Made by a program: the position numbers and the translations under genes. 64,000 nt of DNA from Hesseltinella vesiculosa. Lineage: Eukaryota > Mucoromycota > Mucoromycetes > Mucorales > Cunninghamellaceae. Location of the stretch: positions 1-64,000 of the forward strand of contig MCGT01000059.1 of assembly GCA_002104935.1 (NCBI GenBank), read 5' to 3'. A model generated the notes under the pieces. It saw only the letters and a list, made by a program, of their open reading frames with translations. It was not told the DNA's origin and searched no databases. Of the stretch, positions 1 to 64,000 are shown in pieces (position 1 is the stretch's first letter; each line of letters opens with the position of its first letter).

Positions 1-1080
1 CAACTGTACGATCTCACCAAGGCCGTCGTCAAAAGCTGTCAAATTTGTCAAGTAAGAGCCAGACGCCGTTTTGTACGGCAGGAACCTGCAAGACCCATCA
101 TGACACCCCAGCACCCCTTCTATTTGGTCGGCTTGGACGCCGTTGGCCCGATTGTCAAGTCAAAAAAAGGGAATTCATATTTACTGGTTGCTGTCGACCA
201 CTTGACTCGTTGGCCAGTCGTTGCTGCAGTGCCGAATATTAATGAAATCACCACTGCTGAATTCCTCATGACCTGCGTCGTTCAGGATTTTGGAGTGCCT
301 CGCTACTTGTTGACCGATCGCGGTTCAAACTTCAAGTCCTGTTACGTTGAACATCTTCTGTCTAGGCTCGGCTGTCGTCACCTTACAACTACTGCATTTC
401 GCCCTCAAAGCAACGGTTTAGTCGAACGGGCAAACCAGACACTTGTGAATGCCCTGGCTAAGATGGTACAAACACGAGGAGCCCAACTAGATTGGGATTG
501 TTGCTTACCGGAGGTATTGCTTGCCATGAGGACGATGACTAACTCCGCCACTGGGTATTCTCCGGCAATGCTTTTATATGGTTACAATCTCCGCTCTCCT
601 GCCGTGTGGGCACCACCCCGTCAAGATTATGTGGAAGGTGATCTACAAGGCCAAGTAAATGAACGAATCCAACAAGTGGTGGGCACGTTGGAAGAATTGC
701 GACAGGAAGCCCGTGCAAAGTCCGATGCCCATAAAGTCAAGGCCAAAACTCGCTACGATGCAACGGCGCATCCACAAAAACAATTTGTAGTCGGATCGCT
801 TGTATTGATGCTCGAACGTTACCATGAGAAGCACGACAAATTTCACCGCCGTTGGGTTGGCCCCTTTGTTGTCCACAAGGTTTATCCAAATGGTACCTAT
901 AAATTAGTGGGCAAGGATGGCCGGCGTACCGAGGGTCCAGTGAACGGTGACGCACTTAAACAATACTATGATCACAGAAGGATGATTCCCCAAATCACAA
1001 CTGCCGGTGAACGTGTGGAGCGTTACTTGGAACAACGACGACGCGAAGACGCTTCCGACTTCCTACCCCTACTCCAATAA
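1..1080 (+). mobile_element. Ty3/gypsy-type retrotransposon integrase, 3' part of pol (partial)
   Basis: The reading frame is open from base 1 to the TAA at 1078-1080, so the 5' part lies outside the window. Near its start is the end of an H2C2-type integrase zinc finger (SCQICQ). The catalytic core follows: an Asp in GLDAVGP, an Asp in LLTDRGSNF and a Glu in NGLVERANQ. The last two are separated by 35 residues, the DD35E spacing of retroviral-type integrases. The C-terminal part has the GPY/F-like segment RRWVGPFVV typical of Ty3/gypsy elements. The enzyme would insert element cDNA into host DNA. No reverse transcriptase or gag is visible here. The frame is undamaged, so the copy could be young. 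The ATG at 100 is internal and not the true start. Confidence 0.9.
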
Positions 1081-1183
1081 TGGCAATCCCTTGTCCTCAA
1101 CCCCGTTACAACAAGGCCTTGGTACGCTCTTTTGTGGTATCGCGAAGCTGGTGGGGAGTGATGATAGACCGTAGAAAGGGCCT

Positions 1184-1700
1184 TGTTGTGAAATCGGCAG
1201 TTCGGCGCCCGATTCGGCCCGAATTGCCGAATAATTGTGATTGGCCATTTTCCTTTTCCCTTTTTTGTTTTTTTCTCTCTCCGCTTCCAATTCTTATTTT
1301 ATTTTTTGACATCTGAACCCTGATTAAACACATCTCTTTTTGACGTTTTGAAGCGGAAGTGAAAGGTCAACAGAAAGAAGGAGAAAACCCGTACTTTTGT
1401 TCTATTCCTGCAGTCCGAAACCCTTTTCCCTATACACCCACACGTGCCGTCATATCAGGTTCGCGAAAAAACGAGCCAATCACGGCGCATCCACAAAAAA
1501 ATGAACCAATCACAGTGCGCCGGCGAAGAAACCGCAAAAAAAAACGACCATTTCCGTGGTTTTATTGCCTTTTGCAATACCCAGAGCATGAAGAAATGTG
1601 TCATCGGTAGTTTGGTGCATTCACAAGCGAGTTGGTTTGATATTTTGGAAGTTTTCAGCACGTCAATCATTCGACGACCGCCTTGAGCCCCGACACCGCT
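1184..1700 (+). repeat. Candidate 3' LTR region of the gypsy element (right end not resolved)
   Basis: About 100 bases after the integrase stop, a purine-rich stretch (GTAGAAAGGG, 1171-1180) precedes TGTTGTGAAATCGG at 1184. This is a plausible polypurine tract followed by an LTR start with the usual TG. An 11-base imperfect inverted repeat (1195-1205 against 1219-1229, one mismatch) lies just inside it. I could not find a convincing CA end or target duplication, so the right boundary is a guess. The rest of the stretch to about 1900 holds only short chance frames. Confidence 0.35.
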
Positions 1701-1931
1701 GCACCGCTACATGACCAAAATAAACCGCCGTGCTTCCCCAGGTCCCCGGCCTCAATACAACCAGTAATGGAAAAGCCGATGATGGCAATAAAAAAAAAGC
1801 CTTATCCACCAGCGATTGGGAGCAGACGTGGTTAAAGAACTCGATGGATAAAAAAGGAGGCCCGTTGGAAAATTGATATCCCGCTGAAATGTGGTAGAGG
1901 ATCAATACCGATGGAAAAAAAAAAAAAAGCT

Positions 1932-1937
1932 TTTATT
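1932..1937 (-). terminator. Poly(A) signal of the small secreted protein gene
   Basis: AATAAA on the minus strand, 22 bases after the stop codon. Confidence 0.5.
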
Positions 1938-1959
1938 TCATGGTAGAGAAATAGAAGGC

Positions 1960-2217
1960 TTAGTAGCAGTAGCCATTGCAGCCATTGAATTGACCAATGT
2001 CAGCTCCGTTGATGTTGTAGACGTGGCAGCCGCCGTTGTTTGTAGCCCATGACCAGTTTTCAAATTGGCCCATGTATTGGAGTTCAGCCATGATGTTAGC
2101 AGTGGTGGTGCAGTCACGAGAGCCATCAGAGTTGCGGCAGTAGCAGGACCAGGCAGCGGCATATTGGACCAACATGAGCATGGCAAGGAAGACAGTGATC
2201 TTGGAGAGGGCAGACAT
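1960..2217 (-). CDS. Small secreted cysteine-rich protein (85 aa)
   Basis: This is a single-exon gene. The ATG at 2217 is preferred to the upstream in-frame codon because it gives a clean signal peptide: a short polar start, then the hydrophobic stretch ITVFLAMLMLVQYAAA, with likely cleavage after Ala-Ala-Ala. The mature part is about 64 residues with six cysteines, which could form three disulfides, and is rich in Gly, Asn and aromatic residues. I do not recognise the family. The size, secretion signal and Cys content fit small secreted fungal proteins (surface, effector-like or antimicrobial), but no function can be assigned. A TATA box and a poly(A) signal flank it at sensible distances, which supports a real gene. 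Confidence 0.7.
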   Translation of the reverse strand: MSALSKITVFLAMLMLVQYAAAWSCYCRNSDGSRDCTTTANIMAELQYMGQFENWSWATNNGGCHVYNINGADIGQFNGCNGYCY

Positions 2218-2268
2218 TTTTTGATGAATTGAAGTGGTTATTTTTTTTTTTTTTTTTGCCAATTGCTG

Positions 2269-2276
2269 TATTTATA
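2269..2276 (-). promoter_or_regulatory. TATA box of the small secreted protein gene
   Basis: On the minus strand this reads TATAAATA, 52 bases before the ATG at 2217. A 17-base poly-A run (minus strand) lies between it and the start codon. Confidence 0.6.
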
Positions 2277-3447
2277 GCTTTTCTTTAGCTTCATGAAAGA
2301 AGGCTGTGCAGAAGCATGCATGGTGAGCAGGAAAAAAATAAATAAAAAAGTTTGTAAGCAAAGAGAGTTGCGCACCAGAGGTGCAATGACAAGATGTCCC
2401 CAAGGTTAAGGTTAATAAGGTTTGGTGTCAAGAAGTTTGCACAATGAAGAAGCCTAGACCTGAGGGCGCAATGGAATTTTATTGCAAAATGGCCCAAGAA
2501 GGGTAAAATTCCTGAAATCGATCACTGACACCGTCATTATGTGAGCTTGGTGCCACGTTGCACACCTTGACCTCTCTCTTTTTCATCTCTACATAAATGA
2601 AGACACTCTCGATTTAGCATTGTTATTGTTGATCGTGACACTCCTTTGCATCACATTGGAAACGTCATGGCCCCTCTTAGTTTTCTTGGCAAAAGAGCGC
2701 TCTTTTTTTTTTTTATTTTCCCGTGAGCTTAACCACGTAAGGAGAAAAAGGTTGATCATGAAGCCTTATTGTGCAAGTGGTTGTCACGAGCTAAAGGCTA
2801 AATTGGCCTTGTACGTCTCTTTTTCTGTTTAATAAACTGACGCTGCTTGACGCCATATGATTCATTGTGCTTTTGATTGGGAGGAAACGAGCCAGGGCGC
2901 CCACGACATGCCGAAAGTCGGTCAAGGATCGAAAATGCTCAATACTCAATGCATGCCGACCCAATTGGGGCGGTCCAATGGATCGTCAGAGGACTGAGTT
3001 TACATCAATTAAGAGGCAAGCACATGGTATCACTATGGGGGTACCGAGGTGTGTTTTAAATGTCATTCTTGAGGAAGGGGATCGTTGAGAACCGACCCTC
3101 GGCGAAGTGGTTGTGTCACACTTTGCAATAGCACCCTTCCACATCCGCTTGTCTATGACCAGATCATTTTATTTTGTAGCCCTGCCATTCGTACTTACAA
3201 GTGCCTGTCAGCTACGAGAAGCCCCAAGCTTGCTGATCCAAAGCACGCACGCATACAGTATCAGGCGGCGGTGCTTTGAATGTTTGAAATGGCATTGTTT
3301 TTTTTTTTTTTTTTTTTTTTTTGTTTCCACTCGTTTTATTGCACTGATTTCTCTAGCAGATAGTTTTGCCATACCCTTGCGTGTGTCTTGTCGAAATCTC
3401 TTTCCATTTTTTTAAGGCGATACATATACCATCTTGTTTGGACGGCT
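2277..3447. other. Intergenic stretch, no gene seen
   Basis: The region holds only short frames without domain content. A 24-base poly-T run lies at about 3299-3322. It probably carries the 5' regions of the small secreted protein gene (leftward) and the ADA1-like gene (rightward). Confidence 0.5.
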
Positions 3448-4744
3448 ATGCCATTTTCTACCACGAGCCCATCAGTCACATTGTCATCATTGGTCAATCC
3501 AAATATGAAACTGGGTGATCTTGCGACGCTGAAGACGAGCCACAACGGACGAAAGGATGTGATGGCATTAAAGCAGCAGCTAGCCGATTGCTTGGGCGAC
3601 AATGGACCCCTTTACTGGGATGCTCTGCGAGACTTTGTCATGGGGAAACTCAATCGGCCAGAATTCGATTTTTACGCTAATCTCTATCTCAGTAGACAAC
3701 ATGGTAAGACCAGTCGTCTCTCCAAATCATAAGAACAAGATATGGATCGACTCATCACGTTTCTTTTTTTGTATAGCTCACTTGCATAATGCCTTTATCC
3801 TCAGCACGATTCATAATGCACAGCTGGATGCACCACCTCCCTCTCGCCAACGCACCGTTGGTTGGAAGCGAAAACGAGACAAGGACGGTCAGGGTCATGA
3901 TCCCCAAAAACAGAAGCTCAAAATCGATATCATGTCACTCAGCAAAGCCGATCGCGAACGACTAAAGACCCTTGTCAAGGTAAATGATTGGAAACTGTGG
4001 TGCCCCGAAAGCAGCGAGGGAGTCTAACCGTTTTTTTTTTTTTTTTTTTTTTTTTTTCCAGGCTGGTGACAAAGATCGATTGCGGCCATTTATTACCAAT
4101 TTGCTTGCTCCTCGAGTGAGTAGGCCAGTACCTTTACCACCCGCTACGCAGCAGATGTCAAGTGAGTAGCAAGGGAAATAGGGGAGGGAATAGACACTGA
4201 CTTTTTTTTTGAAGATTTTCAGATGGAATACTCGCGTGGGCTACTGGCGCCGCTGTGTAGTGATTTAAAGGAACTGCCACATGCTGGCACGCTAAAGACC
4301 CGAATGAACAGCGTTGCCATGGAACAAGGCTTGGTGGGTGGGGTTACCGACGATGCTGTCTATGCCATGCTCTTTGCCATGGAGGTAAAAAGGGATATAA
4401 AAAAATACTGGAATTCAAACATAATTCATTTAATTTTTTCCCTCTGATTCGTTTAGAGCTATATCAAATCAACGCTGTCGAGCACCATCACCAAGCGAAG
4501 GTACAACCGATCCGTTGGCTTGAAATTGGTTGCGCACGATGCCACTGATGTCCCGCTGGTTGATACTGCATCGTCCCTGAATCAACGCGACCTGGCGTTC
4601 TCGCTGCGAGCGTCGCCCTATGTGCTCGTTGAAAACTTGCTGAATGCCGAGCGTTTGACGGCGCTGATGTCCGATAGTGAAGATGAAGCTGTCTCTGACG
4701 ATGACTTGGATGACTCTTCCACTGAGACGGATTTTGTTTTATAA
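3448..4744 (+). CDS. SAGA complex subunit ADA1/Hfi1-like (TADA1 family)
   Basis: Five exons (3448-3703, 3777-3979, 4062-4161, 4215-4384, 4457-4744) join in frame to 338 residues. ADA1/Hfi1 is a histone-fold subunit that helps scaffold the SAGA coactivator in the nucleus. The N-terminal part has the family pattern of a short helical block ending EFDFYANLYLS, followed after the first intron by LHNAFILSTIHNAQLD. A basic linker follows (KRKRDKDGQ). The C-terminal half holds the putative histone-fold region (VTDDAVYAMLFAMEVK, then a helix beginning SYIKSTLSSTIT). The protein ends in an acidic tail (DSEDEAVSDDDLDD). The start at 3448 is the first ATG in the frame. Intron 2 has 27 consecutive T before its acceptor. 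The assignment rests on remembered family pattern, not an alignment. Confidence 0.7.
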
Positions 4745-4896
4745 TCTTGTTACCCCACCCCCTCCCCGTTTCCTCGCACGCTCTCATCATTGTCCCTTCT
4801 TCCTGAACGCATTCCCTGATAAATATTTTTTCCTCCTTGACATTGGCACTGTGTTTGATGTTTCTTTATTTCCATTCTTGTGACAAAAAAAAATAG
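4745..4896. other. Convergent 3' ends of the ADA1-like and DBF4-like genes
   Basis: Only 152 bases separate the two stop codons. The stretch is T-rich on the plus strand and contains GATAAATA, a weak poly(A)-like signal. The two 3' UTRs probably overlap. Confidence 0.4.
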
Positions 4897-6653
4897 CTAG
4901 GCGGATTTGGGCATACGTTGGACGGATTTCAAAACAGCATCCAAAGCCTTGAAGTTATTTTTGTCTCGTAAAAATGCTTGATGTTCCTCAGAAGCGTGGT
5001 GCTACGAATAGAGATTAATACCCGCCCTTTTTTTTCGCTTTGGGGTTCTTTTTTTTTTTTTTTTTTTTGGCTTACCACAGCAAAGGAGTCAAAGGCTTTG
5101 TTGCAGTTTTCACAGTATTTGCGGCCTTCGAGTAGTTTGCGTTTGAGCTGGCGGGCCTGGATTTCGGTGCAGAGTTTTTGGGACTGGAGCTGGGAGATGG
5201 AGCGTAGGATGGCTTGTTTGTCCTGGGCGGTAAGCTGCCGGTGGTCGGCATTGGCCAGGCTCGAGGCGATGATTTGGTTGGCTTTGGTGATATTGGAGAT
5301 GGTGCGACGGTCCAGATCGGTTATTTTGTCGACAGGAACGCCGTGACCAGCGGTGGGGGTCGCGTCTGCGGCACGGCTGCCGTTCTGGGCAGGCTGTGGC
5401 GCAGACTTGATCCAAGGCGCGGTGGTGGTGCCTGGCCGGCTGTTGAGTTGGTCAAGGTTGGTGGTATTGTTGGTGGTGATGGTGGTGGCTGGGCCGGTTT
5501 TAGATGAGATGTCGATGGAGGCTGGGGGAAGAGCTTCATTATAGCCAGAGGGCTGGGGTTCGTCCAGATCCATTGGCTGGGGTTGCTGTTGCTGGGTATT
5601 GGCATCGACATTAACTGGCTGATCGTCCTGGCAGGCAGTGACATCGGCGGCCGACTTGCTGCTCTTCTTGAGCAGCTCGGGTGGTGGGACAAAAGGCGAG
5701 CGATCGGATTGCTTCATGTAGATCTTGGGCCACGGATAGACTCGGTCTTGGTCTTTGATTTTTTCGTCAAAGGTGGGAAGCTTGTAATGACGAGCGACAA
5801 TCGGTTTGTGGATCTGGGTGACATCCTCGACCAAGATGTAAGGGCCTTGGAATGGTACAAAGTAGGGGCGCTTGTCGTTGCGGCCCAGCTGGCTGGTGTT
5901 GACCCCGTATTTGTGTTCGTCATTGAGCATCTGTTTCAAGGCTGGGCGAGGTTTTTCGCCTTCCATGAATGACTTCCGGTCATTCTTTCCCAGCAAGGCA
6001 TCCATGACTATTCGCAGTTCTAGTGTCGTCACAAAAGAGATGGATGTTGTATTAGCATCGGTTGGGTTTTATGAGAGGCCACTTACTGCCAAAGCTCCAA
6101 TATTCAACATTGATGCCTTCCCTGGGCTCGAAAAAGCTTTGGTTGGATGGGTCCTTGGCCCTGATGTGCTTCTTGGCAGGGTCAGTACTGGCTCTAGAGA
6201 GTCAAATAAATAAATAAAAAAGGAGTGCACAAAAAAGGGACTTACAGGTCCTGTGGGATGTTTTCTTGATCTTGAGTAGCAGCAAGCATTTCTTTTGTGG
6301 AGGGTATGTCTTCATAGAAGGGTCGATTGGTCACAACATGTGTACATTGGCCAGATAAAAACCTCACAGTGGACTTTGACAACAACAACAACAACAAAAT
6401 AGTTAGGATCCAGAGTGCTATCCACATCTGTTTGTGCACTTACAGCGTTGACCAATTTGATTTTTCTTGTGAAATGCTCAACATAGTCAGTGCTTGGATG
6501 ATCCAAGTACAAAGTAAATGTGGAAAACACCTTGCGATATTTCATATTCCAATAGGCATTGGTGATACGGGACAAGTCATTGTCGATGTCGCCCGTCGTG
6601 TTGGTAGACACTTCAGACAATGGTCGTTTGTTGGTCCGCGGTCGCAAAGCCAT
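4897..6653 (-). CDS. DBF4: Dbf4/Dfp1-like regulatory subunit of Cdc7 kinase
   Basis: Five exons (6653-6444, 6373-6246, 6193-6087, 6019-5076, 5001-4897) give 497 residues. Dbf4 binds and activates Cdc7 kinase, which phosphorylates the MCM helicase to fire replication origins. All three family motifs are visible. The N-terminal BRCT-like motif N includes FLSGQCTHVVTNRP, split by intron 1. The central motif M includes GPYILVEDVTQIHKPIVARH. The C-terminal zinc finger motif C has KYCENCNKAF in exon 4 and HASEEHQAFL in exon 5, giving the CxxC...H-x4-H ligands. Between them is a Gln/Pro/Ser/Thr-rich linker. The ending QRMPKSA is short compared with many homologues. The DNA to the right, to 7412, is shared as a divergent promoter with the Fanzor gene. 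Confidence 0.88.
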
Positions 6654-7303
6654 GATATGCTCATAAAACGTCTGAACAAAGGAGAAAAAAAAAGGGGGGG
6701 ATGCTAGTGGGTATGTGGTGATATGATGGATGAAAGGGAAAAAAAAACGAGTCAGGAAAGAAAAAAAAAAAAAAAAGGCTGGATTTTTGCGCCGACGTGC
6801 CTTCTAGGAACGCATAGTCACGTGTGCGGAAGTCAATGCAAGAAAAAATTTTAGTTTTTCCAGGAAAGGAAGTCGCCCTCTGTGTGAAACACTGTCGCCT
6901 TTTTCAGGAAGGATGCGTCGCATTGTAATGAAATGAATGAGACTTACACATGGCTTCTGCTTTCCAGTATCAACTGAATATGAAGGGCCACAGTATCACT
7001 TTTTCTCTTCGAAAACATGGAGCTCGATAGGATGGATGCCAAGGAAGAAGATGGAAGCCTGAAAAGCCCAGGGTTTTTATTACTTGATTATTTCAGGCTC
7101 GTTTACGCACTCCCTCTTTCTTATTTTTAGTTCTTGCTTTCCTTCAGCCGATCTCTTGTAAAATAAATGTCACAATCACTTTCGTTTATCCATGAGGTTA
7201 AACGAAGAGCCCTAAAAGAGAGAAGATACGTTTTTGAGTGAGCAATCAGAGCTGCAGTCGCGCGTCCCTTTTTCCTCTCCGCCTTATTTTTTTGTTTGCT
7301 TTC

Positions 7304-7347
<44 letters not shown>

Positions 7348-7412
7348 ATTTTTTTTTTCTCCTTCACGCATTTACCTTTCGACTTTGTTCACCTTATTCT
7401 TGTAGTTACGCA
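6654..7412. other. Divergent intergenic region between the DBF4-like and Fanzor 1 genes
   Basis: No gene is seen in these 759 bases. They must hold the 5' regions of both flanking genes. Besides the TC repeat there are several A-runs near 6690-6775. CCCTAAA at about 7212-7218 is a partial reverse match to the TTAGGGTA block at the 3' side of the Fanzor gene, but it is too short to call a terminal repeat. Confidence 0.4.
7311..7345 (+). repeat. (TC)n microsatellite in the Fanzor 1 5' region
   Basis: About 17 uninterrupted TC units lie 67 bases before the Fanzor 1 ATG, followed by a T-run. CT-rich stretches just before the start are common in fungal promoters and 5' UTRs. Confidence 0.85.
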
Positions 7413-10400
7413 ATGTCCCAAACCATTCTACAACAAAGAGCCTATTTGGAGGGTCTAAAACGGCGCAAAATTGAAAGAGAGGAAGAACAAGAGCGACAAG
7501 GTGAGATCTTGCTCCAGAACAAGGACAGCTAACAGAATGCTTTGTTTCAATACATTCAGGCAGAACACCATGTGCCAGATGCGGAAGGACAGATCATGTG
7601 GATGGTCGTTCCCGGCTCTGCCCATTCAACAGTAAGTTGACATGTCAAGCATTGGTCAAACGAAATATCTGACTGGTTTTTTTTTGCTGCTAGGACATTA
7701 TGGGGCACCAACCCAAGCAGTTGTGAGACAGCAGAACAGACAAGGGAGAAGAGCAGGCCAACGGCAATTGGACGCCGCCCGGGCCAATCCCAACGTTCCC
7801 CGATGCTCACACTGCATTCTCCCGGACGGAAGCAATGACGCGTGCGAGCACCACGGAAATGCTGCCAGCCACCTCTGCCACGCCCATAAAACCAATGTGG
7901 ACGATGTTCTGGGCAACATCATTGGTCCAAACCACACCCCTTTTGTCCGTCGCTGTTCTCTGAAGCATGCCCTGCGATGCTATGGCCATTCCAGACGGCA
8001 GCGAATGCGTGCCAAAGCAAATGTGATGCAAGAAGTGAACGTCGTTGTCGACCATGTGCGGGATCTGTCGATCAAAGCCATGCTTTTTACCCAACATCAT
8101 GCTCTGACACTGTTGGAAGGTTCTGAGCCAATCCCTCTCCATTTTGGCTCGCAAGATTACATTTATGGCGTTATGCAGTTGCTGCTTGGTGGTCACATCA
8201 CGAATCAAAATCCGAACCTCCCCCAAGACACAGAATCCATTTTTCACGCATATGTCCAATCATTCGAAACCGCGGATCTCCCAACAGTTCAACCGTTACC
8301 TGGCTATTCCCAAACGTACGCTCATATGGCCAAGACCTTAGCCACAGCGGTCAAGAATGGCCTGGCTGAATCATTTGAACCTCGCTGCCGAACCTTCTTG
8401 GCGTTCAAATTCCGATCTTTGATTCCAGCCAATGTAAGTTGCGAGGGAAAAGAAGACAGGAACTAAACAACTCTCCCTCTTTGCCTCTTAACAGGAAAAG
8501 CCAACTAAAAAATCATTGAAGAAATTGGTGTCATATGCCTACGACACTCTCTGCGGGACTGACAGCGAACCAGCAACTCCTACGTATGCACATGCTTCCT
8601 GGCAAGATGCTGTGGCGTCAGTGATTTCCAATGTGACCCTAGGGCCGACGCCTGTGAATTTGGAAAATCTAACAGCCAAGTTTAACTTATACTTGCCCGT
8701 CGTGTATGGATTCCTTGGTAAGGGCGTAAAAAGAGGCTCAATTGTGTCAAAGGAAAAATGACTCATCTCTTCCTCCTCCAAAAAATAAAAATAGCTGAAA
8801 TGGAAGCCTACAATAATGCAGCCACTGGTGTAGTGAGCGAAGAAACAATCGTCGACTATGCTGACAACAAGAGCTGCTGGGAGCTGCTTACGCGTTTGGA
8901 ACAATTCAATGATCTGGGCCGCCGGCAGCAAAACCGCCTTGTCCGTGCGTTTTTCAAAATGGTCAACCATCCGACGATGCCTGTCAGATTTGGCCCAAAG
9001 CTTGGCGATTATCTTCGCAGTGGAATGACAACATTGGTAACAAGAACCCGTGAACAACTCTCGTTGTCACGCCAATTCCTGAATGGACGGTATATGATCG
9101 ACACGCCAGTATGCTTCAGAACGACAACAGCTTCAACAATGCATGTCACAAAAATGTATACCCTGCTGCCTGCTCTTCGATTCACGCGCAAGTTTGTGAC
9201 TCTGGATGCCCAGTGTCTGGCCCGGATTTTCGATCAAGCAGGTGCACAACCTCGATACGAAGATTATTTGTTCGTCGGCAATCCTGTGGCAATGGACGGC
9301 CCTAACGACGAACCATCCAGACGAGGACGACCCAGACAGCCGGTTCTTTCTGACTATCAAAAGATCAAGAAGAAGTTCCTGGTATTTTGGACTTCGTTGG
9401 ATTTCAAAAAGGTCCGACTGGAGCAGTGGTAAGCTTGGGCAGGTGAATAGAAAAAAAAAAAGCGGGCATCGTGGTAATCTTTTTGTTTCCCTAGCCGAGA
9501 ATCTCTGGGGTCGTATGATGTGGATGTGCCCCCTGAAGGGAACAAAATAGCATTCAGGAACCTTGTACGAACCGATGGCCATACCCTGGAATTCCTGTGC
9601 GAACGGAAAAGCCGAGAACGCCTGCCTGATCTCGTCATGAGTGACTTGGATGACAACGACATGGTGGAATTTTGGTCCTATGGTGTTGACCCAGGGCACA
9701 CAGTGCCCTTCACAGCAGTGGATTCCGAAAAAAATTGCCTTCGATTCACAAACAACGAATTTTACGCCAAATCCGGGTATAAAAAACGTCGATACCACCG
9801 CCAGCTGTCAACCACCGAGTCTGGGATGAACATTGCACTCAACAGCCTGCCAACGAAAAAAACGGTGTCATCGACCAGATGGACATCGTATTGCCAGTCG
9901 CTGTGCGAGACCCTGCCTGTGCTTTACCAATTTTATGGCTCATCCTTTACCAATGCGCGCTTTTTGGCCTATGTCTCTAAGCAAAAAGTCCTGGATGAGA
10001 TGGTGAACATCTTTGCGTTTGGTGGCAAAAAATATAAAGAACATGACGTACTGTAAGTATGAATGGTAAAAAAGAGAGAGAGGGGGGGGGGATAACGGAG
10101 ATTGACGTCAATCTTTATTTTTTTATTCAGTAAAAAAATACCCTTTTCAAGAATACCCCTGGTCATGATGGGCTCTGGTGTGTTCGGCTTCACACTGAAG
10201 GGGAAAAAAACGCGCATGTCAATTATGCCAAAACTCAAGCAAGCCGAGTTGGAAGGACGGCTGCTTGTCTGCGTGGTCAATGAAAGCTTTACAAGTCAAG
10301 TAAGACAGAACTGGGGTGGCGGGAAGAATAGCTGCTCATAACAAGTGTCTTGGTTTTAGGTATGCTGTGCCTGCCACACGCAATCTCTGTCGCTTGCGCG

Positions 10401-10578
10401 AGTTCTTGACCCTTTGACCGATTCCGCGGTTTCCCTCTGGTCTGTAAAGACATGCTACATTTGCCAACGCCATTGGAACCGGGACAAGTCGGCAGCCAAA
10501 AACATTCTGCACCTGGGATATTTGGAACAAGAGAAGCAACCTCGTCCCGAAGTTTTCACCAAGTCAATGAACCATTGA
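7413..10578 (+). CDS. Fanzor 1: TnpB-like RNA-guided nuclease family protein, intact (900 aa)
   Basis: Eight exons (7413-7500, 7560-7631, 7694-8433, 8495-8717, 8795-9428, 9495-10052, 10131-10299, 10360-10578) join with GT-AG sites and no stop, giving 900 residues. The C-terminal third has the Fanzor/TnpB nuclease signature. RuvC-I is WSYGVDPGHT (Asp 651), followed by NNEFYAKSGYKKRR. Next comes GSGVFGFTLKGKK. Then VVNESFTSQVCCACH carries Glu 823 and zinc ligands Cys 830/833, with the second pair at Cys 860/863. RuvC-III is NRDKSAAKNIL (Asp 870). The N-terminus has a basic helix and a zinc-knuckle-like segment (PCARCGRTDH...LCPFN), then a second Cys/His cluster (RCSHC...CEHH...CHAH). Fanzors are known as eukaryotic TnpB relatives, and several have been shown to cut DNA with a guide RNA. 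No transposase gene adjoins it. Confidence 0.85.
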
Positions 10579-10700
10579 TGAAATCCCGAAGATTTCAATT
10601 TTACACCTTTCAAATGTAGACGACAAAGGCGTCTTTGTCTGTCCTTGGTAAGAAAGATGAGAAAAGACAAGGCAGATTCCTTACCTTTTTATTTAGGGTA
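10579..10700 (+). ncRNA. Candidate Fanzor 1 guide-RNA (fRNA/omegaRNA) 3' scaffold
   Basis: Directly after the stop is a 7-bp perfect hairpin (TGAAATC, 5-base loop, GATTTCA; 10579-10597). A second perfect 7-bp hairpin (GACAAAG/CTTTGTC; 10622-10639) overlaps an alternative AGACG/CGTCT stem. GTCTGTCC at 10637-10644 and TTAGGGTA at 10693-10700 follow. GGTAAG (10647-10652 region) can pair with CTTACC (about 10680-10685) between those blocks. The same two blocks occur after the second Fanzor with nearly equal spacing. In TnpB/Fanzor systems the scaffold RNA lies at the 3' side of the gene and the guide follows it, so this is the natural place to look. Transcription is not shown by sequence alone. 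Confidence 0.4.
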
Positions 10701-11050
10701 AATTTTCAAACCATATCGAAGAGTATGAACTAATATATCCTTCCCTTTGTACACGGCTCTGCCTTTCCCTCTTGTATTGTAAGCTTCACTCTCGTGGAAT
10801 AGCCAAGCATCACTTTCGTCACTCACCGTTCGATTTTTATTTATTCTTAGCGGTGTTTCTTTTGGTTGATACTGTATGCTCCCTTTCGCCTTCGTGAGTA
10901 CCACATCCATCTCAAGTATAAGGTTTAGTTGCTTCAGGCTGACACTTATGCCTTAAATATTATAGCTCCACTCTTCGGTTTTTTCTCTCTCCTGGTGCTC
11001 ATCACCACAATTGATGCACGACAATGCGTCTTTTTTATGATTTTGTTATT
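10701..11050. other. Fanzor 1 downstream flank and 3' region of the aminopeptidase gene
   Basis: No gene is seen. If the scaffold ends at the TTAGGGTA block, the first bases here (from 10701) would be the guide. The rest is AT-rich and is the 3' side of the leftward aminopeptidase gene. Confidence 0.35.
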
Positions 11051-13573
11051 TCACGACTTCGTTATTTTGGTATTCCGACATTCATTTTTGGATAAAGTGT
11101 ATTGGAGAGGAATGGTTTCTAATTCTAGCCACTGTAATGCTTGGGGGTCGTTTTTGAGTAAAGGTCCCAAATGGTCACGACACTCTTGATGGTATGCATT
11201 GAGCCATTGAATGTCTTGTCTTGATAACAGAGCAGGCTCGAGCAGTCGCTGGCCAAAAGGCACAAAGGTCAAATGATCGAAACCGAGGTAGGCCGAGTCG
11301 AAGTGGTATGGGGTTGCCACTTTTTTGACACAAAGTACATTTTCAAGACGAATGCCAAACTCGCCATCTTGGTAGTATCCTGGCTCTGTATCAGGAGAAA
11401 GTGCGAGTTAGAAAAGGTGCTCTTTGGAGAGGAGAGGTCGTTGGTTACCATTGGTCACCAGCATGTTTTCTTCCAGAGCGACGGCGTTGTTGGCGATCCG
11501 ACTAGAGATTCCGATAGGGCCTTCGTGGACATTCAAGTAGGCACCGACACCATGACCAGTGCCGTGCCGATAATTCAATCCTTCCTTCCACAATGGGGCT
11601 CGTGCCAAGGTGTCTAGTTGGTAGCCTGGCAATAAAATCAAATTTATAAGAAGTATTAACGGCAGCCATTCTGCTTGTATTTTTTTTCCAGAGCGAGATT
11701 ACCTGTAGTATTTTCAGGAAAGACAGCTTGGTCTAGGGCAATGTGGCATTGAAGGACACGAGTAAAGGCTAGTTTTTGAAAGCCAGAGGGGTTGCCAGCG
11801 AACAAATAGGTGCGCGTGACGTCCGTGGTGCCATCCAGGTACTGGGCGCCCGAGTCGCATAGATAGACTTGGGCAGGATCGATGACAGGCGAGTTCTTGG
11901 TGGGTGGCTGATAGTGAATGATGGCACCATTGGCGCCCGTGGCGGCAATGGTGTCAAAGGACAAGCCCACATAGGCGGGGTCTTGCTGACGGATGGAAGC
12001 CAGGTGCGTGGCTGCGTCGTGTTCGGTGACTTTGTCGTGTTTCAGTGAATGGGCCAGCCAAGCAAAATGACGCGTCACAGCCGCACCGTCTCGGACATGA
12101 CATGCCTTTGTACTGGCCACTTCCTGCGCATTCTTGATGGCTTTGGCCCGAGGGATCATGGTCGCACCAAATCGAACGTTTGACTATTCCACCCAACAGT
12201 AAAGCAGTATGTGAGTGTGTGTCAGGCCACCCTTCCAAAAAAAAAATACATACTCCCAGGGCATCGGCAATGGAGACGTTGGCAGTGTGAGGGTCGAGGA
12301 GCCAGGCCTGAGAGGGTTGATCGTTGGCCAGCTGGGCAAGATCGGTCAGGAAAGCATCATACGGTTTGATTTGGACAGCGGCTTCCTGCAGGTGGGTCAT
12401 CAGGGGCTGCCACCGCGACTGGTTAGCATTTTCTTGTGCGTAGAGAAGCACCTGGTCCTGGGTGACAACACAATAGGAAAAAAAGACCGGACAGCAATGG
12501 ATGTCCGAGCCACGCAGGTTCAGCAGCCAGGCAATCTCGTCCAGGCTGGTTACAATCGTCGCGTCCATGCCATGCGCCTTGATATCCTGCCGTAACTCGT
12601 CAATCTTCATCCGATGGCTTTTCCCAGCATACTTGAGAGGATGTACATGCACAGGCTCGCTTGGTCGAGGTGGTCGCTTGGTCCCACGGATCTGGAATGT
12701 GCCAAGAAAAAGGAAAATGCGTTGGATGGTTTATTTTTTTCTGCTGGGTCGTTACCTTGTCCACCAAGTTTTCATTCATGGGAATCAGCGTCGAGCCTTG
12801 GTTTTGAAGTTCACGCTGCAGTTGTGCTGCCTGATCTACGCAATTAAAAAAAACGAAATAAAAAGCCGCCCGAGTGTTAGGTCAGTGGCTTCCTTTCTAT
12901 TCATCCTGGGCTACGAACCTGCTGTGATCACAGAGGCGTCAATTCCTATCCTCTTGTTCTTGAATAGCTGCCATCGATACAATTATAAAACGAAAAAAAA
13001 CTTTAATGGAGCACGTGATTTGTCTTGTGGTGCTTACCTTGCAATAATCTTGCCAGTTTGGCACGCCAGGCAAGCCTTGCTTCATGAGCTGCCATTGCTG
13101 CGCGTCAAGCTCTTGCTCAGCCTGCAGAAAATATCGGCCGTCGGTAAACAAGGAAGCCTGATCGGCCGACACTACAGCACACCCTGCACTGCCTGTGAAT
13201 CCAGATAGCCATGCTCGCCGATTATCACATTCAGCAGTGTATTCACTCTATGAGAAAAGAAAGGAGAGTTTAGGAACACGCCATTCGTTTTTTTTTTTTT
13301 TTGTCTCGTGCCTGATGAGCATCTTCAGTTGGGACAATTCTAAAAGAAGCACCCATTGAGACAAGAGGCATGTGAGTAGCTGTTTGGAGAGAGAGGTTTA
13401 GGAAATGGGACTTGAGGGTTTGTTACTTACAAAACATCGATAGGTTCAGTTGCAGTGGCCATGGCCTTGCGTAGTAAAGGCAGTCGCTCGTGCTGTGACA
13501 AATATCGGATGCTACCAATGAGCCGCGCTATTCCATGGCGTCGGGATACAGCTCGATGTGGGTGCAGTAACAT
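11051..13573 (-). CDS. Xaa-Pro aminopeptidase (aminopeptidase P, M24B family)
   Basis: Nine exons (13573-13431, 13339-13312, 13247-13038, 12967-12919, 12835-12756, 12691-12254, 12183-11703, 11625-11449, 11385-11051) give 646 residues. The enzyme removes an N-terminal residue preceding proline and uses two metal ions. The first creatinase-like domain contains [17 protein letters not shown] and the typical SGFTGSAG. The pita-bread catalytic domain shows the metal ligands: two Asp in [17 protein letters not shown], His in HGTGHGVG, Glu in the ENMLVTNEPGYY segment and Glu in FGIRLEN. The N-terminus is basic and Arg/Ser/His-rich ([20 protein letters not shown]), which may be a mitochondrial presequence. 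Intron 2 starts with GC rather than GT, and both flanking exons fit the conserved protein exactly. Confidence 0.93.
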
Positions 13574-13849
13574 GGTGAATACCGATCTAGAACAGGAAGA
13601 AACAATGCGGTTTTGTGACATTTAGAAAATTTAATGTGCAACGATTGGCTGACTTTTTTTTCATCAGGGGGCAGCGAATTTTAGAGGCATGATGTGCAAA
13701 GGCTTCATGTGAATGCCTCGCAGATGCAGTGACGAAGAGTGAGAAACGTCCATTCTCCATCTTACATTTGTGGGTTAGAATGATCATTTATTTCTTTGTT
13801 AGAAAATAGGACATTCATGCTGATCTCGAGCATAAAAAGAAATAAACTG
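13574..13849. other. Intergenic stretch between aminopeptidase and CK2 alpha
   Basis: No gene was found. It holds the 5' side of the aminopeptidase gene and the 3' end of the CK2 alpha gene, both leftward. Confidence 0.4.
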
Positions 13850-15249
13850 TCACATCGACGTGGAGAGGTCCTCCTGCTCGCGAATACTCTTGAACCAAAC
13901 ATGCTGCATAGCCAATTTTGCTGTCAATCTCTGGGTATGGTCGTATTTCAAGAGATTGTCTAGGAGGTCAAACACTTCGGGAGAGGTGTAGCATTTGTTG
14001 GAGGGGTTGCAGTACTTGGACCATGGCTTTCTGGCACAGCTGTAAACATGACCGATTAAAAAATTGAGAACCTGGCCTCCCATCTGAGATGATGCTTACG
14101 GTTTGATGATGTGCTGAAAGTTCGGGTGGAGTTTGATATTGTACTTTTGAATGTACGGGGTGAAATCGTCGGTGCCGAGGGTCTGTGTGATTTTCACCAG
14201 CTGGTCAAAGTTGTCGTTGCCATTGAAAAAAGGGTCCCTACGGAAGATCATGCCAGCCAAGGTGACACCAAAACACCACATGTCCAAACTGTAGTCATAA
14301 TACTGATATCCTACCAGGAGCTCGGGTCCTTTGTAGCATTTGGACGCAACGCGCACATTGTAGGCAACCCGAGGATGATAAAAATCTGCCAGGCCCCAGT
14401 CGATCAATCGCAGCTGCAATAATGAAGAAGGAGTTGTAGGAGTCTATGTCCAGTTGGTTTTTTTTTTTTTTAATTTTACCTTGCGTGAATCATGGTCAAT
14501 CATAATGTTGTGTGGTTTGACATCACGATGCATGATGCCTTTGGAGTGACAATAGTCCAAGGCCTAGAAGATCAGACGACAAAAAACATTCTAGGTCACG
14601 CGCCGAATTATTTTCTCCCACTTCTCTTTTTTTTTTTGTGGCTACCTTCAGCAATTGATACATATAAAACTGGATATCTTTCGTGGTCAATTTTTGATAT
14701 AGGATCTTGTAATCCATGTTGTTGACGGCTTCAAAGATCAATGATGGTGTTCGAGACTATAAACAAAAAAGGGATTGTCAGGGGTCGTGTAGCGCGAGAA
14801 AAAAAGGGGGAAAGTGAGGATTGACATACAATGGTGTCTTGCACAACATCCAGCAGTTGAATAATATTTGGTCCATTTTCGAGGTTTTGTAACACTTTAA
14901 TTTCACGTTTGATTTTTTTCTTCTTTACTGGCTTCAATACTTTGATGACACAGTGGGATCCATCTCGCATATTGCTGCCAGAAAACACTTCCGAGTATTT
15001 TCCTCGGCCTATCCTTCGACAAATTTCATAATTGTCCTGGATGCTACAAAAAAATTAAAAAAACCAACGATGAGCGATAAGGGCTGGAAACAAGCTCACC
15101 AGGTACGTTTGCAAACACGTCGCATGCAAGTAAAAGTTGCTCATATGCATTTACCCCCAGTGAATTTGAAGCTTCTCATAGTCATGGTACTCGGTAGGAT
15201 GATTAAGATTGGCATTAGCATATACAGTTGCTACACTAACTTGTGCCAT
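13850..15249 (-). CDS. CKA1: Casein kinase 2 catalytic subunit alpha
   Basis: This is a multi-exon gene with start ATG at 15249 ([20 protein letters not shown]) and stop TGA at 13850-13852. CK2 alpha is a constitutively active Ser/Thr kinase of the nucleus and cytoplasm that prefers acidic sites. Diagnostic features are visible: the substrate/regulatory basic cluster [20 protein letters not shown], the catalytic loop [10 protein letters not shown], and DWG ([13 protein letters not shown]) in place of the usual DFG, a hallmark of CK2. [17 protein letters not shown] follows, then a C-lobe ending [19 protein letters not shown]. Many introns carry T-runs before their acceptors. Its 5' side abuts the 3' flank of the second Fanzor, which lies in the same orientation upstream. 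Confidence 0.95.
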
Positions 15250-15455
15250 TGTGCTGAATATGAGTCAGTGGGAATTACAGAAAGAAAATAAAATAAAAAA
15301 AAAGGAGGGCTCAGCAACGCTGCTTAAAAAAGTTGGCGGAAAGGTTGTCCACACAGGAATCGCGGAGACTGAATTCTGGCTAGTGTATATGCCTTCGCTT
15401 GCTGCACTAGGGGAAAAAAGAAAAATCAGCATCCAATCAAATTTCCCCTTCCCCG

Positions 15456-15568
15456 TACCCTAACCAAACAATTTTTTTACCTGCAAAAGCATTAAACCGT
15501 TCTTGTCAAGGGACAGACGATAACCTTTTCTAAAAGGTTGCTCTATCTAAAAAAAAAATAAAACATGC
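15456..15568 (-). ncRNA. Candidate Fanzor 2 guide-RNA 3' scaffold
   Basis: Read on the minus strand after the Fanzor 2 stop: a T-run, then a perfect 8-bp hairpin (AACCTTTT, 2-base loop, AAAAGGTT; about 15540-15522), then GTCTGTCC (15518-15511) followed by CTTGACAAGAA, and finally TTAGGGTA (15463-15456). The order and spacing match the region after Fanzor 1. The sequences diverge beyond TTAGGGTA. The inference is the same as for Fanzor 1: a possible scaffold RNA with the guide starting at 15455. It lies between the Fanzor 2 stop and the CK2 alpha start, so it could also be part of the CK2 alpha promoter. Confidence 0.35.
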
Positions 15569-18500
15569 CTAAAACTCGGGGGATGGAGGGCGAGGGAGGG
15601 GACAAAAGGCAAGGAGCCGATGGCGATGATCAAAGTAGTGACGAGCAATGGCAAACATGTTGGACGCAGCGGAAGTGTCACGATCCAGCACCACTCGGCA
15701 CAAATCGCAGCGCAAGAGGCCGTATATTTTGCTGCCATCAATGTAAAAAGGCTTGAGCTTGTCATGGCAAATGCAGCAACGCTGTATGGATCGATAAAAA
15801 AAATTGAGTCAGTGACCAAGTCTTCACTTCTCTCCACTGCACTTGTTCAGCACCTTGCTGGTGTTGAATTCCCATATGGATACCACCAACAAGCGTCCTT
15901 GGCTTTGCCGTTCCTCGAGATTTTTGAAGACCAAATTGGATGGCCCAGGTAACTGCTTCTTCAAGGGGGTTGCCACTTTCTTGCCTTTAAGGCCGTCGCC
16001 AAACACAATCATCGGCACACGGTCGGGGGAGGCTACGTGTTTGGTGACTCCGTGGCTCAGTCGCGTAGTTGCCTTCATTGCTGGAGCAGATCTATAAAAA
16101 ATAAGGCATTCAGAGGTCTGTTGCCGGTCTGAAAGTTGATTCGTTTTTTTTTTTTTTTTTTTACCGTCGTTCCGTCATTTCAAGGTGAATGCTGTTGAGC
16201 TGACCTTGGACAAACATGCGTTCTTCATTAAGGTCATTCAAGGATGCTTCAAGACGAGCAAGTTTTTGATCGAGCTGGTACACAGTGGTAGGTAATGCTG
16301 GTCCAGATGCCGACTTCATGGCCTTTTTATAGGACATGATTCGCATATTCGTGTCTTGTATGGTGCGTTCCAAGATCGTAAGATTCTGGCGTAAGGCGTG
16401 CGTCGTTTCGTGAAGCTTGAGGGCACGCTTGTGTCTGGCACGCTTGCGTCGTTTTCTCCGATTGCGCTTCGTTTTGGTACGCTTTTCTTTCACATACTTG
16501 CGCGAGATGCCAGCAAGGACATTTGACACATAGGCTACACCGCGCTGCCTGCCACGATACGCGTTAAACTTGGCGACCGAGTGTTGGTGCCCATAAAAGG
16601 TGAAGAAAATACCAAGGCGGTCCAGAATGTAGCGACAGCGCTTTTCGTATTCGTGGGGAGATGGATGACGAAGTGGGATGGCGGATTCAATTTGCTGGTA
16701 GCTGAGGGAACGGCCATTGTGTGGGTCCAAAAACATTGTTGTCTTCTTTCGTTGTTCCAACTCTTGCATTCGTTTCTGCGTTCCACATTGTGCGCGATAC
16801 TCCCGAGCAGAGACCTTGTAAACAGGAAATGGTTCCCGAGGGGAGGCTTCTGGGAGTGGGTCATTGCTAGCGGTTGAGACGAGAGACACAGTGGCTGGGA
16901 CATCCAGTGACATGAGGCTGGCTTCGTCATCATCATCATTATAGAACAAATTGTCTTTTTCCACAAACATAGCACTGTCCACGTCAGGAGTACCAGATGC
17001 ACCTGTTTCCAGTGTTAATGCACCAGTGTCACGCGTAAGTTCTTGCAGCATGCTAAGTGGCTGTCCAGCAGCACCATCACCGTCGTCGTCGCTTTCATAG
17101 GCGCCTTCATCATAACTGTTGCTGCCATCACCAGCACCATCCTCAGCCTGGATTTGACGGGGGAATGGAGTTCCACAAGCCGCTGTGATAATGGCCCGTC
17201 GGCCTGGGTCCACGGCTGTCAATCGGAAGTGGTCCATGAAGTCGGGTGGCACGTCGTCCATGTGGGGTAACTTGATGGTTGGCCGATTGATCCGGGGACG
17301 GCGGTGGAAATGGAACGAACATGACACGCCGTCCGACCAAACGAATGCACCAAAAAAGTGCGGGTTGAGCATGATCGACTCCAACATTTCATCTGAGCTA
17401 ATTAGAAAAAAAAAAGAGTAGGGAAAATAGATGAGATTCGACTACACCTTGCCACCCCACTTCTGCCTTTTACCTTGAAAATCCAAACATGTCCATTTTA
17501 AACACCTCGAAAAAAATGGGGAGCGATCCCAAGAAGCTAGCCTGATTGTTGTCAGAGGTAGCAGTCGTAGGGGTGGTGGCTGGCCGGGTGCGGGGCGTAG
17601 GACGGGAAGGGCCAGTGACTTGTCGGTCGGCTGCGAACTCTTGACTGGTGTGCGTGTACGACGTGTATTCCGTCAGGCGAGTGATCGTCTTCGCAGTGAT
17701 TGGGATTGCTCGGCGATCCAGACCTGGCTCTGGGAGGATGGTGAAGTGAGGTACCTTGACAGGGTTTTCATTTTCTTGGTCCTTGTAATCTTGATAAGCA
17801 GACGCAATTTGAATCAAGATTTTCAGAGTCATGGTTGGATCTTCTTGCAGCTTTCCTTCGTCAATCAAGCCCATGCCAGGCGGCTTCATAGCCAGGACTT
17901 GTTGTGTGATTATGGCAATGGCTTCATCGGCAGGCGTGTTCGTGCTTTGCGATTCACCCGTAGAGATGTCATGTGGATGGCTCGGCGAGGGATGGGTGAG
18001 GGATGGTGATGGTGGATGTGGGACATCCAGCGAGGGTGAGTTGTTTTCAGCGGTGGTGGTGGTATGTTCAGCAAAGAGCTGGTAAAGATCGTCAACGACA
18101 TTGTTCAACCGTGGCACCTGTTTTAAATGCGAAAAAAAAAAGTGAGTTTCCCCCCCTTTCCGTTTTACGCTCAGTTCCCAGCTTACCTCTTGTCCTTGGA
18201 CAGCAAAGAGGAATTTGATGTACCGCTTCACCTTGCCATCAAACTTTTCGGCCAAGCAATTGGTGTAGGCCGTTTCCAATGCATCAAGACAAGGAGTCAA
18301 GGTATCGGCGATAAATTTGTGCCCATGGAAGTGGGCTGGGTCATAGCGGATGCTAGGGTGGTCGCGAGCAAAGGCCATCCAATGGGAAAGAAGGGAAGGG
18401 GGCAGGCGTGCGCGGGTATTTTCACTGGTAATGGGGTTGGCAGGATCATCTCGTGAGGCTGGGCTGCGAGGGTACACCAGCTGGGTAAGAGAATAAAGGC

Positions 18501-19148
18501 CATTGGCGCAGATGAGGTAATTGTTGAATTCATCAGGGAATGACAGAGCAAAATGATTCAAGAAGATCTGCACACGCACCTAAATATTCTTCACGCACTT
18601 GCTGGTGGCTTCAATATTTCTTTTAAGAGGCAAAGCATACGGCAAGTTGACAACCGCGTCGAAGCCAACCTTTCGAGCAAAGGTGACATGGCCTGGCATC
18701 CATTCCCGAAGAAAGTCGGCCTTGTTGACTTTGTGCATGGGACAAGCGTGGCTGGCAGCAGTCATGTGACCCATGTTGCCACAGGCCTTGCATGGCCCAA
18801 TGGCATTGGGGTTGCGCTGGTCTTGTTTCTTTTTGCGGCGACCAGCCTGGCGCGCCTCTTGGCGACGGCGTTCTGCTTGGGCACGAGGATCAGCAGACCC
18901 AGTGCCTGAAGCATAAAGTGGTGAGGACAACAATCACTGGTTTCAACGTGTGACTTACGTTCACGGTATATTTTGGCTTGTGTCCAAATAGCAAGGACTT
19001 GCTCTTCGGTAAGTTCCCACTCACCACGTCCGTGCTGAAGAGGGGTCAGATGAAGCCATTCCTCTCGTGCACGCGTGAACGATGTGTCGTTCATAAAGCA
19101 TAAAGCCTCGTAAAAAGCTTGAAGGTGATCTTTGGGAAAATATTGCAT
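15569..19148 (-). CDS. Fanzor 2: second TnpB-like nuclease gene, with one in-frame TAG (possible pseudogene)
   Basis: Six exons (19148-18959, 18905-18187, 18117-17474, 17397-16165, 16091-15854, 15781-15569) stay in one frame for 1,077 codons before the stop, except for a TAG at 18582-18580 (codon 172). The nuclease signature is complete. RuvC-I is FRLTAVDPGRRAIITAA (Asp about 581). SAREYRAQCG follows. A long acidic insert and a very basic helix (RNRRKRRKRARHKRALKL) separate it from GDGLKGKK. SIWEFNTSK (Glu about 1003) precedes the zinc finger CCIC...CDLC, and LDRDTSAASNM (Asp about 1043) ends the domain. A zinc knuckle (CKACGNMGHM) lies near the N-terminus. The C-terminal core matches Fanzor 1 motif by motif. 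The last intron has a weak donor (GTGCTG). No intron that would remove the TAG was found. Confidence 0.75.
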
Positions 19149-19631
19149 TTTGCTGAACAAGAAAAAAAAAATACAGAAAAGAGAAGGAAAAAAAAAAGAG
19201 CAAGACGAGAAAATGAGCTTCTCCGCTGCTCACGCTCACACACGCCCTGCTCATTCCTATTATATTCACGCTAATATATTTTTTTAAAAAATGTGTGAAC
19301 AGATCAACTTCTTGTCCAGCTGATGACCAAGCTTACGAATATCATGCCATCATTCAATCTGTGGGTCAAGGCACTCGTAAACATGAAAGCAAACTTCGCT
19401 TCAAACTTCTCAAATTGGCGTTGTCCTTATTTAAGAAAGCCTTGCTCCTGATTTTGTGGATTACTCAGTGAATTGAGCGATGGTAGTGGGTTTAGTGACA
19501 AATTCACGTTCTTCTTTCTGACTGGCTGCGCTATTTTTTTTCGCAACATTTTTCCCGTAGTGCTGGCAGCTGTCATGTTTTCGAAATCAAAGAATTAGCA
19601 CATGTTTTTCATTCTTTCTGTCTGAGAGAGC
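19149..19631. other. Fanzor 2 upstream region
   Basis: No gene is seen. It must contain the Fanzor 2 promoter. It ends at the left end of the inverted-repeat element. Confidence 0.4.
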
Positions 19632-20011
19632 TGTCATTATAATCCTATTCATTTCTCATCATTTTGTGCGCGTATGCAATTTTATTGGGGGAATGGACTC
19701 TGAGCAATGTACCACTGTGGTTATGGATCAGATCGCCTGGGGGGTTCCCTGGGGAAAATGGCCGATTTTTTCATCTTTTTAGCTGGAGAAACGGAAGTGC
19801 CAAAACGAAACTGGTCAAGAGTTGGCTGGGCGACCTTGACCAATCGACGTGATTTTTCAGCACAGCCATCATTCATGCTTTTTGCGCACCCATGCAAAAA
19901 CCCACATCGATCCAACCATCCAAAAGTTCTTGGATCGTTTCCTTTTTTTTTTTTTCAAAATGAAAAGGAAATTAGAGTGTCATATTCAGTCTCCGCCCAG
20001 CACCTTCCCTT
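19632..20011 (+). repeat. Left terminal inverted repeat
   Basis: Starts TGTCATTATAATCCTATTC. It matches the reverse complement of the right arm through the CAGCACC block at about 19998-20004, then diverges. Confidence 0.85.
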
Positions 20012-20318
20012 CGATCCCTGGTTGGCGCACGCAGGGCAATCGGTAATCCGCGAATACAGCCCTCGCTTTTAATGTAATCCAAAGGTCCTGAATCTAATGT
20101 CCCAAATGACAACCTTTTCCAAAATACTGTAAGATGAAGGCTAAAGTCCGGCCATTTCCAGAGGAATCGAACGAACCAAAGTCCAGTCTCTCCCAAACCA
20201 ATACAAATGCGAAAGTCCAGATTTGATGATTGTCATGAATGTCTTGATCAATGTCTCACTTGACGAGGGTGATCCAACTTCTACCAAGAGCTTAGTATTG
20301 TACAAAAAATCCGGCGTG

Positions 20319-20705
20319 AAAGGGATGGTGCTGGGCGGAGACTGAATATGACTCCAATTTCCTTTTCATTTTGAAAAAAAAAAAAAGGAAACGATCCAAG
20401 CACTTTTGGATGGTTGGGTCGATGTGGGTTTTTGCATGGGTGCGCAAAAAGCATGAATGATGGCTGTGCTGAAAAATCACGTCGATTGGTCAAGGTCGCC
20501 CAGCCAACTCTTGACCAGTTTCGTTTTGGCACTTCCGTTTCTCCAGCTAAAAAGATGAAAAAAAATCGGCCATTTTCCCCAGGGAACCCCCCCCCCCCAG
20601 GCGATCTGATCCATAACCACAGTGGTACATTGCTCAGAGTCCATTCCCCCAATAAAATTGCATACGCGCACAAAATGATGAGAAATGAATAGGATAATAC
20701 TGACA
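20319..20705 (-). repeat. Right terminal inverted repeat
   Basis: On the minus strand this starts TGTCAGTATTATCCTATTC at 20705 and mirrors the left arm. A run of C (about 20588-20599) has expanded relative to the G-run in the left arm. Confidence 0.85.
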
Positions 20706-20769
20706 ACCCTTTCAAACATCAGAGAGAAGAGCTAGAAGGCTAACGAACATTTGATAGAAATGATTTTGC

Positions 20770-21051
20770 ATGCGCTTGCAAAATGACTTAACGATGTGTC
20801 TGATTGGTTCACCTGCCAATGATCCACAGTTCAACTATGTAATGTGGCGACCCCCGAATGATGGTAGAAATCCGGTACAGCTGTTTCAGCAACTTGACGC
20901 ATCTGCTACATTGGATTTTGAACTGAACGATGAAACGACAGGCTCAGTGATGGCCCAAAGGAGGTGGCTGGATCTGATCTTTGGCTGCGAGCATACTTTT
21001 GTCGTTTTGGAAACGATGGATCGTCGGCTGGACGAACATCACATAGTGTAA
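20770..21051 (+). CDS. Hypothetical open frame, possible gene remnant (93 codons)
   Basis: This is an ATG-initiated frame beginning 64 bases after the right end of the inverted-repeat element. It ends beside a donor-like GTAAGA, so it could be an exon rather than a complete gene. The product is hydrophilic (for example NDPQFNYVMWRPPNDGR) and matches no family I recognise. It could be a leftover of a gene cut by the transposon insertion, a 5' exon associated with the following E2 gene, or chance. Confidence 0.25.
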   Translation: MRLQNDLTMCLIGSPANDPQFNYVMWRPPNDGRNPVQLFQQLDASATLDFELNDETTGSVMAQRRWLDLIFGCEHTFVVLETMDRRLDEHHIV

Positions 21052-21228
21052 GAACTTGCTACTATGGAAATCCCACGTCGATGCACCCATCCAAGGCTGA
21101 TCTATGCGTTTTTTCTTTTTCAAAGCCTGTGGATTTGGTCCAAACCGTCAGGGCGGGCATTCTTTCGCTGGCCTTTTTCTTTTCGCTTTCATTCATTCTT
21201 CTTTTGGTGCCTGTTTCTAGTCCGTTCA

Positions 21229-22813
21229 ATGGGAGCTCCTTCATCTGTGTTTATTCATCGTATGGGCAAAGAATTGCGTATGTCATATTATCATTCAAAC
21301 AATGTCTTTGATGTTTGCAGCTCACCGTTTTTTCTTGATTTTCTTTTATTTTTTTTTCTTCGATTTACATTTTCACAAAGGTGATCTAGAGCGAGATCCT
21401 CCACCTGGCATTATATGTTATCCTGTGGGTGACGATATGTCCCTCTTGGAAGCATGTAAGTGGTTGCGCTTGTTTGCGTAAAAGAAAGAAAAGCAATGGA
21501 CCTGATCATCTAATGAAACATAGATCTTGATGGGCCCCAGGGGTCTCCTTTTGAGCATGGCAAGTTTCGCCTGGAGATTGTCATGCCGCGCAATTACCCG
21601 TTCGCCCCTCCTCAAATCCGATTCAAGACACCCATCTACCACCCAAATATCGATGACAAAGGCCGGATCTGTGCTGATGTGCTCAAGATTGGGGTTGGAG
21701 GGGCCTGGCGCCCGTCCATGTCCCTGGCCACCACGTTGATCTCCTTGCACACCTTGATGGCTGTACCTAATCCCGAAGACCCTCTGGATGCTGATATCGT
21801 AAAAAATTGCGGAGGATAGCACATAATGGTTGCTTGAGCCACTCACATTTTTTTTGTTACAGGCAAAAGAGTTCCAATTCAACCATCAGCTCTATCACAC
21901 CAAAGCCGTCATGCAAACGAAGCAGTACGCGACAAAGGTAGATTTAGAGAAGAAGCAGGGTAGCAGGGAACGGCACTCACCTGAATGGCATCTTTTTATC
22001 CCTCGGTCTCATGGTTAGATGGGCAGCCACGACTTGGAAATGAAGCCTGTCATCGACGACAAGGAGCCACCAAAGGTCAAACAGGAGGACCCTCTTATTT
22101 TGGAGAAAGTGGAACCCGATCTCAAAAGTCCAATGCCATTGACAGATGGGCCTGACATCGACGACCCATGGACTCTGGATAATCCCGACTTCCTCTTGCC
22201 CTCAACCCGACCCAGTTCTTCGAAACTTTCACTTTCACTCAGCAAAAAACCTCCAGGTTCTTCACAGACCAGAACCCCTTCACCACCTCGCGCCGCCGCA
22301 GCGCCATTGCTCAAGGCCGAGACCACCGACGCTCCTGCATTCCTTGGCCCTACGCAGACCATCTCACACCTGCATAGCCGCTCAGCTTCCGACCATGATA
22401 CCCTCAAAACACTATCTCACAAGCCTTCCACTGAACAGCCTTTGTCCTGTCCGCCTGGATCGGAGGTGGATACAAGCACGGTCGAGAATGGCCTGTCACC
22501 TTCATTCAGTCATACACTGGCGTCCTTTCCATCCACTGCCGCGCCGCCCGTTTCCACTTCTTCACCCATACCATCTTCTTCACCTGTGAGCCCTATGAAT
22601 AGCCATTTTCACGAGCCCATAGACACCCGTAACTCCCCGCACATCAAGTCGGCACTCGGCGGTAGCAGTCCGTCCTCCTTTGACTCCACCAAGAGGTCGA
22701 CCGCTGATGTTACACAGGTCATCCTGCTCGATGATGAAGAAGAGGACGATCTCCTGATCTACCGTCGCAAGAAGCCTAAACTCCTTAGTCTTAGCCTGAA
22801 GAGAACACAGTAG
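21229..22813 (+). CDS. Ubiquitin-conjugating enzyme E2, UBE2T-like, with long disordered tail
   Basis: Five exons (21229-21277, 21381-21455, 21524-21798, 21863-21937, 22019-22813) give 422 residues. The first 158 are a UBC fold of the UBE2T type: ERDPPPGIICY, then PRNYPFAPPQIRFKTPIYHPN, the catalytic Cys 91 in GRICADVLK, GAWRPSMSLATTL, and PNPEDPLDADIAKEF. Animal UBE2T works with the FANCL ligase to monoubiquitinate FANCD2 in crosslink repair. Whether this fungus has that pathway is not shown here. The last 264 residues are Pro/Ser-rich and low in complexity. They end with VILLDDEEEDD, a hydrophobic core followed by acids that fits a SUMO-interaction motif, and then basic KKPK. The tail is far longer than in animal UBE2T. 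Confidence 0.88.
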
Positions 22814-22991
22814 TAAAACCAAAGAATTTGTCCAAACACAGAACGGCGCAGTAACCTTTTCATAACCGCAACCCGTCTTGTCAGCATTTTCTCACCAGCG
22901 GAATTTGGAATCCTAGCCCAGCGGAAAAGGCAAAAACCAGTTTGCCCCTTTTCTTTCTTTTTTTTTTTTCATTAAGTTGTGATCTTTAGCC

Positions 22992-24104
22992 ATGTCTATA
23001 CCTGTATTTGAATGTTTCGAAGCTCATCTGCATCCTTCGGGAGTGTTTGAGTTTGTGATAAATCGGCCCCGTGTGTACAATGTGTTGAACCCTCTGGCCT
23101 ACCAGGTAAGAAGATTGGTGTCAATGGCTTGCTGTCAATGCTCATGGCCATGCTTTGCTTTTGTTTTTTTTTTTACGATTTGTTTAAAATAAGGAATGGT
23201 TGCAAGCATTGGAATGGGCAGCTACAGATGAGCGTGTCAGAGTGTTTGTGATGACCGGTAAGGGTGTTTACTACTGTGCTGGCACAGAACTGGCCCGTCC
23301 CAAAGTAGACAACGACCGCCCCCGCCGCAATGTCACCGAGTAAGGTTCTTCCATACAGCAAAGCGCCCAGAGACGCTCATCGTTCTTTTCTTTTAAAACA
23401 TTAGACAGGTGGTGCATGCTTTGATCGATTTCCCCAAGCTTCTCGTGGCAGCCATCAATGGCCCTGCGTATGGCATTTCTGTCACAACCCTGGGACTGTT
23501 TGATATCATCTATGCCTCCCCCGACGCTACTTTCACCACTCCATTTATGAAGCTAGGTTTCTGTGCTGAAGGATGCTCTTCCTATACTTTTCCCAGGTAT
23601 GTTCCCAATGTGTGGGTTTGTTCCACAAGAAAACGAACCTAGGCGACCTAACCTCCTTTTGCTTCTTATAGACTGATGGGTTTCAGCCGGGCGAACGAAA
23701 TGCTATTGCTTGGACAGACAATATCTGTGGATGAGATGGTGCAGTGTGGCTTTGTGAGCCGTATGTTTTCCAAGGAACTGTTACGTGACAAAGTGTTGGC
23801 TCTGGCTACGGATGCGGCCCACTTCTCGCCTGAGGCACTCAAGGTCACACGCGAACTAATCCGTGGAGCTGACCGGGCATTTCTGCACAATGTCAATACT
23901 GAAGAATTCCGCAACTTACATCAGCGTGTCCAATCACCCGAATCCGTGGCAGCTCTGAATGCTTTTGTTGGCAAGTCGCTGGAAGGAAAAGAAATAGGGT
24001 GATGCTGACCTTACTAACATGACCTCTTTTTTTATTGTGGTTTTGTTGTAGATGCGGCCGAGGCGCGTCGTGCTGCCAAACGAAAGATGCAGAACAAGCT
24101 GTGA
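22992..24104 (+). CDS. Enoyl-CoA hydratase/isomerase family protein, probable peroxisomal enoyl-CoA isomerase
   Basis: Five exons (22992-23105, 23194-23339, 23405-23596, 23672-23970, 24052-24104) give 267 residues. The crotonase fold is clear. [17 protein letters not shown] holds the first oxyanion segment, [19 protein letters not shown] the second, and [17 protein letters not shown] carries the conserved acidic position of Eci/ECI2-type isomerases. These move the double bond of unsaturated acyl-CoAs so that beta-oxidation can proceed. The C-terminus is NKL, a variant of the SKL peroxisome signal. The fourth intron must begin with GC (GCAAGT) to keep the frame, a known minor class of splice site. 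Confidence 0.87.
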
Positions 24105-24468
24105 TAGGCTATTTTGCATTGTGTACTTTTTAAAATAAAAACGTCTTTTTTGGCCACTCTTCCTTTTGACGATCCGTGTTTTTATTTTTCCCAATGCATC
24201 CACCCCGTACATGCCAGCCAATGGCGTGGGCGGCTCCCTGGACCCCTCCTTTTAAGTCTGTTTGAGCTCGACGTTTTTTCCCTCCGTGCAAGACCTCCTG
24301 GCAGGTTGAAGGCGCTGGAAGAGGATCCTTACTGCCCTGCTTCTGACGGAGTCTCCTTTAAAAAGCGGAGGGTGTATAAAAACGAGAAGCCGTGTCCTTT
24401 TTTTTTTTTTTTTTCTATCTCTTGGAGAACACTCTTACACATTCAAAAAAAAGTTTTTATAAACAGGC

Positions 24469-25185
24469 ATGAAATCACCACTGTATCAATTGCTTGGCCT
24501 GATGATGATTGCTGGGATATGGGCTCAAGGGGAGGCTAGCCCGTCGGTCTCAGCCGTAGCATCAGGCGCTTCGTCTGCTGGTGAAGCTTTGTCTGCAGTA
24601 GCAACAGCCTCGTCACTGACACCGTCAGCAAGTGCTTCGAGTACACCTGTGCCAATGCCAGACCCCTTACCACCCACCGGCACCTCGCCTACGTGCTCTG
24701 ATCAGGTGGTGTAAGTCCATTGGTAATCTAATGGGCGTAGCTCACCGTTCTTCATTTCGGGCAGGTTCGACCAGTGTTTGAGAAACCAAGATAATTATGT
24801 GAAGCGATGTGTGTCGGATGGTAAGTGATGATGATCCTTTTTGATGTTGTACCGCATGAATCGGACTTTTTTTTGACCGCTCCTTTTCTTGTTGTGATAG
24901 ATTATGCATGTCTTTGCAGGGTAAGGAGTGTGACAAAGAAGAATCCGTGTAGCTGTCCCTATTTTTTTTAAGCAACAACAAAGAAAACAACATTCGATTA
25001 GCCCGTCCAAGACGTTTACAATTTTTTTTTTTCATTTCAGTGGCAGCAATCCAAGGTGTCGTGTTATGATAATTGTCCTCTGGATGTCGGCAAGGAGTTG
25101 GAGGTGGGCAAGGCGACACATTACTGCTCTCAGCCAGGTGCTAACATGTAAACCGCGCATAAAATGGATGCTTTCATGGGCCTTA

Positions 25186-25222
<37 letters not shown>

Positions 25223-25393
25223 AGCACAACGGCGGTTCCAAGCTGGGCCCTTCCAACGTCGATTTCCGCAAGTGCTTCGATCGCTTCACCTTCCGCCACT
25301 GCTAATCCTAAATCCAGCGCTTCGGTCATGTACGAGGTACCTCCGTTCTTCTCCACACTGGCCATTGTCCTTTTGTTGGTGCATTGGATGTAG
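24469..25393 (+). CDS. Secreted Cys-rich protein, probably GPI-anchored (197 aa)
   Basis: Five exons (24469-24710, 24765-24820, 24901-24920, 25041-25147, 25225-25393) were chosen to keep one frame. The N-terminus is a signal peptide (LYQLLGLMMIAGIWAQG). A Ser/Ala/Thr-rich stretch follows, likely O-glycosylated. Then comes a compact domain with eight cysteines, including FDQCLRNQ, YACLCRWQQ and CYDNCPLDVG. A second Ser/Ala-rich stretch and a hydrophobic end (STLAIVLLLVHWM) fit a GPI-anchor signal. The Cys domain recalls fungal wall or surface modules, but I cannot name its family. The last intron has a run of 33 T before the acceptor. Confidence 0.7.
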
Positions 25394-25762
25394 CCAGTTT
25401 TTACCCCCTTTCCTTTGTTCTCCCCCTCCTCATCCTAATGAAAGTCATCGTGTATTGGCTCTGTTCTGTCTTGGTGACACAGGCCGTCTAGGCTTGTGTC
25501 CTTTTCTCTGGGAAGCTCGACAAGCAGTGTCTGGCGGTTCAGGAAGCATGATACTTTTTATTCTTCTTTATTTATGATGGGTGAAAAGAAACGGGTATGA
25601 AAAAGAGGGGGAAATGGAGAGAAAAAGGAGGGGTGGCCAGGGGTGATAGCTAGAGTGGGGTATGAAAGATCATAAAAATGAATCCAAGTACATTGCAAAA
25701 AAAGGGCAAAGGGAAGGGGCATGCTATGCAACATAAAGCTGGTCACAATACAAAGGAAGCCA

Positions 25763-27449
25763 TTAGGAATAACGTTGATCACTTGAGTTGGAAGTAAGAA
25801 GCGGAGAGGTGCAGGTGGATGAGGAAGGAGATGCATCGAGAGGTGATCGGTCGATAATCACCTGGGGTGGTCGTGAGTCTGCAGAGTCATCGTGTCGTCG
25901 GTTGGAAGTGATCAAAAACACGCCCAGGAATTCAATTAAACAGCCAAAGATGAACCTTATTTCAACGGGTGAGGATTGCCATCTATTCTCTTCGCCTCTG
26001 GGACTTACTTGATTAGGTGTTCGGCGTCATCGTCATCAAAATCACGGTAAACAATAGCACTGGCAACGATGGCAGCAATGGTAAACAGAACAAATTGGGT
26101 CGGGATCACAGCCACACCATCAAAGAACTGCAGTGCTCGATTTAGATATTTGATTTGCATGACGGCGGTGGAGATCAAAACCAAAAGCAAAATATAAGAG
26201 ATCGGGTACCTGTCGAGGGAAAAAGAGCAAAAAATAAGCCATCTTTCGGAACAGGTGCAAACAAAAAATAGTCCGTACGTGAAGAGCTTATAGAGTGTCA
26301 AATTGGCCATGGAGGACAAGCCTTTGGTTGCCAAGACCGTGTAACCACCATAAAGGGCAACTATGCCAAGGTCAACGAGGATCGAGCGAGAACCATAGGT
26401 AGGCGACAGTAGCGAGAGCGCTATAATCAGCACCAAGGTCACAATGTAAAAAATGAATGAGCGTGGATGCGTCAATGCAGCCATGAGCAGCTCAGGCGAC
26501 AACTACAGATCATAAGAAAGAAAAAAAACTATCAGACCACCGCCTTATTCCTGCTTGCTTCACCTTGATGTCATGTGTCTTTGAGCCCCAGACCACGGAA
26601 GCTGCCCCAGAGACAGCAAAGAGAACGCCAAAGAGATCCCGGAGTCGAAACTGCTCGTTCAATAAACAGGGTGCAAGAATAGCATTGGATACCAGTGTGA
26701 CGGTTCCCAATGGGGCGATCGTTGAAGCTGGTGCAAAGCCGTAAGCTAACCCCGCCCCCAAATAAAGATGCAGTGAGAAAAAAAAAAAAAAAAGAATAGG
26801 CTATCTTGTTTACCCATGAAGTTGCCAGCTTCGCCAGCCACCATTAGCAGGATACCTAACCACCAAGTCTTGGAGTGCAAGTAGCCGAGTTCTTTTTTTT
26901 GTGGCTGTTGGTAATCAAAAGGCAGGAAGGTGTTTTCGTCGCCGGATGAGTCGGTTATCGGTAATGGGGAATAGATGCGTTTTTCATGGTGTTCGGCCGA
27001 GAGTTGATTGTGCTACGTAAGAAAAAGGTAAGAAAGATTTGCTCATCCAAAAAGAACTCATGTCACCGGCTTACTGCTAGTTTTTGGATATTGAGGGCAA
27101 AAGAAATCAGTACCTGAGCAAGGGGGAAAAGGCGTTAAATAACCAGAACGGTGTTTAGACCAGGCAGAAGCTTACATTGCCAGAGATAGATAGCAGGATG
27201 CCAATAAGACTTTCTGTCTCAACAAGTCTTCCACCAGATAGAAACATGAATGTGACAAGGCAAGAAAGAGGAAACAAAAAAAGGGAGAAAAAAAAAAAAA
27301 AGCGTTTCGGTTCCCTTTTTTGTATTGGCGCCTCTGAAAGCCATAGGCCGATCTCTCCGGTTTGCCCGCAAAAAAAGACAAACATCCCCACGTAGGCTCA
27401 CCACGTCACTTTTATGATGCAGGGATCCGTGGGGTAAGGCGATAGCCAT
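25763..27449 (-). CDS. NIPA-family magnesium transporter
   Basis: This is a multi-exon gene with start ATG at 27449 and stop TAA at 25763-25765. NIPA proteins are multi-pass membrane carriers linked to Mg2+ uptake and belong to the drug/metabolite transporter fold. Visible signatures are LIGILLSISGN, LHSKTWWLGILLMVAGEAGN, YGFAPASTIAPLGTVTLVSN, YGGYTVLATKGLSSM and FIFGCLIEFLGVFLITS. About eight to nine hydrophobic helices follow each other. A loop facing one side carries many charged residues (EHHEKRIY, SSGDEN). The last exon adds a hydrophilic tail of about 45 residues. Exon 2 is short and its acceptor (TTGAG) is weak, so the first 30 residues are less certain than the rest. Confidence 0.85.
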
Positions 27450-27654
27450 GGCTAGAAAATTAAATTCAATATCAAGGAAGGAGGCGAAAAAAAAAAAAAC
27501 GTTTTTTCGTTTTTTGATGCCTTTGTCCCACCTTAAAAATGAAAGATCTGGGCTCCTTTTTCTTGCTCTTCTTTTTCATATTTTGTCTTTTTTTTTTTTT
27601 GTTCTATTTATACATTCCTTTTTATTACATTCATTTCACCATTAACCTTATGAC

Positions 27655-28476
27655 ATGATGTTGGATACAACTATGTCGCCTCCTCCCAGGTCACCCTTGC
27701 CTCCCACTGTCGACGACGTCCAAGCTCAGCTGAAACAACAGGAACAACTTGCTCAGCATACCATCACTCATTATATGACCGAACTTGCTAAATCACAAGC
27801 TCATGTGCGTCAGCTGCAGTCCTTGGTCGATCATCAGGAAGCCTTGATTCTTGCTCTTACCAAACAACAAGAACTCCAAGCGCAGGCTCTGCAGGCAGTG
27901 CCTCCCCCCGCCCTCAGCCAGGACCCTCCGACCATCGAATCCTTGGGCCGTGCCAAAGAAGACCTCGCCGCTTCGATCGACACCCTTGGCGCCAATATCA
28001 ACCTGCACCAAGCCAACATGGCCATGATCATGATGATCTCTACCGAGACCCAGGACTATGTCGAGCACCATCGCGCCTTGACTCAACGACACATCCATCT
28101 ATTGCAGGATGAGCTATCCCGCAGAGATGCCTTGCTGGCCCAGTATGGCCTGACCAACTCCGTCTCCACCGAAGATATGCTATCGCTACCATCCCTTGCC
28201 TCCATCAAACATGCCTCCTCTTCCTCCTCCTCCTCCACTACCTCGTCCATCACCACCCCTTCTCATCACCCATCCACCTTTTCGCCTCCATCTTCACCTC
28301 ATCACCCCCCACCTCACCTCCAGCATCTTCCTCCCTCTGCCCTCTCTGCCTATCCTCCTCCTGAAGCCATCATTGACCTAGGCGTCTCAGCCTACATTGA
28401 CCGTATGAACCCACCAACCTATTCCAGTAAACCGTTTTGGAAAACAATGAAGAAAAAATGGCGTTCTCCGTCTTAA
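27655..28476 (+). CDS. Hypothetical coiled-coil protein (273 aa)
   Basis: This is a single-exon frame with ATG at 27655 (a second ATG follows directly). A TATA-like TATTTATAC lies about 50 bases upstream, and a run of overlapping AATAAA signals lies downstream near 28540. Residues 20-80 and 100-170 are rich in Gln, Leu and Ala with heptad-like spacing and are probably coiled coil. Residues 185-240 are a Ser/Pro/His low-complexity stretch. The end is basic (KPFWKTMKKKWR). I recognise no family and can assign no function. Confidence 0.7.
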   Translation: MMLDTTMSPPPRSPLPPTVDDVQAQLKQQEQLAQHTITHYMTELAKSQAHVRQLQSLVDHQEALILALTKQQELQAQALQAVPPPALSQDPPTIESLGRAKEDLAASIDTLGANINLHQANMAMIMMISTETQDYVEHHRALTQRHIHLLQDELSRRDALLAQYGLTNSVSTEDMLSLPSLASIKHASSSSSSSTTSSITTPSHHPSTFSPPSSPHHPPPHLQHLPPSALSAYPPPEAIIDLGVSAYIDRMNPPTYSSKPFWKTMKKKWRSPS

Positions 28477-28538
28477 CCACCCCCTTCATTTTGCAATCCT
28501 TTTTTTTTCAATCCTGCCCATCCCCCGCATAGACCCGA

Positions 28539-28556
28539 ATAAAATAAAATAAAATA
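28539..28556 (+). terminator. Cluster of overlapping poly(A) signals
   Basis: AATAAA units repeat in tandem (AATAAAATAAAATAAAATAAA type) about 65 bases after the stop of the coiled-coil gene. Confidence 0.6.
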
Positions 28557-28593
28557 AAAAAAAAGTTTACTTTAACCTGCCTGAAGGACGAGT

Positions 28594-30025
28594 CTACATG
28601 GCCAATTCTTTTGCTTTTCGGTCCCGTTCACACTGACAAGGGCTGGAGGTCGACCGTTGACATTCGTGGCAGCAAAAACACTGACCGGGTTGGAAACAGC
28701 TGTCACAGACCAAGACCAGTAAATGACACATGGGTGTATCACATTTGCGGTACTTATCCCACGGTTGACGGCAGGCTTGGCAATGGCTGATCACACCCAG
28801 TGATGGGGGCCCAAGGCGTTGTCTTGCATCAAACACATAATTCTTGCCCTGCCACAATGGGTCCTGGATCTCCGGCTGAGTCTCAATCCAGTTCAAGTAT
28901 TCATGAATCCCACCCTCCAGCATGTATACTTTGGTGTCCTCCGACAGGGCTGAGCGTAGGTAGGCTGTTGCCTTTTCACACCGGATGCCACTGATTTTTT
29001 TTTTTTTTTGAAAAAAAAAATAGGAGGTAAGACAAAGGGGTCCAGGGCGATCCATTTCTTTTGGTTTCCCATGTGGTCGACTTACCCAGTACAATAGGTC
29101 AAGATAGTCTTCCCATTCCAATCAGCGCGATGGCGATCGGTAAAGGAAGGAAAGACACTGAATTTGCGGATGGCTGGAGTGACGGCGCCTTTGAACCGAC
29201 CGATCTTACTTTCATAATAGTTGCGGGTATCCAGAAGCAAAAGATCGTCATGGTCTTGACCGGCGGTGATCATCGTATGGAACTGTTGGGGAGAGAGCTT
29301 ATGAGTTGAGTGGCCGGTGGCAGATGACTGTAGCACGTTGGCAAGAGTGATGGAAGGCTGGCCAAGCGGGCAGATCTCGTCCACCCATTTGATGGACAAG
29401 CTATCAAAGACATGCCGGCAGCCGATCGAGGGTTTGAAAAAGCTGTCGCGCGATCGTGTTTTCCATGTCAGTTGCTGTGTGCATTCGTACCAGGTCATGT
29501 AAGATTCAATGTTCGATGATGAGCCTGCCAGGGTCGCATTGACGCCTTCGTGACTGATGCGTACTTTGCCAGTTAAATCCCATCCGGCTGGTCCACAGAA
29601 CTTCCCATGCTGTTCCGCCAGGCGGTTGGGATCGTCTATTTTTGTGTATTGGTAAAATAAGATCACCCGCGATTGCTCTGGGTCGCAGGCACAAGTCAAA
29701 TCAATCGCATCGGACGAGCCCTGACACAGCCAAAAAAATCATCGATCAGACCAAGGATTGATGTCGGGCCACCTACCTTTTCAACACGACGTCCGTAGAG
29801 GTTTTGATTAGAAGGGACTGATTGGGTATCATGGAGGTCATGTTGGGCAGCCAGCTGCTGTTCGAGCTGCAGGAGATCTTGAGGGTGGTGTTGGTGAATG
29901 TGTCGCCCAAGGGACGCTTTGCTGTCATACAATGTACCACAGCATTTCCATTGATCAGGTTGGGTTCTCTTGTCATAACAAAATTGCCGTAGTGCCTGTC
30001 GCTTCCATTTACGAGCTGGTAGCAT
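28594..30025 (-). CDS. Rhodanese-domain protein of the TrhO/TSTD2 type
   Basis: Three main exons run from ATG 30025 to TAG 28594-28596. The N-terminus has a C2H2-like finger (KCCGTLYDSKASLGRHIHQH). It is followed by the acylphosphatase-like domain of the YceA/TrhO family (VILFYQYTKIDDP, GKVRISHEGVNATLAG) and a rhodanese domain with DDLLLLDTRNYYESKIGRF and the active-site loop TYCTGGIRCEKA. A Cys-rich tail follows (HCQACRQPWDKYRKC, CDSCFQPGQCFCCHEC) that could bind zinc. Bacterial TrhO hydroxylates uridine 34 of tRNA. The animal relative is TSTD2. The eukaryotic role is not established, so the activity here is inferred. An intron falls inside the active-site loop, between TG and GIRC. Confidence 0.85.
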
Positions 30026-30444
30026 GATTTTGGGACAAAGTGACAAAAAAAAAAAAAAAAAAAAAACCAGGGCAAAACAGTAGGTAGATTGAAACGCCGC
30101 CCAACTCTCTGGTCGCTGGTGGAGAAAAACTCCATCTGGCAGGCCAATTTATTTTTTTTCTTCTTTCTCTTTTTTCCACACAACGGTAAGGTACGTCGAG
30201 CTATCCATCCATCCATCCGTCTAGAGAAGTCCTCTATCTTTTTAGACTATCCTGATGATCATCAGCACATCCATCCATCCGTATTAAACTAATGTATTTC
30301 TTTTTCTTCTTCGTCTTTAGTAGGACCATCGTTTTTTTTTGTACATTTAGACCAACACTTCCACGGTCATCGTACACTTTTTAACACCAACAATGAACCC
30401 TCCGAAACTCATTGTTTTTTTTCATTGTGCTTTCTCTAGATAAT
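30026..30444. other. Divergent promoter region, TSTD2-like and eS10 genes
   Basis: No gene is seen. It contains CCAT repeats (about 30203-30218 and 30268-30280), long T- and A-runs, and the 5' ends of both flanking genes. Confidence 0.4.
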
Positions 30445-31132
30445 ATGCTTATTTCCAAGGAAAACCGAAAGGCTATTTACGAATCCCTCTTCAAGGGTAA
30501 GTGCCAAAGCCGTCGTCGACATGTTTCCTTGCGAGAGATTCACCTTTTTTTTCATGTGATAGATGGTGCCCTCGTTGCCGCCAAGGACTTCAACCTTCCC
30601 AAGCACCCTGAAATTGATGTTCCTAACTTGGAAGTGATCAAGGCTATGCAATCGTTGACCTCCAAGGGTTATGTCAAGACTCAATTCTCCTGGCAATACT
30701 ATTACTACACCTTGACTGATGAAGGTATCAACTATCTCCGTGAATGTAAGTTTATTTTGTAGATCTCTTCTTTCCTACTCACACTTCTCTAGTCCTTCAC
30801 TTGCCTGCTGAAATTGTGCCCGCCACCATGAAGAAGGCTGCCCGTCCCGCCGCTCCTCGTCGTGCTTGTAAGTTTTTTCAATTTCTTTTTGTCGGCATCC
30901 AATTCTTACCAACATACTTCTTTTCTCCATAGTCGGTGACCGTGAAGGTCCCCGTGGCCCCCGTGGTGACCGTGATGACTACCGCCGCAAGGAAGGTGCT
31001 TCCGGTGATTTCAAGCCTGAATTCCGTGGTGGATTCGGTAAGGTTTTCTTGGGGGGGCTGGACGATCTGGGTTCTGACTCTTTTTTTTTTTTTTTTTTTT
31101 TTTTGCCTCTAGGCCGTGGTCGTCGCGAATAA
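30445..31132 (+). CDS. RPS10: 40S ribosomal protein eS10
   Basis: This is a multi-exon gene from ATG 30445 to TAA 31130-31132. The product is a component of the small ribosomal subunit. It begins [17 protein letters not shown], close to the MLxPKxNRxxIYExLF start of eS10 proteins, followed by [55 protein letters not shown] and [14 protein letters not shown]. The tail is the expected Arg/Gly-rich extension ending GRGRRE. At least four introns are short, and the last has a T-run of more than 20. Confidence 0.95.
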
Positions 31133-31407
31133 ACGTGCGTTGTAGTATTTCTTTACTGAACTTTTTTTTTGACAAAAAATTAAAGGAAAAAACTCATTTA
31201 CAAAACAAACAAGCATTTTTTTTTTTGGAGGGGAAACCTGAGGCAAAAGATCACCTGTTTTGGTCAATTTTGCCTTGATGTTTGGACACAACATGCATGC
31301 ATGGAATGCTCAGAATGTTCAATATGAGAATTTTTTTTTTTTTTGTCAACATGGAAAGCGAAAGGAGAAACGTATGGGTATCATAGTAAGAAAAAATATG
31401 GAATCTA
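31133..31407. other. Convergent 3' gap, eS10 and MFS genes
   Basis: No gene is seen in these 275 bases. Several T- and A-runs are present, including an AAATTAAA stretch after the eS10 stop. Confidence 0.35.
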
Positions 31408-33650
31408 TCAAGTCCAGCCTAACGACAAACAAGCACCAACCATGGCCACCGCCGCCATACCAAGATACACCCAAGCAAACGGCCACCCCAAAGTGATGAC
31501 ATAGCCAATACATAAGCTGCCTAGTACCGGTCCTAGACTGCTATACAACACAGACACCTTGCCTCGTAGCATCATGCGGTCTTGACAATTGGCTAGGTTA
31601 AGCAGATCGACCTGGTATGACATCAGCAGCCAGACTGTCTGCATGCTACCAGCTAAGGAGAAACGTAGGTGAGATGACATGGATTTTTCATAAGAGGGGT
31701 TTACTGGTGAGAGCATGACAACAAAAGAGGCAGGCAGCATTGCTCCACGAATCACCAACAGGCAGCCAAGCAAAGACAACCAGGCCGAGGAAAAGACAAA
31801 GCTGGCTCAAGAGCAAAAGGTGGCGAAGGGTAAGACGGTCCAGCCAGGCGGTCAGGGCAGACGTGATGAGCACATCCACCAAACATGTCACGCATATCAA
31901 GAGGCCAATGGTGTGCATGGGGAGTAGAAAGTAATCATAGTAGATCAGTGGTGCCCACAACGCCAGGGGGCAAGTGACCAGTCCGAAAAGAAAGCTAGAG
32001 ATCATCATGAGAAGGCTCTGGCGCGACTGCTTCCGGTCGGGTACGTGAGGTTGGTGCCTGTGCATGGAGAATCCGACAGGCTGGAATCGAGGAAACCAGG
32101 TGATCAAGACCACCATGGGCACGTCACTGGGTGGCAATGGTAACAGCGCAAGGGTCATGGACATGAAGGTGAGGTCGAGCAGCGATGACGTGTGGGAAGT
32201 GGTTGGGCTGGTGGCCATCGACGACAGCGACGGACGGTGCTCCTTCCACGATGTCCATGGTGGTGGAGGCGAAGCAGCCGACGAAGAGGAGGAGCAGGAG
32301 CATGGCGGGTTTGGTGATGGCCCAGGTGGCACCAGCGATGGTAACGACGAGGACGAGGTGAGGGTGGCGTCGGAGTTGGACGGTGGAAGGACAAGGTGGG
32401 CGAGGCCAAGGGGGGATGGCGGAACGACGGGTTGCGGATGTGAGGAGCAGAATTGAAAAGTGCTGTTATCAAGTAAAAAATCCAGGCTTTTGTTGTTGGT
32501 AGACAGGATGCTGGGGGCGCGGGGGGTGATGGTGCTGGCCATGCGTTGCAGCATGCTGGCGTCTTCTTCGGAGATATGAGACAGTTGATCGCCATGATAG
32601 TAGCGGTAAGGTTTCTGATGGTAGTAGGACGGGTAGGCTTGATCGTAGGGCAAGGAGTAAAAGGCGTCCTCCATGGCGAGGGACGTCGTCGACCGTCGCT
32701 GTTGTTGTTGGTGATACAGGGGCGAAGAAAGGGAGGATTTGAGAGAGGGCTTGAGTCGGGCTGTAGAACCACGTGGCTGTCGTTCCAAGTCATGGTGTAA
32801 AGGGGATGCTTTGGTGGTGAGTTCGTCGTCATCATAGTAACTATTGGCTAGCAATGGTGAAGTTTCCAAGGGAGAATTTTCCATTTTCAAACCAAGAAGC
32901 AATGGATCGGCAGGTTGGACAGTGGTGGACAAGGATAGCAAAAATAGACCCATACATCCAACCAGCATCGTTCCCATCAGCGTGTCAAAATCATGGTCAT
33001 CGTCTAAGAAGCATCCAATGCCGATCGCTGTCAATCCAAGACTCAGCTTGCCCCATCGTCGCTCGGATTCTGGCACAAAAAAAAAAAAAAAAAGTGAGTT
33101 CCATGGCGGGTTTTTTTTTTTTTTTTTTGCCTCTCTCTAACCTTCCCCTACAACACATCTCACACTTTTTATTTTGTAGGCACTCTCCTCCTTAATTTTC
33201 TCGGCACAGAGGTTAGCAAGAGGGGAATAAAAAAGATATGCAAAGCCCCTTACCATACAAGAGTTTGTAATCACCCAAAATTTTGATAATGACGCTGTCG
33301 ACCAGAACACCCAATGGCTGAAAGAACCAGCCATCGAGCATCATACACAAGATGGCTGCCGGCAAAGCAATCCAAGTGTCAGGAGGAATGGACAGCACCA
33401 AGACAAGACTGGCAGCCCCCAAGGCTGTCAATAGGCTGGTCAAGACCCCGTGTAGCTGAGTTGCATGCTGATCCACCCAGGCTGTCCAGAATCCACAGGC
33501 TATGCTCCGTGTAGTTAAATAGGTTGTCAGCAGCACTGCGATCTGAAAATAGTTGAAATGTAACAGGTGAAAAAAGTACAGTGGTAAAAATAAATGCACA
33601 CTTTGAGCTACACCATGCGTAATCGTCAAAAACTTTGTCCAAAAAAGCAT
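31408..33650 (-). CDS. MFS-type membrane transporter with large Ser/Pro-rich central loop
   Basis: The gene runs from ATG 33650 to TGA 31408-31410 with at least two introns. The N-terminal half begins FLTITHGVAQSVHLFLPLYF and continues with hydrophobic helices (GVLTSLLTALGAASLVLVLS, ALPAAILCMMLDGWFFQP). A central hydrophilic stretch of over 200 residues follows, rich in Ser, Pro, Gln and Tyr. The second half again has several helices, ending WPFAWVYLGMAAVAMVGACL. The order of helices and the GWFFQPLG and SVLYSSLGPVLGSL segments suggest the MFS_1-like group. The substrate is unknown. The long loop is unusual and probably regulatory. Confidence 0.7.
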
Positions 33651-34424
33651 CGAAGACTGTCAATGTGGCAACAATCAAAGAGATCAATGAACAAAAAAAG
33701 AGGGAAACAAAAAGGCGTGAGTAAAAAAAAAAAAATAAAGGAAACGATCAAGGGACGCCAAAAAGACAATCGAAAGTTCGAAAGCGGAAACTAAAACCAG
33801 AAGCTTGATGGCGGCTGCATGAACAACCACCGTTGGCACTGCTTTTTCCCATGTCATTGCGCTTCTAAACGAATTCATACTCATGTAAACTCACATGTAT
33901 GCTTTGGTATTGTCTCACTTTTTCTCACCACTTTCCTCTTGCTGCTTTTTTTCTAAAAAGAAACCTTGATAGAAAATGAACCGCCTCCCCCCCCCTTGCT
34001 CACCACCCCCTTTTTCTTCTCTGCATCCGTTTTTTCTCCTCCAGTGCATAAATTGAGAAAAACAATCCATTTGAACAGCTTATTTCCAAGCAATAAATAG
34101 ACTCCCCGTTCTAGAAGGAAGTAATAGAGCTGGCCACGCATTTTTTGCTCATTCTTTTCGTCACGGAAGTGGGAGAATGACTTGCCGAGGCAAACCTGGC
34201 CTCTGATCCATTTGAGCGGATGGCTTCATGCAAAGTGCTTCTCTTTCCCGGTACAGAAAAAAAGTGATACAGAAAATCGGCTTTTCTTTAAAGTTTGTAA
34301 ATGTTAAAATAATGAATCAGCTCTTTCCACGTCCTCGGCTTTGCTGCGCCATGTCTCGTTTTTAAACTCTTTTTTTTTTTTTTCGTTTCACACCCTTTCC
34401 CCTTTTTTTTTCACACTCAACAAA
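33651..34424. other. Intergenic stretch upstream of the esterase cluster
   Basis: No convincing gene was found in these 774 bases. Several A/T runs and a C-run near 33987 are present. It holds the MFS gene promoter (leftward) and the promoter of the first esterase. Confidence 0.4.
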
Positions 34425-35801
34425 ATGTCGATGGAAGACGACGAAACTCCCCGTTACACCATGCCTCCTGCTGGTCTCAAAGCCTTGCTTGCCTTCACTG
34501 GTCTCTCCGAAGAGGAATCATTGGTGCCTGAGCGCCTTCGTGACTTTGTCAATGCCAATGCTGCCAACCTCAAGAAGCCTGATGTCCTGCGTGAATCCCA
34601 CATCCTCGATGTGGATGACCACCAAATCACCTTGACAACCGTTCGACCTCCTGGCACCCAGGACCAAAAGCTCCCTGTGATCATTTACTAGTAAGAAAAA
34701 AAAATAGCCAACAAGTCACCAACCTGTTTTTTCTTAGCCATGGTGGAGGATTTCTCATGGGGAATGTCGATACCCACAGCCTCCTTTCGTTTGGGGTAGG
34801 CGACCAGCTTTTCCTTTTTTTAATCAACGTTGACCAATCACTTTTCTACTGGTAGGTTTGTCTCCGCGCCCAAGCGGTTGTGGTGCATGTGGACTATTCT
34901 ATGACTCCCGCTAAATATCCAACCGCATTGAACGAATGCTACGCTGCTCTGGGCTGGGTCCTAGACCATGCCGACCTGATTGGCGCTGACATTTCCAAAT
35001 TGGTCATCATGGGTGACAGCGCTGGTAACCCAGAAATGAAAAAAAAAAAAAATTAAAACGCCTTCCCACACCTGGGCCTGACGTTTTTTTAATCTTAAAA
35101 AATAGGCGGCAACCTGGCAACCAGCGTCACTGGTATGAGTCCATGATAAGCTCGCTCTGCTCTGAACATTCTTCCTTTTTTTTTTATCTAGCTCTTGCCA
35201 AGGATCGTGGTGTGCAAGACATCAAAGTCCAAGTTTTGCTTTACCCCATGCTTGGACTGGATTTTCAAACTAAATCTTACGAGACACACAAGAACAACCT
35301 TAGTCTTCCTCGGTACAAGATGAAGTATCTCTGGCAATGTTACTTGACAGAAGAGGCAAAGACCGATCGCTTCGCAGTGCCCCAGCTAGCCACCAAAGAA
35401 GACCTTCAAGGACTCGTAATTTCAGAAAAATAGCCAAAACACACCAGACCAATGACGCCTTTTTTTTTTTTTAGCCTCCTACTCTTGTACTCAGCTGTGA
35501 AATCGATCCTCTCCGTGATGATTCTGAAAGATACATTCAACAGCTTCGAGAAGCCGGTGTTGAAACCGTAGGCACTCGGTATTTCGACCAGGTAATACCC
35601 AAAAAAAAGGGCCAACGCCGCCGCCTAGGGGGGCGGAGAGAAAACAATCATTAAGAAAGTGCACTCATCGACAATCGTAACCTTGTTTCTTAGCTGCATT
35701 GCTTTATCACCAACAACCCTACCTTGAGCCTACCTGCCGAGCTTGCTATCACTCAAATCGCAGAGTTCATCAAACAAATCCTCAGTCGAGATGCTGCTTA
35801 G
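34425..35801 (+). CDS. HSL-family alpha/beta-hydrolase (esterase/lipase), copy 1
   Basis: This is a multi-exon gene from ATG 34425 to TAG 35799-35801. The hormone-sensitive-lipase group hydrolyses short to medium acyl esters. The oxyanion motif HGGGFLMGN begins one exon. The nucleophile elbow is GDSAGGNLA, split by an intron after the first Gly. Asp lies in CEIDPLRDDSERY. The final His lies in LHCFITNN, where the family usually has HGF. The N-terminal cap begins MPPAGLKALLAFTGLSEEE. The exon breaks (before HGGG, inside GDSAG, before ALAKDRG, before PPTLV, before the His segment) are the same as in the next two copies, so the three arose by tandem duplication. No targeting signal is visible at the C-terminus. 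Confidence 0.9.
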
Positions 35802-35973
35802 TCGTGCATGAAATTTGATTTCTCACAGCTAAAAAAAAAAAAAAAAAAAGAACCCTTGACGCGCACATGTCATCGAGACTGATCGCATGAAATAAAAAAC
35901 ATGTCATGAGAGGGTCCCTTTTTTTTTTTTTGTCATTTTTGCCTTTCTTTCCATTTTTCACCGCTTGTTAATC

Positions 35974-37326
35974 ATGAATCCATCTGCACATCCTGCTGTT
36001 TTGAATGCGCTTATCAATCATACTGGCTTACCTGTGACAGAGGCGATAAAGCCTCGCGCTCTGCGGCAATTCTTCAAAGAGAAGTCCGCCTCCGTTGCTC
36101 TTCCCAGCGCTGTGCGTGAACACCGGTTGATCGGTGAGCAAGCCCTGGAAATCGTGATCGTGCGCCCACCTCATTCTGAGGGCCAGATCCTCCCCATCCT
36201 TCTCTTTGTGTAGGATCACTGAACTGATAAAACTGTGTCGTAATCTCTCTCCTTTTTCTTTTGATATCCCATCAACCCAGGCATGGTGGTGGGTTTTACC
36301 ACGGAAACATCGACACTCATGCTATACTCACGCACAAGGTACAAAAAATAAAAAAAGCACCCTCCATTCAGTTGCTCCATCTCTCCTTTTTTCTTTTTTC
36401 CTTAGCTGGCTCGGCGCACTCCTGCCTTGGTGGTGCATGTGGAATTCTCTTTGTCACCTGAAGTCAAGCACCCGGTGGCGATCGAGCAATGCTTCACAGC
36501 TTTGGAATGGATCAACAGACATGGCACAGACATCGGCGGTGATCTATCCAAGCTAGCCATCGTGGGAGACAGCACAGGTAAAAGCAAAAGCACGCCCCTT
36601 GCCCCTTGAAATGAACAGCCGAGATATCTCATTCATCCCTCTCCCAGGTGCAAACATGGTGGCTGCCGTCACAGGTATGTAAAAAAAGACATCTACAAAG
36701 TCCAGCGCTGCATCATGCTGACTTTTTTTTTTCTTTGACGTAGCTTTAGCCAAGGACCGTGGCAATACATCCATCCAAGCCCAAGTATTGCTGTATCCAA
36801 CCATGGGTTTAAATTTTGCTACCAAGACGCGTGAAGAATACAAAGAGGACGGGCTTGTCACTCGACAGCTGATCGACTATGTCTGGCAGTTACACCTGCC
36901 AGCTGGAACTCCGCCCAACCGCTTCGCCTTTCCCTTGCTGGCCACCATCGACCAATTGAAAGGCCTGGTAAAACTTTTATCACTTACCTCGTGTGCATCG
37001 GATATTAACATTTTTATTCCGCAGCCTCCAGCCCTGATTATAATGGCAGAAAACGATGTGCTCCGAGACGATGGGGAGGCCTATCACCACAAATTAATAA
37101 GCGCTGGCGTAGCGTCGCTTGCCGTGCAGTTTTACGGGGTGGTAAGCAAAAGAAAGGCCAGCGCCAAAGTTGCCTCTCTATTTTTTTCCCGCTCTAACGC
37201 ACGTCACTTTACTTCTAGCGACACGGCTTCATGGTCAACCCCAAGCCTTCAACCGCATCCGAGGCTGGCATTGACCAGATTGTAGCTTTCTTGAGGGCGA
37301 TTTGGAAGAGGAAACACAAACTTTAA
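35974..37326 (+). CDS. HSL-family alpha/beta-hydrolase, copy 2 (GDSTG elbow)
   Basis: ATG 35974, TAA 37324-37326. The gene architecture matches copies 1 and 3. It has HGGGFYHGN, the elbow GDSTGANMVA where Thr replaces the usual Ala, Asp in [13 protein letters not shown] and His in RHGFMVNP. The catalytic triad is complete. The N-terminal cap (LNALINHTGLPVTEAIKPRA) is closer to copy 3 than to copy 1. It ends KHKL, which is only weakly like a peroxisome signal. It lies 172 bases after the stop of copy 1. Confidence 0.9.
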
Positions 37327-37614
37327 ATTCCTTTCATCAAACTAAAATCCACAGATCGGCTTTTTTCTTAATGGGAATTAAATAGACTTCCATCTTTTAA
37401 AGCAAGGCTCAACTTCTTTGTTGATTTCCTTTTCAGCTCAAAACGGCATGTCAAAAAAAAAGATATCAACAAGCTGGCTGAGGACCATTATTTTCCAAAC
37501 AAGAATCTGAAAGAAGCAAAGGAGAGAAAACTTCCTAAATGTTTTTATCAAGCGCGCTTTTTCATACTTCGGTGACAGTTTCTTTTCTGACCATTTTCTT
37601 TGTCAAATCTAATA

Positions 37615-38237
37615 ATGAAGTTCCTATCAACAGCCTTACTGGCCCTTCAGGCCGCCGCCATTGCAGTGACAGCCACCAGTATCACTTATACTCCATGTGG
37701 TGATTCACAGGATGGTCATGCTTTCAGGTTCGAAGGCTAATCCTTCCGCAGACACGTGACGTTATTCAACCATTTTTATTTCCACTCGTGTAGAATCACT
37801 TCCATGACGCTGACAGATGGTCTGGACCGAAAGAGTTGGTTCGTCACCATCTTTGGCTCTGTCAACAAGCCCGTGGAGGAAGGCTCCATCAACATCTATT
37901 TACAGAGAAAGGACACTGGCACAGGCGTTTACCTGAAGTATGACCTCTGTGACGCGCTCAGCTCCATGAGGCTCTCCTGCCCCGCCCCACAGGGTTCCAG
38001 AATCGCCTTTATGCGTCGTATTGAAGCTGGTGACATTGAGCCTGTACGCAAAAAAAAAAAAAAAAAAAAAATGCTGAGACTAAATTTTTATTCTTGATGA
38101 AAACCCAGGGAGAATACACAATGAGTCTCTTCGGGTCGACTGGCCACGACATTTCAAAGTATGACGGTCAGACTGTCGTACCCGAAACAGTTTTCTGTGT
38201 CAATGGCGACGTCAAGTTCTCCTCCCTTCGACTCTAA
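37615..38237 (+). CDS. ML-domain (NPC2 / PG-PI transfer-like) secreted lipid-binding protein
   Basis: Three exons run from ATG 37615 to TAA 38235-38237. A signal peptide (FLSTALLALQAAAIAVTA) precedes an ML domain. The first Cys lies in YTPCGDSQDG, and the first intron falls before ITSMTLTDG. The central YLKYDLCDALSSMRLSCPAP carries the paired cysteines, and GEYTMSLFG and VFCVNGDVKF form the end. Family members bind single lipids in a beta-sandwich; NPC2 carries sterol, and the fungal PG/PI-TP carries phospholipids. The ligand here is unknown. It sits between esterase copies 2 and 3, which suggests a lipid-handling neighbourhood but does not prove it. Confidence 0.8.
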
Positions 38238-39285
38238 TATAATATATAATAAAGCAATTCTCTTTTTGCCGGCAAAAAAGGAGGTAATGGCAGAGACGTT
38301 TGGGACTTGGCGGTGTCTTGCAGCAGCTTTTGTTGGCTCGAGGTCGGTCCCAGCCCTGCATCCAGATCGAATTTTCCATTGTATCCCGACACCGCATCTC
38401 CTTGATCAACTTCGAGCTTCCTTCCAAAGAAGGAAGGAAAAGGCTGGCTAGCTGGCCAATCAGAACCCGCTCCAGGCGAACTTTGGAATGGCAGCATGAC
38501 AGCAAAACGCTTCGTAGGCATTGTGGCATCTGTGAGGTGTCGCAGCGAATAATAGTTGCCCTTGCTGACCTGCACCGACAAGAGCCACGCAAAAGAAAAA
38601 AAAAAAAAAAAAAGACAAACAGCGAGATGAATTAAAGCTGACACGGCAATTTTTTTATGAGCCGGCCGCGGCCGTGTCGATAAGAAGCAGTGCCGGCAAC
38701 CGTCCCAGGAAGTCCTCTTTGCTGCAAGAGTGCAAGCATGTGTTGGTGGCAACTTGCTAGCAACACGTTTCATACAGCCTGCAGGTCGAAATGGTGGTAT
38801 ATCATAACCGTCGTTTTCTTTTCCAAAATAAAATTTCCTCGGCTCACTACCTCCCCTTTTGCAGCACTGGCATACATCTTTCGAGTAAAAAAATGGCGTA
38901 TTGCAGCAGTAAGCACCTATTCTTCTCATAGTTTCGTACAAATGACGCTGTGGTGAAGTCGCTCTCTCGGTAAAATTGGCGGAGGGCAACATACCAAACA
39001 ACGATGTGATTTCTTCCCCACCAACAAAATTACGAGGGCTTTGTGACACTGTTTTTTCTTTTCTTTTTGCAGACAAAGTTGGTTGCTACAGTACGCAACA
39101 TGGTAGCAAAGTCTGAAATCGCAAAACTTCTTCAAAGGGAAAGTTTACCTTGGTGTCATCGCTTTTCTCACAACGAGCGCCGCGTAAAATCAAGATTAAA
39201 AGAGTGAATTGGCTTGTCTCACAAATCTTTTTTTTTTTCCTCCCTCTTTTTTTTTTTTTCTCGTTTCCCCTATCACTGTCACCTC
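38238..39285. other. Intergenic stretch with a long minus-strand open frame of doubtful status
   Basis: The minus strand is open for 280 codons (39076 to 38234) but starts at a non-ATG codon and matches nothing I recognise. The first ATG inside the frame lies further down. The end overlaps the stop of the ML gene. GGCCGCGGCC (about 38662-38671) is a perfect 10-base palindrome. A CCAAT box (GGCCAATCAG, about 38453) is present. I do not call a gene here. Confidence 0.3.
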
Positions 39286-40694
39286 ATGCCTCTTCCCAAT
39301 GAATACCCTGCTAACCCTGTGCTGTTACAGGCGGTCATGAGCCATACTGGCTTACCCAAAGAGGAAGCCTTGAAGCCCCATGTTTTGCGCCAATTTTTCA
39401 AGGAACAAGCCGCCTTCTTCCCTGTTGCTGACGCTGTGCGTGAACATAAACATATTCCCATTGGTGACCGGCAGCTGGAACTGGTGATTGTGCGTCCCCC
39501 CAAATCCGAAAACCAGATTTTACCCATCATCCTCTTTTTGTACGTGAGTGAAATCAAATACGATCCTCCTGCTGACCCCCACTTTTTTTTTGTTGCCCTT
39601 GCCGTTGATAGCCACGGCGGCGGCTTTTTCATTGGTGGAATTGAAACTCACGGCATTTTGGTTCACGAGGTAACGAGGTTCCCCACTTTTTTCCAAAGTG
39701 GTCACAAAACCAGGAACACATGAAGATCACTGACTATTTTTTTTTTTCTGAAAAAAGCTGGCTCGTCGCACTCCGGCTGTGGTGGTTCACGTGGAATACT
39801 CGCATTCGCCCGAGGTGAAGCACCCCGTGGCGATGGAAGAATGCTACAAGACTTTGGAATGGATCAATGCAAACGCTGCTGCCATCGGCGGCGACCCATC
39901 CAAGCTGGCTGTTGTTGGTGACAGTGCCGGTAATACAAAAATGGAAAAACTTTGAATTGAACACATGATCACGGATCGACCTTTTTTTTTTTTTTTTTTT
40001 CATAGGTGGCAACATGGTGGCTGCCATTACAGGTAAAACACGCTCCTCCTTCACGTTCCAGCCATTGGAACAACTGTGACTTATCACCTTCTTTTGGGTT
40101 GTTTCCCAATTATAGCTCTCGCCAAGGAACGCGGCAACACTTCCATCAACGCTCAAGTGCTTCTTTACCCTATGCTTGGCACTGATTTTTCCACCGATTC
40201 CTATGAAACTTACCAGAAAGACTCGTATCTGCCCCGTGTTCTTATGAAGTACGTGTGGAATATGTACTTAACCGAAGAGGCCAAGACCAGCCGTTTTGCT
40301 GTACCTCTCCTGGCTACGCCTGAGCAATTGGAAGATCTTGTAACTGAACACCCCTTAACCAGGACGTCACACTCATGATTCTCTTTCATTTTTGCAGCCT
40401 CCTGCCCTGGTGATCACTGCGGAAAGGGACGTGCTTCGAGATGATGGTGAAACCTATACCAAGAAATTGAGAAAGGCTGGCGTGGATACCGTTGCTTTGC
40501 GTTACTTTGGCGTGGTAAGTTCATCATCACTCACCTAGCCTTTTTTTTTTTTTTCTCAGACTGACAACTTTCGCTCATAGCGCCATGGGTTCTTCACCGA
40601 GCCTGAAATCACAGAAACAGCTGATGCGGGCATTGATCAAATCGTCAGCTTTTTGAACAAGAAATGGGGGCTGGATGCCTCCTCCAAGTTGTAA
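39286..40694 (+). CDS. HSL-family alpha/beta-hydrolase, copy 3, with SKL peroxisome signal
   Basis: ATG 39286, TAA 40692-40694. It has the same exon plan as copies 1 and 2. It shows [19 protein letters not shown], Asp in [13 protein letters not shown] and His in RHGFFTEP, so the triad is intact. The protein ends SSKL, a perfect type 1 peroxisome targeting signal that the other two copies lack. This copy therefore probably acts in peroxisomes, perhaps releasing fatty acids for beta-oxidation. The start is the first ATG after a long T-rich leader. The stop is only 78 bases from the convergent Ski3 stop, with AATAAA in between (about 40748). Confidence 0.92.
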
Positions 40695-40772
40695 GCTTTC
40701 CCTGCTTTATCGCAGGCTCTCGACGTTGGCTTTAATTCTAAGAAAAACAATAAAAACAGGCATGCTGCCATG

Positions 40773-43700
40773 CTAATTCACAGTGGCAAGGGTGTCCCAG
40801 GCAGTTTGACGCCAGGGGGCAATCATAATGGCGCGCTGCGCAAGCAGAGCCGAGGAATCCATGCTGGCGGCATGCTCACAAGCGAGGGATTGGACAGTTG
40901 CTGGGGCATGCTGTTCTTTGGCAACGATGATAGCGCTCTGCACAAGCACTTTGCGACTTTCCATTGGGGCTCCACCGTTTTCCACCGCATTGTCACCCAA
41001 GCGGGCCCATAAGGCACCCACCCAGGGATATTGATGAACACTCTTCAAAATAACATGTTGCGCCGCACGGTTGTCGCCCTGAGGTAAAAAAAAAAAAAAA
41101 ATAAGCGCGAATTGGTTGATTGGGTTTTCCATTTCTTTTCAGGTGCTTACTTGAATCTTGTGGTATTGAGAAAGTATCCACGAAATCCAATGCTCCTTGT
41201 CCGAGTCATCTGAAAAGAGAGAGTAAAAGGTCAGTCAAAGAGCTATGCCCAGTCAGTGGCCTTCCAATTACAAGCAACATCGGCAGGAATCTTGATCAGT
41301 TCTTCCAATGCAGCCCCAGTAAGAGTTGCGTCGTTGGATAGAATACCCATTGCTGCTAACGAGAGAATGGCCGGAAGATAATGAGGTGACTCTGCAATGC
41401 TGTTTCACACACACACACAAAAAAATAATTGAGTTGATTCCCTTGCAATGCTTTGGATAGAGCTTACCATGACAGCAACTGATCCTTGGCAACAGCTCGT
41501 TGCTCATCGCCACCAAGAGCCCAGAGTACCTTGCTGAGTAGCACAACAACGTCTTGCTTCAAGGCAATGTCGTCGGCTGTTTCATTCAGCGCGGTTTCAA
41601 ATGTGTGCAGTGACTCCTCCAGTTCATCCAAAAAGTAATGTGCCACGCCGATACCCAGCAGACAGTAGACTCGGCTGGTCAGTTCCTTGTACTCCAATGC
41701 GGCTAGGTAGGCATCAATGGCACCTCTGAAGTCGCCCATGGCACAGAGCGTGCGGCCAAGGTTGGCATGGACTTGTGCACGTCGTCCCTGCAACTTGGCC
41801 ATCGCGTCCTCGTCTTGTTCATGTTCCATCTTGACCTCCAAGGCAAGGATCGCGCCGGCGAACGCTTCGGCGGCTCGCTGCGTTTGTCCCATGCGTTCGG
41901 ACAGCAGGCCAAGCAAGTTGAGTGCTGATGCATTGGCTTGAGTCTGTTCAGTGAGCTTTTGCAAGGCAAACGCCGGCGAGATCAATAACATCTTGTCCTT
42001 GTCGTCACTGATGGGCTGAGTGCTCAGCTGGCTGAAGACTGTGCTGGCATAACCGTAGCTCGCATCCAACTATACGAGTAAAAAAAAAATGAAGATACGA
42101 TGCTGCTCTAACTGACTGACTTACGGCTGAGCCATTGCTGGATTCAAAAGCATGTTGGAAGATCTGGGAGGCACCGGTATTCCATATCGACGCCACATAA
42201 GCTTGGCCAACCCAGGCGCTAACCCATTCGGGATCCAACACATGCGCCATGTCAAATGCTTGATTGGCAAGATCGTAGTCTTGCATAACCAAACATAAGA
42301 AACCGTAGTTCGTCCAGGGGACCGCTGACTAGTAACAGATGAGATCGAAAGAACATTTCCTTCTTCTGCCGTTCTTTACCCTGTTGTTGTATTCCATGGC
42401 CTTGACAAAGGCATATTGGCTGATCTTCGGTGACTGGTGCATGGTCATGACACCATAGGCGTTCCAGTAGGAATACTGCTCTGGATCCAAGAGTAGAGCC
42501 ACGCGGATGCATTTGATGGCCAGGGCTGTAGCATCGGTGCGATTGGCTGTATTGTTCTCCGCCATCCAGAAGTAGGTGAGGGCTAGGTCATGCCAGTACG
42601 GAGGAGCAACCGCGCGGTGGTTTTTGCACAGCACTAGCACCTGTTTGTAGCAGTACGAGGCGCACGCAAGCATGACATCCAGAGCGGCCTGAGGAGGCAA
42701 GCTGAAGTCGTCATGCAGCTCGAGTTTTGAGAATTCATCGATCATCAGGCTCGTGGGGTCGGCCTGGAATCCGAGGCTGGAATGGGCATCCGTGGCCAAG
42801 GTCACCATCAGCGTTTGGGTATCGAGGAAGTTGCAGAGGTGGAGGTAGCTGGGGATCAGACGGTAAAAGGCACAGGCGTCGCCTGCAGCCTTCCAGAGAC
42901 ACAGCAGGCTGGGGTCTTGTTTCAGGCCTTGCAAACTAGTGGCAATCACTTTACCACAGCCATCAGCTGCTCGGCCAAAGAAACCTTGCTGGAAATCTTC
43001 TTTGACTTGCGCCAGATACGTGTCGGCTAGGCCCTTGAGAGGCAGTACGTCATACGAGCACTTTCCGGCAGACTCGTTGGTCAAGTCGTGCACCATGGCT
43101 TCAAATTCGTTTTTGGCTACGTGTAGCATGCCGACCTTTTGTTGGACAAGTGCTTTTTGATATTTGCCAAACACTGAGGTAGGATCCAGCAGGGTCGATC
43201 GTTCAAATGCTTTGAGTGCGGCTACATAGCGCCCTTCATGGTCGTAGGCTTCGCCCAGCCCTTCCCAGCAGTGCACATTGCCCGTGTCGGTTCGCAGTGC
43301 TTTTTGGAAACACGTAATGGCGTCGTTGTATCGATTGGATTTCTAAAAAAAAAAAAAAAAAACGATGGGTATTCAAGCTGCTTCTTGCCTTTTCTTCTCA
43401 TCTCGCTACCATGTGAGCATAGCCAAGACGGCGCCAAGCCCAACCAGCCTTGCTGTTGTTGTTGGTGACCTGTTCAAAGATGGCCTCTGCTTGAGCGTTT
43501 TCGTTGTCGGCCACATAGTAATTAGACAAGTGGAAGGCAGCGTCAGCATCCAAAGGGTTCAGCATGTAGGCTTTTTGATAGCATTTCTTGGCTCGAGGGT
43601 TATCATGCTGTACTGATCGGTAGTAATGGCCCAGGTACGTGAACGCGTTGGCATAATCTGGATCCATGCGCACTGCTTGCATAAAGTATTTGAAGGCGTA

Positions 43701-45839
43701 TTCCTTGTCCACTTGAAATTCGCCTATCAGTGGAATATGATAAGCATGAGTGCGCAAGCCCCTACCGTCGTCCATTTCTTTGTACGCACCTCCCATCATC
43801 CAATAAACGCAGCCTAGCTTGAAGTAATACTCAACCGTTGGTTGTCCATCAGCAGCTTCAATGGCTCGGGTCAAATAGTCAATGGCCATGTCATGGTCTC
43901 CTTGCTGGGCATGGATCCAGCCTATCTCGGACAGGGCTATGGGCTGTGGATGCTCGGGGTCTAATGCCAACACGGTTTCAAACTTGGACTGGGCCTGACC
44001 ATACTTTCCCTCTTGCGACAAGATCAAACCAGCGCCCTGTGGGTTGAGATGGAAGGGAAAAAAAAAGAAGAGTCAACCAGAGAAAAAGACGATTTCCTCT
44101 TTTTTTTTATATATACCTCCAGCGCACCCATATTGTTTGGCTCTTTTTTCAATATGCGATCGTAAATGGTAAGGGCGTCAGGGTAATACTTGGCATCCAT
44201 TCGTCGATAGCAGTGGGCCATGCACGTTTCCAAGGAGAGAATCATGCTATGCAAGAAAATGTCAATTTCCGCGATTGTGCCTGAGGTTTTCTCACGCCTG
44301 AGTTTGGGCTTACTTGTCCAACGGAATACCAGAGCCTTCAACGAACTGGTCGGCAAGTTCATGGCCGCGTGTTGCATATTCCAAACCAGTTTCAAATTCG
44401 CCCGAGTCATGGTAAATCCATGACAGACACAGGTAGCCGCAGAGGATGTTTGGCGCTTGTTCCAAACCAGTCTACCAGCCCAGGAGTAAGAGAGAGAGAG
44501 AAAAAAAAAGGAGAATGAGCAATAGGCACAGACGAATGCGTGGTTTGACTACAGGGCAGAGATACATACGCTGAACAGATCAAATGCTTCATCCAAATCA
44601 CCTTCAGTGTACTTTTGGTGGCCTTGGATGATACGGGCTACTGCGGATTCGGGGAAGCGGTGAATGAAGAGGCCGATCAGGTTTTCGTTGTAGTCCTCTA
44701 GCAGAAACAGAAATGATAAACACGGTCGTGAGCGAGGAATTTCATGAAAGGGTCCGCTCTCTGTTTTACCGAATTTGGCTACGTCTGTGAACTCGATTGA
44801 GATTTCATAGGGCAGAGGGTCATTGATATCTTGGACCACAAGGGTGTGTACAAGCTGGCTGATTTTTTCACAGACCTACATTATAAAAATAAGTGTGTGA
44901 GTTCATTTAGGAGGGGGGAAGGTCTGGAAAATGAGGCTTGCCTCGCTCTTGTCTTTCATAGCAAAGAGTTGCTTTCGGTACAGGGAGAGCAGTTTAAGTT
45001 GGATGGTGCGTATGTTTTCAGGATCTTCGGTGGCGTCCAGCAAAGTCTCGTAGAGAAAGGGAAGCTTCGACTGGCTGTAGATCTCGGATTCGACTTGGTC
45101 GCGCAGGCCGGTGGTATCGGCCGATTTGGCGTTGATGCGCAAGCGGCGGTTTTTGTAGGTGGTTTCAATGGCATTGACATCGTTGGATTCGGCGACATTG
45201 ATGAGTTGGCGATAGATGGAGGTCTTATCTGGTAGGTTCTTCGAGTCCTTGATCAGGTCATAGTATTGGCTGCCAGGCAGGTACAGCTTCAATGTCGAAG
45301 TTAGCGCTTGTTCATTGGGCACTTTGTTCTCATAGATATCGAGCTTCTTGTTGAGTAGCGTGACAAGAAGATTGCCGTCGCCTCTGTAATAAGAAAGTTG
45401 AAAAACAGGCATCATTAGCACTTCTTTTCTTGGGTGGTTATTGTTCATACTTGAGTGCTAGCTTGGGTAGTATGTGATCCATGGTAGAAAGGACCTTGTC
45501 AAAGCTGCCTTGTTTTTCATGTAGGCTGATTAAGCCTTGCCAGGCTAGAAGCTGATCCTTGTCAATATCAATAGCATGTTCGTACGATTTGATCGCTTCA
45601 TCGACATTGTTGAGACCTGCATAGGCCGCGCCTAAAAAGACATAGCTAGGTTGAAGAAGGAAAGGTAGGTGAGGCGTCAGAGCTTCGTCTTTATTGTTAT
45701 TTTTTTCCAGCAAAACGTACGCGTTGTAGTTACCGGATTCCCATAGAATGATGCGATTGCAGCACTTGATAGCTTCGTCATAATCCTTTTTTCCAAGGGC
45801 TTCTCTAGCAGCTTTGAGATGTTGTTTAGAGCTGCTCAT
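40773..45839 (-). CDS. SKI3: Ski3-like TPR scaffold of the Ski complex
   Basis: ATG 45839 (MSSSKQHLKAAREALGKKDY), TAG 40773-40775, about ten or more exons. Ski3 is the tetratricopeptide scaffold of the Ski2-Ski3-Ski8 complex, which feeds mRNA to the cytoplasmic exosome. TPR units are visible along the whole length, for example NVDEAIKSYEHAIDIDKDQLLAW near the start, the block with PDALTIYDRILKKEPNNMGALE, and FLGQYYRSV-like and WARLGDNAVENG units later. The N-terminal pattern (KKDYDEAIKCCNRIILWE...NYNAYVFLGAAYAGL) is that of fungal Ski3. The size of more than 1,400 residues fits. The exon list was not resolved in full. Confidence 0.85.
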
Positions 45840-46271
45840 CAAGTAGTACGATTCAACTCAAAATGAAAGAAAAAGAAAAATTGCCTGGGCGGAGATTCAG
45901 AGGTTTTTTTTTTTTTTTTTCGCTGGACTCCCCTTTGATATTATGACCGCTGCAAAGCACTTTCGAACTATTGGATCAATGCGACATTTTGTGTTTGTGA
46001 ACAATCCTACGAATGATGACGATGCTGAAAAAATCAGGTCATTCGTTGCTGGATGCACTGCTGACTTGTTGCAAGCTTACTTTTCACTGTCCTTTTCCCC
46101 AGCCAAAAAAAAAAAAACGTCAAAATTTCAGGCAACCATGGACCCGCCAAACGGGGAATTCAATCCCCGCACTTTTTTTCTATTTTTTTGCCATATGAAA
46201 AAAGGTGCCCGTGCCAATTCTTATTTCTTTTTCTTTTTACTTTTGTAACCTCCAAAAAAAAAGAGAGAGTC
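45840..46271. other. Divergent promoter, Ski3 and lanosterol synthase genes
   Basis: This 432-base stretch lies between two divergent starts. A plus-strand frame of 101 codons (45943-46248) is open but low in complexity and probably non-coding. Confidence 0.4.
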
Positions 46272-48983
46272 ATGATAGTTTTACCTGAATCGTATGCTTC
46301 AGCAACATTGAATGCCGAGGCGACGCCTGCATTCACTGACCTGAGCCGCTGGCGCTTGCATGTCGATCAAGGCGCCCAGACATGGCACTACCTCGAAACC
46401 GATCAACAAGTCCAGCAGGAACCCCAGACGGTCTATGACAAGTACCATCTTGGTTTGGCCACGGTAAACATCATAAGCACTTTGAAAAGATGGACCAGTC
46501 ATCTTTATGTCTTGGATGGATTATTTATTTTTGAATTTGAATGTCGTAGGATCTTCCATCGTTACCTCGTGCAACAACTCCTCTGGAGGCAGCTCGCAAT
46601 GGGTTTGAATTTTACCGACATCTCCAAACTCCTGAAGGTTTCTGGGCTGGTGAATATGGTGGCCCCATGTAAGAAGCAGCGGCAAAGCGGTAACAAAATA
46701 TTCACGCTCTGTGTTTGGTTTTCTCTCCTCAGGTTTCTTATTCCTGGGCTGATGATCACGTATTATGTCACTGGCACGCCTGTGCCTGAGCCTATGCGAC
46801 TGGAATTGATCCGCTACTTACTGAACCGTGCTCATGCCGAGGATGGTGGTTGGGGCATCCATATTGAAGGCATTTCTACTGTCTTTGGTACCGCTCTGAA
46901 CTATGTGGCTCTGCGTATTCTTGGTTTAGGCCCTGACCATCCTGCCATGGTCAAGGCTCGTAACACGTTGCATCAATTAGGCGGTGCTACAGGTGCTCCT
47001 GCCTGGGGCAAGTTCTGGTTGTCGGTGTTGGGTGTGTACGAATGGGAAGGCATGAACCCCGTGCCTCCTGAGCTTTGGTAAGTTGCCGAGAACGAAGGAC
47101 ATGCGTGCAGAAAAAAACAATAATCGCGGCAGAGCGGATTAGCCTTTTGGCTTTTTCGGAGTGACAAGCAGAAACTCACCCCTTCTTTTTAAACTCCTAG
47201 GCTGCTCCCAAAGATTCTGCCCTTCTGCCCTGGCAATTGGTGGGTGCATTGTCGTCTGGTCTACCTTCCCATGGGCTATCTTTACGCCAAGCGTGCGACG
47301 GCTCCTTTGACTACCTTTACCCAATCTCTCCGTGAAGAATTATACGTCCAGCCTTATGATTCTATCCACTGGGACCAGCAGCGCAACAATGTGTGTGAAG
47401 CTGATTTATACACACCACATACCAAAATTATGGATCTCTTGAACAGTAAAGCCTTTTTGCGACAAGTAGAAAAAAAAAAGATGCTCACTTTTTGCTTTAG
47501 AAATGCTGACCTACTACGAGATGCTTCCGTTGGATTGGAATTGGTTGCGACAAAAGGCCCTGGACGAGACGGTGGAGCAGATCCGCATGGAGGATGAGAA
47601 CTCTTTCTACTTGGACATTGGCCCTGTGAACAAAGCTATGAACTGGCTAGTGTCATTCTACCAATATGGCAAAGACTCGCATCAATTCAAACAGCATGTC
47701 AAGCGTAACATCGACTTTATGTGGATGGGCCCCGAAGGCATGATGATGAATGGTACCAATGGCAGTCAATTGTGGGACAGCTCGTTCATTGCTCAAGCCC
47801 TTGCCGAGGCCAGCATTCACGAAGTGCCTGAATTCCGTGACAACATGGTCAAGACCTTGGAATTCCTTGATATGACCCAGGTAGGCGTTTTTTTTGACCG
47901 GCATGAGCAAATATAAACTCTCCTTGTATCCTAGATCAAGCGCAACGCCCCCAACCAAGACCGCTGTTACCGACAACAGTCCAAGGGTGCATGGCCATTC
48001 AGTACCAGAGATCAAGGTTTCACCGTCAGCGACTGCACGGCCGAAGGTCTCAAGGCCACCATCATCTTGCAACAAACGGAAGGCATGCCTCATTTGATTA
48101 GCATGGAACGTTTGCAGGACGCTGTCGATGTGCTTTTGACCATGCAAAACAAGGATCATGGCTTTGCCTCCTACGAAACCATCCGTGGACCCAGATGGCT
48201 TGAATGGTAAAAAAGAAAAAAAAAAAAAAGATATTGTCGCGTCCAATTTCTCATTTTTTTTTTAAATCTCCAAAGGTTCAACCCAGCCGAGGTGTTCAGC
48301 GATATCATGATTGAGTACAGCTACCCTGAATGCTCGACGGCCTCTTTGATGGGTCTGGCCACTTTCCGCAAATTGAACCCTGACTATCGCCGGGAAGATA
48401 TTGAACGTACAGCTACCACTGTGCTATCCTATATCAAGAACGTTCAACGTCCTGATGGCTCCTGGTACGGCGCTTGGGCCATTTGCTTCACCTACGCCGC
48501 CATGTTCTCCTTGCAAAGTCTGGCCAGCGTCGGCGAATATTATGATAACAGGTACGCCGCATGAAAAAAAAAATGGCTCATCCTGTTTTCCATCCATTTC
48601 TCTTCCTTTGCAACAGTGACTCGAGCCGCCGTGGGTGTGACTTCCTCATTTCCAAACAAGAAGCCGATGGTGGTTGGGGTGAAACATACAAATCGTGTGA
48701 AGACCGAGAATACTGCCACAATCCCAAGTCACAAGTGGTCAACACGGCCTGGGCTGTCATGGCCCTGATGGACGCCAAATACCCTGACGAAGAGCCCATC
48801 CGCCGAGGCATTGAGCTGATCATGAGCCGACAACAAGAAAACGGTGAATGGCTGCAAGAGAGCATCGAAGGAGTTTTCAACAAAAACTGCATGATTTCGT
48901 ATCCCAATTACAAGTTCTCGTTTACCATTTGGGCCCTCGGAAAATACACCAAAGTCTACGGCGACAAAAGATTGGTCGAATGA
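46272..48983 (+). CDS. ERG7: Lanosterol synthase (2,3-oxidosqualene cyclase)
   Basis: ATG 46272 ([14 protein letters not shown]), TGA 48981-48983, several short introns. The enzyme cyclises oxidosqualene to lanosterol, the first cyclic step of ergosterol synthesis, at the ER or lipid droplets. The catalytic motif DCTAE, whose Asp protonates the epoxide, is at about 48031-48045 in [14 protein letters not shown]-type repeats are visible ([42 protein letters not shown]). [14 protein letters not shown] and [18 protein letters not shown] are also typical. The C-terminus ([14 protein letters not shown]) is complete. Confidence 0.96.
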
Positions 48984-49841
48984 GTGGTACACACAACGAA
49001 CTGAATACACCTACACCTAAGAAGTAAAGCTAATACTGTAAAAAAAACCATACCCTACGCCATCCATCCGGGAGTCGGGGTTACAAATGTCTCGTTAGCT
49101 CGTTGATTGCACACGGAGAATCAAGAGTGAACGGGGTGAGAGATAAGAACATGGCAGAAATGTGCCCATGTATTCACTCCTACCAACAAATGTCACTGTC
49201 AACCATTGATTGAGATGGTGAAGAGAGGTGGAAATAATGATAAAAAGAAAAGCGACGGGCACATGCCTAGCGTAATGCCCCGGGGTTCTTTAGCAAGACC
49301 AAGGTCGTTCTGTGCACGGCTTTTTCATTGCCATGGGCATGTCACTAGCTGTTTTTAGGGATCTTAAAAGTGTCTGTAGAATTGAAACCATCTGGATCTT
49401 CGAACTCGTGCTTGTGGGCAGTTGGCCGCAAAACTGCTTTGGGATTGGAAAGTGAGCATGGCTGGGCGGACTTTTATTTCGTTTTTTTTTTTTTTTTTCA
49501 AGAAAGCCGACAGCAGCGTTTTTTTTCTTTCCTTTCTTCTTCCTCTTCCCCTCACTTTTTATTAAGGTAATACAGGTTAAACAACATGATGCAGCAATGA
49601 AAAGCAACAGCATACGCAACCGAAGATTATAGAAACGACGTTTTTATGAGAAGCATCGACGTTGGATGGATGGGGATGGATGGATGGATGGACGACTTTT
49701 TTTTTTCACATGGTGACATCCACCATTGATTCCCATTGCCCAGTTGTCTTGCCAATGCATGCCATTCATTGCTCATCACTGCCTTTATCGAGTTGACGAT
49801 CATTTATGCTCACTCTTTCTTTTTACTTTCCAGTTTTAGAA
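48984..49841. other. Intergenic stretch with a GGAT repeat
   Basis: No gene is seen in these 858 bases. A (GGAT)n tract lies at about 49663-49692. An AATAAT-rich part follows the lanosterol synthase stop. A T-run of 18 lies near 49482-49498. Confidence 0.4.
49663..49692 (+). repeat. (GGAT)n microsatellite
   Basis: Seven or so GGAT units with one interruption, upstream of the uL2 gene. Confidence 0.75.
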
Positions 49842-50729
49842 ATGGGTCGCGTTATCCGGTAAGACAACCTGCAGCAAGAAAAAGGAATTCCCATGGCTGA
49901 CTGTTTTTTTTCGTTTCATAGATCGCAACGTAAGGGCCGCGGTAGTATCTTCAAGGCTCACACCGTTGGTCGCAAGGGTGCTGCCAAGTTCCGTACTTTT
50001 GACTTTGCTGAACGTCATGGTTACATCCGTGGTATTGTCAAGGAAATCATTCACGATCCTGGCCGTGGTGCTCCTCTCGCCAAGGTTGTCTTCCGTGATC
50101 CTTATCGGTAAGACTGAAGTGGTCGTAATACTCTGGGGAAATCAAACCTAATTTTTTTTTTTTTTGACAGCTACAAGCTTCGCACCGAAACCTTCATTGC
50201 TACCGAAGGCATGTACACTGGTCAATTTGTGTATGCCGGTAAGAAGGCTTCCTTGAACGTTGGTAACGTGTTGCCTTTGAACTCCATGCCCGAAGGTACT
50301 GTGATCTGTAACGTCGAAGAAAAGGTTGGTGATCGTGGTGCTTTGGCCCGTACCTCTGGTAACTACGCCACCATCATTGGTCACGGTGAAGATGGCAAGA
50401 CCCGTATCCGTCTTCCCTCTGGCTCCAAGAAGATCGTTGCCTCCACTGCTCGTGCTGCCATCGGTATCGTTGCTGGTGGTGGTCGTATCGACAAGCCCCT
50501 GTTGAAGGCCGGTCGTGCCTACCACAAGTACAGAGTCAAGCGCAACTCTTGGCCCAAGACTCGTGGTGTTGCCATGAACCCCGTGGACCATCCTCACGGT
50601 GGTGGTAACCATCAACACATTGGTCATGCCTCTACCATGGCTCGCGACGCTCCTGCCGGTCAAAAGGTTGGTCTCATCGCTGCCCGTCGTACTGGTTTGC
50701 TCCGCGGTACCAAGAAGCTCAAGGATTAG
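49842..50729 (+). CDS. RPL2: 60S ribosomal protein uL2 (L8/RPL2)
   Basis: Three exons; the first has only 17 bases (49842-49858, MGRVIR). The product is a large-subunit protein next to the peptidyl-transferase centre. It shows [67 protein letters not shown] and the invariant [17 protein letters not shown], which includes the His of the peptidyl-transferase loop. The reading frame is rich in preferred C-ending codons, as expected for a highly expressed gene. AATAAA lies about 25 bases after the stop. Confidence 0.97.
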
Positions 50730-51313
50730 ATCTATTTTTAATTACCATCGTTTCAATAAAGTCTTTTTTGGGCATTTCAGTCGAGTATGTTTCAATGAAG
50801 TGCATGAGTGCTTTGCTTGTCACTGAAAAGAAAATAAAGAAAAGGACCATCGGAAAAAATGGGCTTGATTTCTTTTTCTGACAGGCAGTGACTCATGATT
50901 GGTCTGATTTCTGTATCCTCATTGATTCATGCCTAAAACTGCAAAAAACAAATTCAAAAAATGCCGCAGTTTGGGCTTCAAAAAAAATGAGCTATTTTTA
51001 CAGCTCAAGCGGAGATGAAACCCTCGTCAGGTGACACAGCTGGAAATGGTAAAAAAAACGAGCCCATTTTTTTCTTTTTCTTTTTTTCTTCTTCACAACA
51101 TTTTCAAGATTCTTGAAAGCACTCCTGACTGTTATTTCATGCGATTCTGCCTCGTTGATACTTGCATTGCTGTTACTGTTGGCTCCACCGGCCTCACATA
51201 TCTCTGCCTTCCCTGAATCGTCTATACCTACTTCGTTTTGAAAACGTATTTTTATTCTATTACCCAAAAACTACCCCTCTTCTCCTTTCTTAAAACGTTC
51301 CTTCTTCGTTAAC
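50730..51313. other. Intergenic stretch between uL2 and PRL genes
   Basis: No gene is seen in these 584 bases. They hold the uL2 3' UTR and the PRL promoter. TTTTTATTCTATTAC near 51247 is a weak TATA-like stretch. Confidence 0.35.
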
Positions 51314-51993
51314 ATGGTTCGCTCCTATTCTCCTTTGACTCACTTTTCCATCATCGACCATCCTCGTGTGCCTGTGCGGTTTTTGATCCTCGATTGCCCA
51401 ACGGAAACCAGTCTGCCATACTATTTGTCCGAATTCAAGCAGTATAACGTGTTGACGATCGTTCGTTGCTGTCAGCCCACTTATTCAACCCAGTTGCTCT
51501 CCGATCATGGTATCGATGTCGTCGATTTACCTTTTCCTGATGGTGGCGTGGTAAGCACAGCAAATGAAAAAAAAAATGCCAAGATTGGTTGTCTCACTTT
51601 TATTTCCCTATTTAGCCTGGCAGCTCCGTGCTGATGAAGTTTCTCGAGATCTTAAACAAGGCTGATCAAAGTCTAGATCATCGAGAAGAAGAAATGCAGA
51701 AGCCTACGGTTGCTGTGCACTGTGTGGCTGGTTTAGGAAGAGCTCCTGTCTTGGTTGCCGTGGGCTTAATTGAACTGGGCTGTATTGCTCCGCTGGATGC
51801 CATTGATTTCATCCGTCAAAAGCGCCGTGGCGCCTTTAACCGTCCTCAGATCCTTTACTTGGACCAGTACAAACGAGTACTCAAACGACATACCCGCCGG
51901 CATTCTCCTCCCTCGGCTTCGTCCGTCTTCTCCTGGGGTGGCCGAATGATGATGAAGTTCACCAACAAGACCTCACCCCAGACCATTGTTTGA
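51314..51993 (+). CDS. PRL-type protein tyrosine phosphatase (PTP4A family), no CaaX box
   Basis: Two exons (51314-51550 and 51616-51993) give 204 residues. The P-loop is [14 protein letters not shown], the CX5R signature in its PRL form ([10 protein letters not shown]). The general-acid loop is [10 protein letters not shown], and [14 protein letters not shown] is the PRL start. PRL phosphatases bind CNNM-type Mg transporters in animals. Most end in a CaaX prenylation box preceded by basic residues. Here the basic stretch is present (KRHTRRHS) but the end is SPQTIV, with no cysteine. Membrane anchoring by prenylation is therefore not expected. It is convergent with the next gene, 56 bases apart. 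Confidence 0.9.
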
Positions 51994-52049
51994 TGCTCAA
52001 CAAATACTAAAAAAAAAAAATTCTTTGCTCTGCACTTCTTTTATTCTTT

Positions 52050-52817
52050 TCATGGCTGACGAGGGGAATAAGCAGGAGGAGGTTGAAGAAGAGGAGGATC
52101 ATCGGCAAAAATGGGCTGGCATTCTTTTGCGGTGGGGGCGGAAGGCAATGGGGCCGAAGCCTCGGCGTCGAGGGTGGGCTGGGCAGGAATGGTCATTGGT
52201 GCCATGGTAGCCAAAGTGGAGGTGGTAGGGGTTGGGCAGAAGGTAGATGAGCAAGGGGACGAGGTGATGGTCAGATTGGCAAAGCTGCTGTGGCGTCGAC
52301 AAGTGTCGATGCTACTGCTGCTTGCCGTCGCCTGTGATACGTTCCAAAGGGCGGAGGCATCGGAGCCGTTTCTGATTTTATTTTTCTGCAAGACTCCAGG
52401 CTCGGTGACAATGGGATCAGGCCGATGCACAGTTGTGTCGTCCTGCGGTGGAACCGACACGGCAGGTGCTGCATAGGGGTGGATCAGTTGGGTGCAGGAA
52501 GCAGGCAGTTCAGGATCACTGTTGTCAAGGTCCTCGTCTTGTTCGTCCTTGGTGGCACCTAGATCGGCTTCGTCGACGTTTTGTAGCTTGCGCCGTTGAC
52601 GGTGCCGCCAGGCTCGCATGTGCCAGTAGATAAAGATACCAACGCCCATCAAAAAGGATAGAACCAGGCCGCCAGCCAGCGACAAGACCACCACAAGCAC
52701 CCGGAGCTCGCGCTCATCTCGATGTAAGGCTCGGAGCATATCTGTTGACCCCGTTTCCAGCGGCGTCAATCCATTATTCGATAATGTGAGCGGGCTGATC
52801 GTACCATCCTTGTTCAT
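52050..52817 (-). CDS. Single-pass membrane protein with PPxY motif (possible Rsp5/Nedd4 adaptor)
   Basis: This is a single exon of 255 residues. A short N-terminal part is followed by one transmembrane helix (VLVVVLSLAGGLVLSFLMGVG, about residues 40-65), then a basic stop-transfer stretch (RAWRHRQRRK). The remaining 170 residues are Ser/Thr/Pro-rich and probably disordered. The C-terminus carries LQPPPAYSP, a PPxY motif that binds WW domains of Nedd4/Rsp5 ubiquitin ligases. The lack of a signal peptide and the order of charges suggest a cytosolic tail. I do not recognise the family; an adaptor role is inferred from layout only. Confidence 0.65.
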   Translation of the reverse strand: MNKDGTISPLTLSNNGLTPLETGSTDMLRALHRDERELRVLVVVLSLAGGLVLSFLMGVGIFIYWHMRAWRHRQRRKLQNVDEADLGATKDEQDEDLDNSDPELPASCTQLIHPYAAPAVSVPPQDDTTVHRPDPIVTEPGVLQKNKIRNGSDASALWNVSQATASSSSIDTCRRHSSFANLTITSSPCSSTFCPTPTTSTLATMAPMTIPAQPTLDAEASAPLPSAPTAKECQPIFADDPPLLQPPPAYSPRQP

Positions 52818-53049
52818 AGCTCATGCTTTAAGAGAGAGAATAAAAAGTTGAAACAAGAATAAAGAAGGGGGAAAGAAAACGTCTCTTTTTCATTTTACAT
52901 TGTAAAGGCTTTTAAAACGTGCCTCCCTGACTGTTTCTCCCTACCACAACCCCTAAAAAAAAAGATAGCATTCATGTGTGGGCGCCGACTCGTAAACCCA
53001 ACCATAGATGTCTTGACTGGACCAGGCTCCTTGGACCTCTCTATTTTAT

Positions 53050-54187
<1,138 letters not shown>

Positions 54188-54355
54188 TTCTTTTCGTTTG
54201 CCTTTAGACCCGTGAGAAAGAGAGCCAGAAATCACCTTCTCTGCCCTTTTTTGAAAATAAGCGGCGTTTTTTTTTATTTTATTTTTTTGCTCCTTGCAGC
54301 GATTCTTTCTTTACTGACACGACATCCACCCAATTTAGCAAACTCAAAGCAAAGG

Positions 54356-57193
54356 ATGAGCAGTAACAAATCAAACACCTTTCTTCAACGCATTGCCAGC
54401 TCAGATACGCTGCTACGGCCCCAGCCACGGAAACAAGCATCCGCTCCTCCTGAACTTCACAAAAGCGTCTCTTCTTCCACCCTTGGCTCGTCAGCATCCT
54501 TCTCTATACCCATTCCCAGCCAATCATGGGGTATGAAAACACTTTCACAACTACAAACCAATGACTATGGCGACTATGATGATATCATTAACTTGCTGAT
54601 TCATCCTGAAAAAGTAAGAAGACATCGCTGTCCCTTTTTTACTTCACCAGCTTATTTGGCTTCTACCAGGCTATTTTATTACTCCCAGTGTCAAGGCCAA
54701 GGCATCCGTCTGCCCACATTGACATGGACTTTATCAAAAGTCATATCCTTTTCTATACGAATCCTTCTGACAAAAGCTTCGTCATGACCCTGAATGGCAT
54801 CCGTGGCGTATTCCAAAGGTACCCTCATAAAAATAAAAAAAAAAAGGGGGGGGGTGCGCGGCTAATTTTTTTTTTTTTTTTCGCTCTCCAGTGATCAATT
54901 CATTGCTTTGGACGCTCTGCCAAACGAATTTGATGCGAAGACATTATTGGAAGCCTCTGATAAAAAGTAAAAAGTTCTTTTCTGTCCAGCGTGCATTTTT
55001 TTATTCCTGTACTAGTGACTCACGCCTACATTCCTTAGGACGTTCTTTGATAATTTTGATTTGGATCCAGCCTCCATCACCACAAACCAACCTCGCTGCA
55101 ATGTCCTCGCATCACATGTGCCTGTCAAGTTAAAGAACGACCAGACTATCTTTGTCATGTTGATCCAGAAGCCTCTTTCCAAATCCGATGTCGTGGACTG
55201 GATCCAGAAGAAAACGGTCTCCCGGCCAACTGCAAGCAAATCAAAACTGCCACTCGAAGATCCTTTGACGGACCATGTTAACAAGTATAGCCCTGGCGTT
55301 TATCTCGCTATTGACAACTGGCTGACACGCTTTTTTATTTTTAATGTTATTTTACGCCAAACGTATAGATTTATCAAATCCGTGCGACAGCGACCTCCCA
55401 AAACCATGGATCTCGCAAGTGTGCAATGGGCCGATTTTTTGGATGAGCTGCAAGGCATGATGGGTGATAAACGAGACGATACCATTACTGATCGATTAGA
55501 CAACATTGAAGACTACATGTGCACCTACCTCTACGACAAGTAAGACTCTCCCTGGAAAAAAAATAAGAAAGCGTTTCTACCCTTTTGACCCCCCCCCCTC
55601 CCCATGTATAGGCTATTCGGATCTCCAGAAGACACTCGACAGGATGAAGTTTTGGAATCACGCATTGCTGCATTGAATCTTTTGGATCTGAATCTAGGAC
55701 ATCTTGGTGTGGCTGTAGGCGATGCGGACATCCCGGCCATCGACGACATGGTGCGCTCAGCCGGCGAACAATTCATGGGCCTGAATACTTTCACCACTGC
55801 AAAAGACAAGCTCGACTCCCTTGTGCGGACCCACCAGATTATAGTGGGTAAGTCAACACGTTTGGCGTTCTAAATGGAATGGTCGACAACTAACGCGCGG
55901 TTTTTATTTTTGGCAATAAATCTAGATGCCATCGAGTCATTTGCTGTCAATGAAAAGGATGTGACTCACGATGGTCAGGTGGATGTGGCCCAGGAAATGC
56001 AACAAGCCATGACAACCGCTACTGCGCAAGAAGAGGAGGCTGCAAGCCATCATCATAAGGATCACTCGGCCATCAAGGACACCAAGGACATGGCAAGACT
56101 AGGCACCGCCAGCGCTGATGTACTACTGCCCTTACTGATCTACACCATTGTCAAAACCAACCCCACCAATTTTATCTCCAATTTGAGATTCACCCACCGC
56201 TTCCGCCACCCTGCCCAACTTACTGGCCTGGCAAGCTACTGCATCACCAACATTGTAAAATCTATCCTTCTTAACTTCCTTCAGATGCATGATAATACTA
56301 AGCCTCGCTTCTTTTTTTCTCCTTGACAGTCGGCCGCCGTGACCTTTTTGGAATCCACTAACCTCGTGGGCCTGGGCTTATCGGTGGATAAGGTGCACAG
56401 GTAACAAAGACTGGCCTGCCTTGGAAGATAGAACGCTTATGGCAACTTTTAACATGCTGTTAGTAATGTCACCGACTTAAATGCACTACCAATACCACAT
56501 GGATCCGCTTCAACCACACCAACATCAAGTGGTGGGATGCGCTTGGTCTCCGAAGTCATGGACAGCTCTTACAAGATGTTTGACGGCCTTGGTCGATTTT
56601 GGCAACGCAGCACAGCCGATTCCCCGAGTAGTGCCACGGCCCCAATCACGCCTGCCTTGTCCTCATCGACCTCGACTGTCGATCGTGAAAAAGCCAAGTC
56701 CCCCCGCCTGTTCTCTCCAGGCGAACTCAAGGAAATGACCACCTCGGCTGTGAAAAGCTTTGGCAGGAAGGATGGCTCACGTGACGTCCATCATCAAAGT
56801 TCTCAAAGTGTATGGGAGAATGCTATCCCCGGTTTTCTGGAACAGCGCCGCCCGACTGTCAAGGTAGTAAAATATGAAAAAAGGCAATGGCGCTTTATCA
56901 CTGAGCTAACCAGATTTCTCGTTCGCTTTTATTTGTGTGGGTTTGTGTATTAGCCTGCAGTGACATCATCGACGACAACGGCTAAAATTGATCCCCTCCA
57001 AGCCTTGCTGCACGCTCCTTCCCAACTAATCAATTCTATACAACGGTCGACTTCTCCTTCCAATGAAGCTGCCATGCAAAAGTTTTTAGATGTCAAATCC
57101 GTCAATGACTTGACAATTGGTGAAGTAGCCGAGCTCCTGGCCGATTATAAACGTCTGGCCGCTATCCTGAAACAAGGCAATGTTGTCCAATGA
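54356..57193 (+). CDS. VPS9-domain protein, probable Rab5-family exchange factor
   Basis: ATG 54356, TGA 57191-57193, about nine exons. The N-terminus is Ser-rich. The VPS9 core shows LGTASADVLLPLLIYTIVKT, then NPTNFISNLRFTHRFR and LASYCITNISAAVTFLES, the segments that catalyse nucleotide exchange on Rab5-type GTPases at early endosomes. The Asp in SADVLLPLL and the Tyr that follows are the usual catalytic pair. A helical region precedes it (RIAALNLLDLNLGHLG). The last 230 residues are low complexity, ending in a helix (IGEVAELLADYKRLAAIL). I cannot say which VPS9 subfamily this is. Confidence 0.85.
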
Positions 57194-57624
57194 GTCTATC
57201 TTGTTTGTTTGCTGCTTTTGTGTTCCTCCTTTGGCTCCCCAGATTTTTTTTTGGTCCATTCTCGCTTGCTGTAATAAACTCTTTTCTCTTATTGGTGGGG
57301 GATCTTCATGTGCATAATCCTCTCATCCTCTGACGGACGATAAAAAAACTGGCAATCAATGGAGCAACGAACGGGTTATTATTAAAAGCGCATGGAGAAA
57401 CGATAGACCTTCAAAAAATACAACGAGCGTAGACAAAACAACAAACAAAATACTTTGGCCTGCAAGGCACCGGTAAGGAACATCCTCACTTATTCTCCAC
57501 TCCTCCGTCTCCTTTCTCTCTCTAGCCTTTTTTTTTTTTTTTTTTTCCTCTTTTCTTTCCCACCTCAACCTCACTCACACCTCTTTTGACAGCCCTTTTT
57601 TTTTCCTTGACCCTTCAAAAAAAA

Positions 57625-59099
57625 ATGCGTGCTGCCTCACTTTCTCTTATCGCCTTGACCTTTTGCACCCTGGTCTTCGGTGAACCAACTCATATCATCA
57701 AATTTAAACCTACCGTCGACTCCGGCAATGGTAAAAACAAAAACCAAAGAAACCAAAAAATACCTTCTCATTTTTTTTTCCCCACAAAAGCACGCAACTT
57801 TTTGGTTGCTAGCCACCGCAAGTATTTACTAGCGCGAGAAAAATCGCATATTCAGAAACGAACCCAACTCTTGAACGGCAACACCAGCGAACAATGGGAT
57901 TTGGAAATGATCGAGACAGGCGAACAGTTCACTGCCGTCGCCGGCACGTTCTCTGACGAAGCCTTTGTCGACTACCTCCATCAGCAAACCGAGGTCGTGG
58001 ACTATGTGGAACCTAACCAGCTTTACCATTCAGCATTGTTTATCCCCACCGCCTTGGAACTGGAAGATGAAGAGGAGCACGGCACCGAAGCCTCGTGGAT
58101 GCCCATGCCCGTCCAGATGAAGGTGGCCGATGCTCCCAACTGGGGTCTCTCTCGTATCACCCACCGCTCCAACTCTGATCTCCGGTCCTATGGCTTCCAA
58201 GAAAACGCCGGTGAAGGCATCCATGCCTATGTGCTTGACTCGGGCATCCATGTGAGCCACAATGACTTTGAAGGCCGTGCTATCAAGGAAGCCAGTTTTG
58301 TTAACTCTGAAGACGAAGAAGACTATGGTGGCCATGGCACCCACGTTGCTGGCAAGATCGCTGGCTTGAAATATGGTGTTGCCAAGAAAGCGATGGTGCA
58401 CGCCGTCAAAATACTCGACAAATCGGGTACTGGAACCACCAGTGGGCTCATCAAAGGTAAACAGCAACAAGCTAAGGCTTGAGTCCTCATTTTTCTTCAT
58501 GTCTCCAGCCATCTCGCATGTCATTCAAGTAGCCGAGCCTGGAAGGGCTTTGATCAACTTGTCGCTTAGTGGACCTCGTTCGAAAGTGTTGAATGAAATC
58601 ATCCATGAAGCTACGCGCAACCACAACATCCCAGTGTTCGTATCTGCTGGCAATGCCGGCACCGATGCCTGCTATTTCTCGCCATCATCCAGTATTGATG
58701 TGTTCGCGGTGGGCGCCACCGACATGAACGACCGTGTGCCCAGCTACTCGGATGTGGGCAAATGTGTCAGTCTCTATGCACCTGGCTCCGCTATCGAAAG
58801 CACTTGGATTGGCTCTGACGACGCCACCCAATTCCTCGATGGCACCAGGTAGGAAACAATGAATATGTTTGCTCAATGAAACACGGCTCATTTTTTTTTT
58901 TTAAAAAAAAAACAGCATGGCCAACCCTCATGTTGCAGGCATTGCTGCCACGTTGATGTCTGAACGATCTTATGCTACGGTGGACGAATTGTACGACGAC
59001 ATTCGTAGCCTGGCGACGCCTGATATGTTGAACTTTGAATTAACCAAGAAATCAAGTCCTAACAACAATTTGATTGCCTATTTTGGCTCTGAAGCATAG
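57625..59099 (+). CDS. Subtilisin-like serine protease (S8, proteinase K/cerevisin type)
   Basis: Four exons run from ATG 57625 to TAG 59097-59099. A signal peptide ([18 protein letters not shown]) and an inhibitor-I9 propeptide (THIIKFKP...VVDYVEPNQ) precede the catalytic domain. The triad is visible: Asp in [15 protein letters not shown], His in [13 protein letters not shown], and Ser in [14 protein letters not shown], where the last intron splits the GTS. The oxyanion Asn lies in [13 protein letters not shown]. The domain starts after [10 protein letters not shown]. The enzyme is expected to be secreted or vacuolar. A shallow acidic linker ([13 protein letters not shown]) before the catalytic domain is unusual. 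Confidence 0.93.
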
Positions 59100-59468
59100 A
59101 TCCCTACATAATTCAATGAAATAAAAAATTCCACATTTCGCCTACACTTTTTTTTTTTTTTTTTTTTTTTTGCCCACGTTGCCTGCATGTGCCTACCAGC
59201 CATCTGAAACCTAAGGAAACCGAGAAATCGGGTCATCAAAGGTTTTGGAACAGGGAACAAACAAAGTGAAAACATGTCACCGCGCGATCGTTTTAACCTT
59301 TTTTTTTTTTTTTCGCTGTAGAGAAGCAAGTTTCTATGATTGATCTCGGTTGATTTTTTTTATTCATTTATTTTTTCTTTCTTCCCATTTTTGTCTGTCT
59401 CCGCACTGTTGTTCTTTGACCAGCTTACACCATCATTCCAAAACGACAACCTTTAAAAGATATTCGGG

Positions 59469-62400
59469 ATGCCAGGTGTAGCAGTACCAACCGTGTCCGA
59501 GTCATTTCTTCAAGCCATTGAACAGGCTTGGGGCCGCACGCTGGCCATTGCTCAGAACCATGTCCAAGCTTTTGACGATCAAAACCGTCAACCACAACCT
59601 CCGGCTGATACCCATTCTAACCGAGCCTCTAGTGAATTTTACGATCGTGAACGACTCATGATGCAAGCCTTGGATACGCTCTTTACATACGCCCATGATG
59701 GTAATATAAAAAAAAATACCGCGTTGAATCAAAGAGTTTCATTTTCTCACTTCTTTTTAAACGTGTAGGCCCGGGCTACCTTGCTTTTATCCAAACACTG
59801 GTATCCATCTTGGACCCCGAGAGCCCAGTGTCCATGGCGTTTTTGAGTCATATTATCGAACGGTCGGCCCTTCCATCTAAGCAAACCATGGAATCCGTCT
59901 CGCCAGTCATTTTCCAATGCATGAAACAGCCTCCCAAGATCCTGCTGCAAGAGACCGCCTCGACACTACAGCGTTTGATGTGGTCCATGGGGCTCAAATC
60001 CAAGCCTGTTTCTAGGCGCAGCCTGGTCAAAGTCAAACTCAATGCCACCGTCATTTGGGCCCTCCTAGCTGAGAAATACGCCGGTGACATGTGCATGCAT
60101 ATGTGGAATGACCAAGTCGGTCAAATCTTGATCCATACGCTCCAGGACCCCAACGAGGATCTCACCGTCCGTATTTTTGCCCTTCTTGCCTTGGAAAAAT
60201 TCTCGCTTACTGGTAAAAAAAAAAAAAAAAAAGACATTACCTTTTTCTCCCGCTTCTCACACTTCATTAACCATGCGACAGGCTCCATCAAAAATATCAT
60301 ATTGGATACAAGCGACATCCAGCTCGTCTTGGAAAAGGTGAACGAAGAATGTGAAAAGGCGACCCAGCGATTGTATGCATCGACCTACCGATCCTACAAA
60401 AACAACACATCGTCTTCCAGCCTCCGTAGCGATCCGTCCGATTCAAAGTCCATGGAGCAACCTCCATCCCTCGAACAAGACCAACAGCCGCTCACCCAAG
60501 ACCAAGACCCTCCTTTTCAAGTATGGACGCCATTCAAACATGCCGCTCAGCAAATGGCCCGTCTATTGAAAAAGCCTCCCACCCCGCCCATCGACAAGAC
60601 CGCCAAGCAGTCCGTACCACCCTTTGTCACCAAGCCTACCCGTAAACAGCTGCTGAACCCTCTCGCCTTCAAGTCAAATAGCTCTCTGAGGTCCTTCCTC
60701 TCCCCCAGCCGTAGCCACAAGAAACATGCTTGGTATGACCAGAACATGAATGTCTTTGACGTGGGCATCATTCCTCCGCAAGGCAAACTGCGGGAAACCT
60801 GGGCAAAGTACATTCAGCTTGGCTTCTGTGCCCGGTGGGCCTTGGAAAACGTCTTCAGTAAGTTGCCAATCCCTTTACTCTATATCTTTTGTGCTTACTC
60901 TTATGTTTCTCTCTCTCTCTCTCTATTTTCATTCATTCTTCTGCTCTTGCCGTAGATCAAGGCAAAAAGGTACACCCGCAAATCAAGAAGTCAACGGACA
61001 TAACCAATTGATATTTATTCTTTTTCGTCTTAGAAAATCAACTCTTCGCGTTGGGATATGACAGATATGCGTGCAATGATGAACCCATTCGATTCCACAC
61101 CTCATTGGAAATTTGGTGACAATGGGCTCGAGGTAATTTTCAAAAAAAAAAAAAAAAAAAATGGTAGCCAGGATAGCCGGCTCACTGTGTCCATTCCTCT
61201 CTCTATCTGGTAGCTTCGTAATGACCGTCCCCATTTTGAATCTATCCGAGGGACTGCCAGTGTCAAGACCGGAAAATGGTATTATGAAACATTGCTATTG
61301 TCCTCGGGCATCATGCAGCTTGGCTGGGCAACCAGCCGCTGCCGTTTTACACCTGAAGAAGGCTATGGCGTTGGTGACGACTGTGTAAGTTCACCGCTTT
61401 CTCATTTTTTTTCTAGAATGCCTCATCATTTTTTTTTTATGCTTGTAGAATGGGTTTGCCTTTGATACCTACCGAACAGCTGTTTGGGTAAGGGAAAAAT
61501 CACAGCGGCGGTTTTTCAGAGGGTGCTCACCTTTTTTTATCTTCAAAGGCGGATGGGACTGCTGTATATCCTCAAAGTCGAATCAAAATCCGGTGCAACT
61601 CAGGCGATGTGTTGGGAAGCTTCCTGGACTTGGACAATGGCCTGTGTAGCTACTTTATCAACGGCAAGGACCTTGGCCTGACCATAGAATTTGAAAACCC
61701 TACCAAGCAGGCAGCCAAGGCCAATGCTGCAGCTGCCGCCTCCCTCTACGACACAGCTGCCGGCCAAGCCTCGGATCAAAGTGATGAAATCAATAGCAGC
61801 AACAGTGCTACTGCCAGCAACACTGTCCAACCTCCCACACAACCATTATCTGCAGATTGGGCGGCACCTTTGGACCAATCCAACACAAGTCTCCTCTCCT
61901 CCTCCTTGTCTACCACCAGCAGTCGTAACAGTGACACCTCCATTACCACATCTTCGGCCATCCAACAATCTTCCTTGCGTTATAAACGGCAGGCAAACCA
62001 AGACGACCAAGGTACGTAACAGAGGAAGAAAAAAGAGTTCACGTTGAACTAATGAACAACACCCTCACCTTTCTATTTTTAGGTCGGTCTGGAGCCAAGC
62101 AGCCTTCACCGGTCACCTTGTCAACCTCGGCCAACTCACCTGTCTTGAGCTCTTACCATCAGCATGGCTACTCTTCATCCACATCATCCTCAGGTTCCTC
62201 CGAAGGAGGCTCGTCGGTGGATGCACTCGACAAAGTCGTCAGGAAAGCAAAGAAATCAAGATCCGGTAACATCTCACCCCAGCACAAACCAGCCAAGGGT
62301 CTGGGTCTGTACCCGGCCGTCAGCCTGACCACCCATCAACACATCATCATCAACCTCGGCGACCAACCTTGGCTCTACCCACCACCGGTCACTTGTCGGT

Positions 62401-62877
62401 ATCGAGGCATCAGCGAGGCTGGTCATCTGGACAGCGACTATCGCCGGCGTGTATTGCGCTGGGTCAACCAACGAGGCTATCGCATCCGCAAGTTGACATT
62501 GGCCGAAAACTACAAACCTATCCGCCCTCGGTCAAGGCCATCCCATTGCAACAGCAGCCTGGCCGATGATGACTCCAGCTCCACCCCTGTATCGGGCTCC
62601 TCAAGCAACTCAACCGACAGCCTTGTCGAATACGACTGGGATGGTCCCCTGTGCACCATTTGCTTCTCTGAGCCCAAAAATAGCATCCTGCTACCATGTC
62701 ATCATGGCGGTATCGGCGAACGGTGTGCGAAGGTCTTGGATATGTGGTATAAACACCCTAGCCTCTCCCATAAAAAATATTGCCGATGCTCATTTTTTTT
62801 TTCCTAGTCATCTGTGTCGGTCTGAAATCGAAGATCGGGTCATAACTGAAACCAGTGGACAAGACAAAGACGAATGA
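59469..62877 (+). CDS. RING and SPRY domain protein, RSPRY1-like E3 ligase
   Basis: ATG 59469, TGA 62875-62877, about eight exons. An N-terminal helical repeat region (residues 1-200; LDTLFTYAHD, GPGYLAFIQTLVSILDP) is followed by a Ser/Pro-rich linker. The SPRY domain runs over several exons (HWKFGDNGLELRNDRPHFES, KWYYETLLLSSGIMQLGWAT, NGFAFDTYRTAVWADGTAVY). After a long low-complexity insert comes the C-terminal RING: LCTICFSEPKNSILLPCHHG, GERCAKVLDM and, after the last intron, CHLCRSEIEDRV. In animals RSPRY1 has this domain order. Ubiquitin ligase activity is inferred from the RING. Confidence 0.88.
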
Positions 62878-63173
62878 AGCACCAAACATGTGTATTTTTT
62901 TTAATGGTTGGGGCCCACGAGTACCTGTATTTTATTGCTGCAAATTCTGGATGGACCATACTGCTTTGAGGAATAAAACAAAACATTGGCTATTTTATTT
63001 TGTTTGGTCTCACCCCAGTACCGCTGTATGCGATAGCGTAAAGTGTAAAAATGGCTTTATTTTAAAACCTTTGGAGGATATCGTCAAGATGAAAAAAAAA
63101 AAAAAAAATTGTATGCAAACGGAGTTGATTTGTCAAGTAGAGGGGGTGGGAGAGTGATAGGAGATGAGGGGAT
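62878..63173. other. Convergent 3' gap, RSPRY1-like and reductase genes
   Basis: No gene is seen. AATAAA at about 62973 and a run of A near 63094 are present. Confidence 0.35.
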
Positions 63174-64000
63174 TTACCACTTGAAGGCTTCTTCAAAATA
63201 TGGGATACCATGACGAGCAGAGATCTTGCGAGCTTGGTCACTCATGCCGCTGGAACCACAGTAGAGCATAGCCACCGACTTGGGAGCAATTTCCACATCG
63301 GTGGCAACCAAAGCGTCGAGATCGGGTCGACGGCCATAGTGGACCGACAAGCCCTTTGGTGGCTTTTCATCCATGTCGAAATCATAGCTGCATGAAGAGG
63401 GCTTCTTGGTACGGGTGATGTAGATGGAGGCTTCCAAAATAAATCGATGGTGCTTAAACAGTCGAGTGGCACGTTCGTGAGTTGTCATGCAGTCCAGAAC
63501 ATCTTGCATTGCCCATTGCAGCTGTTCTTCGTGTTGGATAATCCAGTAAAAGACGATGCGTCGAGCAGCAATCTTGTTGGCGGCACAGTGGACAGCATAT
63601 TGCAAATATGGTACAGTTGCCGTGCAGCCCACACCACCGGTGACAAAGATGGCGGTGTCGAATTGCAAGATGGGCTCAAAATGACCATAGGGGCCTTCGA
63701 CCAGGGCATAGATTTCCTTTTCTTGGCCAGGAGCTTGCGAGACCATGTCATAAAGCTTCCGTGTCATACCTTGCTGCGGGCGAATCAGTAAATCAAAAGT
63801 ATCCTTGTCCTGCTCCACCATGGTAACATCAGACATCGAAGAGGCCCGGGTGGCTTGAGAGAATTTGGATGCCTTGGAAGCCGACGAGGCGCTGCGAGAT
63901 ACCATGGTGGCGGCATCGTCCAGAAAATCAAGGTACACGGCATCACGGCTTTTCTTCTCGCCAATGTCCAGACCAAGAGGGATGTCGACCAGCTGGGAGC
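63174..64000 (-). CDS. Ferric-reductase-like flavoprotein, C-terminal NAD-binding part (partial)
   Basis: The frame is open from the right window edge (64000) to TAA 63174-63176, so the N-terminal part lies outside. The visible 275 residues cover the nicotinamide-binding domain of the FNR-like half. PYGHFEPILQFDTAIFVTGG holds the GG loop of the nucleotide site, and RRIVFYWIIQHEEQLQW is the reductase pattern. LYCGSSGMSDQARKISARHG and the C-terminal EEAFKW are as in ferric/cupric reductases and NADPH oxidases. The heme and FAD parts are not in view, so the choice between ferric reductase and NOX-like enzyme rests on the ending. A Ser/Ala-rich insert (SRSASSASKASKF) precedes the domain. Confidence 0.8.
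   Translation of the reverse strand, partial: SQLVDIPLGLDIGEKKSRDAVYLDFLDDAATMVSRSASSASKASKFSQATRASSMSDVTMVEQDKDTFDLLIRPQQGMTRKLYDMVSQAPGQEKEIYALVEGPYGHFEPILQFDTAIFVTGGVGCTATVPYLQYAVHCAANKIAARRIVFYWIIQHEEQLQWAMQDVLDCMTTHERATRLFKHHRFILEASIYITRTKKPSSCSYDFDMDEKPPKGLSVHYGRRPDLDALVATDVEIAPKSVAMLYCGSSGMSDQARKISARHGIPYFEEAFKW

Follow-up and report, generated by a model that had tools for sequence, protein, structure and literature searches.

A predicted Fanzor gene within a repeated, TA-flanked element with Tc1/mariner-type ends in Hesseltinella vesiculosa

Described Fanzor-only elements and the protein encoded at this locus

Bao and Jurka described elements that encode Fanzor alone and carry repeats of the mariner type together with TA duplications; the Fanzor1 families that they report include ones in Mucor, Rhizopus and Phycomyces (PMC3627910). 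Among these elements, SPu-1 of Spizellomyces punctatus has 17 full-length copies, nine of them with intact frames; it is about 2.1 kb long and combines 33-bp inverted repeats and putative TA duplications with a single open reading frame for a 633-aa Fanzor protein (PMC3627910). PUl-4 is likewise Fanzor-only, with TA duplications and mariner-type repeats that are identical to those of confirmed mariners (PMC3627910). At the protein level, SpuFz1 is an active nuclease: the sequence that flanks its guide RNA on the 3' side serves as the guide, and CATA is its target-adjacent motif (PMC10432273); one sentence in PMC11423790 gives the motifs of SpuFz1 and GtFz1 in swapped order.

In this study, we analyzed a window comprising positions 1 to 64,000 of contig MCGT01000059.1 (forward strand) in the Hesseltinella vesiculosa assembly GCA_002104935.1. 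The element found here resembles SPu-1, which we take to encode SpuFz1, in its encoded protein, TA duplications and inverted repeats, but it differs in length (4.25 kb), in protein size (900 aa), in having seven introns and imperfect repeats of only about 10 bp, and in belonging to another host lineage. It shares with PUl-4 the Fanzor-only content, mariner-type repeats and TA duplications, whereas its match to a resident mariner is confined to the outermost 10 bases or so. It is a new member of the Fanzor-only, TA-flanked kind described by Bao and Jurka. A literature search found no work naming both Fanzor and Mucoromycota, and one work naming Fanzor with Mucorales; work naming Fanzor with mariner was headed by that of Bao and Jurka, and the literature on Hesseltinella vesiculosa and transposons concerned, by title, DNA methylation.

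An earlier, sequence-only reading had proposed that eight exons close in one frame and that all catalytic and zinc residues are kept, and both points were borne out. Splicing of the exons in silico (7413-7500, 7560-7631, 7694-8433, 8495-8717, 8795-9428, 9495-10052, 10131-10299 and 10360-10578) gave a single 900-aa frame with TGA at its end, and the seven introns, 59-78 nt long, all had GT..AG borders; with an uninterrupted frame and every splice site present, the gene is indeed intact. In the spliced protein, GVDPG from residue 649 contained the RuvC-I catalytic Asp (D651), ESFTSQ from residue 823 began with the catalytic Glu (E823), the CxxC pairs of the zinc site were C830/C833 and C860/C863, and the RD at residues 869-870, within RDKSAAKNIL, supplied the last catalytic Asp (D870).

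The profile search that the sequence-only reading had called for agreed with its choice of family. Pfam PF07282 (Cas12f1-like TNB) scored 29.4 bits over residues 809-877, above its cut-off of 26.3, by which measure the Fanzor signature is far beyond chance. The protein is very divergent from structurally solved Fanzor1 proteins, as a single-sequence phmmer search against solved structures reached SpuFz1 at an E value of 0.77 only. In comparison, a profile of 11 relatives, the window sequence excluded, reached both SpuFz1 (8gkh, E 1e-7) and GtFz1 (9cer, E 6.8e-4), and no Parasitella Fanzor chain appeared by name among the profile matches listed at E up to 1. The profile alignment to SpuFz1 placed the catalytic D, E and RD aspartate in register, with the E823 region opposite the E-Y-K-T-S motif; the RuvC D-E-D positions and the zinc site are common to the window protein and to SpuFz1, GtFz1 and PpFz1, the Fanzor1 proteins with structures (PMC10432273, PMC11423790). 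A DPG motif plus an alternative catalytic Glu six residues ahead of the zinc finger has been described as the Fanzor fingerprint (PMC10711439). We found DPG at D651-P652-G653, invariant across a 6-sequence alignment, and E823 separated by six residues from C830, with Glu in all five covering sequences of the same alignment. The older motif of Bao and Jurka, D-X(125-275)-[TS][TS]-X-X-C4 zinc finger-X(5-50)-RD (PMC3627910), was also found in the stretch from residue 641, with TSQVCCAC at 826. Therefore, judged by the PF07282 match, the profile match to SpuFz1 and GtFz1, the published fingerprint and the older motif, the protein is a Fanzor, and it is most likely a Fanzor1 rather than a Fanzor2. 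Fanzor1 genes are set apart by closer sequence and by lying outside IS607-type elements; the element here is TA-flanked, and no serine recombinase came to notice in it.

A protein search with the window Fanzor gave five relatives at 91 to 24% identity. The best of them (P0001, six members) was a hypothetical protein of Hesseltinella vesiculosa, 91% identical, whose RuvC part is spliced differently; the others came from Hesseltinella (54%), Apophysomyces and Mucor flavus. Two further searches, in which solely the candidates sharing most words were scored, yielded at least nine proteins, query counted, when seeded with the Mucor protein (Mucor flavus and Helicostylum included), and at least two with the 6-sequence alignment. 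The relatives of the window Fanzor are Cas12f1-like TNB proteins from Hesseltinella, Mucor flavus, Helicostylum and Apophysomyces, which public records name just as hypothetical, uncharacterised or TNB-domain proteins.

Copies, ends and target-site junctions of the element

The positions of all features are collected in Table 1. The sharp-ended repeat of about 4.25 kb around the Fanzor gene was beyond the view of the sequence-only reading. First, BLASTN revealed 16 other genomic places, whole or cut by contig ends, that were 96.3-99.0% identical to the window element; 17 places were fetched, the seventeenth (L055) being an older partial copy at 80-83%. Homology to the window began at 6848-6854 and ended at 11101-11105, save where a contig ended earlier. 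With the window copy included, 6 of the 17 near-identical copies had both ends, 5 the left end only and 6 the right end only, 11 copies being cut by contig ends. Because L045 and L046 have a common right flank, the number of distinct recent copies is about 11 to 17. Second, searches with the ends, window included, gave 16 left-end and 18 right-end matches, among them remnants at 70-85% identity. One old derivative (L058; about 580 bp, 79-85% identity) is internally deleted and has both ends without the gene. In addition, a second subfamily, with about 60% protein identity, terminates in a similar way, with AAAGTGTA or AAAGTTTA; close to these sequences, the two copies of it that were fetched diverge. 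Third, the host genome contained at least 141 exon-level matches to the Fanzor protein (51 of 340 candidates scored) and at least 46 matches to PF07282, none of those listed being on the window's contig; the latter count is not full, since both Fanzor genes of the window were missed by that search. Such a combination of old remnants, sister subfamilies and a recent burst is the trace of a transposon and not that of a domesticated gene.

Table 1. Features of the window and what each was based on (positions counted from the first nucleotide of the window)
Feature	Positions	Strand	Basis or remark
Left TA target-site duplication	6852..6853	.	Junction comparison
Left terminal inverted repeat	6854..6863	+	Other copies have (TA)CAGTTTTTCC or close variants
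Whole mobile element, about 4.25 kb	6854..11099	+	BLASTN shared ends and end searches; Fanzor is the sole gene recognised
Fanzor gene	7413..10578	+	8 exons, 900 aa; in silico splicing, PF07282, profile match to SpuFz1/GtFz1
Last Fanzor exon, with zinc site and RuvC-III RD	10360..10578	+	
3' non-coding right end, expected place of a guide-RNA scaffold	10579..11099	+	Inferred
16 codons and TGA from the transposon end, new aminopeptidase C-terminus	11051..11101	-	ORF 11051-11407
Right terminal inverted repeat GGATAAAGTG	11090..11099	+	Reverse complement CACTTTATCC; related subfamily ends similarly
Right TA target-site duplication	11100..11101	.	Junction comparison
Predicted natural guide/target of the window copy	11102..11121	+	First 20 nt or so beyond the right end, antisense to aminopeptidase C-terminal codons; inferred from the SpuFz1 arrangement and the junction
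Xaa-Pro aminopeptidase (M24) gene, extended by the insertion	11102..13247 (upper limit approximate)	-	PF00557, 3ctz, ORFs
Second Fanzor element, CACTA-type ends, CTG duplication, separate from the first	15405..19562	-	

Junction comparison showed that the element reads TA-CAGTTTTTCC...GGATAAAGTG-TA, with its two ends forming imperfect inverted repeats of about 10 bases. At the left end of the window copy two terminal bases are gone, namely the CA (or a variant) that other copies have after TA. TA, as in Tc1/mariner elements, stood at 11 of the 12 recent left junctions (the exception having AA) and at all 12 recent right junctions, 11 of whose 12 flanks were distinct. L043 is without the left TA, and L058 has TA on the right and TT on the left. 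The TA duplications and short inverted repeats point to a Tc1/mariner-type transposase that would act in trans. With the old copies L055 and L058-L061 excluded, the tetramers at the 12 recent left junctions were TTTA (6), TGTA (4), AGTA (1) and AAAA (1). TTTA makes up 10.5% of the TA sites of the window, and its excess at the junctions had a binomial p of 7e-4 if the junctions are taken as independent; the four TGTA junctions are not, because all four adjoin the same kind of mariner element. TTTA as a target-adjacent motif is thus suggestive, the cases being few and partly dependent.

The earlier statement that no transposase lies beside the gene went uncontradicted: no DDE_3 domain was present on the window's contig among the matches listed from the genome profile search. 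Inside 6854-11099, no gene besides Fanzor was recognised in the list of open reading frames. Accordingly, the element is at most a non-autonomous member of Tc1/mariner. The genome as a whole had at least 164 DDE_3 matches (150 of 202 candidates scored). Mariners adjoin four other copies of the element, in each case with the outer end of a resident Tc1/mariner-like family directly at the left junction; as such neighbours were seen at 4 of 12 left and 0 of 11 distinct right junctions (p 0.09, Fisher test), a bias to the left side is not claimed. The mariner beside L050, 1.74 kb long with 119-bp inverted repeats and ends TACACTCTTTCC, has a 439-codon open frame; translation from its first Met gives 434 residues, which match DDE_3 at E 9e-27. 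When the ends of the Fanzor element (CAGTTTTTCC/CACTTTATCC) were compared with those of this one resident 1.74-kb DDE_3 element (CACTCTTTCC), they were alike over about the 10 outermost bases and then showed no similarity. Since the likeness is confined to these bases, the mariner beside L050 is a candidate helper and no more. The terminal pattern TACASTYTTTCC occurred 90 times, compared with 45 times for its reversed control.

A second Fanzor element with another type of ends starts at 15405, 4.3 kb from the first one. Its Fanzor gene shows VDPGRR, EFNTSK-RCCIC across an intron, CDLC and LDRD, and a spliced piece of 125 aa scored above the PF07282 cut-off. Five other copies were found at 94-98% identity. 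The element ends in CACTAGGGGAAAAA and CACTACGGGAAAAA, with a CTG duplication; among its six copies, four have perfect duplications of 3 bp, either CTG or TTG (in one of these four, the right repeat has two changes), one differs and one is without the right end. The CACTA/EnSpm superfamily is marked by CACTA termini in combination with 3-bp duplications. This superfamily is absent from those listed in the abstract of Bao and Jurka (PMC3627910), and our search found no literature naming both Fanzor and CACTA. A search for Fanzor with EnSpm returned an alga preprint that mentions the two separately.

Insertion in an aminopeptidase gene and constraint on the Fanzor frame

The neighbouring genes were recognised as previously proposed, that is, as DBF4-like (PF08630, E 1.1e-14; if the first Met is at 6653, this gene starts about 200 bases past the left end of the element) and as an aminopeptidase (PF00557; human XPNPEP1 3ctz, E 3.2e-19, aligned to four residues short of the chain end). 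The view that the Fanzor gene lies between them was right as to the flanks, but the element does not merely lie between genes, for its right end is within the aminopeptidase stop codon. When the element and one TA were removed in silico, the minus-strand frame ended ...LETIPLQ and then TAA; with the element present, the frame runs on for 16 residues to a stop at 11051-11053, inside the transposon. Together, the reading of the empty site and the XPNPEP1 alignment indicate that the TA at which the window copy inserted belonged to the stop codon (TAA) of an aminopeptidase P gene, to whose frame these 16 residues were added.

Intactness was not confined to the window copy. An uninterrupted frame and all splice sites were also found in L039, L045 and L048, whereas L043 had one splice acceptor changed; L044 and L053 were uninterrupted over the part that they cover. 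Indels were present in 10 of the 17 aligned copies, many near contig ends, and in two of these copies (L040 and L042) codon 76 was a premature stop. The seven catalytic and zinc codons were unchanged in all 13 copies that fully cover them, out of the 17 aligned. In the 17 sequences, we counted 43 distinct nonsynonymous variants over 2072 sites and 36 synonymous ones over 628 sites, stops left out, which gave a pN/pS of about 0.36 (binomial p 1.3e-5). Comparison of the window copy with each of the five other complete copies revealed 0.6-0.7% divergence in coding and 1.5-1.9% in non-coding sequence. By these measures, the Fanzor coding sequence is under purifying selection across copies. That the protein was apparently kept by selection during the expansion favors a role in the element's own spread, and, with the catalytic residues kept as well, nuclease function is plausible.

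Proposed mechanism and competing explanations

We consider with high confidence that the locus is a recently mobile Fanzor element with Tc1/mariner-type ends and not a host-adopted gene. In the mechanism that we propose, a Tc1/mariner transposase encoded elsewhere would excise the element and paste it at a TA. Transcription through the right end would then produce a guide RNA, with the last few hundred bases as scaffold and about 20 nt just outside the right end as guide (here, the last codons of the aminopeptidase). Guided by this RNA, Fanzor would cut the uninserted or freshly vacated site by a target-adjacent motif with TA as its last two bases (TTTA at this locus), and repair from the copy that holds the element would restore or spread it. 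By analogy with SpuFz1, the guide of the window copy should begin at 11102, adjoining the TTTA of the empty site. The steps after transposition (guide RNA, cutting and repair-driven spread) appear, taken together, reasonably probable. It is a more tentative suggestion that the window copy itself is an active, self-protecting selfish element, in which the insertion site has written the guide RNA (the last codons of aminopeptidase P, 11102 onward), alleles with the normal stop are cut next to TTTA, and repair copies the element in.

A competing explanation shares the mobile-element part of this reading and denies the steps after transposition: a mariner-type element would carry an intact but irrelevant Fanzor and be spread by the transposase only. 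Several results for the right end agree with it, as no guide-RNA signal was detected by folding or in Rfam. The 11 other recent right ends match 10750-11104 at 97-99% identity; 10860-11101 gave no fold signal (z-score -0.65; 51 of 200 shuffles were as good), the right end had no Rfam match, and comparison with old decayed copies revealed no covariation convincing by eye, although dead copies need not keep a fold. The gene-less derivative L058, which exists apart from the full copies, fits this explanation too. However, a frame constrained during the expansion is unexpected of a mere passenger, and we regard this explanation as rather unlikely.

Far less credible is domestication, i.e., that the host retained the window copy, fixed at this locus, to perform a cellular function, which the sequence-only reading had raised with a "perhaps". 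The intact frame, the housekeeping flanks and the purifying selection on the frame might be taken to favor it. However, the low pN/pS is common to the whole copy set and is not special to the window copy. A domesticated gene would be a single copy with its transposon ends lost; here, 16 other places have 96-99% identity, the ends and TA duplications are kept, and the window copy extends the frame of its neighbour. We thus rejected domestication because of the number of copies, the ends that they retain and how recently they diverged, and no host gain from the element is evident. Among the titles listed in a literature search with Fanzor and "domesticated", none concerned a domesticated Fanzor. 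Finally, segmental or subtelomeric duplication instead of transposition, to which the many copies at contig ends (11 of 17 cut) might hint, is very unlikely, since homology stops at TA on both sides, only one pair among the 12 right flanks is related, six copies have both ends inside a contig, and assembly breaks are expected at repeats.

In the reading that we prefer, that of a recently mobile element, a "maybe domesticated" Fanzor becomes a bounded, recently active transposon with both junctions, intact copies and measurable selection. Its insertion in a stop codon is a concrete change of a host gene, with 16 added residues. From the distinct insertion junctions, natural guides and the target-adjacent motif can be predicted directly; if the selfish-element reading is true, the genome would hold no fewer than 11 natural guides that differ from one another, each set by its own right junction. 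Therefore, this one small fungal genome could serve to test what role Fanzors have for the transposons that carry them.

Partial copies and mariner-like neighbours of the first Fanzor element

Two places elsewhere in the host genome carry incomplete forms of the first Fanzor element (see table). The left-end fragment at L062 breaks off abruptly, without the remainder of the element. The derivative at L058 has lost its interior and has no Fanzor gene; from the element's right end it still carries 335 bases, and from the left end ~90. At 4 of the 12 recent left ends a mariner-like element directly adjoins the Fanzor element; such elements at L042, L046, L050 and L053 measured about 780 bp and 1.74 kb, and those at L046 lie end to end in alternating orientation, with TA in common.

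Coordinates of the features described
Feature	Location	Strand	Details
Left-end fragment, first Fanzor element	L062 188-396		209 bases; 98% identity
Deletion derivative, first Fanzor element	L058 347-924		~580 bp
Mariner-like elements	L046 1158-2705; L050 1023-2759; flanks in L042 and L053		
Second Fanzor element	window 15405-19562	minus	CACTA-type inverted repeats; 3-bp CTG duplication
Inverted pair	window 19619-20011 and 20320-20718		~400 bp; 95% identity

The second Fanzor element and Fanzor diversity in the genome

Five further copies of the second Fanzor element were found in the host genome (94-98% identity), and no report of a Fanzor inside a CACTA-like element was found in the literature searched. 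The inverted pair beside it, with relatives at tens of other genome places (mostly 73-81%), is probably a fold-back element. Profile searches of the 27-Mb genome revealed at least 164 matches to the transposase domain DDE_3 and at least 46 to the TNB domain (PF07282). The genome of H. vesiculosa harbours several Fanzor families side by side.
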